Shown: positions 1 to 64,000 of the stretch, piece by piece
Layout of the letters: each line of letters opens with the position of its first letter
How positions within the stretch are numbered: position 1 is the first letter of the stretch
NCBI GenBank assembly: GCA_026874595.1
Contig: CM049308.1
Location: forward strand, 36,388,027 to 36,452,026
Direction: 5' to 3'
Origin: Sipunculus nudus
Lineage: Eukaryota; Annelida; Sipuncula; Golfingiida; Sipunculidae
Length of the DNA stretch: 64,000 nucleotides
Position numbers and translations under genes: made by a program
Notes under the pieces: generated by a model
Told to the model about the DNA's origin: nothing
What the model saw: only the letters and a program-made list of their open reading frames with translations
The model's database searches: none

Positions 1-602
1 CAGGTATGATGTCATTTGAAATAAACAGACCAGTCGTTAGATATGTTTGTATTCTTTCTAACAACATCTACTATGTGCGAGGAAAAAAAATTTTGTAACT
101 CAGCAAATTGGTAAATCCACCAGCATTGTTAAATTTCTGAATACATGCAAACATTTACACAAACATGTCTCGCATGGGTTACTGGACGACAGCCAGCATA
201 GCGCCACATTTTTGTTTGCATAGAGATTGATTTACACTTTGCTTTATGAGTTCACATGTGTTCTTCTGTGTAATTCATCACACGTAGCCTAATGTTATGA
301 TTATCGGCCGTTCAAAACGGTATCGATGCGATAAGATGGATGGCAGTTGCAGTGAATTTCCCCATATGACTTGTGTTACGACCAAATAGGCTTACCGGTC
401 CAATATAAATGCCCACTGAGTGGATGCATACATTCTATATAAGCGTTAGACTGGGATGTTCAAATTTTACATACAGACTCGTTGTGGTTCATTTACTTGG
501 AAATTCCGGTTTAAGTCAATTTAGACATATATTTATGGCTTTAATACTATGGTAGCCGATAAGAATGGACAAATTGCATTTGTAATGTCTTGCGCAATGT
601 GG
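1..602. repeat. 602-bp direct repeat, copy 1
   Basis: Positions 1-602 recur at 1255-1856 with an offset of exactly 1254 bp; I saw no mismatch in the lines compared. The copy starts at the window edge, so it may extend further left. Either a 1254-bp unit (1-1254) was duplicated in tandem and the second copy was cut short, or two direct repeats flank 652 bp. No TG..CA ends, primer-binding site or coding capacity supports an LTR element. No gene is seen here. Confidence 0.9.
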
Positions 603-730
603 GGCCAATCTCTCTGAGCCTGTGGCCTGTTCACACGGTTGCCGAAGCAATGAGCTGTTACTCAAAAAGAAATTAACAACATTAGCTCAGTGTGTTCCAC
701 GCTTGGCTGGTAAACCGTTTGCACATAGAG

Positions 731-870
731 GTCGTAACGTACAGCACAGGGTCTCATCTAATTAGACAAATACAGTGCTCCTCCCTGGTGTAGCGATTCA
801 GGATACGAGGTAAAAAAACCGCGCTTACGATATCGGTAGTATGCCTATAGGTAAAGCGCTGTGTAAATTA
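731..870 (-). repeat. Dispersed repeat, minus copy of the hairpin unit at 32493-32660
   Basis: The reverse complement of this stretch matches the unit at about 32493-32660: a pair of inverted AGCGCTTTAC-type arms, then CTCGTATCCTGAAT, then GGAGCACTGTATTT and a segment ending in ATGAGACC. The arms are imperfect here. It lies in the unique part between the two 602-bp repeats. Class unknown; no coding capacity. Confidence 0.6.
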
Positions 871-1254
871 AATTAATACTTTTATTTTCTTAGTTACGAG
901 ATGAAGACAAATGTTTCATTTTCCCTGACGCTAAATGCATTTTTACAACCGGATGAAACTAAAGGCGCCACCTACAATTCCTCAATGTTTATGCATGGTT
1001 GCTGTATATTTAGAATAACATTTGCTTATCCAGTAGCAGAGCGGAAATTACATCGGTTAAGCTCCAGTTCAAGCTTCACAACAAGATATGAGCAGGTTTC
1101 TCAAGAGAGCTGGTGCAAAGTCAAGTGTTTTAGTATTTGAGTAGCTAAGAAGGAAGCCCCATTACGGCCGTCTGACATGTGCGAAGTGCCTTGCTTAGTT
1201 TTGACGAAAACCGCCCTGTAAGGCTAGATTAGGATGCAATGACTACATGACCTA

Positions 1255-1856
1255 CAGGTATGATGTCATTTGAAATAAACAGACCAGTCGTTAGATATGT
1301 TTGTATTCTTTCTAACAACATCTACTATGTGCGAGGAAAAAAAATTTTGTAACTCAGCAAATTGGTAAATCCACCAGCATTGTTAAATTTCTGAATACAT
1401 GCAAACATTTACACAAACATGTCTCGCATGGGTTACTGGACGACAGCCAGCATAGCGCCACATTTTTGTTTGCATAGAGATTGATTTACACTTTGCTTTA
1501 TGAGTTCACATGTGTTCTTCTGTGTAATTCATCACACGTAGCCTAATGTTATGATTATCGGCCGTTCAAAACGGTATCGATGCGATAAGATGGATGGCAG
1601 TTGCAGTGAATTTCCCCATATGACTTGTGTTACGACCAAATAGGCTTACCGGTCCAATATAAATGCCCACTGAGTGGATGCATACATTCTATATAAGCGT
1701 TAGACTGGGATGTTCAAATTTTACATACAGACTCGTTGTGGTTCATTTACTTGGAAATTCCGGTTTAAGTCAATTTAGACATATATTTATGGCTTTAATA
1801 CTATGGTAGCCGATAAGAATGGACAAATTGCATTTGTAATGTCTTGCGCAATGTGG
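1255..1856. repeat. 602-bp direct repeat, copy 2
   Basis: Copy 2 of the repeat at 1-602. The two diverge abruptly after the shared GCAATGTGG: copy 1 continues GGGCC and copy 2 continues AGTC. The near identity implies a recent event or an assembly artefact. Confidence 0.9.
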
Positions 1857-2467
1857 AGTCAAAATATTTCCCGTGCAATTACCTAGGATTTTAATAATAT
1901 ACACAACTGTCAGATTTAACATATTTTCATTGTTTATTGTTCAGTATTGTTCCGTTGTTTATTTTGTATTGAATAGTTGACAAAAAAGACGATACTGTTT
2001 TATTAACTGCGATATTTTGACGTTATTGTGCTTTTAGGAAAATGATAGGGACTGCATACTTAATAGGGACTGCCAGTCCCGTCAGATCACGCTGAATCGA
2101 CTCATGAAAAAAAAAAAAAAACTGATTCGGATCACTGCTCTCCGACTTTGAATTACGCTCCATAAGCAGCGGTTACGCTATGCTCAACTAGTGGATGGTC
2201 ACCAGGAGGTCACGCGCTGTGTACCTTTCAGTACACCGTTGTCAGGTTAAAAATAAATGGCTTAATTCTGCACGCTTCCAGCGCTCGTCTCGCTTTGCCA
2301 CATTCAGTACAGATGACCTACGGTTAGGCGATTATTACTGTTTACGTGAGTATCTGTTATTTATTTTCGTCATTTTTTCAACAAACAGTACTTATCTTTC
2401 CGGCCATAATCATATGCACCTCATTTCACTTTAGGCCTACGGATCACCAATTACACTTAAGTGTGTA
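1857..2467. other. Gene-free stretch
   Basis: AT-rich sequence with an A-run near 2106. I see no gene, RNA gene or clear repeat boundary. An open stretch at 2195-2434 has no recognisable domain and is probably chance. Confidence 0.5.
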
Positions 2468-2528
2468 ATTCATCTACCGTTTGAAAAAGAATTTATGTGA
2501 TTTCTGGCTTCCTCCTGTATATGTTTAT

Positions 2529-5278
2529 TGCTTGCCGGAATCAAAGATTTCGGCAAGCATATTGGTCAGTTGCGTATGTCTGTTTGTCTGTTTGTCTGTC
2601 TGTTTGTTTGTCACCACTCTCCTGGCCACAATTTTGCCACAATAACCTTGAAACTTACAGGGATGTTCGAAAACATAATTTCTAGGTGCCCTATTGTTTT
2701 TGGTTAAAATAGGTCATAGGTCAAGGTCAAGGTCGTCAAAACTTCTCAAAACGTTTTTTTCTTCATATCTTTGTGACTATTAGTCGTAGCTACTTCAACA
2801 ATAGCTCATTTTAATCGTCATTCCAAGGCCTGTCTATTGGTGTGTAGCTGACTCAATTTGCGGTAACCATGGTAACGCATTTTTGGGGAAAAGTGCTGAT
2901 ATTTTTCTAAATTTGTCAGTTTTAAAGCTACAGAGGTCTAGTTTTTTGCTTCAGGTAGCATTCACCTAGTACTACAAGATTCTATTAAGAGTCTCGCAAT
3001 ATCTCGTATAATATCTCGTCAAACGAGATATTTCGAGATTTCAGTAATCTTGCCCTGGAGGCCACAGTTTTGCAGGAATCTTTTTGAAACTGGCATATCT
3101 TAAGTCCTACACTATTATCTCGAAATCAATTTTTCATTTTTTTATTCGGCCGCTAGGGGGCGCTGGGTGCAAACCTCTCCAACATATCATGTTTTGGCAA
3201 TATCTAAAAAATTATAGGCCTCAATTACATAAACTATAGCTTATTTTTTCCCTCTGATTCTTCTCCATAAACTGATAATGTCATCTGGTCTCAATCTTGT
3301 GTCACTTTGTCATTGTGTCCGTCTGTTTGTCAGTTGTCCTCAAATTCGCCTGCTTGCTCTTGCGTCTCACATATAGCATTCTACAGGCCACAGTTTTGAA
3401 AGAATCCTTTTGAAACTATTACATCTTAAGTCTTACACTAATATCTCGAAACCAATTTTTCATTTTCTGGATATGGCCGCTAGGGGGCGCTGAACTCGAA
3501 CCTCTCCCAACATATCATGCTTTGGCAATATCTCCAAAACTATAAACCTCAGTTACATAGACTGTAGATTTTTTCTTCCGTTGAGTCGTCTCCATAATCT
3601 GGAGTAGTCATCTGGACTCAATCTTGAGTCACTTTGTCAGTGTGTCCGTCTGTTTGTCAGTTGTCCTCAAATTCGCCTTCTTGCTGGTTCTTGTTTGTTT
3701 GTCACCACTCTCCTGGCCACAATTTTGCCACAATAACCTTGAAACTTACAGGGATGATGAAAAAGATAATTTCAAGGTGCCCTATTGTTTTTGATTAATA
3801 TAGGTGAAAGGTCAAGGTCAAGGTCGTCAAAACTTCTTAAAACGGTTTTTTCTCCATATCTGTGTGACTTTCAGTCGTATCTTCTTCAACAATAGCTCAT
3901 TTTAATCGTCGTTCCGAGGCCTGTCATCTGGTGTGTAGCTGACTCAAATTTGCCGTAACCATGGTTACAAATTTTGGGGGAAAAGTCAGGATATTCGAAT
4001 ATAAGGGGTCTTATTTTTCTAACTTTGTCAGTTTTAAAGCTAGGGTGATCTAGTTTTTTGCATCAGGTAGCATTTAACTAGTACTACAAGATTTTATTAC
4101 AAGTCTTGCAGTATCTCGTAAAATATCTCGTGAATAGAGATATTTCGAGATTTCATTCATCTTGCGCCAAAGGCCACATTATTGCAGCAATCTTTTTAAA
4201 ACTGACATATCATAAGTCCTACACTAGTATCTCAAAATTGTTTTTTCATTTTTTGAATATGGCTGCTAGGGGGCGCTGCAAACGACCCTCACACACATAT
4301 CATTAGATTGGCCATATCTCTAAAACCCAAAGCCTCATTTACATAAACTATAGCTTATTTTTTCCTCTGAGTCTTCTCCATAAACTGATAATGTCATCTG
4401 GTCTCAATCTTGTGTCACTTTGTCAGTGTGTCCGTCTGTTTGTCAGTTGTCCTCAAATTTGCCTGCTTGCTGGTTCTTGCGTCTCACATATAGCATTCTA
4501 CAGGCCACAGTTTTTAAAAAAGCATTTGAAAACTGATGCATATTATGTTTTACAGAAATATCTCAAAACATTTTTTCTATTTTCCGGATATGGCCGCTAG
4601 GTGGCGCTGCACCTGACCCTCACACACATATCATTATATTGACCATATCTCTAAAACCCAAAGGCACAATTACAGAAACTATGGCTTATTTTCTTTCCCT
4701 GAGTCTTCTCCATGACCTAGTAATGTCATCTGGTCTCAATCTTGTGTCACTTTGTCAGTGTGTCTGTTTGTCAGTTGTCCTAAAATCCGCCTACTTGCTG
4801 GTTCTTGCGTCTCATATATAGCATTCTACAGGCCACAGTTTTTTTTTTCAGGAATCCTTTTGAAACTGGTACATCTTATGTGTTACACTAATATCTCAAA
4901 ACAGATTTTTCATTTTCCGGATATAGCCACTAGGGGGCGCTGCACTTTCACCTCCCCAACATATCATGTTTTGGCTATCTCTCCAAAATTATAAACCTTA
5001 CCTACATAAACTATCGCTAATTTTACTCTTCTTCACCTTCGGCGCTTTTGTCTGTAATCTGTTATCACAGATGTGTCAGTATGTCTGTCTGTTCGTGTTT
5101 TGTTGTCAGCTTTGTCTGCTTCCTCGTTGCTTTGTCTGATATGTCATTTTACAGGCCACAACTTCTAAGCAAACGCTGAGGGTCATTCAAATAATAGAAA
5201 ACCCACAATATGTTCTGTCTGTCCGTCTGTCTGTCATTTCAACTTCCGGCAAGCGCTCGACCTCTGGTCGTCTAGTTT
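2529..5278 (+). mobile_element. 2.7-kb repeat-rich element with internal tandem units
   Basis: It begins with a small hairpin (TGCTTGCCG at 2529 and CGGCAAGCA at 2551) and ends near TTCCGGCAAGCG and TCTGGTCGTCTAGTT at 5244-5278. Inside are TGTCTGTTTGTC runs, two copies of a segment beginning CACCACTCTCCTGGCCAC (about 2612 and 3695), and several units of about 330 bp. Each of these units has a GCTAGGGGGCGCTG-like box and a following CTCAATCTTG..GTCACTTTGTCA segment. A diverged partial copy lies at about 27140-28190. No transposase is seen, so it looks non-autonomous. Confidence 0.65.
3147..4942 (+). promoter_or_regulatory. Five CTCF-like motifs, same orientation
   Basis: Motifs of the form TGGCCGCTAGGGGGCGCTG occur at 3147-3165, 3474-3492, 4260-4278, 4591-4609 (GGTGGCGC variant) and 4924-4942 (AGCCACTAGGGGGCGCTG). 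They match the known bilaterian CTCF core (CCASYAGRKGGCRS) closely. Spacing is about 327, 786, 331 and 333 bp because they sit in tandem units of the element. Binding is inferred only. Confidence 0.45.
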
Positions 5279-5729
5279 ATTATGTTTGTTAATATATCTT
5301 TATTCAGGGTGGCTTGTTCAGAATATACTGATCTTAGACAAGGCCCTGAGAGTAATTGAAATTTTAAACATGATCAAATAGCATGATAGTAATATACAAG
5401 CAAACATATATGTGCAGAATTTTGTAACTGAATATAACATATATTGTTAGTTCCTGTACTAGTATGACCATTATTAAGAGTTTATTATTGAATAATATTT
5501 AGATAATCATAGGCTATTCAGGTTATTAACAATGTTGCTAACATTGTATGAAATAAGTGCAGAGAATAATACAAAACACAAGTGCAATGTATGCATAGTT
5601 ATGTTAGTGTTTATTCACTTATTGGTATTCGTAAAGCATAAAATGTCAACATACATGCATACCATGTAAAAGTGGTATAATAGATTTATTGTCATTATGT
5701 CAAGAGTTTAGAGAATATTGCTTATCAAT
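5279..5729. other. Gene-free AT-rich stretch
   Basis: No coding sequence, RNA or clear repeat unit is visible. It lies between the end of the 2.7-kb element and the right part of the interrupted inverted-repeat element, and may belong to the inserted material. Confidence 0.4.
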
Positions 5730-6128
5730 TATCTAAGGGTAGCTGTGAAAAGTTCTTATGAGGCCTTCGTGAAGGGTTTGTGTACATGTTTATCAACAAC
5801 TTGTTTGTAAACACAGCAATGTTAACAAACAGGTAAAACATGTAACCTAAGTTGGTAGGTTGCATATATGCGGAGGTAGAGAGGTGGTTTGTTGCAAACA
5901 CCATTTGCAAAGCTCTGGTTTATCTTACTTGCTGCCAGATGCCCTTGTTGGATTTGTTTTGATTATTTTGGCGGGCCCCAACATATAAAACACGTTGATA
6001 TAACCAAAACAAACAGCCAATGTGCGGTGAAATCCACGTTTTCTGGCCATTTTTTTTATATATAAAAGCTTCAAAGGATTACCTTTTGTTCATAATCGTC
6101 AGATAGGTGATTGAGCCCTTAAAATGAT

Positions 6129-7950
6129 AGGTCAGTTTTGCTTCCTCTGCATTCCCGTTCCATCATTAACAGCAAAGCACGCGGTTCGTGACATCTGCAT
6201 TCAAATTAGATTACCACTTTCCTAGAGTTTCTTTAGGTGATATTTCAGACCCAAAAACCAAGACCTAGCCATGACCTGTCATCCAAATCAGAAACGATCC
6301 AGGGGCGAATCCACAATTTAGAAAAAGGAGGAGTCCAACCAAGGAGGACTAATAACAAACCCTAAAAACAAAAGTTCCCCAGGTCCTGAAAAGGGGGCTC
6401 CGGGCCGCTAATATTAGCCTGAAACCCTAAAAGAATGGTAACGGTGGCTAAAGGGGGTGGGGGAGGACCCCCTCTCGGATCCGGTTCTGCAGTCGAGTTC
6501 TAAAATCTTAGTTTAAATCTGATTTTGCTAAATGTTATCACTGGAGGAGAGGTGAGCTGGTTGTAAGAGTAGTGCCTTTTTGTTAGTTTTTACGCAAGTG
6601 GTTATGTTGCGGATTGACACAAGTGTAGTGGTGAGTAGCAATGACAACACGACACACTTAGTACGCTTGAAGTTGACTTTTTAATATCAGAGGGCCGAAA
6701 TGGCGCTTAATAGTAAGGTACGCCGTTAGCAGCGCAAGGCGGAGACGTCAAGTTCACAACCTTTGCCCAGCAGATCTGTATATCATTAAGTTCCAGTAAG
6801 TTCAGTCAGCTGATATGAGCCGGGGGTCGAAATTTGTTTTGGCCATACAAGACCCTGAAACTCCACACAGTAATCTTGATCATGGTAATTACACTACTTG
6901 TGGGTCAAACAACATAGCACGTGAAACGATGCCTTGGTCTTACGGGGCACCAGTAATGTCCTTTAATATTGCATGCGCAAATTAACATTTCTGGGCCATA
7001 TTTCCATGGTTTTTTTTTACATAGGGAGTACCCGGTAAACATGTTTCCCAGTTTATCGAAGCCTTTTTTATTTTGGTACAGCCATTTGAACATGCAAAGA
7101 CGGCGTATAACAAAGTTCACAAAATCTGATAGTCCTTTAATAGTGTCAGCCTCTCGGAACATGCAGTTTTGCTTAAAGTAATATGGCCTATATAATGACC
7201 ACACACTCTACGATATATTTTAATATCCGTTATCACTGGGACGTGTCAGTGTGTACTTTTCCTCCAGCTTTGGTCTTCACATTCAGATCCAGTTATGGTA
7301 ATTTAAAACAACCACATCTGATTACTGAAATATACTCCGTCATTCACAACATGTCATGGCACGTGTGTTTAAATGTACCAAACAGCCAAATTAGGCTGTT
7401 CATGCAAAGTCATATACAATTTGTTAACTAAGAATATATTAAACACATTGCAGACAGGCGCGTTTCAACGAAATGTCTGTCCAAAATTAAAAACCTACAG
7501 TGAGATTGATAGGTTTCAGAAGTACACTTTGCCAAAATCTTGACAATTTTCGTTGGTTGAGATTTGTTATCAAATTTGTAGTCTTAAGGATTTAGGGACA
7601 TATTTCTCAAATCCACACGTTCACGAAGTGACCACAAAGTGTTTATACTTTCTATATAGCATTACTTCTCAACAACGTGTCACTGAAATATTTTCAGCTC
7701 CTTGTTGTCCATCATTTACCAAACAAATGTTAACCACTTGCTCAAAACCATCCGGTCATTTTTAAAAAATTTAAATCCAAAGCGATAGAACAAAACTTTC
7801 GGTAATAATCACATTTTCGTATATTCGATAATTGTAGAATGAAGGATGGCTGTAAAACAAACTTGTTCAGCGGTAATAGTTCTAACGATAAAATTTATTA
7901 GATTTAACGATAACATTTTTACCTAAATTACTTAGTGTTAATTTAGGGGC
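6129..7950. other. Gene-free stretch upstream of LPGAT1
   Basis: No conserved protein is recognised. A purine-rich, G-rich patch at 6300-6490 (AAAGGGGGCTCC, GGGGGTGGGGGAGG) looks like part of a dispersed repeat. Short open stretches at 6905-7204 and 7183-7431 have no domain and overlap on opposite strands, as expected by chance. Confidence 0.4.
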
Positions 7951-7956
7951 GGAGAC

Positions 7957-8137
7957 TGACGTGAAGACGTAACTTTGTAAATGTTCTTGAGACATTTTAT
8001 CTACGTACTGGTTGTTCTGTTGACATCAGCATAATACCGGTTCTTACTTTTGGACAGGTCCGTGGGACCTGGGCCGGGTTTGTGCGGATTGGGTTTTCCA
8101 GGGACCGTTTTCACTGACGTATATTTTCACTGACGTA
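7957..8137. promoter_or_regulatory. Possible LPGAT1 promoter region with CRE-like sites
   Basis: TGACGTGA at 7957 and TGACGTA at 8115 and 8131 are CREB/ATF-type half sites, 230-410 bp upstream of the LPGAT1 start codon. The stretch 8041-8100 is also more GC-rich than its surroundings. No TATA box is evident. The link to LPGAT1 transcription is inferred from position alone. Confidence 0.25.
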
Positions 8138-8358
8138 AATGGCGCTGCGATAGACCTTACGCAAAGTTATGTTCATTCCTCAAGATCTATTAGGAAATTA
8201 TGGACAAAGCCCCCTTAAAACACACTTGGCATCGTTTCCGACACTTTCAGAACAAAAAAGGGACATTTCCGAGATCAAGCCATGCACACTGGCGTTGCGT
8301 GACGAGATTTATTGCCAACACCGTCAGTTATTATATAGATTTTATTATTTACTACCAG

Positions 8359-8581
8359 GTTATCAGTATGCGGGACTGGTACAGAATTTCACGGACCTTG
8401 GTGCGCCTGGCCTGGGTTAAACCCTTGAGTTACATGTACTTCGTTGTGACGTTTTGCTGGGCTGTTCTGCTCAGCCCGCTAGCAATAATCGCCCCCACCT
8501 GGTACTGGCGACTGGAAGGACTGTTCTTCATGGGCCAGATGATCAAACTCAGCCACTGGATGCAGCTGGCCGGTTATAGAG
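8359..8581 (+). CDS. LPGAT1 exon with start codon (ATG 8368)
   Basis: The acceptor TTTACTACCAG precedes 8359 and the donor is G|GTGAAC. The first in-frame ATG after the acceptor is at 8368, and the pseudogene has the same acceptor, spacing and ATG. Open frame continues upstream of the acceptor, but similarity to the second copy stops there, so I take 8368 as the start. It encodes residues 1-71 with the first membrane segment and leaves phase 1. Confidence 0.88.
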
Positions 8582-11500
8582 GTGAACCTACAGCCACACA
8601 CACATACACACAGAATTCTCTGATTCGGTTTAATTTATTTGACATTTAGTGTTCACTTTTAAGCTGTTGTGTTCTGTATCGTTTCATTTAATTTAAAACA
8701 GGAATATGCATGATGTGTAATATCACCGGGTTTACATTATCAGCTCAGAGCTGTTGTGTTTTTTTTATTACGATTATGCTAAACTCATTGATATTAAAGC
8801 TTTCACGAACAGTCGTACTACACTGTATCAGGAAGTACGTCGGATAAGCCGATAACCATAGACTTACAGCTAACTTGGTACGCTCGAACAGCTTTAGAGC
8901 ACGTGCTTTAGTATGTTGAAATGTTGAAACATTTTCGTGTCTTCGAATTTAAATCGTACATATTGTAGAATGTTACCAGTTTAAAGCTTATTGATGGAAG
9001 GCAAGTCTTATTTTTACATCGCTGTTGTACTCTGACAGCTTTGGACACATTTGACATTTATGCACAATTTGAAATATTTATTCATCAGCACGTTGCATGG
9101 GGTCAGACGTTTATTCATAATTATATAATTAGGGCCCGCTTGAAAAGTGGTGCCCTATAGTGATCACCGTGTCAGTTCGTCCTTCCGTCCTTCCGTCTGT
9201 GACACTTTCTTTCGCGCGTGATAACTCAACAACAGCATACTACAGCTTTCCAGAATTCACAGGGATGGTTGGTACCTATGACCGCTCCAGACCTACCGAA
9301 TAACAGACCTGTCTGAATTGAAATATGGCCACCACAGCCCGATCGCTGTTTTTTTCGCACGTGATAACTGGACAACAACCTACTGCAGCTTTACCAAATT
9401 CACAGGGATGATTGGTACATATTATGGCTCTACATCTATAGAATTACAGACCTGTTGGAATTCCAATATGGCCACCACAACCCATTCGCTGATGTTCTCT
9501 CGCGCGCGATAACTCAACAACAACATTCTTTAGCTTCCAAAATTTACAGGGATGGTTGGTACATATAAGGGCTCCAGACTTATTAAATTACAGACCAGTT
9601 TGAATTGCAATATGGCCGCAACAGCCTGCTCGCTGATTTTCTTTTACATGCAAAAATTAACAACAACCTACCGCAGTTTTTCCAATTTCACAGGGATCAT
9701 TGGTGCCTTTGAGGGCTCCAGACCTATTGAATTACAGACTTGCTCAAAATCAAATATTGTTAACGGACTGCATTCGGTGATTTTCAATTACACATTATTT
9801 CAGACATATCTTCTTTAATATCATTTGATCGAGAAGGATTTTTTTCCCTCATGCATATGGATAAAAACCTGTTTCTGTTTGTCATATTTTTCAAATTTAA
9901 CTTAATTTTTCACCAATATGTAAACTATTCCAGCACTAGCAGTAGCGCGGGGCCCTCTGAGAACCATTGTCCGACCACATCTAGTTATGAATGATAATTT
10001 ATGAACATTTACCGGCTTTCATTTAATTTCAAAGGCCTTAGTTGTTTAACTACTGGCAACATACACATGAAATACCTCAGGCGTTTGGCGTCGATATTGT
10101 GTGGCCAGTGATGTTATATACTATATAAACAGCCACACGCTGCCCGGTGATTGTAGTTTCATGCCACCTTACACGTTGAGATATGCTAATTTTATTCCCT
10201 CCTCACTTTCCTGATAAATAAGAATGTTATATGATTAAATTTCTTCATTCCTAGAGAGAAATTTTTGCAAACTTTCTTTCTCCAGTATAAATCAAAACTC
10301 AATCAACAACCAGGCCTTTTTTGTTCCCTGATGTGATAACAGATTCTTATAAAGTTAAAATAACATATTTTAGACTGGCTTTTTAAACCGGTTTAGAGCC
10401 GACATACTAGCTTATTCTTTGTTCCACGAGGGCACACATAGTAACCGTTAGACCTAGAATCTTCTTACTTGACATCTGTAGATGTCACTAAAAATCTCCT
10501 ATGAAATTCAAAATAAGGTCACTGCAATCAATATTCTTTGAGTAACGGGGTTTGTTTACACCCCAAGAAATAATACTTTTTCCAGTAAATTTTGAAACAA
10601 AAGCTCCAATATCTCAATAATTAATGCATGGATTGCCTTCAAACCTTGCACAAATATTGATCACTTTTTTTAATCAGTTCATGAAGACTGCTGGCGCCAC
10701 CTGTTTTTTCTATTTTTAACGCATTTTCTCTCTTACTTTTGAGATCGTCAAATGACAGCAATCATTTCAGTTTCTCAGCCGTAGTTTCATCTAGTGTTCT
10801 GAAACCTTGTATGCTTTATGATCATCATTAGTTTTATGAGTTCCTAAAGCCTGGTGGCACCACCTGCATTTTTTTTTCTTTTTTTATACGCATATTTTCA
10901 TATATTTGAGACCGACAAATGACAGCTATAATGCTGTGGTTTCATCCTAGTGTTCTGATACCTATTGATCCTGATTTAACTTTTAAAAACAGAAGCAAAT
11001 GTTCAATCATGAGTAATATCATCATCACTGGTGCTGAATCTTGACAATCTTGTACCTAGTGACCCCTACCTATCATCGACTTCCAGTATTTAGGTCACAA
11101 TGACCTTATTTGGATAAATTCAAGGCTTCTGTACAGTGCCCTTAGTAAAACCTGTACCAAACACATAAATGCATCTATTACCAAACTATAGCCAATTTCA
11201 ACTAGTGGATCAGCTGAGAGACATTACATATGAGTCACTTGTTCTATCTAGAGATAATTTTCTTTAAAAAATATTTTTCAATAATTTTCTATGAAGCTTT
11301 ATGTTGAAGTGACGACCTTACACGACAACCAAGATTTTTATTATTAATCTACAGTTTTTGTTTCACTACTTTTTGGACTCTTTCCCATAATTTGCCAGAT
11401 TAGATTTGTCTCTACATGAGTAGTTATCTTTGTACGGAGCCCGGGAGACGACGGAGTAAAACATATTTATTACTTCGTGCCCACGGATTGCTAATTCGTG

Positions 11501-14500
11501 CGCACGAATTACTAGGTGTGAAAAATATATTTGGTTTAAACACTTTTATTTCAACGGGATAACAAAGTAGTCGATAAGGCTAATGGAAATGCTCTCCTGC
11601 AAAAAATTAAAAGAAAGTGAAAAATTAACATGAATGTATATGTTGTATATACAAATGATCAGACTGGAAAAGTGCACATATATTCACACACGGTGAGATA
11701 CATACAGATACATAATTGACATAATACAGTTTGACATTCCACATACACAGATAGATATACATATATTATAACCAGTAGGCGTGATACAATAAAACAATAA
11801 ACGACTAAGTCCATATCGAGCTTATCAATAAGATTAAACCATCAGTCTTTCCAATCGAAAATATATTTGTATTGATTTAAACAACTAGCATCTAGTCGTA
11901 CCGAGTAAGGATAAATTCATGTTGACGATGATAGTCACAATAATAACTTTGTATTTCTCGAGAGGCAGGGTTTAAATAGTCACGAACATTTTTCTTAAAA
12001 GAATCTATTGAAGTAGACTGAATTATTGGAATTAGGAGACTGTTCCAAAGTTTGCAGGCTGTTGGAAGGAAAGAAAAGCGACAGTCTTTCCGTGTGAACC
12101 TCGGTATCGTTAGCAAATGCGATTTGCGCAGACTGTAGGGCTGAGCATGAGACAGAGTTTGAGGTTATATATTAAGCAGAAAATGGAGCCAATCCATTAA
12201 CAATTTCATAAAATGTGGATTGTATAGCCAGCTCTCTTCTTATTTATATACTTGACCATCATAGCACTTTACCATAGCTCCAGTGCTGGTAGTCGAGAGC
12301 GCTCCAGGGCATGTTAAACCTGCTTTCCGTTGTATAATCTCCAGTTGATATGACTGTCTGACAGAACAATGGTTAAATATTACACTCCAGTACTGGCCTT
12401 ATTAATGATTTATACATACGATATAAAACTTTTATAGAGAAATGGAATTTATAATATTTCAAAATTCCCGAACGCTTGTAGGCTTTCAAACATACTATGT
12501 TTATGTGTTCCTACCAGGACACTGAGTATATGGGTCTATGAGTTTTATATTTATATTCTTTAAGTATAGCTTATAGTCCTTTCTATCTTCAAGCACAACA
12601 GAGTTTCGAATTTGTAAGGGTAGAACGTCAGGAAATTATCGGAAGTCGTTGGGCTCCATTTTGACAACCGTGTGTGCCCGCTGAATCTGCCAGCCTGTGC
12701 CTACACTGAGTCGATGTATGCTTGTTTCTCATTGGCTAGTAATTCGTGCGCACGAGTTATTAATTCGTGTGCATGAATTAGTAGCCAATGAGCATTGAGC
12801 CAGCAACATAAGAAAGCTGTTCTCATTGACCACTTATACGCGATATCGCCAATGAAGTTTCTCGTGTAAATGGAGGAGAAAAACCACTGGCCGGCAGAGC
12901 CGGAAGCCCATTTATGCAGGCAAGCGTGATTCAGCCAGATGTCATTAGCACTGTCTTATCTGACCATCCACACTATATCAGCTTATATGTGCGGTTGACT
13001 CTGTTTTTAATGTGATCATTGAACAAATATGAAGCTGTAATTAATTGATGGTATACTGCAAGGAAGATTACTTGAAACTTACAAAACCTAACGTTAATGC
13101 GTAAATGAAAGACCATGTATAGCTATGCCTTGAATTTTTATGCGAGTCCGTTGATACAAGATCAAGTTTTAATGCAGTATGTTATTTCTAAGCCTTTTCA
13201 CGTTCATGCAACCATTTAAATTTAAGCTTGACAATAGACAATGAAAACAAAACCATATTAAATTTCAGGATAGTTTGTAATGAAGAGCGCTATGAGAAAC
13301 AAGCAATTAATAAATATTTTTCACCATGTCGTCTCCCGGGCTCCGTACCTTTGGTTTAGCTTGTCGTATTTTTAGTGTTTATATTGTTTCCTCCATTAGC
13401 AGATATCGACTGGGGCTGTTTTTGCATGTGACAGTGACTTTGACTGCCGTTAGTGTTGCTGATATGTTGTAAAATGTATATCGATTCTGTTTCGTAAAAA
13501 CTGAAAGGTAGGTGTTTATTTTCCTTGTTGGCACTTTCTTCCCTGAAATGTAACTAAGAACAATTTTCTAGGAAGAAAACAGCAAAAGCTATATGTCCAT
13601 GTTTCATAGCATTTGCCACACCTACACCCCATCCCTAAACACATCACATAAGGATTTTGCGCTCCTAGCTGCAAAAGAGGTTTAATTAGGGCCCCGCTTG
13701 ACAAGCGTTACCCTATAGTGATCACCATGTAAGTCCGTCTTTCCGTCGGGCCGTCCTTCCGTACTTCCGTAATTCCGTCAGTGACACTTTCTTTTGCGCG
13801 CGATAACTCAACAAGAACATACTTAAGCTTTCCCAAATTCACAGGGATGATTGGTGCAAACAAGGGACCCAGACCTTTTGAATAACAGACCTGTCGTAAT
13901 TCCAATATGGCCACCACAGCCAAATCGCTGATTTTCTTTCGCGAGCGATAATTCAACAGCAACATATTTCAGCTTTCCCAAGTTCACAGGGATAATTTTC
14001 ACATGTGAGGGTTCCAGGCCTTTTGAATTACACTCCTGTCGAGATTCCAATATGGCCGACAGCCCAATCGCTGATTTTCTTTCGTGTGCGATATCACAAC
14101 AAGAACATGCTTGATTTTTCTCAAATTCACAGGGATCATAGGTGCCTATGAGGGCATCTGACCTTTTTAAAACAGACTTGCTCAAAATCAAATATGGCCA
14201 CTAGAGTACAGTCGATGATTTTCTTTTGCACATATTTTTCAGAAATATCTTCTTTAACACTATTTGAACCAGTAGGATTTTTTCCCCCATGAATATGGAT
14301 AAAAACCTGATACTGTTTTTCATGTTTTTCAACTAAACCTTAACTTTTTACCGTATGTAAACTAGTCCAGCACTACCAGAAATGCGGGGCCCTCTAAGGA
14401 CCATGGTTCGACCACATCTAGTTACTTTTTAAATGCTTTAATAATTCGTCTCATTTCCTGTGTTTGGTATTTAGCTGCGTGTTTAAAGTTTCTTATTAAG

Positions 14501-17500
14501 CTGGCATGTATTTTCAATCTGTCCAGTTCATCTTAGCGGAGACGACCTATGGAAGATCAAGGATGACCACAGTGTAGTTATTATGAACCACCAGTACTCG
14601 ATAGACACCAATGTGTGCTTCGTTGTGATGCAGTATTTCGGCCTCCTGCTTACGAGAGTCAACCTTTTCTGTGGACAAGGCATCCGATTTAAACAATATG
14701 GCCGGATCCTCTGGCTGCACGGAGTCTTATTTCTAAAACACGTAAGTCTTTAAATGTCTAAAGCCGCTAGACACCAGCTCAGCCCTTGGTGATCATCTGT
14801 TTAATCTCTGTAATACTGTATATAACATCCAGTTCTCTGGTCGTTTGATAAGCCATATATTGGATTTTATACTTTTAATCAGTATCACTTAAGGGAAACA
14901 TAACTCAGCTCGTAGCGAAAAAAGTTGAAATGTCTATCAAGTTTTATACCTACTGTCATACGACAGTTGCGCTTTCACAGCAACTGCATGCGTGACGTAT
15001 TCTGGTGGTGTTTGACATACTGTAACGAATTCGTGATTTATGACGGTTCTTTGAGGTTTTAAATAAGTGTTATTCCTACAAATTTCACACAGAAAGACAT
15101 CATGTATACAAAAAGATACAAAATAAATAAAGATGCAAACATACAAAATTCTAGACAAAATTCAGACATTAGCTGAACCTTTCCATACACACATTTCAAA
15201 ACTCCTTCATGAAATAAATGAGTCAAAGTTTCCTCATCTTGTTTACAAAACTTGCATTTTGAATTTTTTAAAATGCCCAATTTAAATAACATATTATTTA
15301 CTACTGAACAATTATGATATATTTCATATTGAAACTCAAAACAATATCTTTGGTCACATTTTGTTAAACCGGAAATAAGAAACTCCAATAGTTCTCTTCA
15401 TTATTGCAGTTTAAGCTCAGCTGACTGTAATGTGCTATAGCGATCACCCTTTGTCCGTCCGGCCGTCCGGATGTCCGGCCATCTGGCCGTCCGGCCGTCC
15501 ATTAACAGGTCTCAGATCATAACCGTTCGACCCAGGAACTTGTTACTTGACATCCATGGAGGTCCATGAAAAGTCTCCTTGGAAACCTGAAATTAGGTCT
15601 CTTGCTGTTATCTATATTGGCCAAGCTATGGGGCGAATTACCCCACCGATGTCTTAGTCTTACTTTTGTACTTTTTTTAAACTTATTATATTCCAGATTG
15701 TGAGTAGCACATTAACTAATAAACTTCTGCTCTTGTTACGAGCACTTTCACTAATTGTTTGCTCTACAACAGCTCTATAAATCAAATGATAGTTTCCTGC
15801 CGACCAATATTCCGAAATGTGTAAGTACCATAAACGAGTCTCACACAGAGTTTAAATAAAATGATTTATTATCAAACCCAGATATATTGTCATTTCATAC
15901 AAATCGTTTGGCTGTCGGTTATTTTGTATTTTTTTTCATATTCTAAAAATATTACTATTAAATTCTTGTAGTTTATTCAATCCCTAAAAGTTAGGCCTTA
16001 ATGACTGGGAGAATAATCGAGAACATTATTATATCTTGCATTATTCCTTGTATATCTTTTAATCCAGTTCATTGTCTGTGCTTCAGTAAAACTTTCAAAG
16101 TCTAGCATACCCTTATCCCCATGCTTTATGTCCTTGGTAAACACTACTCTGTTTAAACCAAACCTTTTCTCTAAAGTCACTAAATTCCATAACATTTTTT
16201 TTAATGTACTTTTTTTTGCATTAGAAGAACTGCACATATACGTGTGAGCTTGAAATAGCATAATCGGCCGGTAACTCTATCTCAAGTCTCAATGAAAACG
16301 TAAATAAAATCTTATTTTGAAAGACTTGACCATAAAACACATATATACAATACAATTTAAAGCTATGGTATGCGTTTGGTGAATGGACCTGAAAATCAAT
16401 TTCAGTTTTAAAAATTAAAAGAGATTTGTTTTTAAAGTTTATTCCAAACCTCCCGTGAAAGTAAGCAAGTTTTCGTAAGCTCATATTAAACACCATGGAA
16501 ATATCCTCAGGCTATTTTTGGTTTGTGTCTCTATCCTATTTCCTCCGTTAAAAAATAATAAAGTTTGATATTTTGTACATGTCATTTAAAAATAGCCTAG
16601 AACTTTTTTTCATATTTGAGTTATGCAAAAAGGAAAAAAAACTTTCCGAAAAGATAGTTATCTTACTAAATGCCAAATATGGAACATGTAACATTAGGTT
16701 TATACCTGGTTTGACTGTTAAAGCTCTTGTCTTCGATAACGGCAATATAATTAAACCTTTACTATTTGCAGTAGATTGCGTCTTTTCAGACTTTTTAATC
16801 CATCTCTGTCAATATAGATTCTCAAAGTTTTGCGTCCTTTGAAACTTTTATACCTAGAAAATTCCAGTTCTTCTTGTATAAACTGCCTTGAAGCACATCT
16901 TCCGTTTTCCTTATTTATTTTCAGACCGTAAAATTGGGAAATTTTATGGCCACACTGAAAAACGTCCGTGACGGTTTCGAAACCGTATTGTAGTTTCATT
17001 TAGGTTCGACCGGGGGAGGGCGATGGTGGTTAAAATCAAAGGTGTCACGAAACACCAGTTATCAGCAAGGAATACCGTACGAAATGCTACGTATCTGCGA
17101 ACAGTGAAACAAAAAATCACAGCCATGAAAACAAAGACTGAAAAACAAATTTACGCGCTACGACGGTAACTGCCATTACTCCAACAAACCACTGTGGATT
17201 CTGCCGAATCACCGTGAATACCGATGTCGGTTTTAATCTGCAGGGGTAGGAATGAGCTTTGGTATGGAACACTTCATAATCTAAGGCCAAGTAACTGTAA
17301 TTAAGCTTTGATGGGTCTATACAAAATTTCCTCAAAAACATTGACTTAGGTACTCTGACTTAATTTACGGATTATTAAATAATACGGATTATTTAGGGTG
17401 ATCTTCATTCATTTTCGGCAATACACCCAACAACAATGGCAGAACAGGCATCAATGTAAAAACACTGCCTTATGATAAATCTCGTCTGTCTTAAAGCAAT

Positions 17501-19538
17501 TCTACTCAAGGCGTACTCCCTATTGTATGCGTTAATGTAGGTACCAGTTCTAAGGACATACAGCTAAACCTCCTCATTATTGTTATAAACAAGTAACTCA
17601 AGTCAAGCATATAAAAAAGGACGAGTTATGATCACATAAAATCGGTTACAATTTTATCTCCTCAGATCCTCTGCATGTGGAAATGTCGCTATATTTAACG
17701 TAGTTTTTTTGTACCTAATTCGTGCAAGGCCTCCTACGAGTCTTGAAATGAGTCAGTAGGAGCTACAATTTCCACAGAATGGTAATCATATCCTTAAACT
17801 GAGATCAGTTAGGTCATTTTGACTTCTTTTCTACAACCTTTTGAAATATTTTATCATAATAATATATGTGAGTGCAACTTGGCATTTTGGTATTTAATGT
17901 TGATTTTGAATTTGATATTTTCTAAGCACCTTTAGATTAAACATGTTTACATCAGTTTACTCCTATTTCTCAAATAATTCATTTCTTATTATTCAGCACA
18001 TGAAGTCAAAACATCTCCGATCACGCAACTTCCATGTTGTAATAAAGCACTCAGCCTTTGGATCTGGTAGGTAAGAAGTCACCATATTTTTATGAAATAT
18101 GATTAATTAATTGCAGGGGAAGCAGTACCGAGATAAACAGGTGGCGGAAATCAAGGAATATTTCATAAACAAGTTCTGGCCTCGAGGTCACCGCTGGATA
18201 ATGTTTCACCCGGAGGCAGGACTTCTGAAGGACTTCAAGGAAAGAAATCAGAAGTACTCTTTTTTCACGTTTTTTTATATGAGTGTGTGAAAAATGATTG
18301 TAGATTTATACGTCTTCCCTCACAGAGTTCTGTTTTTTTGTGTATATATCACTAGCGGAATACCAAAAATTTCGACCAATGATCTTTGAAATCTGGGTTT
18401 TAGTGTGTACGCAATATGGCAGCAACCATGAGCGTTTCGAGAAACTGGGATAAATAAAGGGGATGAGAGACGAAAGTAATCAGAGGACAGCGTACATTAT
18501 AAACGAAAACTGGGTTAATGAGCGAGCCATTGTGTATATAGGATTCTTCAACAGTTGTGGTGCCTTTGTAGAATTTCTATATGAAATATTAAAAAAAAAA
18601 ATTACAAAGTTTTGTCTGTGTAGATATGGCCTGTAGATTGCTATTGGGTGAAAGTTGATACTTCATTTCTACTTTCAGGTATGCCGTAGAGAACGGCCTG
18701 CCCGTTTGGAACTACGTGATGTTGCCGAGAGTTGGAGCCCTAAAGGCTGCTCTGGACGTAGCACATCCTAGAACATCGGCCATGTCAGGTAGCATAATTT
18801 TCGTAATAAACCTGCGTACTCCTTCAGGAATCAGATATACAGTTGTCATTGTATGTTTTTTTTTAAACAGACATACAAATATACAGATATATTGACCTCA
18901 TTGAAGATCCATCTATCTTTTGTTACTGATACAAAAAAGCAGAACCAGTCAGTCAGTCCTACAGAGATAGACGTGAACTCTTCAGAGATCCTAAATCCGC
19001 ATCTCGATATTCGAATCAGCTCCTAAACTGGATAGAATGTCCCTCAAGGCCCAACTTAGGAATGTCTTATACGCCTTATACCATGTAGGATGATGGCCTA
19101 TTGTCTTCAAACATGCCGTCCGTTTGACGCCCGTCCATCCCTCATTCCGTTCATCCGGCGTCCGTTAACAGTCAGCGTATGAGCCTTATACATAAAAAAG
19201 AAATAATCATTGGTACGTCATTTCCCTAGGGCAGATCAAACCAACAAAATCTAGAAAATGTTTACTTTGAAATTAGGTACACTATTACATATTTTTTCCA
19301 TGCCACAGAGCTATAATATATAGAAAATAAAATAAAAGCACATTTCTTAAGAACTACTTGATTAATTTTAAGAAGTTTTGTGTACTTATTGCCTTTGATG
19401 ATCTATAAATTCTGGGCCAGCCTTTAGGCGCCTACAACAATATCATAATACTTTTTACGATTGTTATCGCTCATTATTATTTTTGCTCTTTTAGCGTTTG
19501 TAGATTTTCTTGTTGATATTGTCTAGCTTGGTTTGAGG

Positions 19539-19612
<74 letters not shown>

Positions 19613-20541
19613 CTTGTTACGTTAGAAAATACTCCTGATCTTTGATACTCTGACGTAGGGAGTTTCAACTTAACGGTATACTCATTCCTGTATATTAAGT
19701 ATGTGACAAAAAGGTCAGTTTTTAGCGAGAACGAATCATTGTAGCATGTATCGGAAAATATTACAGTACGTGGCTAATATATATCAACACATTTACTGCA
19801 GAACAAATGATTGCATATGAGTATGCAGCTGTATTTTATTTACACGTTATTACTATTAGTTAATATTATGTAGTGGTCCCAAACGAAGGAGACCTCTAGT
19901 ACATGTGCACTGCTACTGCTATCCCACTTCCAAAATATATTAACCTAGTGTTAAGGTTTCTTTTGTTAACAATTTTTTTCCCAATAGGCGCGCCAGGCGC
20001 AAGCACTGGTATTTCATGTATGTAATAAGCATCTAAGGTACTCAATGTAATGACAAATTTTATTTTTCCAGGGATTTCACCACCTTTTAAATGGTTACTG
20101 GATTTTACCATATTTTACACAAAAGCTCTTGAAGTCCCGGACATTTTCACAGGGTGGCAAGAACCTTGTGACGTTTACGTTCACGTAAGGAAGTTTCTAG
20201 TCAAGGATATACCACTTGAAGAGGGAAGCCTCAAAGCTTGGATGTATGCTCGTTTTGAGGAAAAGGAACGCATGCTCGAACGGTTCCATAACGGATGCCA
20301 AGCTTCTCCGACGACGAAAGGTTGCAGAAAAGAAGTAGACAATGGTGGATTCACTGACGAAATACTGCGTCAGAAACGAAGCCAAGAAACCGGAGGTGAT
20401 GTAACGCCTGGCACCCTTCCGGCTAAACCAGAACGTATACCCGTATCGTTCACAACCATAATGACATTTCACACGTTTTTCTTATCTTCATTCCTGGCAT
20501 TTGTGTCTTGTTTTTATTACATAATAACGTCTGTTTGCTGA
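8359..20541 (+). CDS. LPGAT1-like lysophospholipid acyltransferase, intact (gene span)
   Basis: Predicted acyl-CoA:lysophosphatidylglycerol/lysophospholipid acyltransferase of the PlsC/AGPAT family, acting in the ER membrane. Five coding exons join with phases 1, 0, 2, 1 into 381 aa; human LPGAT1 has 370. Residues 20-47 are hydrophobic. The block I NHX4D motif is NHQYSID (H93, D98). Block III, FPEG in most members, reads HPEA at 174-177. LPRVGA (204-209) and the C-terminal half match LPGAT1, ending in a hydrophobic anchor near 350-378. A 5' UTR exon probably lies upstream because exon 2 follows an acceptor. Intron 1 is 5.9 kb and full of transposons. The closest relative is the broken copy at 28358-37971. 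Family identification is strong; substrate preference is inferred. Confidence 0.92.
8582..9126. other. Start of LPGAT1 intron 1
   Basis: AT-rich intron sequence with a short CACACACATACACAC patch at 8595. No other feature seen. Confidence 0.5.
9127..9988 (+). mobile_element. Inverted-end non-autonomous element with internal ~130-bp units
   Basis: Left end TAATTAGGGCCCGCTTG with CCCTATAGTGATCACC; right end GCGGGGCCCTCT..CCACATCTAGTTA. The GGGCCCGC / GCGGGGCCC ends are inverted. Inside are a GTCCTTCCGTCC patch and several units built on GCGATAACTCAACAACA..TTCACAGGGATGATTGGT..AATATGGCCACCACAGCC. It is the same family as 13683-14424. No coding capacity. Confidence 0.7.
9989..11432 (-). repeat. 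Diverged palindrome-family repeat in intron 1
   Basis: The segment at about 10440-10530 (AGACCTAGAATCTTCTTACTTGACATC and onward) is a minus-strand relative of the units at 44-46 kb. CTGGCGCCACCTG at about 10692 and CTGGTGGCACCACCTG at about 10851 are versions of the palindrome found there. The remainder is AT-rich without genes. Confidence 0.45.
11433..13347. mobile_element. 1.9-kb element with 20-bp perfect terminal inverted repeats
   Basis: TACGGAGCCCGGGAGACGAC at 11433-11452 is exactly complementary to 13328-13347. CTTTG occurs just outside both ends, with one extra base on the right, and may be a target duplication. Subterminal ATTCGTGCGCACGAAT palindromes occur near 11496 and 12742. The interior carries a LINE 3' fragment on the minus strand, so the element has captured it or been invaded by it. 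Confidence 0.7.
11892..12500 (-). mobile_element. LINE reverse-transcriptase C-terminal fragment, decayed
   Basis: Read on the minus strand, a segment resembling LYKSLIRPVLEC (about 12400-12450), then FYEIVNGLAPF, then FTRKDCRFSFLPTACKLWNS and IDSFKKNVRDYL is visible across frameshifts and stops. This is the typical 3' end of CR1/Jockey-type LINE ORF2. Only the last part is present. Confidence 0.6.
13348..13682. other. Intron 1 stretch without features
   Basis: No gene, repeat end or motif recognised between the two inverted-repeat elements. Confidence 0.4.
13683..14424 (+). mobile_element. Second copy of the GGGCCCGC-ended element
   Basis: Left end TTAATTAGGGCCCCGCTTG with CCCTATAGTGATCACC; right end ATGCGGGGCCCTCT..CCACATCTAGTTA. 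It has the same internal units as 9127-9988. Both copies sit in the same LPGAT1 intron, on the same strand. Confidence 0.72.
14527..14741 (+). CDS. LPGAT1 exon with NHX4D motif
   Basis: 215 nt between acceptor GTCCAG and donor CAC|GTAAGT; phase 1 in, phase 0 out. It encodes HLSGDDLWKIKDD, then the catalytic NHQYSID, and ends at LWLHGVLFLKH, equivalent to the LIHGDFF region of human LPGAT1. Confidence 0.92.
15059..17341 (-). mobile_element. LINE ORF2 remnant with zf-RVT end, interrupted
   Basis: On the minus strand, from right to left: a stretch with KISQFYGLKINKENGRC (16751-16999), then GDKGMLDFESFTEAQTMNWI (about 16100; compare the GGLGMPD..A..RWI region of LINE proteins), then NNMLFKLGILKNSKCKFCKQ and EETLTHLFHE (15059-15388), a zf-RVT-like C-x2-C..H segment. 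Frameshifts and stops are numerous. A different repeat at about 15412-15640 splits the last two parts. Lies in LPGAT1 intron 2. Confidence 0.6.
15412..15640 (-). mobile_element. Minus copy of the CTCAGCTGA-ended repeat family
   Basis: GCTCAGCTGACTGTAATGTG, CTATAGCGATCACCC and GTCCGTCCGGCCGTCCGG are the reverse complement of the right ends at 45830-45915 and 46230-46300. The following part, with GAACTTGTTACTTGACATCC and GAAACCTGAAATTAGG, matches their upstream units. It sits inside the LINE remnant. Confidence 0.7.
17342..18116. other. LPGAT1 intron 2, right part
   Basis: AT-rich intron sequence ending in the acceptor TTGCAG at 18116. No other feature recognised. Confidence 0.5.
18117..18253 (+). 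CDS. LPGAT1 exon with block III (HPEAG)
   Basis: 137 nt after acceptor TTGCAG; donor AA|GTACTC is weak but conserved as AA|GTACAT in the second copy. It encodes GKQYRDKQVAEIKEYF, then WPRGHRW and IMFHPEAGLL. The glutamate of the FPEG block is kept, while Phe and Gly are replaced by His and Ala. Confidence 0.9.
18679..18788 (+). CDS. LPGAT1 exon with LPRVGA
   Basis: 110 nt between acceptor ACTTTCAG and donor G|GTAGCA; phase 2 in, phase 1 out. It encodes YAVENGLPVWNYVMLPRVGA, matching the human segment around LPFLTHVTLPRVGA. Confidence 0.92.
18789..20071. other. LPGAT1 intron 4
   Basis: Contains a CGTCCGTTTGACGCCCGTCC-type patch near 19115 (likely a repeat end) and the AT microsatellite at 19543-19609. 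It ends in a pyrimidine tract and CCAG at 20071. No gene. Confidence 0.5.
19543..19609. repeat. (AT)n microsatellite
   Basis: About 33 uninterrupted AT dinucleotides in LPGAT1 intron 4. A run this long is likely to be length-variable. Confidence 0.97.
20072..20541 (+). CDS. LPGAT1 last coding exon
   Basis: The acceptor TTTTTCCAG precedes it; phase 1 in; stop TGA at 20539-20541. It encodes GISPPFKWLLDFTIFY, the VRKFLVKDIPLEEGSL..W stretch (human FPIGDVPLE..LTSWLY), a hydrophilic linker and the C-terminal hydrophobic anchor ending YYIITSVC. Confidence 0.93.
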
Positions 20542-21852
20542 ATATTATTACTCGTTCATATCCCCACTGCGCCATCTTCATTAATGCAAAGTATTTACAT
20601 GAAGAAGTCAGCGGGGGAGTTGACCTGAACATTTTATTCGGCATAACATTTTTGATCTTTAAAGATGGTTCTATATAATTTGATGTATGGGTTCTTATTT
20701 TCATTTAGAATTGAGTACTTTTTCAATTGACTTATGTGTTTTCTTGTAAATTAAAATAATAAGAAATTTAAAATACAGGTACCTGTTGTTTTCATTTCCT
20801 TAAAATATAAATAGTTTGATCCTTGGGTGATATACATTAGAAAAAAAGTACAACCATTAGTTACAGTCGATAGAACTGAAAATTCTATAGGACTGAGTAA
20901 CAAATGAAACTAAAACCAAAAATAAGTTTAAATAGTATTAAATTATCAAACAGTCATATGTTGACCCAAGATTGCTTATACGGTTGCAGGCTTGATCGAA
21001 GCCTGCCTTAGATTTGACTTAGACCAATGTCGAACTTTTTCAGTCAATTAGTATTATATATCTTAAATAAATGAGATTTTGTAAAAGAAACATTCCATGA
21101 GTTGCCATACGATGCTTCCCTTGTATACATGGTTTCGCGTTTGGTGTAAGCCGGTGAAATAGTTTTCTGGACAACATGCTATGGATCTCTGTGTCAGTAG
21201 GTTTATGTAAATTTTGACGTCTAAGTGTATGCTTGATCTGTTTCTACCATAATTTTTGCTTTCATTTGTTTCCTTTGTGTTAATGTTATAAGTATAATAT
21301 TTGCAGCAAATGTACAAAGTCTCAATTTTGGTACACCTGTGTAAGAACATTGATGGCATTAATAAAAATTAGAAGTTAACATTTGTTCTTCTATATTCAA
21401 AATGATATTCACCTTGGTTTACTCCGTTCTCATCACCGTCTTTCACAACTTTCAGTGCACCTCTGGTTAGTTATTTGTACCGACTGTCACTGCGTGCTCC
21501 CAGGCATGACCCCGTCCAAACATATTTAATCAAAACCTCTCTCGCTAGGCTGATTTGAGACGGATGACTGCATCCACATCCCCCCTGAAGCCTCAACCCG
21601 CAGGACGGGGAGTTGACGAGTTTAATTTTACAGCCGTTTTTAGATAAAACATTTCATGTTGGTGGGAGTACTTCGCGGAGAGCAAAACTTTTTGTTCTAT
21701 CTTGTGTCTTTTCTGTTTGCGCTGATATTTTCCCCAATATGGGTGTTTTTCAAAAGCCCGACCGATCCCCCCTCCCTTCAGGCATCGGGTGCGCCCCCTC
21801 TGTTAAAATACTGCGCATGTCTTTGATTTGTTGAGTCGAGTTGAACAATAGG
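20542..21852. other. LPGAT1 3' UTR and following intergenic stretch
   Basis: The 3' UTR must start at 20542. A candidate AATAAA lies at 21066-21071, about 525 nt after the stop; another AATAAA starts at 21361. No other gene is seen before the foldback element. Confidence 0.35.
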
Positions 21853-22708
21853 CCAAGAGCATTGGCTTATATACACCCTTAACCTGGAAATTACTGGTAA
21901 CAAGCTGAATTTTTCAGGATATGTCCAGAAACTTGTGTAGAATCACATACCAAAAGTCCCCGAAAATCCCCTCAGTGCTTCCTTCAAAATCCAAGATGGC
22001 GTCCCAAAAGGCTGTAATTTTCATATATTTCATAACTTTGCTTCCAGAAAGAGAAAACTAAAAATAAAGTGTCAAATCATATGTTTTAAAGTAAAAGGAA
22101 TCAAACAAAATTAAAATTTTGATAGTAGAAAGCTCACACAATTCCAAAACCAAGATGGCGTCCAAGATAGCATACAAAATGGCCGCCATTTTCCAATTTT
22201 ATTATCTTTTCTTGCAGACAAGATAAATTTGTAAATAAAGTATCCAATCTATTTTTTTTTTTTTTGAACCAGGAACCTAATAAAATGATATTCTCGAGCG
22301 TCCAAATCTAATTAAAGTAACAAACCCCAAGATGGCGTCCAAGACAATCCAATATGGCTACAATTTTTAAATTTCATAAAGAACTTGCTTCTAGACAAAG
22401 GATGCATATACATAAAGTATTTAATGAATTCAAAACTAACAAAACCAAAATAACCACACCACGTGAATGTCATTGTGGACATCAGAACATTACAAGTTTG
22501 ATTAAATGTCTAAACATATGAACATAAGTTTTCGTTCTCATCAAGCGGTGCTATGTTTTCTTCACTGATGTTGATTCAATCTCATTACCATCGTCGATAT
22601 TCAATGCCGATGCAATATTGTTGCAAGACTGACCGCTGCATAAATTTACTGCACATTGGAGCACAGAAGAGTCTATATAAATTTCTTGCAACTGTATGTA
22701 ATGTTTCT

Positions 22709-23120
22709 TTAACTGTCATGTTTGCATCCACATGATACCATGTTCAGTATAGTGTTGGGTGATACTTGGATGTCCGTTTCCACAGGTTCTGGAGTTCCAT
22801 CTTTTGAACGCCATCCCCATTCTACTGGAGATAGAACCCATCCATTCTTGAACCATGAGTATGTGCCGTATAAATTTTGCTTCGGTGCGGCACTAGTTGG
22901 TGGTACACTCGCCAACTGAAATGATAAATTTAAGGAACTATGAAGAATTGCCCGTTTGTTTGCAATGTGACGGCATTCGTCAAAGGATTCAAAGTTGCCT
23001 GCCACATAGAGCTTCAGGAGAAAGATCAACAGCTCTCACCTCGTTATGAGTGCTTCTGCTGTTCAAGAAGGTATCCAGCAGGTCATATGCTCGCTTCTTG
23101 CTGACCATGTTGAACGCTTT
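22709..23120 (-). pseudogene. Left-arm remnant of a CXC-ending protein
   Basis: On the minus strand: LLDTFLNS, then PPTSAAPKQNLYGTYSWFKN, then VEWGWRSKDGTPEPVET and NMVSCGCKHD. I associate this order (a PPTSAA block, a WGW block, then a cysteine-rich CGCK segment) with a transposon-associated family of uncertain function. The frame is broken (the LLDTFLNS part and the PPTSAA part do not join cleanly) and the cysteine-rich end degenerates leftwards. Confidence 0.5.
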
Positions 23121-24129
23121 ACGCTTGCCCTGCCGTTATATGGCAACCAAGTAATAAGCGTTTTACACACGTTCAGCTGTATGCCTTTCGCTTATCCGAT
23201 TCATGACTGATGTTTCGAACCCCAATATTTCTACATTGCTTACTGCCCTTCTTCTATAGCAAGCAAGCCTACTGTCCTGAACCACAGGCTCCATACAGAA
23301 TAAGCAATCATTGTTTATGTCAAATGGGAACACTTGATCGCAGTACAGTCAATTCATCTTCTTTAAGACAGGCTGATTTTTTTTCAGATTCTATGGAACT
23401 TTTACGTGTGTAATTTTTGCAACAATTGGCATGGATTCTCAGTGGTGTTGCCTTCTCAAATGTTTCATTAAGGCCATTCTCTTTTCAAATTTGGTGTTAT
23501 GTGAAAGCCAACAAAGAGCCCCTTCTGTATCATGTTAAAATCTTTCACCAAGCTATCTAACCAGCCTGTGAATTTCCTCCTTGTCCCAGAGAGAGTTCAT
23601 CTACTTCAGGCAGTTATTTGGCCACAATAACCTACATATACTTGTGAATGCCAGTCCTATATTTCCTTCTTCCCGAAGCATTATGGAGCTTAATCCAAGG
23701 TGGTTTTTAATGGGTATGGCAGTGCAACTTCAACGAAGGATGTTGAACAGAGACGCAGAATCCAAAAGCAGACATCTAGTGATACAATATTTGAGTAAAA
23801 TATGCCAACCACCACAACCCAAGCAGAATATTTAGCTAACAGTAACGATAAAAAGAGAAATACACAAAAATGCTGAAAAAAATGCTCACTACTTACATTT
23901 GTGCCAAACAAGCATAAGCAGACGCAGACATGTTGACAGTTTTAACAGTGTTAGCTGTAGCAGAGTTAGAAGAACTACCAGTCGTTGAGGTTGACACATA
24001 CACTGACCTACTGGTAATGTTAGTCGTTTGGGCAAGCCATATTACAAATGTATATACGTTATCCTGTAGCAAACCTACAAAATTAAGGCTCTACAACATT
24101 TATGAAATTCAGCATGATATTAAAGACAA

Positions 24130-24727
24130 TAGAAATCACTTGATGAGTGATACCTTCTTGAACAGCACCCATGACGAGGTGAAAAGCGCTGGTGAAATCT
24201 TTCTCCAAACGCTCTATGGGCAGACAACCTTGAATCCTTTGACGAATACTGCTACATCGCATACAAGCAGGCAATCTGTCGGAGTTCCTCAAGTTCATCA
24301 TTTGAGCTGGCGGGCTTAGCACCACCCACAAGTGCCATAGCGAAGCAACATATATGCCACGCATACCTCATGGTTCAAGAATGGATGGGTAATAGTCTAC
24401 CTCCTATAGAATGGTGATGGCGTTCAAAAGATGGAACTCTAGAACCTGTGGAAACATACATCCCAGTAGCACCCTACACTATACTGAACATGGTATCATG
24501 TAGATTCAAACATGATGGTCGTGAAACATTTATACATGCATTTGCAAGGAACTTATATAGACATCTGTACCACAATGTGCAGTAAATGCAGCGGTCAGTC
24601 TTGCAACAATATTGCATCGGCATTAGATATCGACGATGATGATGAGATTGAATCAACATCAGTGAATATAGGTGTAGAAGACAGAGCACCGCTTGATGAA
24701 GACGAAGACTTATGTTCATATGTTTAG
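24130..24727 (+). pseudogene. Right-arm remnant of the same CXC-ending protein
   Basis: On the plus strand: DTFLNSTHDEVKSAGEIFLQ and TLYG, then after frameshifts WFKNGW, WRSKDGTLEPVET, ILNMVSC, and finally CTTMCSKCSGQSCNNIASAL and an acidic tail ending at a TAG at 24725-24727. It is the mirror image of 22709-23120 but keeps the true C-terminus. Not functional as it stands. Confidence 0.5.
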
Positions 24728-24830
24728 ACATTTAATCAAACTTGAAATGTTCAGATGTCCACAATGACAGTGTGGTTATTTTGGTTTTGTTAGTTTTGAA
24801 TTCATTAAATAATAATTCTTATGCCTTGGA

Positions 24831-25220
24831 ACCCATGTCTAGGATTTTGTGTTCCCTAAATTCTCATAATAGAGTAATATTAGAAGTCAAAAACAAAAAC
24901 AAAAATTGAGACGATTTTGTTCGCCATTTCAGAAATCAATATCTGTTAGGTTTCATAAATTTATAAGATTCCTTATACATTAACATATATGTTTTGACAT
25001 TTTATGCATATATCATTTGTCTAGAACCCATGTCTAGGATTTTGTGTTCCCTAAATTCTCATAATAGAGTAATATTAGAAGTCAAAAACAAAAACAAAAA
25101 TTGAGACCATTTTGTTCGCCATTTCAGAAATCAATATCTGTTAGGTTTCATAAATTTATAAGATTCCTTATACATTAATATATATGTTTTGACATTTTAT
25201 GCATATATCATTTGTCTAGA
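24831..25220 (+). repeat. 195-bp tandem duplication
   Basis: The segment beginning ACCCATGTCTAGGATTTTG at 24831 repeats at 25026 with an offset of 195 bp and almost no difference (for example GAGACG versus GAGACC). It lies in the right arm of the foldback element and makes that arm longer than the left. Confidence 0.9.
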
Positions 25221-25878
25221 AGAAAAGTAATTGATAAAATCTAAATATTGTGGCCATTTTGGATTGTCTAGGACGCCATCTTGGGGTTTGTGACTTTATT
25301 TCACTTTGGACGCTCTAGTATATCAGTTTATTAGATTCCTGGTTCCAAAAAACATATGATTAGATACTTTAATTATAAATTTATCTTTTCTGGAAGCAAA
25401 GTTATAATTAAAATGGAAAATGGCGGCCATTTTGGATGCTTCTTGGACACCATCTTGTTTTTTTTTTTAACTTTTGTGAGCTTTCTACCATCATAATTTT
25501 AATTTTATTAAATTCCTTGTACATTAAAACATATGATTAGACACTTTTTTCTTGTCTGGAAGCAAAGTTATGAAAAATTGGAATATTACAGCCATTTTAG
25601 ACGCCATATTGGATTTTGAAGAGAGCACAAAGGGGATTTGCGGGGACTTTTGGTATATGATTCAATACATATTCCTTGACCTATCCTGAAAAATTCAGCT
25701 TGTTACCCACAATTTCCAGGTTAATCCTAATACTCTTGGACTACAGGGCGCGTACAACTACTTGTACTTTAAGAGCGTGTTCTTCCAATTTGTATCTGTA
25801 TTCAAGTGTGTGTACCAAATTTTAAAAACCTGTCCCATTGTCTCTGTACTGTTGAAAAACTTGCATGAAATACCTGTT

Positions 25879-26520
25879 ATGTCATGACAATATAAGCTGG
25901 ATGAAAGTACAATTTGTTATAACTTACAACTTGGTCAACATAAAGCCATTTTCAAATGCTATGTCGTGACAATATGCGCTGGATGAAAGTACGAATTTGT
26001 TATAACTTTCAACTTGGTCAACATAAAGCCATTTTCAAATGCTATGTCGTGACAATATGCGCTGGATAAAAGTACGAATTTGTTATAATTTTCAACTTGG
26101 TCAACAGAAAGCCATTTTCAAATGGTATGTCGTGACAATATGCGCTGGATGAAAGTACGAATTTGTTATAACTTTCAACTTGGTCAACATAAAGCCATTT
26201 TCAAATGCTATGTCGTGACAATATGCGCTGGATGAAAGTACGAATTTGTTATAACTTTAAACTTGGTCAACAAAAAGCCATTTTAAAATGCTATGTCGTG
26301 ACAATATGCGCTGGATAAAAGTACGGATTTGTTATAACTTTCAACTTGGTCAACATAAAGCCATTTTCAAATGCTATGTCGTGACAATATGCGCTGGATA
26401 AAAGTACGAATTTGTTATAACTTTCAACTTGGTCAACATAAAGCCATTTTCAAATGCTATGTCGTGACAACATGCGATGGATGAAGGTATGAATTTGTTA
26501 TAACTTTCAACTTAGCCAAC
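25879..26520 (+). repeat. 83-bp satellite, about 7-8 units
   Basis: Unit start CTATGTCGTGACAATATGCG recurs every 83 bp (near 25958, 26041, 26124, 26207, 26290, 26373 and 26456), with a diverged first unit at 25879 and a decaying last one. Units share AAGTACGAATTTGTTATAAC and CAACTTGGTCAACATAAAGC. No flanking gene. It is not a CRISPR-type array because repeats abut without spacers. Confidence 0.93.
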
Positions 26521-26561
26521 ATCAGTGGCATCAATTTATCTTCCAGGTAGGGGGGATGACT

Positions 26562-26563
<2 letters not shown>

Positions 26564-26592
<29 letters not shown>
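26564..26592. repeat. (CA)n microsatellite
   Basis: About 14 CA dinucleotides directly after the decayed end of the 83-bp satellite. Confidence 0.95.
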
Positions 26593-26594
<2 letters not shown>

Positions 26595-27139
26595 CGTCTG
26601 TATGACCCATTTTAAATATATAAGTGCCTGTATGACACATTTCAAATATATATACATGTATATACTCAATCACATTTCAAAAATATAACGATTAAGTATA
26701 AGGTTTTAGAAAATTAAGTATTATGTTTCCAGTATACGAGTTGATTCAAAACTACGTTTTGATATAATATTTCAAAGGTAACTCCCAATATAAATTCTCT
26801 AAATTGACAAGAATAGATCGGATTCAGTGAATGTTGGCTTGTGGCCAGTAAAGCCTATATCAAACTGAGGGCTGCAATATTCTTCTGCAATGATGTTGTT
26901 TCAAATTCTGCAACTTTGTCCAAAAAGGAATTTTAGGTGGCATAAGTTCACGCTTACATAATGAATTTTGGCTGAATTATGGGGCCTTTATAGTCCATCT
27001 GTTAGGAGAAGAATAATCCAAGGTGGCGGCCGAGAATACATTCTTGTAAATTTGTCCTAGGATCATTGCAATTTGCATTTCTGTGTTTTTGGGGTCGAAA
27101 AACTCATTTATAAGGGGTTTAAGTCTGTATAATGACTGA

Positions 27140-28190
27140 ATGAGTTCTTATCTTGTTGGTATTGTTGGTATTTAATTGTTGATATTCCAATTTTCTAACT
27201 TGGTCAGTTTAAAAGCTGAAGAGGGCTAGTTTTTTTCATATTGTAGCACTTAAGAACTCCTTAGTGACCCAACTGCAAGTCTTGCAATATTTTGCACAAT
27301 ATCTTGTCAATTGAGATTTTTCGAGAAATCACTTAAGCATGCCCTAGAAGCCACAAGTTTACAAGAATCATTTTGAAACTGGCACATCTTGCGTCTTACA
27401 CTAATATCTCGAAAATTTTAATTTTCGCAAAATGGCCACTAGGGGGCACTGCATTCAAAACACTACAACATATCAGCAATCGCTCTGAATTAATAGAAAA
27501 AAAGACAACATTTTCTGTGTGCCTGTTTGTCATTTCAACTTCCGGAAAGCGCTCCACCTTTGGTGGTCTAGTTTGTTTGTCACGATGTTTGTTTGTCCCA
27601 AATTTGCCATCAGTTGCTATCAAACTTTTACGGTTGATTGACAATCGAAAATCCTGGAAGCTCAACATAGGTCAAAAGTCAAGGTCATAAAAAAGTCAAC
27701 ATTTTGCTTTTGTCATAACATCATCAAAAGAAACCTATCAACATAAACGATAGCACATATGGTACCTCTATACTTTTTCCATGAGATGGTGAAGGCACTT
27801 GCCATCTCAGATGTGTCTGTACCTCCCTCTGTCAGTTTTCGTCAAATTCGCCTCCTTGCTTGCTCTTTCGTCTGGCATATGGCATTCCAAAGGCCAGAAT
27901 TTTTTAGCAGTCCCTTTGAATGTCATACTGTTGATAAAACAAAGTGCTATAAGTCTGATGCTTTATAGAGTTAATAGGTCAAAAGTCAAGGTCATCAAAA
28001 ACCTTCATATTGTTTTTCCTCATATCTACATATAAACTGTTGCTCATTATATGCCACATTCCATGGCCTTCCTTCTGATGTGTAGCTCCATCAAACTCAT
28101 GTTACCATTGTTACGAATTTTTCGGGAAACTCCTGATATTCAAAAATTAGTGGTCTTATTTGTTTAAATTTGTCACTTTTAAAGTTCGGT
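27140..28190 (+). mobile_element. Diverged partial copy of the 2.7-kb element
   Basis: Shares with 2529-5278 the order: TTTTCTAACTTGGTCAGTTT, the ATATCTCG boxes, the TGGCCACTAGGGGGCACTG box (27433-27451), TTCAACTTCCGGAAAGCGCTC and GTCAAATTCGCCT..CTTGC. It lies just upstream of the LPGAT1 pseudogene. No coding capacity. Confidence 0.55.
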
Positions 28191-28357
28191 TTTAACTTAG
28201 CATATGGTAAATCCCCCTGCATATTTGTTTAATTTGCTAAACTGGACGATGGCCAACTTGTACTCGACACAGAAAATGACTCGATATCACTTTTACTTTC
28301 TCCTGTGAGTTCACATGTATCCTCTGTCGTTGTATGATTTTTATTACTAACTACCAG

Positions 28358-28580
28358 GTTATCAGTATGCGGGATTGGTACAGGATTTCTAGGACTTTGG
28401 TGCGCCTGGCGTGGGTTAAACCCTTGACTTACATGTACTTCGTTGTGTCGTTTTGCTGGGCTGTTCTGCTCAGCCCGCTGGCTATGACCGCACCCTCCTG
28501 GTACTGGCGACTGGAAGGACTGCTTTTCATGGGACGGATGATCAAACTCAGTATTTGGATGCAGCTGGCCGGTTATAACA
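28358..28580 (+). pseudogene. LPGAT1 pseudogene, start-codon exon
   Basis: Acceptor ACTAACTACCAG, ATG at 28367-28369 and donor A|GTAAAC. It has the same coding length (214 nt) as the intact gene, is open throughout, and encodes the first membrane segment. The following intron is only 394 bp, against 5.9 kb in the intact gene. Confidence 0.88.
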
Positions 28581-28974
28581 GTAAACAACACCATACAACC
28601 ATTCACACACACAATCACATAGGTGTGTACTGACACAGGCTGATTCCATTTATTGTCCACCACAAGGTCCTTATCGCTAGCACCCTCCTTCGCTCCCGGC
28701 CCACCCACTAACTCACTCACGCCAGGGAAACCCAGAGAGGAAAAAAATTATTGTATTGTATGCTCACCCTTCTAACTTCTTGTATTAATGAACATGGCCG
28801 ACCAAGAAAGAACTTACAATGCATGTTACCATGAACTCGTTTATTTTCGTTAAGTCCTGCGAACTCTTTGTTTTAACTGTTTGGAACAGTTCTGGCTCTA
28901 CTGTTGAATAGCAAAAGAACATCAATCATGTCATTAGCTATTGTTCAAAGTCTTCTCTATCGTCGTCTGTCTAG

Positions 28975-29179
28975 TACACCTGAGCGGAGAGGACCTATGG
29001 CGGATCAAGGATGACCACAGCCTGGTGATTATGAACCACCAATACACGTACGTGTGCTTTACTGTGTTGCAGTACTTCGGCTTACTTCTTGCGAGAACAA
29101 CATTTTCGACGGGCAGGGTATCCGATTTAAACAATATGGCTGGGTCTCATGGAACCACAGTACCATGTTTCTGAGACGC
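28975..29179 (+). pseudogene. LPGAT1 pseudogene, exon with damaged NHX4D
   Basis: 205 nt against 215 in the intact copy: 9 nt are missing right after NHQY and 1 nt is missing in the AGAACAACATTTTCGACGGG region. The exact donor CGC|GTAAGT is kept. Confidence 0.88.
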
Positions 29180-29786
29180 GTAAGTCAGTAAATTCTTTGG
29201 TTGAACGAACGTTAGCTCACGTATGGGGTGACCCTTGTTGTTCTATGAAACGCCGGCTGTTCATTCTGTTATCAGGCCGCTGGTTTTGGCAGATCGTACC
29301 GTACAAGCTTACTAGACATCATAGTTTTCATTTCGATGAAAACCTAAAGATAGACTGGAAGAAAGGCCCAACTCTAAACCATGATGTTCGTGTATGTTTA
29401 TTATGGAGACAGTTTTCCCCCAGATGAATCTTCATATCAACGTAGTATATGTCGTGAGCACATGCACGAAACACATATTTCAACAAGAAAGTATTCAAAA
29501 TTTAATCAAACCATTTTTTTTGTCTGTGCCCGCCACCCGCCGAACTCCCTGGGCACGACTAACTATAGAAAATAAATTATAAAATGTTTTTTTCGGGCCC
29601 ATGGTTTGAAGGGGGCAGGAGGCAGTGGGTCAAACAAGCTCTAGCCATAAAAAAAACTGTTGTAACGTCCAGGAGACGTTATTATAATGTTATTATCTCA
29701 GCACCAAATATTATCTCATGTTACTAGTTAACATATGATTGCAAAGAATTGATTATGTTTTATAATTTGCGATTATTCCCTCACAG
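29180..29786. other. Pseudogene intron
   Basis: Equivalent to the 3.4-kb intron 2 of the intact gene but only 607 bp. No element recognised. Includes a purine-rich patch GGGGGCAGGAGGCAGTGGG near 29612. Confidence 0.4.
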
Positions 29787-29888
29787 TGGAAACAGCAAAG
29801 AGACAGGCAAGTGGCAGACATGAAGGAGTATTACATTAACAAATTCTGGCCTCGAGGTCACCGCTGGATTCAAAGAGAGAAATCAAAA
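29787..29888 (+). pseudogene. LPGAT1 pseudogene, exon lacking block III
   Basis: 102 nt against 137: 35 nt between CGCTGGAT and TCAAAGAGAG are gone, so MFHPEAGLLKD is absent and the frame shifts. The CCTCGAGGTCACCGCTGGAT segment is identical to the intact gene. Confidence 0.88.
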
Positions 29889-30775
29889 GTACATTTTTCG
29901 ATCTTTGAAAAAGTGCATGCTGTACAATATATCGTCCTGGTAGTCAGGATTCCTGTCGAGTTCGGTTGTGCAGAGACCTTACTTCGGCACGTCCCAAAGC
30001 CTTCTGTTTCATGAATTATTTACAAGAGAACTGAAACTACCAGGTGGTTTCCATGGGTCCCATCTACGGCGAGGGGAAACTATTTTTAGACCAATTGTCT
30101 ATCTGACCAATCCTGTATAGGCTTGTAACCCTCTGAGTATCCGGTGCATGTTTTCTGGTTGTTAAGGCGTGTCTATGCAGTGTTAACTGATGCAACGATG
30201 GATTTTGTTTGCCGATATGGTTTCGGCCTTCATCACATGCGCCCCTGTTCAAAATAAATGATAAAGAGAGCAGGTATCTATGCGATCGATTCAAAGACCT
30301 AGTTTAAGATGATTTAAGGTGTAAGAATAGTCTAAACACCATGGAAACACCAATGAACCGCCCACAAAATGAAATCGTGAACTAACACAATGGCCACACT
30401 GGCATTTCTGGCCGTACCATCAGGTCATTATTAAAAAATTCTTCGAATGAAAATAACAAAATAGAAAACAAGTAGCAGCCAACTTCAAGTAAGCTAGTGC
30501 AAGCTTAGTTTTCAATTTCAGATAAAGAAAAATAATATCATTCGATATAGTCTAATGTTATCTTATGGGTAAAGGGCTGCCTGCGTTTTGGATATACATG
30601 TATTTGTAATTTCAGAAGTCATTAAATCATTTTTTTAGTTTTTTTTAAGGGGGAGGGCAGGGCTTCAGAAGAAGGTAAGGTGCAATTTACATCAAGTGTC
30701 CTATTTTTACAGACAAAATTTTCTCTGAAAAATTGCTTTTTGGGTGAAAGAGAGTGATACCAATTGTATTTCAAG
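29889..30775. other. Pseudogene intron
   Basis: About 890 bp between the damaged block III exon and the LPRVG exon. It holds a GGGGGAGGGCAGGG patch near 30650. No gene or clear repeat. Confidence 0.4.
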
Positions 30776-30885
30776 GTATGCCGTAGAGAACGACCTGCCC
30801 ATTTGGAATTACGTGATCTTACCCAGGGTTGGAGAACTGAAGGCTGCTTTGGCCGTGGCACACCCTAGAACGTCGGCGATGTCAG
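30776..30885 (+). pseudogene. LPGAT1 pseudogene, LPRVG exon
   Basis: 110 nt, the same length as the intact exon, open in the original frame and encoding YAVENDLPIWNYVILPRVGE. Acceptor TTTCAAG, donor G|GTATTA. Confidence 0.9.
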
Positions 30886-31089
30886 GTATTATAATGTGGT
30901 TAAAAGAAATACATGTATGTCTATCCTCAAAATGCAGTCAGATCCATCGAGGTGATGTATGTACAAGTTCAATTAGACATAACGTATAAATATGAATATT
31001 TTTGATATTCATCCCTTACCTATTTTCTACCTCTCAGACCTTATGTCTAAGGCCCGGTTAAGAATACCCTTTACATTCTAATGGGTCTG

Positions 31090-31650
31090 TTTTGGCTCAC
31101 AAGCTCAGCCACCCCTGTTTTCCCCTCGCAACGAAGTTGCGATGGGGATATAGTAACGCCTCCGTTCGTGCGTCCGTCTGTACGTCTGTACGTCTGTCCG
31201 TCCGAAACCAATTGACCAAAACCTTTTATATTGCACATATGGCTCACCAACCCATAGATGAAGAACTTTATCGACTTTGAGGTCACGGGGTCAAAGGTCA
31301 AGGCCGCAGGACAAACTTCTCAAAAAAGTTTATGGACCCGTTTTAAGCCAATCCATTTGACCAAAACCTTTTATCTTGCACATATTGCTAACAAAGGTCA
31401 CAGGGTCAAAGGTCTAGGCCAGAGAACCAGCTTCTAAAGAAAACTTGTTGACCAATTTCAAGCAAACGCGTTTGACCAAAATCTTTCATATTTAAGAAAG
31501 GCCTCCCCCATCCACGAATGGAAAACCCTATCGATTTTGAAGTCACAGGGTCAAAGGTCGAAGCCACAGGACCCACTTCTTGAAAAATAGTGTAGTCCTC
31601 ATGTAGCCAAATCCCAATCCTGTAGGAATTGAATGCCCAAATTGAGATAG
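31090..31650 (+). repeat. Repeat with GGGTCAAAGGTCA units, first block
   Basis: Starts near CCCTCGCAACGAAGTTGCGA, GGGGATATAGTAACG and GTCCGTCTGTACGTCTG, a repeat end I have seen described in molluscan DNA. Units of about 100-150 bp follow, each with ATTTGACCAAAACCTTTTAT, a CATGGATGAAGAACC-like box and GGTCACGGGGTCAAAGGTCA. Non-coding. Confidence 0.65.
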
Positions 31651-31659
31651 CACTTGTTT

Positions 31660-32099
31660 TCACTTCATTTAGGTGTAAGCTGATGGAAAAAGTTAGGTAA
31701 TAAATTTTATCAACCCCCTGACCTCCTAAAAATCCAAGATGGCCGTCATCATAATAAAAAAAAGCCTAGATATTACATTTATATTGTAACTATCGCATAA
31801 AAACGAATAATACTGGATCGATTTATAAGATTTTGAATGTGTACTGGTAATACCAACTACTCCAGGAGCTGTCCAATGGTTAGGGAGGGTAGTCAAGGTA
31901 AAGGTCAAACTTATTTTCCAACCTTCGATCTTAAGAAAAACATTAGACATCTTGGGTACCAAACTGTCATATATTATGTAATATGGTTTTTAAACAGTCA
32001 AAAGTATTGATAATTGTCTTTGCAGAATAATATATCATAGGGACGATATTAAAATACATTACACTAAGATACTGTCATATGGTTTTCGAATGGACCTTA
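31660..32099. other. Gene-free stretch
   Basis: AT-rich; includes CAAGATGGCCGTCATC near 31735, a fragment also typical of nearby repeats. No gene seen. Confidence 0.4.
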
Positions 32100-32914
32100 A
32101 AGCTGTGTTTCCATTCATCCGTAAATCTCGTATGTCTCGTACGCAAAAAATCAGATCCCTCTTTTTAAGATGAACTGTTTCCATATGTACGTTTTAACGT
32201 GCTCCGCATGCGTATCCGCAAAAACGGACAGCATCGAAACGGATCGGTGAGCGATTCATCCGTTTTGCGGATGGCAAAAATGCCTACATTTACCAACAGT
32301 GCCCCGGCGCCAGGTTTGACGAGACATATTGACCTTCTTCCTGCCTATGGTCCTTGCAGTTTCAAAAGAGGCACGCTAAAGGGTATCCACAAGAAAAACG
32401 TATGGACTTATGGAAACAGTTTTTGCGGACTGCGCACTATGGAACATACAAACGTCTTTTGCGAATACGTTTTTCTGCGGATACACGGTACGCTCTTTAC
32501 ACAGCGCTTTACCTATAGGGCTACTACCTATATCGTAAAGCGCTGTTTGTTATGACCTCGTATCCTGAATTGCTAAACCAGAGGGGAGCACTGTATTTTT
32601 GTCCAATCAGATGAGACCTTGTGCTGGAAGACAAAGCCAAGCGAGGAATACACGAAGCCAATCATGTTCATTTCGTTTTGAGTGACAGCTCATCGCCCCG
32701 CGTAACCTAAGGATGCCTGTCGAGTGTTTGTTTATTGGCATCTGATTGGCTGCTTGTCACATCAAACGCACGTTTATTTCAGCGGACAACGAACCGCCAT
32801 CTGGTGTCTAAATATATCATAAACGGTCAAAGCTGGCAGCGTGAAAATCAGTTGCTTCTTTAGAAGCGCAAGATTTCCGCTGCCTCGGGAGCGTAATACA
32901 TGGAAACACAGCTT
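32100..32914. mobile_element. 0.8-kb element with terminal inverted repeats and TAA flanks
   Basis: AGCTGTGTTTCCAT at 32101 is inverted as ATGGAAACACAGCT at 32900-32913. TAA lies immediately outside both ends, the 3-bp target duplication usual for PIF/Harbinger-type elements. It contains the hairpin unit at 32493-32660. No transposase, so it would be non-autonomous. Confidence 0.6.
32501..32546. repeat. Perfect 12-bp hairpin
   Basis: ACAGCGCTTTAC (32501-32512) pairs exactly with GTAAAGCGCTGT (32535-32546) around a 22-nt loop. The same unit occurs inverted at 731-870. It is inside the TIR element. Confidence 0.85.
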
Positions 32915-32916
32915 AA

Positions 32917-33369
32917 AGGTGCCCATTCACCTATCTTTTTGAAAGAGAATTTGTGATTTCTGGCTTCTCTCTGTATATAGTAATGATCTAAAGGTAATTC
33001 TGGTTTTGGAAAGTTTTATCAATACCTCCGTGAAGGATGTATGAACTTGTTGATCAACCATATGTTTGTAAACACAGCAATGTTTACAAAAGGGGCAAAA
33101 TTGTAACCCACATGCTATGTGGCATTTATGCGGAGGCAGAAAGGTTATTTGTTGCAAAACGCCATTTGCAAACTCTCGCCTATCTGCTGTTTGATGCCAT
33201 TGTTGAATTTGTTTTATTTTGGCGGCCCCCACATATTATAAACGTTGATTTAAACAAAACAAGTAGCCTGTGTGAGTGATATCAACGTTTTCTGGCCAAT
33301 TTTGCATAAAATCTCTAAGGGATAACCTTTAGTTTATAAATGTCCGATAGGTGATTGGGCCCCTTTAAA
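32917..33369 (+). mobile_element. 0.45-kb inverted-repeat element, abutting the previous one
   Basis: AAAGGTGCCCATTCACCTATC at the left pairs, with two mismatches, with GATAGGTGATTGGGCCCCTTT at the right. It is complete here and is the reference for the split copy at 2468-6128. It starts within about 3 bp of the end of the 32100-32914 element. Non-coding. Confidence 0.7.
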
Positions 33370-36300
33370 ACATGAAATTGATGTACATGTTACATATTTC
33401 ACATATTGCTGATTCTCTGCTCATTTATTGTTTAGTATTAATTGTCAACAGTATTAATGCGAAACAACCATTTTGGAATCAATTTGTGTGGTTAGTAAGA
33501 ATAAAAAAAGATTTAAACAGCCTTGTTGACCCTGATACAGGAACAATCAAAGGCATGTTAACTATTCCAGACGCCTGGTACACTACGAGGAGCTTACTGG
33601 TGCACAAGGTCATACTGGTGCAGTCCTAAAAAATAATAAGTGTGTACATGTAAATGTCTTCTGGCGAATTCAAATGCATGTACTTTTAAGAACCCCGTAG
33701 CTTAATGTTGGATAATCGGGACCAAGCACCTCAAGATTCGGATACCATTTCCACGGATGATAATATCAGGAATTACTATCAGGTCTGCTTCGATCAGAAG
33801 ATGCGCGTGCATAGGAAATGCCACAGCAGTTGGTTATAGGATACGCTTAGAACGTATTCGAACAATACTGAGATGGGCAGAGAAATATATATAAGAATAA
33901 CTGTTTCAAATGACTACATATCTATATGTATGTAAGTAAAGTCAACATGGATTTATCTTAAACATGGTTGAAATTATGTATTATATGTCAATCCTAAGGA
34001 ATAGCAATGCCTGAAAGACAGTCAGTGCATGGGAACGTCGGAAAAACTTATTTTTCTGCTACAGTCCTATTATTCAAATTATTTGGTGAAACCGTTGACC
34101 ATTCAACTACGAAGGCCGATGATGCTGTGTAAAAGATTTAGTGTTAAATTGGGCAATCTGCGCCGCTCTTCTTGAATTCAAGAAACAATGGAAGATCTCT
34201 GGTGAAGGTTCTTTCCTTAATTTGGAAACACTCTACTGCATGATCATACTCTTTATTACATACCTGTTATATATGTTACTAATATCGTTGGTAATATCGG
34301 GGGATTAAAGACATTGAAATTAAAAAATATGTCGAAATCAATTGTCAATTCATGAATCAAATCACTTATAATAACAAGCTAGTAATTGCATGATAAAAGC
34401 CTCAAACGTTTTCTCCCCAACGTTTCTCGGTGCACACGATATGAAAACCTTGATATAAATAATGCCTCCTGTATAGGGAGAAAGTTTAAAATATGCAAAT
34501 AAAAGAGGAATATTTTTAGGCATTATTCTCATTAGAAATATGAGGATTTTCTGCTCCACAGCTATTTTTCCTTCAAATGTCTTTGGATAATGTGGTTAAA
34601 CCATGATGGGGCTTAGCTTTAATATTTATATTTTTACAAGTTTAAACTCAGGTTATATATTGTTCGGTCCATACATTCAATTATATGTTACCTGTTGATT
34701 CATCGGTGAACATGTGCATCAAAGTCAACCACTCACAAAATATCTTCACCTAAATTTAATTTTCGTGGTAAAATAATTGATGTAGAAGTCTATGGTTACT
34801 TTGCAAATTTAATGACTTCTGCAGTCTAGGCAGAGCACAAGTAAGAGTAACAGCCGAAGGCGGAAGGTTGTGCCTCACTCAAACGCGAGTGAAATTTGGG
34901 GATCTATACCCTGGTGTTAGACCATGCAAAATGCAATTAAGAAAATATCCCCTTCCTAAGTATACAAATATTTAGATGTTATCTTAACGGAGCAAATCAC
35001 ATATACGTCAATTAATAATTCAATTGCTGGGGAATAAAATGAAATCCGAAAACAAATATAATCATGAATAAATGGAGAGAGTTAAATAACATAAGATGTT
35101 AGCGCTCAAGGGGGATGGGGGCATTTTTCACCACTGGTAACAGCTGATGGTTTACATTATTATGGCTTTTGCATCCCCTGGTTGATATTCACACTCCACA
35201 ATGATTCCATCTGGAATGGGAAGGTTGTGCCCAACGGCCTTTTTTCACTCACTAATGAGTGCGCCTTTCAGGGGATCTTCTGTGGTATGGCCCAGCAATG
35301 GGGATGATTACGCACCTAGGACCCGCAGGTGAAGTAGTCATTTGGGCTAGGTTAACGCCAGGATATAAAATGAGAGGAAGCGTGTGATACTGTCCTGTCA
35401 CGTGGTCCGAAACGGGAATGGAAATCTGCAGTTGTACATATATGTAGTTAAGTTTGCATTAAAAATTAGAGGCAGCTACCTCCAACAACAACAAAAATTA
35501 AAAAAAAAATCCATCCTTGTTGTGGGCCTTTATGCCCGGATCTACATGGTTCGTTTTATCAAACAAGTGTACCGTAGAGATATTTGTATTCCTGTAATGT
35601 GCAAACTTTCCTTTAGGAATTATGCGTACTCATATGCCATTTTACATATGCAGATGTGCCTTCTTCTGCTGATCAAAAATGGCTGATTAGTTTTTTGTGT
35701 GCATTATTTGTCCTTTTTTATAGCTTTTGGGGGTACCTTATATATAACATGTAACAATTAGACCTGTTTTAGCTCATATTCAGATAAACTATATAGAAAT
35801 ATAAAATATCCAGACAACAGTTTCTACCGATCCCACTGTTCTACAAGATACTTGGAATAGGTGAATATAACACGAATATTTCTGTATCAAGACCAATTAC
35901 ACGGCTTTTGGAATCTTGGAATCATCCATATAACCATAGAAACTGATTCTAAATGTTTGTTTTGTTGTAATATGGAAGACCATGAAGTACTACTATGAGA
36001 AAATCAGCAATATAAAAAAGCGACCACGAGCATCTATTTCATAAGGTCTTTTTCCTTTTGATCACCATATCACATATGACAGTGTAGTGCCCAAGATATT
36101 TTTATGCTTTGAAATATTATACATACATATTTTACATACATTTAACTTTGACCTTGCATACCCTCTGTATTCTCCGACAACTCCTGGTTAGTTGCAATAA
36201 ATAGAACACATTCAAAAAAGGATAAATGGATCCAATTATCTAATATCATTATGTTAAATGCGACAGTTACACTATTTTATCATTATCTCAATGTCAAGAT

Positions 36301-36740
36301 CGCCATGGCCGCCGTTTTGGATTCCCTGGGGTCACAGATCTCATAAAAACTCTTTTTTAGTTGCAATCGACAGAACACATTCAAAAACATATAAATCGAT
36401 CCAATATCATTAAGTTTTAAGCGACAATTACAGTAAAATAGCATTATATCTATGTTAAGACTGCAGTGGTGGCCATTTTGGATTCCTTAGGGTCACAGGG
36501 TTTATAAAAAAATTATAACCTGTATTCATTCATCAGCTTAAGTGCAAATAAATTGAAAGCAAGCACTATCTTATTCAATTCCTGAGAAAACGTTGTTCTG
36601 TTAGACGTGCAAGTACACTATATCCCAAACACTCAATATTTCCCATGGATGAAGGCGGCCATCTTGGATTTTCGGTGTTAGAGGGATCTGAAAATTTGTT
36701 ACCTAACATTTTTCATTAGTTCATATCCTGTTTATGCTAA
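33370..36740. other. Gene-free stretch with a possible LINE scrap
   Basis: Mostly AT-rich without clear genes. Near 35920-36000, + strand, DSKCLFCCNMEDHEVLL resembles the cysteine pair of a LINE zf-RVT tail, but it is short and interrupted. CAAGATCGCCATGGCCGCCG (36296) and related lines near 36470 and 36650 look like repeat fragments. The open stretch at 33372-33629 has no recognisable domain. Confidence 0.3.
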
Positions 36741-37797
36741 ATCAGTCATGGGGTCAAAGGTCTAGGCCGCTGGAAAAGCTTCTTGAAAAAGTTTGTAGAC
36801 CCATTTAAAAAAAAATTACAAAACCTTTTATCTTGCACATATGGCTCACAAAGGTCACAGGGTCAAAGGTCAAGGCCACAGAACCCACTTCTTGAGAAAA
36901 CTTGTTAACCCATTTAAAGCTAACGCGTTGGACCAAAATCTTTCATCTTTTTACATACGTCTCACCCGTCAATGAATGGAGAACCCTATCGATTAGAGAT
37001 CACAGGTTCAAAGGTCAAACCATAGGTTCCACTTCTTGAAACAGCTTGTGGACCCATTTTTAACCAAGGCGTTTGACCAAAATCTTTCATCTTTCATATA
37101 GGCCTCGAAAAACCCGTGGATGAAAAACCTTATTGATTTTGAGATTATGGATTCATAGGTCGAGGGCCCCAGGAAAAACTTCTAAAAAAAATGTGTGGAC
37201 CCATTTTTAGCCAAACAATTTGACCAAAATCTTTTATCTTGCAAATATGGCTCGCCAACCTATGGATGAAGAACCTTTTCGATTTTGAGGTCACGGGGTC
37301 TAGGCCGCTGGAAAAAAATCTTGAAAAAGTTTGTTGACCTATATTAGGCCAATCTATTTGACCAAAACCGTTTATCTTGCACATATGGCTCACAAAGGTC
37401 ACAGGGTCAAAGGTCAAGGCCACAGAACCCACTTGTGGGGTTAACCCATTTAAAGCTAACGCGTTGGACAAAAATCTTTCATCTTTTTACATACGTCTCA
37501 CCCGTCCATGAATGGAGAACCCTATCGATTAGAGATCACAGGTTCAAAGGTCAAGGCCACAGGACCCACTTCTTGAAAAAGCTTGTGGACCCATTTAAAG
37601 CCAACGCGTTTGACCAAATTCTTTCATCTTTCACATAGGCATCACCAACCCATGGATGAAGAACCTTATCGATTTTGTGGTCACATGGTCATAGGTCAAG
37701 GCCAAGGGACCCACTTCTTAAATAAGTTTGTTGATCCATTTTAAGCTAAACCGTTGGACCAAAACCTTTTATCTTGCACATATGGCTAACCCACTCA
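36741..37797 (+). repeat. Tandem units with GGGTCAAAGGTCA, second block
   Basis: Units of about 100-150 bp share TTGACCAAAATCTTTCATC, CACCCGTCCATGAATGG, AACCCTATCGATT and CAGGGTCAAAGGTCAAGGCC. Two larger segments (36840-37010 and 37390-37560) are nearly the same. The block ends exactly where the last-exon fragment of the LPGAT1 pseudogene begins, so it replaced about 290 nt of that exon. Confidence 0.8.
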
Positions 37798-37971
37798 GAG
37801 TCAGATAGAAAGCCAAGAAACAGAGACGATATGAAATCACCCGCCCACCCGGGGAAACCGCAACGTGTACCCGTATCGTCCACAACCATCGAGCTTCTTC
37901 ACACGTTCACAGTGTCTTCTTTCTTGGCATTTGTGTCTTGTTTTTATTACATCATAACTTCAGTATACTGA
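37798..37971 (+). pseudogene. LPGAT1 pseudogene, 3' end of last exon
   Basis: Similarity to the intact last exon resumes at GAGTCAG (37798), right after the tandem repeat, and runs to a stop at 37969-37971. It encodes the anchor (RVPVSSTTIELLHTF, then SSFLAFVSCFYYIITSV). The first about 290 nt of the exon are absent. Confidence 0.88.
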
Positions 37972-39590
37972 ACACTTTCACACTAATTTATTAATACGTT
38001 CCCCACAAGTTATGACTGTTAAATTGATTAAACAATTTATTCAAGGAGATGATGTAGTCACAAGGCTTTTGAGGATCCCTGGAGGTTTCACATGTTAGAA
38101 ATACATGGCTTTCTGTTGACTGGGATGTTCATAGGAGACCTCTGAACATGGCATGGGAGCATTTAATATAAGCTGAAAAGGTAATGCAAGTTGAAAGGGA
38201 AATGCAAGATATGCTGCTTCTTTTAAAACCAATGATCGCTCTGAATAAAGGACAAGCATCTCCTCTAACAATTTTTAGAAAGCAGTCATTGTTTTAGAAT
38301 TGAGTGTACCTATGTCCCACGGACCCTATGTTTTCCCTTCCGTATGTTCTCAAGAAAGTTATTTAAAACGATATGGCAACTGTCGAAGAATTTATTATTA
38401 TGATTTCCCCAATATTCATTGAGTGTTTAAACATCCAATTTAAAAAAAAAAATGTGCCAGATGTCGACAACTTCACAGTTATTACTAAAGTCCTCATGAA
38501 TTTTTCTGTTATGCTCCTCCGAGATATAACCTCCATTTGTGGACGCTAAAGTGTCTTCGTTTAATTTCACAAACACAATAAAATCCTACTGGTCAGGATA
38601 ATCGCGTTTTGCAGGGTATTTTGATATATATAGTTCCCTATGATGTTTAAGAGATATGAATTAATGTTATTAAATATACACCAAACCGAGTATTTTTAAA
38701 AGATTTTATTTATAAGATCGACCAAATTACAAATTCTAGAGAATCAGGATATCATGAATCTATTCTATCATGTATAAGATTGAGTATATTACAGTTTATA
38801 GTTGTATACTAAGAATTTAGATTGCAGAACACTTGCATTATGAAACCTTAAAATGTGTCAACTGGTAATTGGTAGAATCTATTTTATCACACATATATTT
38901 TAAAATTTAATTATAAATATGCAATTTGAAGACCTGAAAATTTATTTTGTAATAAGAAAATTTACAAAATTTATCAACAATAGTGAAATAAATATGAAAT
39001 GTTAGGATTTTTATTGTTTATTGAAAAGGATTGGGATGGAGGGATGGATGGAGGAGAAAGAGAGAGAGGGGGGGGGGGAGCAAGTGCTCTGTGGTGGATT
39101 TTTAGTAGGTCAGGGTGGCGCCACAAAAGTGTGGTGACCTCTGAACTCATTTAATATGCATGAATTTTGCTGGAAAAAGAACTTAATTGAGACATTATAT
39201 TGACAAATATTTCTACTAAGTTTTATCAAATTCCATTACATTCCTTGTACGTTTTCGCGGCGATAGCACGAATTGGTCTGTACAAGGCAGCCTGGTGACC
39301 TCTTACCTCTTTTAATATGCTTAAAATTTGCTGAGAATTTAATGAAGGGAGATATATCTCTCCTAGTTTGTTAAAGGTATGTTATGTTGATGGGCATAAC
39401 TTATAACATAATATTTACCTTTATTCTGACGTGTAAATAGGAAGTATATGGAGGAATAACTATGCAAAATATAAACAAAACACCAGTGGCTTTCACTGTG
39501 GGCAGACGTGAAGTATAAGAAGGCTATTTGTTAAATGTGTTAAATGTACCATAATCAAAGACAGAATTAAAGTTACTGATTTAACGTTTA
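37972..39590. other. Intergenic, AT-rich
   Basis: No gene seen. Contains GGATGGAGGGATGGATGGAG and an AGAGAG/G(10) run near 39030-39080. Confidence 0.45.
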
Positions 39591-40800
39591 TGCTAATAAC
39601 TTAAAAATATATATAATTTTTTTATATAATTTCTGGTATACAATTAAAACTAAATTAAATATAGTTATATGCTTGAAATAGGCTCTTTTGCTTCAGCAAT
39701 AATCATATTAATTGAGTAAATATCTTTCCAGATTTTTTATAAAGTGTATTATATGTTCGGGTCCAAAACTACTGAAAATTACGCAATACTGACCTAATTT
39801 CTGGCATGTACACTGGAAATGCATGCAGAAATGATGCCATTATTGTTTTTTTTTATATTAGGCGGTCATGAAGTGTAAAAATAGGGTTTTTAATGGATTT
39901 TTTTGTCTGAATATAGTGAAGGAAGTCGCAGTGACCCAGTTATCGGTTTGTACGGGAGTTCTTGGGGACATCTTACAGAATGCCATATTTCGGTAGACAA
40001 ATGCTAATAATGTTTCGTAACTGAAGCTGTATTATGAGATAAGGGTGTTGAACTCAGGTTACGTACGATTCAGCCAAGTGCTGGCTGGCTACCCAGTATG
40101 CCCCGCTGAAGCGTGTGTAATTAGCCTGAAAGGTCAACAAGGGTGCCATACAGATGACTGAAGAGGGGCGATAGCCTAGGTGTAAGTATGACATGGTCTC
40201 ATAAAGACTCTAATTAAAGCTACAGTTTTTGGCCAATTCCTTTAAAGTTTAAGAATTTATAGGCGGAAATCTTTATGTATACATGATATGAAAATTAAAT
40301 CAACAGTGCTTATAGGAAAAACGTGCCAAGGCCAAGTTGGACAAAATTCAGGTACTGGTTTTATTTTTATGCTAATAACTTCAAAATTGCAACAAATGGA
40401 TCTAATGTTGGGTATAAAATTGAATCTTGATTAAATAAAGTTACATTGTATATCCCTGAAAAAAAGTCTCTGGCTTCAACGTTTCTTGTGTTAATTTGGT
40501 AAATATCTTTTCTGATTTCGTACAAGGTGCATTATGTTTGGGTCCATAACTTCAAGATATTACACAAAACTGAACTAATTTCTGGTATGTATATAGGAAA
40601 TATATAGGGGAATATTTATATTAAATATAATCAAAAACTTAAGTTGTTTTGCTTTTAGGCAGTCTTTAAGTGTAACAAAAGGTTTTAAATGAAAAAGTGA
40701 GGTTTTTCCTTAGTATCTTGAAGGAACGAAGTCATAATGACCAAATTTTCATTATGGTAGGAGATTTTAGGAACTTCCAACTGTATACCGAACTTACTAA
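39590..40800 (+). repeat. Two diverged copies of a ~0.7-kb dispersed unit
   Basis: Shared markers: TTTATGCTAATAACTT, TCTAATGTTGGGTATAAAAT, CTTTTCTGATTTCGTACAAGG, TTTCTGGTATGTATATAGG, AGGCAGTC..AAGTGTAA and GGAACGAAGTCATAATGACC. The same unit occurs twice more at about 54860-56100. Non-coding. Confidence 0.65.
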
Positions 40801-42099
40801 TTCGTAGGTCCAATATTTTAACTAATGGCCCATGGGCCATGACGCTCAGCTGATTTCAAGGAATGTTGAACAATGAGCAAAATGTCAAACAGATGTCTAA
40901 AAAATCATGAATTTTGTGTAGAGTCCTTAGAAATGTCTGGTTTATGAGAAAACTCTCTAAGACAGATTGACATGCCATATTTCAGACCAATATCTTGAAC
41001 CACTCAGAAGATATGAGCAATTTTCACCCAAAGCACATGTAGGTCTGGACGCCACAGGACAACTATTGCAGATGGCGCCACCAGTCTTGAGTACAAGATG
41101 GAGGAGTCCAAGATCTATGGGTATGCAACAATTCAGGGCAATACGGCAAATCACTCCTGAGAAAAGGGCATTTATTTATTCTACAAAACCAGGAAAAAAT
41201 GTGGCACCACCTGTCTGGTAAACGAGAAAACATTCCAAGATGGATGGACATGCAAAATTTCAGACCAATATCTGGAACCATTCCTGAGATATGAGCAATT
41301 TTCACAAAAAGAAATATACCGATGGACGCCACGCAAAAACAACTGCAGACGGCACCACCCGTCTTGTTTACGAGATGTAGGTGTTGAGGATCTATAAACA
41401 TGCACAGTTTCAACTCAATACATTGAAGAACCACTAAGACGAACAGATGACAAATGCACAGATGGACACTACGCAAAAAGTATTGCAGGTGGCGCCACCA
41501 GTCGCAATTATGAAATGGAGAGATCCAAGATCTATTGACATACAAACTTACAAAATACATTGAGCCACTCCTGAGATATGGGCTGTTATCTAAAAGACAC
41601 CCAGATTTGTACTGCACAGAAAGGATTGCTGGTGGTGCCACCTGTCTTTGTTAGGCACAACAACATAGGTGAAGGAACAACTATGCTGGGTTTCGGAAAG
41701 ATTGGGCCAAGAGTCTCAGAGGAGTTTTCTGGAAACTAACGCAGAGATTTTGTATCACATTTTAATTATTCTGTGGGGTACTTACGAGCCCCATAGCTTG
41801 ATGAATATGGGTAACAGAGACCATATTTCAGGTTTCTATAGAGACTTTTCATGGACCTCCTTTGATGTTATGTAAGAAGATTCAAGGTCCAGCGGTTACG
41901 ATTTGTGCACTGTTAACAGATGACAGCTTCTTTTGAGGTATCAAAAATAGAGAAAAAAAAATCCTAAAAACTAGAATATGGGTACTCGACAAGCGACTAC
42001 GTGTATCCGCCAAAATCAGAGAAGGACGGGTGAAGTGAGGCATGGATTGAGTGGCAAGGGGATACAGAGTTACATGTGTTAAATATTAGAATGGATCTC

Positions 42100-43800
42100 T
42101 GCCATATAAACATGATTGTAGGTGGCGCCACCTGTTATTTGAACGAGAAACTATCCAAGATATATACACATGCAAAATTTCATGTGGAAAAGTCAAACCA
42201 CTGCAGAGATATGAGTGATTTTATCCCACAGCAGACAAACAGATGGACGCTGTGCAAAAATGGCTGCAGGTGGCGCCACCATTTTTGTTCATGTTATAAA
42301 GCTATCCAAGGGCTACATTTGTGTAAATTTTTTTTCCTGATTGGTCAAACGGTTCCCAAGATATGAGCTTGGATGTCTGCAGCATAAACGTGAATGTAGG
42401 TGGCGCCACCTGTCATAAAATCAAGAAAGCTATCTAGAATGTATACACATGCCTAATTTTAGGTGAATTAGTCAAACCACTGCAAAGATATGAGTGATTT
42501 TAACCCTAGGCAGATTAACAAATGGACACTGTGCAAACATGGTTGCAGGTGGCACCACCTTTTGTTGTGTATATTATAAAGCTATCCCAGGGCTACATTT
42601 GTGTAAAAAAATTTTCCGGATCGGTCAAACGGTTCCTGAGATATATGGGTTTATGTGTGGAGTGTTAACGTGAATGTAGGTGGCGCCACCTGTCATTAAA
42701 TCAAGAAAGCTATCTAGGATGTAGATGCATGCTGATTTTTAGGTGAATTAGTCAAACCACTGCAGAGATATGAGTGATTTTAACCCCAGGCAGATGAACA
42801 AATGGACACTGTGCAAACATGGTTGCAGGTGGCGCCACCTTTTGTTGTGTATGTTATAAAGCTATCCCAGGGCTACATTAGTGTAAAATTTTTTTCCGGA
42901 TCGGTCAAACAGTTTCCGAGATATATGGGTTTATGTGTGGAGCGTAAACGTGAATGCAGGTGGCGCCACCTGTCACAAAATCGAGAAAGCTATCTAGGAT
43001 GTATATGCATGCCAAATTTTAGGTGAATTAGTCAAACCACTGCAGAGATAAGAGTGATTTTAACCCAAGGCAGATGAACAGATGGACTATGTGCAAACAT
43101 GGTTGCAGGTGGCGCCACCTTTTGTTGTGTATGTTATAAAGCTATCCCAGGGCTACATTTGTGTAAAATTTTTTTCCGGATCGGTCAAACGGTTCCCGAG
43201 ATATATGGGATTATGTGTGGAGCGTTAACGTGAATGTAGGTGGCGCCACCTGTCACAAAATCGAGAAAGCTATCTAGGATGTATATGCATGCCGAATTTT
43301 AGGTGAATTAGTCAAATCACTGCAGAGATATGAGTGATTTTAACCCCAGGCAGATGAACAGATGGACACTGTGCAAACATGGTTGCAGGTGGCGCCACCT
43401 TTTGTTGTGTATGTTATAAAGCTATCCCAGGGCTACATTTGTGTAAAATTTTTTTCCGGATCGGTCAAACGGTTCCCGAGATATATGGGATTATGTGTGG
43501 AGCGTTAACGTGAATGTAGGTGGCGCCACCTGTCACAAAATCGAGAAAGCTATCTAGGATGTATATGCATGCCGAATTTTAGGTGAATTAGTCAAATCAC
43601 TGCAGAGATATGAGTGATTTTAACCCCAGGCAGATGAACAGATGGACACTGTGCAAACATGGTTGCAGGTGGCGCCACCTTTCGTTGTGTATGTTATAAA
43701 GCTTTCCCAGGGCTACATTTGTGTAAAATTTTTTCCCAGATCGGTCAAACGGTTCCCGAGATATATGGGTTTATGTGTGGAAACAGACGCACAAACGGAC
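42100..43800 (+). repeat. 280-bp satellite with two palindromes per unit
   Basis: TGTAGGTGGCGCCACCTGTCA (one base varies) recurs at about 42393, 42673, 42953, 43233 and 43513, period 280 bp, about six units. A second AGGTGGCGCCACCT, 140-170 bp away in each unit, is flanked by CATGGTTGC and TTTTGTTGTGTATGTTATAA. Units at 43233 and 43513 are almost identical. The last unit runs into ACAAACGGACGCTGGGC and a GGTCATAGGTCAAGGTCA segment. Confidence 0.93.
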
Positions 43801-43931
43801 GCTGGGCAGAGACGAGGGTCATAGGTCAAGGTCACTTGGTTAGGCACCAGTTCACATGTGACCCGATAATTTGTGTAAGTTTCGGAAAAATCTGTCCAGT
43901 AGTCTCAGAGGAGTTCTCCGGAAACGAACGC

Positions 43932-43950
43932 GGCAGCGGCGGCGGCGGCG
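43932..43950. repeat. GGC trinucleotide run
   Basis: GCAGCGGCGGCGGCGGCGG, a short GC-rich triplet repeat in otherwise AT-rich DNA, next to the end of the 280-bp satellite. Confidence 0.85.
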
Positions 43951-44019
43951 GAACCCGGTCAAAAACATAGTATCCGCAAAACTTCGTTTTGGCGGATACA
44001 ATTAGACAAACACACATGG

Positions 44020-46240
44020 CGCCACTAGTTTGCAGGAACTGATGGAACACTCCATGATCAATATTCATACAAAGAATCATTCTGATCAATGCAGTAGTTA
44101 TTCAGATACTAGAGCTTTTGTATCAATTTTTTTTATTATTCTGGGGGATACTTACGAGACCAATAGCTCGGAGAATATGGGTAACAGACACCTAATTTCA
44201 GATTTGCACAGAGATTTTTCATGGACCACCGTTGAGGTTGAGTTAGAAGATTAAAGGTCCAGCAGTTACAATTTGTGCCCTGTTAGCAAATGACAGCTTC
44301 TTTGAAGGTTTCAAAAAGAAGAAAAAAAATAATAAACATTAGAAAAAAATACAGGTGGCACCACAGGTTTGCAGGAACTGATGGAACACTCCATGATCAA
44401 TATTCATACAAAGAAATCATGCTAATCAATATAGTAGTTATTAAGATACTTGAGCTTTTGTATCAAATTTTGCATTATTCTGGGAGGTACTTTGGAGCTC
44501 CATAGCTCAAAGGATAAGGGTTACAAGAGACCTAATTTCAGGTTTTCAAGGAGATTTTTTTATGGACCTCTCTGGATATTAAGTTTGAAGATTCCAGGTC
44601 CAGTGGTTACGATTTGTGCCCTGTTAACAGATTACAGTTTCATTGCAGGTCTGAAAACTAGTGGCCCATGGGCCATGACGCTCAGCTGAATTCAAGGATG
44701 TTGAGCAAAATGACTGCCAGAGTACAGACAAATCATGATTTTTGTGAAAAGTCCTAAGAAATGGGTTTCAGTGGGTATTTGGACAGATGACAACTTCATT
44801 TGAACTTCTCATAAATAGAAAGAAAAATGCGTAAAAATTTGAAAAAAATACAGGTAGTGCTACCAGTCTGAAGGAACTGATGAAACACTCCATGATCAAT
44901 ATATATCCTCAGAATCATAGCTATCAAGGCATTAGTTATTCAGATACTGGAGCTTTTGTTTGTATCAAATTTTTAATTATTCTTGGGGGTATTTACGAGC
45001 CCTATAGCTCAGAGGATATGGGTAACAGAGACCTAATTTCAAATTTCCAAGAAGACTTTTCATGGACCTCCCTATAAGTTAACTATGAAGATTCTAGGTC
45101 AAGTGGTTACGATTTGTGCCCTGTTACAAGATGAGGCTTTATTTGAAAGTCTCAAAAAGAGAAAACAATCGTAAAAATTGGAAAAATACAGGTGGCCCCA
45201 CCAGTCTGCAGGAACTGATGAATCACTCCATGATCAATATGCATGCAAAAAATCATGGCCATCAGTACATTAGGTATTCAGATACTTGAGCTTTTGTATC
45301 AAATTTTGCATTATTCTGGGGGGGGGGGGGGTTACTTTGGAGCCCCATAGCTCTGAGAAAATGGATAACAGAGACCTCATTTCACATTTCCTACCTAATT
45401 TCAGGTTTCCAAGGATATTTTTTATGGACCTCCCTTGATGTCAAGTTAGAAGATTCCAAGTCCAGCAGTTACGATTCGTGCCATGTTAACACCTGACAAC
45501 TTCTTTGAAGGTCTCAAAAATAGAGAGAAAAAAATTCGTAAAAATAAAAAAAATACAGGTGGCGCCACCAGTCTGCAGAAACTGATGAAACACTCCATGA
45601 TCAATATCCATGCAAAAAATCATGGGGATGAATGCATTAGTTGTTCAGATACTTGAGCTTTCGATCAAATTTTCCATTTTTCTGGAGGGTACTTCAGAGC
45701 CCCATAGCTCAAAGAATAGGGGTAACAGAGACCTAATTTCAGGTTTCCAAGGAGATTTTTCATGGACCTCCCTGGATGTCAAGTTTGAAGATTCCAGGTC
45801 AAGTGGTTATGATTTGTGCCCTGTAAACGGACGGCCGGACAACGGGACAACCTGACGGGTGACGGACAAAGGGTGATCGCTATAGCTCAGATGACTTTCA
45901 GTCAGCTGAGCTAAAAAGAGAAAAAAATTTGTAAAAATTGGAAAAAATATAGGTGGCACCACCAGTCTGCAGGAAGTGATGGAACATCCCATGATCAATA
46001 TTCATGCAAAGAATCATGGTGATCAATGCAGTAGTTTTTCAGATACTTGAGCTTTTGTATCAAACTTTGCATTATTCTGGGGGTTACTTTGGAGCCCCAT
46101 AGCTCAAAGGATATGGGTAACAGAGACCTAATTCCAAGTTTCCAAGGAGATTTTTCATGTACCTCCCTTGATGTGAAGTTAGAAGATTCCAGGTCCAGCA
46201 GTTACGTTTAGTGCCCTGTTAACGGACGGCCAGAAAGCCA
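44020..46240 (+). repeat. Tandem 380-430-bp palindrome-family units
   Basis: About five units, each with ACAGGTGGCGCCACCAGTCT, GCAGGAACTGATG, a CATGATCAATAT box, TTCTGGGGGGTACTT, CCCATAGCTC, GGGTAACAGAGACCTAATTT and GTGCCCTGTTAAC. Units differ by many substitutions, so amplification is older than in the 280-bp satellite. The same family occurs at 61200-64000. Confidence 0.8.
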
Positions 46241-46412
46241 GATGGACGGCCGGACGGTTGAGAAAGGGTGATCACTATAGCTCAGGTCAGTCACCTGAGC
46301 TAAAAACATGTCAGTTTCATGCACAGACAAACAAACGGACAGATGGACAGACAGCTGACTGATCAAAGGACCATCTCTACAGCTCAGTTGATTTAAAATC
46401 AGCTGAGCTAAA

Positions 46413-49330
46413 AATGATAAATTAATCAAAAAATATTTTCAAACATGCTTTATTAATCTATCATTTGGCAAGTAAAATATAGTAATATTCAAAAAGCAAC
46501 ACTGTCTGCATCAACAGAACAATTTTAGATCTTATTAGTTCAAGTTAAATATGTAAATATATCCTCTGTGAAATTATCAGAAAATTATTTTCTGCTATAT
46601 AGAAAATATGTGAACACCTCTTGACTTTACACTCGCCATGAATCTTCAGCAGTTTTACCCTGACTAGCCTCAACCTGAAAAACATGAAACTAGCACCTGT
46701 ATTCCATTACACACATACCACACATAAATCTGCTAAGTAAGAAGTTTTATGGAACTACTTAATTCAGTTTGATCAATCTCCATTCCCCAAACACAACAAT
46801 CTACCATTGACACTGTACTGACTGGAAGTCAACACACAGTTTGTTGGTCTGGCTAACAGATTTACCAAAAAGAGAGTATTTCACTTTTCATAGAAAAAGG
46901 TCTTTCTTAATTTGACCTCACTCAAAACAGGTAGTAACTTTAATGATGATGATAAACGCTCAGTTATGACAGGAAAAGTGCAATCAATATAAGGCACTAT
47001 CTGATTACAAGGTTTGTGGGTGACCTTTGCGATGCAATACCTAAATTTCACTTCTCGCTACTCAAAACATACATTGCATATTCTTTCTCTTCAGCCCCAA
47101 ATGTGTTTGAACACACCCATGTTATAAAAAACCTGATTTGCCTACCCATGATCTGCATACTATACGCATTATACATACCTAACAGACACTTCCCAAACAC
47201 ACACAGTTCACTCTGATGAACATAAATTTACTGTGTATCACATTACTTGATCTCTTTTTGGTACCACATAGATGAAACCGTGCCTTCACTGTAACAAAAA
47301 AACAAACAAACAAACCCTGCAAATGGTATGTACAAAGAAGAGAGCTGGAAAGGTGCATTATATGCCCATCATATGTCTTGTAACCTCTGACCTCACTACA
47401 TGTGTTAATTTTGGCAAAAATTTAGTGAGAAACTGTATTAGTTGATAATTAAAATGAGTTTCAAGAAAGTCCTTCAGAATCATGGTAAGTCAACAAAGTA
47501 CAACCAAAGTCTGGTGACCTCTGATCTCATTAAATGCATGGATTTTGCAAGGACTTTAACTTAGGTGAGATATTATATTGGTTAATATTTCTGTTGAGTT
47601 TCCTCAAAATCCATGTTATTACTGATCAGTTATCACAGTGACACACCAAATTAGCCTTCATTAAAAATACATGGAACTTGCCTATAATCAATCTCAGGTG
47701 AAATAATATATTGGTGATAGAGTTTTGTGATAATCCTTCATAGCCCTGGTAAGTTTTCACAGTGACACAAATTTAATGAACGGACGGAGGGACAGATGGG
47801 TGGACCCAATGGGTATACCATAATACATCCCATCATAGACAGTTGTACTATGATTAGAATTGTCAATAGTTTCTTGATCTAAGATTCCATGTGCTCAGTA
47901 TGTTGATTTGGAATATGATATAATCTTGATAAATAATGAGAGATTCAATTTGAACTGATTCTGCATTGTGTACTGGATGGTATAAACAGAAAATATAAAG
48001 TGCTCACCTAATATAAAATCTCTCAACATTAATTCAGCATTATGGAATCTTGGCTTTAGTTCAACATTACCTGCATTGAAAGCATCTGATGGTACTGAAA
48101 ACATAGTTAATGAAATTAACCTTGTCAATTTACATTGTCTCTCTCAGTTATTTCTTGTTATAATTTGAAAGGACCAACCGGTATGCACTCTGGTGAAGGG
48201 TAGTGCTATTTTAAGTGCTATATTTTAGCTTTGTTTAGTGAAGATACCTGGAATAAATGACATTTGCACATATAAAGGTAACTTCCTGGTAACTCCAAAT
48301 GAAAGAGGGGGACACATTCAGTCTATACATAAAAATATGAAAATTTACCATTTTAAAACAAAATATAATAAAGAAAAACACAAACAATACCTTTGTTCAA
48401 GTGTCAACCCTTCAGGCTAGCTAACAGTGCCAGACCACAAAATTTAGATAGCCTGTTACCTGCAGTAACAAAGCTGAACAGAGTTTTGTATTAACCCATA
48501 TTTATCTCTTCTGTCTCTTTTCCACCAATCTGTGTATATCTGTTTACAATATAACTCATATAATTTATATAACAGATTTATCCATGAAATTTGGCTGGGA
48601 GGTAGATCTTGCTGGAAGGAAATGTTAACTCAAGTTTAGTGTTAAACAGACCATGCTACAGATACCAGATCTTTTTTGTACATATACATACAAAACAATT
48701 TTGGAATTTCTCTTTTCTTTATAATAAGGAGAGATCATTTATGAGAAGTTGGATATTGATTGATAGCCACCAATACACCATCACTGATATACTGATACAG
48801 ATATCTGTATATATCATAACACAAAACATTTGACTTGAGTCTGCAAGGCAGAAGTATTTAACTAAGATGCCACGATCACTCATGCTAAGAGAGGGATTGC
48901 CATGTCTACAACAAATTAAGAAAACAAAACAAATGAGAATGAACCTTCTGCTACTCTGGATGGGTTGAACTTTTGTGTGAATGAAATTTGACATTTACAT
49001 TTTATTAAAATTATAATTTGGATATGATGATATAGCCCATGTTACTTGAACAATTCTGGATATGATGAAATTTAGACATTAATATATATTACTCTGTTTA
49101 CTTATGATGGGATGAACTTTGACATTTACATGCATTACTGTGCTCAAAGACTAGTTCCTATGTAAAAAGGATGAACACTTTAACCAGACATAAACCTTAT
49201 CAAAACATTATTTTCTAAAAACTGTAGATAATAAATGTTGATATAAAACTTATCAAAAATACATGAGTAACTGTTATGTTTGGGCTTCTGTGTTATCAAA
49301 TAATATAGCTTTACCTCACCTGAATCCTGG
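46413..49330. other. Intergenic, no gene supported
   Basis: AT-rich. Minus-strand AATAAA at 46449-46454 and a possible short minus exon (48008-48070) were considered but have no protein match. Some text near 47390-47780 resembles the dispersed TCTGACCTCATTAAATGCATG-type repeats of 39.1 kb. Confidence 0.4.
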
Positions 49331-49600
49331 AAACCAAGAACAAAATACTACAGTACATTATGCCCACAGAAAAATACCTCCGTACATAATCTCTAGACAA
49401 AATACCTCAGTACACATTGTCCAGACTAAACACCTCTGTACAAAATGTCCAGAAAAATAGCTCAGTACACAATGTCCACGGACAAAATACCATATTACAC
49501 AATGTCCACAGACAAAATACCATATTACATAATGTCCACAGTGGGTAATGTCTACAGGCAAAATATCACAAGACATAATGTCCAAAGACTATAAACCACA
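49330..49600. repeat. Degenerate ~30-bp tandem repeat
   Basis: About eight units of 27-30 bp like ACACAATGTCCACAGACAAA followed by ATACC. The last full units are nearly identical; the earlier ones are diverged. Repeats abut without unique spacers, so this is a minisatellite and not a CRISPR array. Confidence 0.75.
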
Positions 49601-50132
49601 TATTGTAAATGTTTACGGAAAAAATCAACAGACAGAGATATCTACAGACAACTACCACAAGAAACAATGTTCACTCCATCCCTCCCTCCATGGGAGTATA
49701 AACTTATTAATTATATGTATATTATATATATATTATAAAAACAAACAGTAAGGGTGACTTAAAAAGAGATTTTTTTCTATGTAACGTACATGTAACTTTC
49801 TGTTCCACTGCATCAGCATAACCAATATTTCCTTTATATCATTCTACATATTAGATATAATCTAATACAAATAATATATTGTATAAAATATCTTGCGGTG
49901 AAATTTATATTCAGAACAGAACAAGTTATTAATAACACCAGCAAGTTTATAAACATATATGAAAAGTATGGCATGGGCACTGCATTTAAAATGACTTTAC
50001 ACAGAAAATAAAGATTAACCCTTGCTCAAATAATACTGAATAATTAAAAAGAATATATGAGATATACTATTGTAGAATTAAGAAATTTGCCTTTTACTTT
50101 ATGGACCTTATGGACTTTAACAGTGTTGACAT

Positions 50133-50138
50133 TTTATT
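50133..50138 (-). terminator. Candidate HHAT polyadenylation signal
   Basis: AATAAA on the minus strand, about 205 nt downstream of the HHAT stop codon. The 3' UTR would cover about 50110-50340. Confidence 0.45.
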
Positions 50139-50340
50139 CAGGCATTAAGTCCAACAGAATCTTTTTCAAAGATTTTTCCGGGTGGCAGGATACCCAATAA
50201 TAAATGTGACTTTGTTACCTAAATAGATTAGGCTGGCAACTGCAAGTAGCACAACATTTGCATAGCACTCTGGAAGGACTAAAGCACAAACTACAGTCCC
50301 ACATGGCAACAACTCCAAACTTGTATCTCCAATGTACGTT

Positions 50341-50447
50341 TCATGGCACCTTTTTCTTTCTTTTGGCCTCCCATCTGTCAATCTCAAAACACGTTTGGGA
50401 GAAACAATAGAGGAAGAAGAAGAGAGTCAATGTAGCAACTGGCCAAC
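50341..50447 (-). CDS. HHAT last exon
   Basis: 107 nt; phase 1 in; stop TGA at 50341-50343. Encodes (G)WPVATLTLFFFLYCFSQTC, then FEIDRWEAKRKKKVP, matching human [20 protein letters not shown]. Its acceptor (TTTCTTGTTTGTGTTTCAG) is supplied by the first unit of the 54-bp array, and the exon start (GTTGGCCAG..CTCTTCTTCTTCC) resembles the unit itself. Confidence 0.9.
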
Positions 50448-53400
50448 CTGAAACACAAACAAGAAACAGTAGAAGAAGAGCCGGTGTGGGGCCTGGACAA
50501 CCTGAAACACAAACAAGAAACAGTAGAAGAAGAGCCAGTGTGGGACCTGGCCATATTGAAACACAAACAAGAAACAGTACAAGAAGAGCCTGGACAACCT
50601 GAAACACAAACAAGAAACAGTAGAAGAAGAGCCGGTGTGGGGCCTGGACAACCTGAAACACAAACAAGAAACAGTAGAAGAAGAGCCAGTGTGGGACCTG
50701 GACAACCTGAAACACAAACAAGAAACAGTAGAAGAAGAGCCGGTGTGGGGCCTGGACAACCTGAAACACAAACAAGAAACAGTAGAAGAAGAGCCAGTTT
50801 GGGACCTTGACAACCTGAAACACTAACAAGAAACAGTAGAAGAAAAGCCAGTGTGGGGCCTGGACAACCTGAAGCACAAACAAGAAACAGTAGAAGAAGA
50901 GCCAGTGTGGGACCTTGACGACCTGAAACACAAACAAGAAACAGTAGAAGAAGAGCTGGTGTGGGGCCTGGACAACCTGAAACACAAACAAGAAACAGTA
51001 GAAGAAGAGCCAGTGTGGGACCTGGCCAACTTGAAACACAAACAAGAAACAGTAGAAGAAGAGCCGGTGTGGGGCCTGGACAACCTGAAACACAAACAAG
51101 AAACAGTAGGAGAAGAGCCAGTGTTGGGCCTGGACAAACTGAAACACAAACAAGAAACAGTAGAAGAAGAGCTGGTGTGGGGCCTGGACAACCTGAAACA
51201 CAAACAAGAAACAGTAGAAGAAGAGCCAGTGTGGGGCCTGGACAACCTGAAAACACAAACAAGAAACAGTAGAAGAAGAGCCGGTGTGGGGCCTGGACAA
51301 CCTGAAACACAAACAAGAAACAGTAGAAGAAGAGCCAGTGATGGGCCTGGACAAACTGAAACACAAACAAGAAACTGTAGAAGAAGAGCCGGTGTGGGGC
51401 CTGGACAACCTGAAACACAAACAAGAAACAGTAGAAGAAGAGCCAGTGATGGGCCTGGACAACCTGAAGCACAAACAAGAAACAGTAGAAGAAGAGCTGG
51501 TGTGGGGCCTGGACAACCTGAAACACTAACAAGAAACAGTAGAAGAAAAGCCAGTGTGGGACCTTGACAACCTGAAGCACAAATAAGAAACAGTAGAAGA
51601 AGAGCCAGTGTGGGACCTTGACAACCTGAAACACAAACAAGAAACAGTAGAAGAAGAGCCAGTGTGGGACCTGGCCAACTTGAAACACAAACAAGAAACA
51701 GTACAAGAAGAGCCGGTGTGGGGCCTGGACAACCTGAAACACAAACAAGAAACAGTACAAGAAGAGCCAGTGATGGGCCTGGAAAAACTGAAACACAAAC
51801 AAGAAACAGTAGAAGAAGAGCCGGTGTGGGGCCTGGACAACCTGAAACACAAACAAGAAACAGTAGAAGAAGAGCCAGTGATGGGCCTGGACAAACTGAA
51901 ACACAAACAAGAAACCGTAAAAGAAGAGCCGGTGTGGGGGCTGGACAACCTGAAGCACAAACAAGAAAAAGTAGAAGAAGAGCCAGTGTTGGGCCTGGAC
52001 AAACTGAAACACAAACAAGAAACAGTAGAAGAAGAGCCGGTGTGGGGCCTGGACAACCTGAAACACAAACAAAAAACAGTAGAAGAAGAGCCAGTGATGG
52101 GCCTGGACAAACTGAAACACAAACAAGAAACTGTAGAAGAAGAGCCAGTGTGGGGCCTGGACAACCTGAAACACAAACAAGAAACAGTAGAAGAAGAGCC
52201 AGTGTGGGGCCTCGACAACCGGAAGCACAAACAAGAAACAGTAGAAGAAGAGCCAGTGATGGGCCTGGACAAACTGAAACACAAACAAGAAACAGTAGAA
52301 GAAGAGCCAGTGATGGGCCTGGACAAACTGAAACACAAACAATAAACTGTAGAAAAAGAGCCGGTGTGGGGGCTGGACAACCTGAAGCACAAACAAGAAA
52401 AAGTAGAAGAAGAGCCAGTGTTGGGCCTGGACAAACTGAAACACAAACAAGAAACAGTAGAAGAAGAGCCGGTGTGGGGCCTGGACTACCTGAAACACAA
52501 ACAAGAAACAGTAGAAGAAGAGCCAGTGATGGGCCTGGACAAACTGAAACACAAACAAGAAACTGTAGAAGAAGAGCAGGTGTGGGGGCTGGACAACCTG
52601 AAGCACAAACAAGAAAAAGTAGAAGAAGAGCCAGTGTTGGGCCTGGACAACCTGAAACACAAACAAGAAACAGTAGAAGAAGAGCCAGTGTTGGGCCTGG
52701 ACAACCTGAAACACAAACAAGAAACTGTAGAAGAAGAGCCAGTGTTGGGCCTGGACAAACTGAAACACAAGCAAGAAACAGTACAAGAAGAGCCAGTGTG
52801 GGCCCTAGACAACCTGAAACACAAACAAAAAACAGTAAAAGAAGAGCCAGTGTTGGGCCTGGACAACCTGAAACACCAACAAGAAACAGTAGAAAAAGAA
52901 CCAGAGTGGTGCCTGGACAACCTGAAACATAATTAAGAATAACAAATAAAAAAAGAGACCAAAGGGTGGTATGTTTTAATCTCTGCCATTCTGTGCTAGT
53001 TAGTGGGATAAAATAAAATAACCTAAGGAAACTAAAAATGCCTTTTCAGATATAGCCCAACACACAATGCACTATCTAATGGCTTCAAATCTAGCTGACA
53101 CATGTAACAGAGCAAGCCTTTCTTGAGTTAGTAAAAACATTTCATTCTTTATGCAAATACATCAATTTATTAATTTACTTATCAGGAAGATTAACAGCTC
53201 TTTGAACACAAAATTTTGCTTAAATTTCACCTCTTTTCATACTTATTAAATTTTCTTAGCTCTAAGGAACTGTTTGACATGATATGTATGCTAAAGTGTT
53301 AATATTTTATGAATCATCAAGAAAAAGTGGTAGAGACTATACTGGCTTGTAAAGCTGATCAACACATGAAAATTACAATCTACATACCATTAACAATGAT

Positions 53401-56400
53401 CCTCGTATGAAACAGAAGTCCTTTTTCATGTCCACCAAAGAAACAGAAGATGGCTACAGCAGACATGGCTGTGGCTGGGCAACACAAAGCAGCCCTTAGA
53501 CGCCTGGACATGGCTGGTGACAGTAACATGTTCTGTAAAAACATAATCACTGTTCATTATTTTTATATGTTTTCATCATAGTTTTCATAATAATACATGG
53601 TTTTTATGATACAATTTCATATTTTTTCTACAAGGGTGTTTTACTTTAAAAGAGAAATAATTAGGAACAATATTATGCTTATTCCTTCACACTATCAGTT
53701 CACCTTTGTTTTATACAAAAGTTTCCAGGCAAAACCACCAAAGTACACGGTCAATGTACTTCCCTTTGAGATGTTTAAACCTTGTTATGGTTTAGTGTGT
53801 TAGTAAACGAGGGTTCGCAGGTTTTACCCACCATCCAGGTTTCCTGGGTTTTACCAAGGTTGGGTAAAATAGGTTTTACCCAGGTTTTTTTTCAGACCCA
53901 TATTTTCCCCTAGTTTTAAACATTATTAATGTAAAACAAGGGACCCATGGGTCACATCGCTCAGCTGAATTTTTGAAAATATTAGTAACTGCAAAATATT
54001 TTTATTTCTTTTGGTTTTTCATGTATATTATCATTAGAAAAGCTATGAGAAAATGGCCCTGCTAAAATGAAACTCTGTAAATTATAGAATAATGGACATG
54101 AGCTATACCATTTAGTGATGCACCAAGGGAACAAATAGGCCTACGGTAAGTGTTATATAAAAGTAACATTTCATAAACAAATAATGTGTGAAGGTAATTA
54201 AGTTTTCAAAAGTTAAATATATGGCCATATGAGTTAAAAATTAATCCAACAAAGTTTGACCAATATTCCTAATTTTAATACTAAGTTAACAGTGTTACTC
54301 ACACCTAGGCCCTGCCAACTTTAAGAGATATGAATGAAATGCTACAAAGTATTTATATCTTCTTAAATCTTGTCAGTTAGCACTTACATTAGATCCTAAT
54401 ATTTTATCACATTTGAATATTATGATTAAATTCCTGAATTTTTTTTCTTTAAAACAATCAAAATTGTCCAAGTCTCATAAAAAAGAATTTATTTAACATT
54501 AAAATTATAAGATTCATCTTGTTTATTAGTCCTGTGTATTGAAGGGGTGGGTGGGGGGAGGGGTCTCCGTTACTGCTCGTTGCTGAAAAAAATGTTAATT
54601 TTAAGATTCATCTAGTTCATAGTACAGGTCTGTCAACAGAATAGGGGGGGGGGGGGAGCAGGAGATGCCAGAGAAAAAGGCTCCCTGTGGTATGGTATTA
54701 ACTGCAGACAGCCTGATCAAGCTCAACTCAGTGAATAGAGCTGCACTGAATGACCTACAATCACCAAAGTGGCCTGCTTGACAATGTAAGGGAATACAAC
54801 AAGAGCCTCCAAAATAAATTCAACTACTAGCCTAATTTTGCAGCTTTTATTTTCAAATTTCAGATTTTAACAGGTTAAATACTTATGTGCACATGCTGTG
54901 AAAATTAAATCCACAGTAATTACAGGAAAAAAAATGTGCCGTGGCCAAAGTTGGGCAAAATTTAAGGTACCAATTTTTATTTTTGCTAATATTTTAAAAA
55001 ATTTAAAAGATTTTGATCTAATTTTGGGTATACAATTTAATTTAGATTAATTAAAGTTATATTACTGGAATAAAGTCCTCAGCTTTAACATGTTTTGTGT
55101 TAAGCGATTAAATGTCTTTTCTGATTTTTTACAAAATGCATTATGTTTGAGCCCATATCTTTTTTAAATTATATAATACAGACCTTATTTCTGGCATGTA
55201 TATAGGAACTATATAGAGGAATATTTATGGTAAATATGAGGAAAAACAGATGAGTGGTTTTGATATTAGGCAGTCCTGAAGTGTGAAAATATGTTTTTAA
55301 TAAAAAAAATTGAGGTTTTCCCTTAATTTCTCAAAGGAACAAAGTCACAAAGACCCAGAAAGACCCAGTTTTCAGCTTGGTAGGAGATCTTTGGGACATC
55401 TAACATTATGCCAACAGCCTGGGAAGCATAGAGATATGCACTGAATGACCTACAGTCACCAAAGTGGACTGCTTGACAATGTAAGGGAATACAACAAGAG
55501 CCTCCAAAAAATTCAATAACTAGCCTAATTTTGCAGCTTTTATTTTCAAATTTCAGATTTTAACAGATTAAATCCTTATGTGTACATGCTGTGAAAATTA
55601 AATCCACAGTACTTACAGGAAAAAAACGCGCCGTGGCCAAAGTTGGGCAAAATTTAAGGTACCAATTTTATATTTTTGCCAATATTTAAAAAAATTTAAC
55701 AGATTTTGATCTTATTTTTGGTATACAATTAAATTTTGATTAATTAAAGTTGTATTACTGAAAAAAGTCCCTAACACTTTTGGTCTTAAGTGACCAAATA
55801 TCTTTCCTGATTTTTTTACAAAGTCCATTAGGTTTGGACCCATAACTTTTTTTAATTAAATAATACTGACTTTATTACTGGCATGTAAATAGGAACTATA
55901 TAGAGGAATATTTATGGTAAATATGAAGAAAACCAGATGAGTGGTTTTGATATTAGGCAGTCCTGAAGAATGAAAATAGATTTCTAATAAAAAATTGAGG
56001 TTTTCCCTTAATATCTCGAAGGAACGAAGTCCTATTGACCCAATTTTTGGCATGGTAGGAGATTTTGGGGACAGCTAACTGTATGCCGAATTTCAGGTTC
56101 GTAGGTCCAATGGTGTCAAAACATGCCAGTCTTACGGACGGACGTCCGGACGGACGGACAGACAGACGGACGAACGACGGACAATGGACCACGACTATAG
56201 CTCAGATGACTTATAGTCAGCTGAGCTAAAAAGACAACAATTGTATTATTTTAAACCACTTTATCCAACACAGTTTGATATACCGGTAGTATAGTAGAAT
56301 TCAGTGCATCCAGGTTATAGTACCTTAAGAGTCAGAGCAGCTCTAATCACTGTTACTGTGAAATAATAATGCAAACTAATGAAGGCAAAATGACTGATAG

Positions 56401-59400
56401 ATATATTTATATATTAATTTATATTTATATATTATATATATACATATATTTTCTAACAATTGGCACATTTAATAGGAAATCCGGGCACAATTAAATAGTC
56501 AATTGCATGCGGTCCTAATGTGAAAGAAAACAAGTATGTGGGCTTTCTCATTTCCCTAATGGTTGCACAGTTTGGTGTGGTTAAATCAATAAGAACTGAA
56601 CAAACTTTCAATGGAGCCAGAAGAAGCAACAGCAGTGTGAAGTTGTTTCATTAACTGCATGAAACATCCCTGTGGATTAGTGACGTGCTCTGCATAACCA
56701 AGCATGAAACATGTGAGACTGGAAAATGGCTGCCTTTTGACTGAGGTGGTCTGGTCAGAGCCATGTGGCTTACAACTAAAATTCATAAAATATATGTATA
56801 TTATGACTGCTAACCAACCAGGAAGAAACTAAGGTAGGATCCTGATGTATGATAAAAGCAGAAACACATGTCAAAAACCTGGGTAATTAATTGGGCAAAA
56901 ACCCTGGTTGAAACCTGGGTAAAACAAGGGTAAAACCCGGGTAAAATACTTTTTGCCCAGGTTTTACCTACCAAGTTGGGTAAAATAGGTTTTATCAGGG
57001 GTAAATATGAACCCTGTAGTAAACACAGGCCACATGTGTCTGTTTATGATAACAAGGCTATGTGACCAGAGTTCCTATTTTTGCATGCTTGACAGGTCCA
57101 AACTAGTCAATACATAACCTTTCATGTCCCCTAATATCTCTGCTGGATGGACATTACAGTCCATGGGCCGAATGTAAATTTATTGTAGAACCTGTGGCAA
57201 AATATTTGTCCAATAGGTTCAGGGGCCTCAGCGGAAATGACACGGGTAGCACAGGTTGTGTTTGGGTCTTAGGGCTGGGTCTCAGCAACATGCGATGTTT
57301 CAGCCAGAGGGAACATGTATTACATTTTTGGGGCCAAGTCAGTCAGAGCAGCTCCTGCAATTTTGTGTCCCAGGCTATGCACAGAAACTGACGATGTGTA
57401 ATGTTGAGGCCAATGATCTTGCCTGGTACACTCATGTACAGGAGTAAGCCAATGGTTTTAGGGCAATATTTTTGCAGGTACCAAATTACATAGAGAAGAC
57501 GCTATCTATTTTCCTGTTAATTCAACATGCTTTATAGGTGATTAGGCCCATTTCATGTTAGTATTTTAACTATTTTTTAACTATGACACACAAAACTATA
57601 TAGAAAAAATAAGAATTAGGTAAGATCAAGTAATTAACCTATCCACCACAGTGCTTATGCTCTAGCCCCTATGACCTAATTATGCTAATGAGCTCGAAAG
57701 ACGCTCCTACACAGGCTTTCCATTTATATGGTAGCGAGAGCTGTTTATAAGACAAAAGTGATGTCAGAAAGCTGTCACAATGGTCAGTTGCGTATGATGT
57801 CGCATTGACTGATGTCATCAGCTAGATTTGCTATATCTCTGTTCTTAAGAGAGAATATATCACTGGCCTTTCACAAATTTTGAATTTTTGGATAATGAAC
57901 ATTATTTTGTGATCACTTAAAGTCAAATCATGCATGTGAAATTCATAACAGTAAAGATTAAAAGTGTTTTTTATAAAATATTTAACTCCGGTCATTAATC
58001 ATTAAAGTTTTCCATCTGTACCATATTTGTCATACATTACCACAGGACCAATCAAATGTAGCTTGTGATCTCATCATAAAACTGACCTCAAACTCCTGCA
58101 CTCTCGGATGACATGCTATGTGATTCATGACTGTTTCCATGGTGATGCCAATTAGGTTGAAGAATACCCATACGAGGATGAACATTTCCGCTCCATGCCA
58201 GTAAAACACAAAGGCAAAACAGGAAACGGAGGCGAGGCACTGCCAGGTGATGCTGGATCTGCTGCCTCCAAGAGGGATGTATATGTACCTGTCATAAAAT
58301 TACCATAATTGGAAATGAAAGGCATCAAAGATGCCACAGTATAGAGTTCTACAGTCTACACATAGGCTATGTTTACTCCTCTTGAACAAGCCCGCATCCT
58401 TTAATGCAGATATACTGAAGTGCAACAAAGGTGATGTTCTTCAATGGTGAAGTCATATTTTTCAGTTGATTAATCTATCCAAAAAGAGGCTCGGACCTAT
58501 ACATATGCAACATTTCAAAGAAACAGGTCAATTGGCTTTTTATTCATTTTGCTCACGGGTAGTGTAGAAGACTTAGCCTGAGCTAAAAGTGTAACAGTAT
58601 AGTTACTTTGGTCATACCAAGTTTAACGGTTATCCACCAATTTACTTTTTAGATATCTACGCTTTCTGTGATTTTTATCCAAAGGAAAAAACTGATGGTA
58701 AAGGTCATTATCACAGTATAAGTCATTATCATGAAATGATAGTTTTATGAATATTTTAATATTTATCAAATCAAATTTCTCAAAAGATCAAATCTGTAAG
58801 TCATTGATCCTTTTCAACTTTTGCAATGAAACTGAAAAATGCTTATTGCACAATACCTTTTGATGAATTCATATAAGCCACGGTCAAACTCCCTGGAAAA
58901 ATATATCTTAAGCTGAACATGTATTTGCAAAATGTATATTGTACTGTCTCACTAAATGCCTGATAAAGCTGCTTACTATTGATCTAAGGTTATACTATCA
59001 AAACAATGTATAGCCAAATAGACGAAAAATATGCAATAAAACTAACGAAGCAAGCTGAAGGGTATTTATAAGGTTACATATGTAAAATTCAGTGCTGACA
59101 AAATAGGAACACACACATAGCTGAAGATACACAAATGATAGCTTGTTTACATGTTTAAATCATAATCATTTGCTTTTAATAATATTCATTTGATTTAACA
59201 AATTACAGTTTAACAGTTTTTACTAGTTTCTTATCATTTTTATTACTACTACCATTTAAGTTACAAATAAGAGCTTGCTATCAGACTAAATGAAAGAAAC
59301 TGCTTGGCATGAGACATGTCTTATTCTACAGTGACTAGATGGGATTAAAGGAACATACATATATAAAAACATATATATACTATAAAAAAAAATGTTGTCT

Positions 59401-59728
59401 GTCACGGTACTTACTTCCACATCCGTGAGTAGAGGTTGACACGAGAGATGCAGATTGGTCCTTTTGGTGCATCAACCCCATCAAAGAGACCAAGTGCGCG
59501 AGGCAGGCCGTACATAACAACATACTTCACCATAAACATTTGACCCATCAAGTAGCCGATCCCAGCCAGGGTCCATAAAGGCACTCGCTTCAGCATATGT
59601 TTTTCATTGTGGATGGCATTAAAGTACATGTAGTGAAGACTGATTTCCAGGAAAAGCCACCAGAAACAAACTCGAAGAACCTCCAGGAAAATAGACTTGT
59701 AAGGCAGCTGAGGTACCCTTGCTAACCA
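50341..59728 (-). CDS. Hedgehog acyltransferase (HHAT), 3' half (gene span)
   Basis: Predicted membrane-bound O-acyltransferase that in animals attaches palmitate to the N-terminal cysteine of Hedgehog in the ER. Five minus-strand exons join with phases 2, 2, 0, 1 into a 267-aa C-terminal part; human HHAT has 493 aa, so the N-terminal 40-45% lies beyond the window. Matches along the whole length: WTLAGIGYLMGQ, RMWKEFDRGLYEFIKRYIYI, PLGGS, FVFYWHG, LSPAMSRRLRAAL, FFGG and GWPVATLTLFFFLYC. The MBOAT His (YWHG) and the Asp of EFDRGL lie exactly 40 residues apart, the same spacing as D339 and H379 of the human protein. The last intron holds a 54-bp minisatellite. The protein ends in the basic tail KRKKKVP. 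Confidence 0.93.
50448..52936 (-). repeat. 54-bp minisatellite, ~46 units, in HHAT last intron
   Basis: The + strand unit runs CCTGAAACACAAACAAGAAA, CAGTAGAAGAAGAGCCGGTG, TGGGGCCTGGACAA. In the gene's sense direction it reads GTTGTCCAGGCCCC.., then TCTTCTTCTACTGTTTCTTG and TTTGTGTTTCAG, a complete 3' splice site per unit. Because 54 = 18 codons, all six frames are largely open; this explains the long open stretches here, which I do not take as genes. Variants: CCGGTGTGGGG, CCAGTGATGGG and CCAGTGTTGGG. One 11-bp deletion (50590/50591) and one inserted A (about 51250) shift the register. Confidence 0.97.
52937..53387. other. HHAT last intron, 5' part
   Basis: Ordinary AT-rich intron between the donor at 53387 and the array. 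A pyrimidine-poor AATTATGTTTCAG marks the first array acceptor. No other feature. Confidence 0.5.
53388..53532 (-). CDS. HHAT exon, penultimate
   Basis: 145 nt; acceptor TTTTTACAG, donor G|GTATGT; phase 0 in, phase 1 out. Encodes NMLLSPAMSRRLRAALCCPA and FFGGHEKGLLFHTRIIVN, equivalent to human YFSPQARRRFHAAL..FLGGNEVG..IFIQ. Confidence 0.93.
53938..56231 (+). mobile_element. CAGCTGA-ended repeat in HHAT intron, with ~695-bp tandem units
   Basis: Left end AAGGGACCCATGGGTCACAT plus CGCTCAGCTGA; right end GGACGGACGTCCGGACGGAC..CTATAGCTCAG..AGTCAGCTGAGCTAAAA (56130-56230). Two copies of a 695-bp unit (TGAATGACCTACA.. at 54747 and 55442) fill most of it; they match the unit at 39590-40800. G-runs at 54541-54560 and 54641-54655. 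No coding capacity. Confidence 0.7.
56450..56790 (-). mobile_element. hAT-like transposase C-terminal remnant
   Basis: Minus strand: MKQLHTAVASSGSIESLFSS, then after a stop FNHTKLCNH and GNEKAHILVFFH. This resembles the hAT dimerisation region (..SSA.IERLFSSFG..HSKLRNRLG.EKA.KLVF). Several stops, so it is inactive. Lies in the HHAT intron, same strand as the gene. Confidence 0.45.
56791..58086. other. HHAT intron, remaining part
   Basis: Contains ACCTGGGTAAAACAAGGGTA and related GGTAAAACCCGGGTAAAA text near 56900-57000, inverted relative to CAGGTTTTACCCACC near 53818, so these may be paired repeat ends around 53.8-57.0 kb. TATAGGTGATTAGGCCC at 57533 resembles the end of the 32917-33369 element. 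No exon seen. Confidence 0.4.
58087..58288 (-). CDS. HHAT exon with YWHG histidine
   Basis: 202 nt; acceptor TATGACAG, donor GAG|GTCAGT; phase 2 in, phase 0 out. Encodes YIYIPLGGSRSSITWQCLAS, FAFVFYWHGAEM (catalytic His) and FFNLIGITMETVMNH. Confidence 0.95.
58857..58892 (-). CDS. HHAT 36-nt microexon carrying the catalytic Asp
   Basis: Flanked by TTTTTCCAG and AG|GTATTG. It reads (K)EFDRGLYEFIK(R) once joined to its neighbours. Without it the conserved MWRYFDVGLHNFLIRYVYIP region could not be formed, and both phases fit only with it included. Too short to be found by length-based gene finders. Confidence 0.9.
59415..59728 (-). CDS. HHAT exon, central transmembrane region
   Basis: 314 nt. 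Acceptor GTCTTACCAG, phase 0 in; donor AA|GTAAGT, phase 2 out. Encodes WLARVPQLPYKSIFLEVLRV, the membrane segment ending HYMYFNAIHNE, then WTLAGIGYLMGQMFMVKYVV and ICISRVNLYSRMWK. This is the first exon seen from the 5' side. Confidence 0.92.
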
Positions 59729-60805
59729 CTGGTAAGACAAATAAATTAATCACAAGTAATGGGAATTTGTTTTACATGAAAACACAGAGAACATGTATTG
59801 TCATATGACCATCAAGTATCAAACACTTAAATGCTTTGCATTATTACATAGAATGCAAAAATACTGTATCCCTTCTACAATATTTTTATTTCAATATTTA
59901 TTAATATTTATTGGTTATTCTTGAAAGGTCTCAATGCATTTAAAAAACAAGGCCTAACTATGCTAACCTGTGCAAACTTTGGGAGTATGAATGGAGGTTT
60001 ATTTTTAAAACTTAACATTGATCCTCTCATGTCCTGCATATCTACCTAAGTCATAATGATTTCAGCCAAATGGACATTTCAGACCTGCATGTTTCAGACT
60101 AGGACATTTTAAAACTAGGATGTTTCAGTCAGGATATTTCAGGAATGTTCTTTTTGCCAGGGAAGATAATTGGGACAGATGAATGGACAATTTGGCAGCA
60201 TGGTTTCGGAGAAGAACATTTAACATTTTTTTTTTTAGCTTTTCCCCTATATAATCTGAGAAAATGCAGTTAGCCAAGAAATAACCAAAATCTGATAGAA
60301 TTTTTTAGATGACTAATTTTTTGCAAAAAATTTGGTGGTGCTAGCTCTTGCCCTTTTGAGATAGCTATGATGCATGGCGCACAACGCCACACTATCACAT
60401 AAGCTCATAAATTCGCTAAAAATGCAAACCAAGTTTTTTCAAACAGTTTAAAGATATGTCCACTAGTTCTTATCTTGGCACTAGACAATGTGTCTCGATG
60501 CCAGACAGAGCCAGGTCAGTTGCCATGGTCATGTCTGGACCTCACCTGATTTAACTGAGTGACCTCTTGACTTGGCATGTTGAAACTTGGCAAGTGGTCA
60601 AATCTGTTTTCAAATACTGGAAGCCTTTTTCAATTGGCTACACTGCTTTTTTTAAAGCTGCATTTACCCAATCTATTCTTATAAAACTGGCAGAACCCTA
60701 CCACAGAATAATTCTTGCAAGGTTTAAACCAATCAGCTTAACAGTTTCATCATAAAAACAGTGTAAAAGCTAGAAGAGTCTAAAATTACACTTTTGCTCG
60801 TAAAC
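59729..60805. other. Upstream HHAT intron
   Basis: Must be intronic because exon 59415-59728 starts with an acceptor. No further HHAT exon is recognised up to the window edge. A patch of GACATTTCAGACCTG, CATGTTTCAGACTAGGACAT and similar near 60060-60150 is a short degenerate repeat. Confidence 0.45.
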
Positions 60806-63800
60806 AAGTGGCCCATGGGCCATGAAGCTCAGCTGAATTCAAGGAGCCTCCCAGAGTCAAAATCATGTATTTTGCCAATAGCCCTTGGATATAGGTTACA
60901 GTGACCTTAATCTACATGCAGCTGCTACCATTTATGCCCTCCTGATTAATTTAGTGTTAAAATCAAGTTCTTTCACACAGCTTGTAGAAAATGGGTCAGA
61001 GTGACATATCAGGTTTCCAAGGAGATTTTTAGGGACCTCTCTGAAAGTCATGTATGAGGATTTTAGGCCAAATGGATACAATTTGTGCCCCACCTGACTC
61101 ACTTGAAGCTCATGCTTTCTCATCTAATTTACAAAATATAGTTAGCCATGACCTAATTTCAATTTTCCAAGGATATTTTTCATGGAACTCTAAGGATATC
61201 AGTTAGAAGATTCTAGGTCCAACACTCATGATTTGTGCCCTGTTAATGGACAACTGCTTCATTTGAAGTTCTCAAAAAAGACATAAAAATGTGTAAAAAA
61301 AGTCGAAACTAGAATGGCTCTGTTTTTGCAGTGCAAAACAGATATATGTCTCTCCCCTATGGTTCATCCCAAAACATTAGGGGTAAAAATGCAATATCTC
61401 AAAACAATGAATCTAGATCTCAGCAGATTAGACTTTGAAGATCAAGGTCACTGCTTTTCAAACTCTGATGACATTTTGGCAGAAAAACTGGTGTGTCAAA
61501 TTTGAAGAAAAATCTTCACCACTTGCAAAATTATTGGTGTCACAATAAGCCTAGAATTGCATATGTTTTGACCTTGAAGATCAAGGTTCGAGGTCACAGG
61601 ATTTCTATCACATCCAAGATTTTGGTAGGAACAATGAGTGTTTCAAATTCTGGAGGAAAATATGCAGCACTTCAAAAGTTATCTTGTCCACAAGACAATA
61701 ACTATGATTCCACTGATTTGACCTTGAAGATCAAATCAAATTTTCCATTATTCTGACGTGTACTTCGGAGCCCCATAGCTCAGAGGTTATGGGTAACAGA
61801 GACCTAATTTCAAGTTTCCAAGGGGAATTTCCATTGGTCTCCCTGCATGTCAAGAGTGAAACCTAATTTCAGGTTTCCATGAAGACTTGTCATTGACCTC
61901 CCTGGTTGTCAAGTAAGAAGATTCTAGGTCAAACAGTGACAATTTGTGCCTTGATTACAGATGACTGCTTCATTTGAAGATCTCAAAAATAGGGGAAAAA
62001 AATGTGTGAAAATTAAACAAAATACAGGTTGGGCCACTAGTCTACAGGAATTGATGAAGCACTCCATGGTAGGAAGCAGGCATATTTAGATATTCAAAAA
62101 CAGAAGCTTTTGTATCACATTTTTAATTATTCTGGGGGTACTTACAAGCCCAATAGCTTGGAGGATATGGGTAACAGAGACCTATTTTCAGGTATCGATA
62201 AGGACTTTTCATTGACCTCTTTAGATGATGAGTTAGAAGATTCTAGGTCAAACAGTGATGATTTGTGCCCTGTTAACAGATGATGCTTTACTTGAATGGT
62301 CTCAAAAATAGAAAAAAATGCTTGAAAATTCGAAAAAAAACAGGTGGTGCCACCAGTCTGCAGGTACTGAAGAAATGGTCCATGATCAGTATGCATGCAA
62401 AACATCATGGTGATCAATGCATTAGTTATTCAGATACTAGAGCATTTGTATCAAATTTTCAATAATTCTGAGGGGTACTTTATGCCCTATAGCTCTGAGA
62501 ACATGACCTCATTTCACATTTCCTCATAGACTTTTCATGGACCTCCCTTGATGTCAAGTTAGAAGATTCCAAGTCCAGCAGTTATGATTCGTGCCATGTT
62601 AACAACTGATAACTTCTTTGAAGGTCTCAAAAATAGAGGGGAAAAAAAATCGTAAAAATCGAAAAAAATACAGGTGGCGCCACCAGACTGCAGAAATTGA
62701 TGACACATGCCATGATCAATATCCATGCAAAGAATCATGGTGGTCAATGCAATAGTTGTTCAGATACTTGAGCTTTTGTATCAAATTTTCCATTATTCTG
62801 GGGGGGTAGTTCGGAGCCCCATAGCTCAGAGGTTATGGGTAACAGAGACCTAATTTCAGGTTTCCAAAGAGACTTTTTAAGTGCCTCCCTGCATGTCAAG
62901 AGAGAAGATTCTAGGTCATGTCGTTACGATTTGTGCCCTGTTAACAGATTACCGCATCTTAAAGAGGTCTCAAAAATAGAGAAAAAATTGGTAAAAATCG
63001 AAAAAATACAGGTGGCGCCACCAGAGTGCAGAAACTGATGAAACATTCCATGATCAATATCCATGCAAAAAATCATGGTGATCAATGCAATAGTGGTTCA
63101 GTTACTTGAGCTTTTGTATCAAATTTTCCATTATTCTGGGGGGTACTTCGGAGCCCCATAGCTTAGAGGTTATGGGTAACAGAGACCTAATTTCAGGTTT
63201 CCAAGGGGAATTTCCATTGGTCTCCCTGCATGTCAAGAGTGAAACCTAATTTCAGATTTCCATGAAGACTTGTCATTGACCTCCCTGGTTGTCAAGTAAG
63301 AAGATTCTAGGTCAAACAGTGACAATTTGTGCCTTGTTATCAGATGACTGCTTCATTTGAAGATCTCAAAAATAGGGGAAAAAATGTGTGAAAATTAAAC
63401 AAAATACAGGTTGGGCCACTAGTCTACAGGAATTGATGAAGCACTCCATGGTAAAAAGCAGGCAAAGAATCATAGCAATTAATGATTTAGATATTCAAAA
63501 ACAGAAGCTTTTGTATCACATTTTTAATTATTCTGGGGGTACTTACAAGCCCAATAGCTTGGAGGATATGGGTAACAGAGACCTATTTTCAGGTATCGAT
63601 AAGGACTTTTCATTGACCTCTTTAGATGATGAGTTAGAAGATTCTAGGTCAAACAGTGATGATTTGTGCCCTGTTAACAGATGATGCTTAACTTGAATGG
63701 TCTCAAAAATAGAAAAAAATGCTTGAAAATTCGAAAAAAAAAACAGGTGGTGCCACCAGTCTGCAGGTACTGAAGAAATGGTCCATGATCAGTATGCATG

Positions 63801-64000
63801 CAAAACATCATGGTGATCAATGCATTAGTTATTCAGATACTAGAGCATTTGTATCAAATTTTCAATAATTCTGAGGGGTACTTTATGCCCTATAGCTCTG
63901 AGAACATGACCTCATTTCACATTTCCTCATAGACTTTTCATGGACCTCCCTTGATGTCAAGTTAGAAGATTCCAAGTCCAGCAGTTATGATTCGTGCCCT
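60806..64000 (+). repeat. Palindrome-family repeat array, running off the window
   Basis: Begins with AAGTGGCCCATGGGCCATGA plus AGCTCAGCTGAATTC. It continues with units like those at 44-46 kb (GGGTAACAGAGACCTAATTT, GTGCCCTGTTAAC, CAGGTGGCGCCACCAG). From about 61740 a segment of about 1.4 kb is duplicated: 62257-62560 and 63658-63999 match at an offset of about 1401. No coding gene. Confidence 0.8.

Follow-up and report, generated by a model that had tools for sequence, protein, structure and literature searches.

The HHAT locus and the array in its last intron

We analyzed a 64-kb window of the Sipunculus nudus genome (C3:36388027-36452026 of the 1.43-Gb assembly); positions given without a contig are window positions. 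The last two exons of a minus-strand gene, encoding 83 residues, match residues 419 to 482 of human HHAT (E about 1e-10). Pfam assigned this tail alone to no family and placed MBOAT matches upstream of it on the same strand. By these matches, the gene with the array-bearing last intron is HHAT. The edges of the penultimate exon were set from sequence and frame. Directly after it comes GTATGT at 53387, and the reading frame fixes this as the donor and 50448/50447 as the last junction. The main features of the gene are as follows.

50341..50447, minus strand: last HHAT coding exon, WPVATLTLFFFLYCFSQTCFEIDRWEAKRKKKVP and stop (from sequence, frame, and human HHAT match)
50448..53387, minus strand: last HHAT intron, phase 1, 2,940 nt, of which 2,474 nt are array (sequence and unit table)
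53388..53532, minus strand: penultimate HHAT exon, 145 nt, ending in phase 1 (sequence, open frame, and human HHAT match)
58033..58299, minus strand: approximate MBOAT-core exon of the same gene (YIYIPLGGS...YWHGAEMF), from Pfam and translation, given as an open stretch only, with exon edges not fixed; its Pfam match (C3:36446140-36446388) crosses one stop

On the opposite strand, an exon with an Acyltransf_C domain (20029-20541, plus strand; E 2.7e-11) marks a lipid acyltransferase gene. Our guess is that the open frame at 8194-8649, which has no family match, is another exon of that gene.

The earlier note had described a minisatellite of about 46 copies of 54 bp adjoining the last HHAT exon, and this was confirmed. 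Tandem Repeats Finder (TRF) places the array at 50439-52929 and gives it a period of 54, 46.3 copies, 89% matches, and a score of 4028. Cutting the minus-strand array at the acceptor yielded 46 units bounded by 47 unit ends; 44 of the units are exactly 54 bp long. Each unit consists of an exon-like part and a 14-nt intron tail, TGTTTGTGTTTCAG.

50448..52921, minus strand: minisatellite with 46 units, all 54 bp long except one of 55 and one of 43 (TRF and unit table)
52922..52981, minus strand: left edge, the non-repeat end of the intron with a T-rich tract, TTTAT (yUnAy) 25 nt upstream, and the acceptor TTATGTTTCAG
51247..51301, minus strand: 55-bp unit (ends at 51247), 1-nt insertion, TTTTCAG (unit table)
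50556..50598, minus strand: 43-bp unit (ends at 50556), 11 bp short, acceptor AG lost (CAA; unit table)
50502..50503, minus strand: the only intact upstream acceptor that retains the HHAT C-terminus, adding 18 aa, GCPGPTPALLLLFLVCVS (frame reading)

The left-edge acceptor at 52922 may retain the ancestral acceptor context. The statement that almost every unit ends in the 18-mer TTCTTGTTTGTGTTTCAG was too strong: the exact 18-mer closes 28 of the 47 unit ends, and all 47 come within three mismatches of it, with the 55-bp unit scored one base away from its AG. The AG itself is kept at 43 of 47 ends and lost at 52220, 51680, 51031, and 50556.

We searched the 1.43-Gb assembly with a 401-base array probe, ignoring simple repeats and very common words, and all 10 matches lay inside the HHAT array. 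The exact 18-mer has two further single matches elsewhere. A dispersed repeat family was rejected, as no second array was detected in the assembly, and since nothing similar was found elsewhere, the HHAT array was probably born in place. At gathering thresholds, Rfam gave no match within the 64-kb window. An HHAT paralogue that could serve as an outgroup was also sought, and none was useful; the sole match outside the gene had an E value of 0.36 at 31% identity.

Acceptors and reading frames in the array

We scored the unit ends with a general 3'-splice-site weight matrix and with yUnAy, a common branch-point motif; neither was trained on the host genome. By this matrix 41 of the 47 unit acceptors score at least 8.5 (rounded), which supports the view that most units resemble acceptors. 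The exon-adjacent acceptor at 50448 scores 11.1, and to one decimal 27 of the 47, itself included, score at least as high. The window and a further 17 stretches of 10 kb, arbitrarily placed, contain 25,191 AGs, of which 61 reach 11.1, the array's own included. The same 234 kb contains 64 minisatellites with a period of at least 15; three of them, HHAT array included, have a unit acceptor this strong, and among those with units of up to 60 bp only the HHAT array does. It had also been claimed that the last exon takes its acceptor from the final unit of the array. This holds, with the frame fixing the junction 50448/50447 at the array end, and it has to hold because the array adjoins the exon. 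Strand, phase, and position therefore amount to one coincidence, not three.

The branch point suggested in TCTACT fared less well. Its A does sit 22 nt ahead of the final G, but the surrounding bases depart from yUnAy, with C in place of U. At 15 to 50 nt upstream, yUnAy was found at only 4 of the 47 unit ends (52922, 52814, 52328, and 51896), compared with 227 of 353 strong AG sites elsewhere, which does not support a good branch point in each unit; the units being copies, this count is close to a single draw. The motif is present at the left-edge acceptor, 52922, and absent at 50448; going by this difference, the first acceptor may be the one used. The AG is no better conserved than the unit average: the mean divergence of 5.05% predicts 90% of the AGs to be intact, close to the 43 of 47 found.

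With so many strong acceptors, a good part of the transcripts might include array sequence as exon. Entry would then be at upstream units, above all 50502 or 52922, and HHAT tails would carry 18-residue Leu-rich repeats or be frame shifted. The scores of the acceptors, 27 of them at least equal to 50448 (itself counted), fit such use, as does the branch-point motif that 52922 has and 50448 lacks. All three minus-strand frames are open over long stretches, and the stops reached would fall in the last exon and so would presumably escape junction-dependent decay. However, only 2 of the 43 intact acceptors, 50448 and 50502, lead to the normal HHAT C-terminus, because the 43-bp and 55-bp units shift the frame; every other intact upstream acceptor leads to a stop at 50384 or 50823. 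The phase of the repeat, said to suit splicing, thus does so only locally, and every intact acceptor farther upstream than 50502 is thrown out of the HHAT frame by the 43-bp unit and the 1-nt insertion. Nor do the differences among units look coding in the HHAT frame, where 11 of 38 changes are synonymous and 11.6 are expected. Amphioxus repeats of the same kind are, in the available portions of the reports, described as splicing regularly (PMC3087553, PMC3902484). We consider exon use unlikely. A coding array on either strand was rejected, since the largest synonymous count of the six frames (plus strand) is 12 of 38 against 8.4 expected, no clear excess, and two indels interrupt the frames.

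The reading we favor is that the donor at 53387 is most likely joined to the exon-adjacent acceptor at 50448 in most transcripts, and that the remaining array would be tolerated intron. The unremarkable AG retention and the absence of a coding-like bias in the HHAT frame are as expected for tolerated intron.

Similarity of the unit to the exon start

The last exon starts GTTGGCCAGTTGCTACATTGACTCTCTTCTTCTTCCTCTATTGTTTCT, and the consensus unit starts GTTGTCCAGGCCCCACACTGGCTCTTCTTCTACTGTTTCT. In the register of the junction, 17 of the first 24 exon nucleotides equal the unit, compared with 12 of 24 in the second-best of the 54 phases, so the resemblance reported in the earlier note was borne out. 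When 48 nt are compared, shifting the phase by 8 yields 26 matches, one more than the 25 of the junction register, which is what an 8-nt indel would give, and the exon-unit alignment requires an 8-nt gap. When the exon was dinucleotide-shuffled 5000 times, no shuffle matched the ungapped running identity score (maximized over length), nor did any of the 53 other phases of the unit; this supports the proposal that an intron/exon junction was amplified. With gaps allowed and the alignment anchored at the junction, 1 of 3000 shuffles reached the observed score, and with an earlier version of this score 0 of 800 sampled AGs on the minus strand of the window reached the exon-unit value.

Past the first 9 exon nucleotides the anchored similarity is modest, its score being reached by 47 of 3000 shuffles; in another run 19 of 600 shuffles reached it, as did 2 of 800 AG sites. 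Unanchored local alignments were weaker or shifted. Under strict scoring, 12 of 2000 shuffles and 3 of 6,130 window tiles reached their score; under loose scoring it was 67 of 2000 and 8 of 6,130. We ran the register test because these weak local scores counted against homology, and the junction register was thus tested post hoc, after they had been seen. Because random synonymous recoding of the exon reached the observed DNA score in 55 of 600 cases, exon and unit are no more alike as DNA than as peptides. The score of the unit peptide GCPGPTLALLLLFLVCVS was reached by 16 of 5000 shuffles against the exon peptide GWPVATLTLFFFLYCFS and by 26 of 5000 against the human HHAT segment. From these alignments we conclude that the unit is probably the exon start, copied together with the intron tail and since diverged.

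We infer that a tandem duplication crossed the last intron/exon junction of HHAT and was then amplified to about 46 copies. Each unit would combine ~40 nt from the exon start with ~14 nt from the intron end, in a copy that has since diverged. The sense strand of the exon is rich in C and T because its codons specify a hydrophobic helix (Leu, Phe, Tyr, Cys, and Ser). The sequence suggests that in each unit the exonic part provides a pyrimidine tract for the AG that follows it, and a 54-bp duplication would in this way bring a nearly complete acceptor along. Period, phase, and strand would then all suit splicing because a single tandem duplication crossed the junction. Their combination, called unusual in the earlier note, is less so, since all three follow from one such event and junction repeats recur in this genome. 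We give a probability of about two in three to this reading as a whole: a minisatellite of the type known from amphioxus as a mirage, in which a junction-crossing duplication was amplified to ~46 copies, the intron was tolerated, and 50448 is mostly used.

Alternatively, a C/T-rich intron repeat could have grown up to the exon, its partial last copy GTTGGCCAG overlapping the exon by chance. Tandem repeats are dense in the genome, covering 7,606 of 71,040 flank bases around the exons sampled below and 28,522 of 163,200 bases in the 17 stretches, and the similarity beyond 9 nt is modest. The agreement of register, frame, and peptide weakens this explanation, which we hold to be quite improbable.

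The 44 full units fall into 34 distinct types. Units differ on average at 3.83 positions at lag 2 and at 5.00 at lag 1, and this alternation of unit types amounts to a higher-order period of 108 bp, which ordinary unequal exchange would produce. The exon copy lies far from the unit consensus. Three of the four AG-less units (51680, 51031, and 50556) have TTTCAA, and in each case the next unit carries the exon-like GGCC, in the context GTTGGCC twice and TATGGCC once; perhaps this is a sub-type spread as a block.

Positions 22-54, with the pyrimidine tract and AG, diverge 2.6% from the consensus, compared with 8.9% for positions 1-21; the 33 positions of the former hold 18 distinct variants and the 21 of the latter hold 20 (Fisher p = 0.058). 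This would fit selection on each unit as a splicing regulator, either acceptor decoy or factor sink, but such selection is very improbable given an AG kept no better than average and lost in 4 of 47, and six single-unit changes at pyrimidine positions of 22-54 of which three remain pyrimidine (hand count).

Junction repeats at other exons and in other animals

We inspected 68 exon loci, some from shared genes, with exon edges placed by eye. The sample comprised 13 of the 15 MBOAT matches and 15 of the 17 HDAC matches listed on contigs C1-C17 (of the four left out, two overlap sampled loci), and 40 short exons hand-picked from the 138 kinase matches listed. Locus L122 is part of HHAT, and L128 probably is. 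A direct repeat was counted when it touched the exon match or the 60 nt beside it. This was the case at 3 of the 28 MBOAT and HDAC loci and at 6 of the 40 kinase loci.

Firm junction-spanning repeats were found at 3 of the 68 loci. At L150 (C4:93861213-93862446, minus strand), the 3' end of a protein-kinase exon and its donor, AAG|GTAGATA, recur at exactly 65-bp spacing in at least 8 copies, the real donor included, all behind exon-like bases, and the array reaches the end of the examined stretch; by its sequence this is a donor-side mirage array. At L143 (C1:18857813-18859359, minus strand), the 3' end and donor of an HDAC-type exon are duplicated, over ~90 bp, into the next intron. At L126 (C5:40070610-40072177, plus strand), a MBOAT-family exon has upstream a decayed acceptor-side copy that includes exon bases (69% identity, E 5e-11), with a 63-bp array of five copies beyond it. 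Among the other loci, L170 has 30 nt of its exon start repeated, a weak match (E 3e-4); L126 and L170 were judged from BLAST matches and reading of the sequence. At L172 the acceptor is the last of several repeats that contain no exon bases, and at L123, L145, L146, and L161 the repeats are merely near the exon.

Direct repeats covered 221 of the 13,557 bases in exon matches, 453 of the 8,160 at their edges, and 7,606 of 71,040 bases more than 60 nt out, compared with 28,522 of 163,200 bases in the 17 other stretches. Exon edges at the 68 loci were thus not enriched in direct repeats relative to the flanks and the 17 stretches, which indicates that tandem duplication is common in this genome and strikes junctions no more than other sequence. 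The junction repeats that survive are presumably tolerated.

Two side observations concern the assembly. Tandem arrays with a period of ~338-339 bp occur at three mutually distant places (window 62105-63243, L009 8138-9967, and L018 28-8416) and, grouped by period alone, are possibly one satellite family. Contigs C60, C61, C62, C66, C72, C74, C75, C89, and others look bacterial. C61 is 2.2 Mb long, C72 2.1 Mb, and C89 3.3 Mb, and the COX1 and HDAC genes on these bacterial-looking contigs lack introns and score equally or nearly so. Among the records compared, the best match to a biotin carboxylase of C61 is 66% identical and comes from an uncultured Spirochaetia metagenome-assembled genome (MAG). 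They possibly represent several strains of a symbiont.

In amphioxus, minisatellite-like duplications of intron/exon boundaries have been termed mirages (PMC3087553). According to the accessible portions of two reports, they occur in Adh3, the globins BflGb6 and BflGb9, TnC, and PGBD5, the last with 60- and 108-bp repeats at splice sites in a lancelet (PMC3902484); AG/GT signals are kept in many but not all copies, the copies of a cluster, those at its boundary excepted, evolve in concert, and length is unstable between haplotypes (PMC3087553, PMC3902484). RT-PCR suggested regular splicing (PMC3087553). As far as the available text goes, the BflGb6 unit, like that of HHAT, repeats the 3' end of an intron and the 5' part of an exon, with 6 and 3 units compared with 46 in HHAT (PMC3087553). 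The HHAT array is built like a mirage in two defining features: its tandem units span an intron/exon boundary (17 of 24 matches and 0 of 5000 shuffles, weaker past 9 nt with 47 of 3000), and splice signals are kept in many but not all units (AG in 43 of 47). Judged against the portions of these reports at hand, it belongs to an already known kind and is large beside the published cases compared. Those cases are all from cephalochordates. In the present assembly an amphioxus-derived green fluorescent protein (GFP) gave no match below E 0.001, the best one having E 0.004 and 5 stops; the families PF01353 (GFP) and PF14830 (haemocyanin, linked to molluscs) gave no match, but neither did their controls, so this does not establish absence.

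Junction repeats have also been described in human genes. The available text on CBS gives a 31-bp variable-number tandem repeat (VNTR), c.1444_1467+7, at a donor with 16-21 copies, and a 68-bp junction duplication, c.844_845ins68, in which the distal site is strongly favored (PMC2630376). Judged by its name, the VNTR crosses an exon-intron boundary as the HHAT array does, at a donor instead of an acceptor, and ins68 is a single duplication (PMC2630376). In human segmental duplications, splicing can be altered through novel introns where internal tandem repeats lie at exon-intron boundaries; this work, in the part available, is a survey of paralogues and does not describe an acceptor array like that of HHAT (PMC2812944). 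Among the matches listed in our literature search, in the portions available, there was no other acceptor array of this size.

The human IFI6 (6-16) gene reportedly has a minisatellite with multiple splice donors, to go by the title of Turri et al. 1995. Its units would thus offer splice sites, as those of HHAT do, but donors.

We regard it as a long shot that junction minisatellites are a genome-wide habit outside amphioxus and that the spliceosome chooses among the 43 near-identical HHAT acceptors, copy number setting the mix of tails. HHAT tails would in that case be normal, longer by 18 aa, or frame shifted and Leu rich. With dozens of nearly identical acceptors, this one natural intron offers a ready-made test of acceptor choice, in which one could ask whether the first AG past the branch point, the AG nearest the exon, or exon signals decide. 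The array also suggests why some junctions multiply: where an exon opens with the C/T-rich codons of a hydrophobic helix, a copy of it can serve as the tract of the next acceptor. If the sampled frequency of 3 in 68 holds, this genome would be a possible second place, besides amphioxus, for studying intron change by junction duplication.
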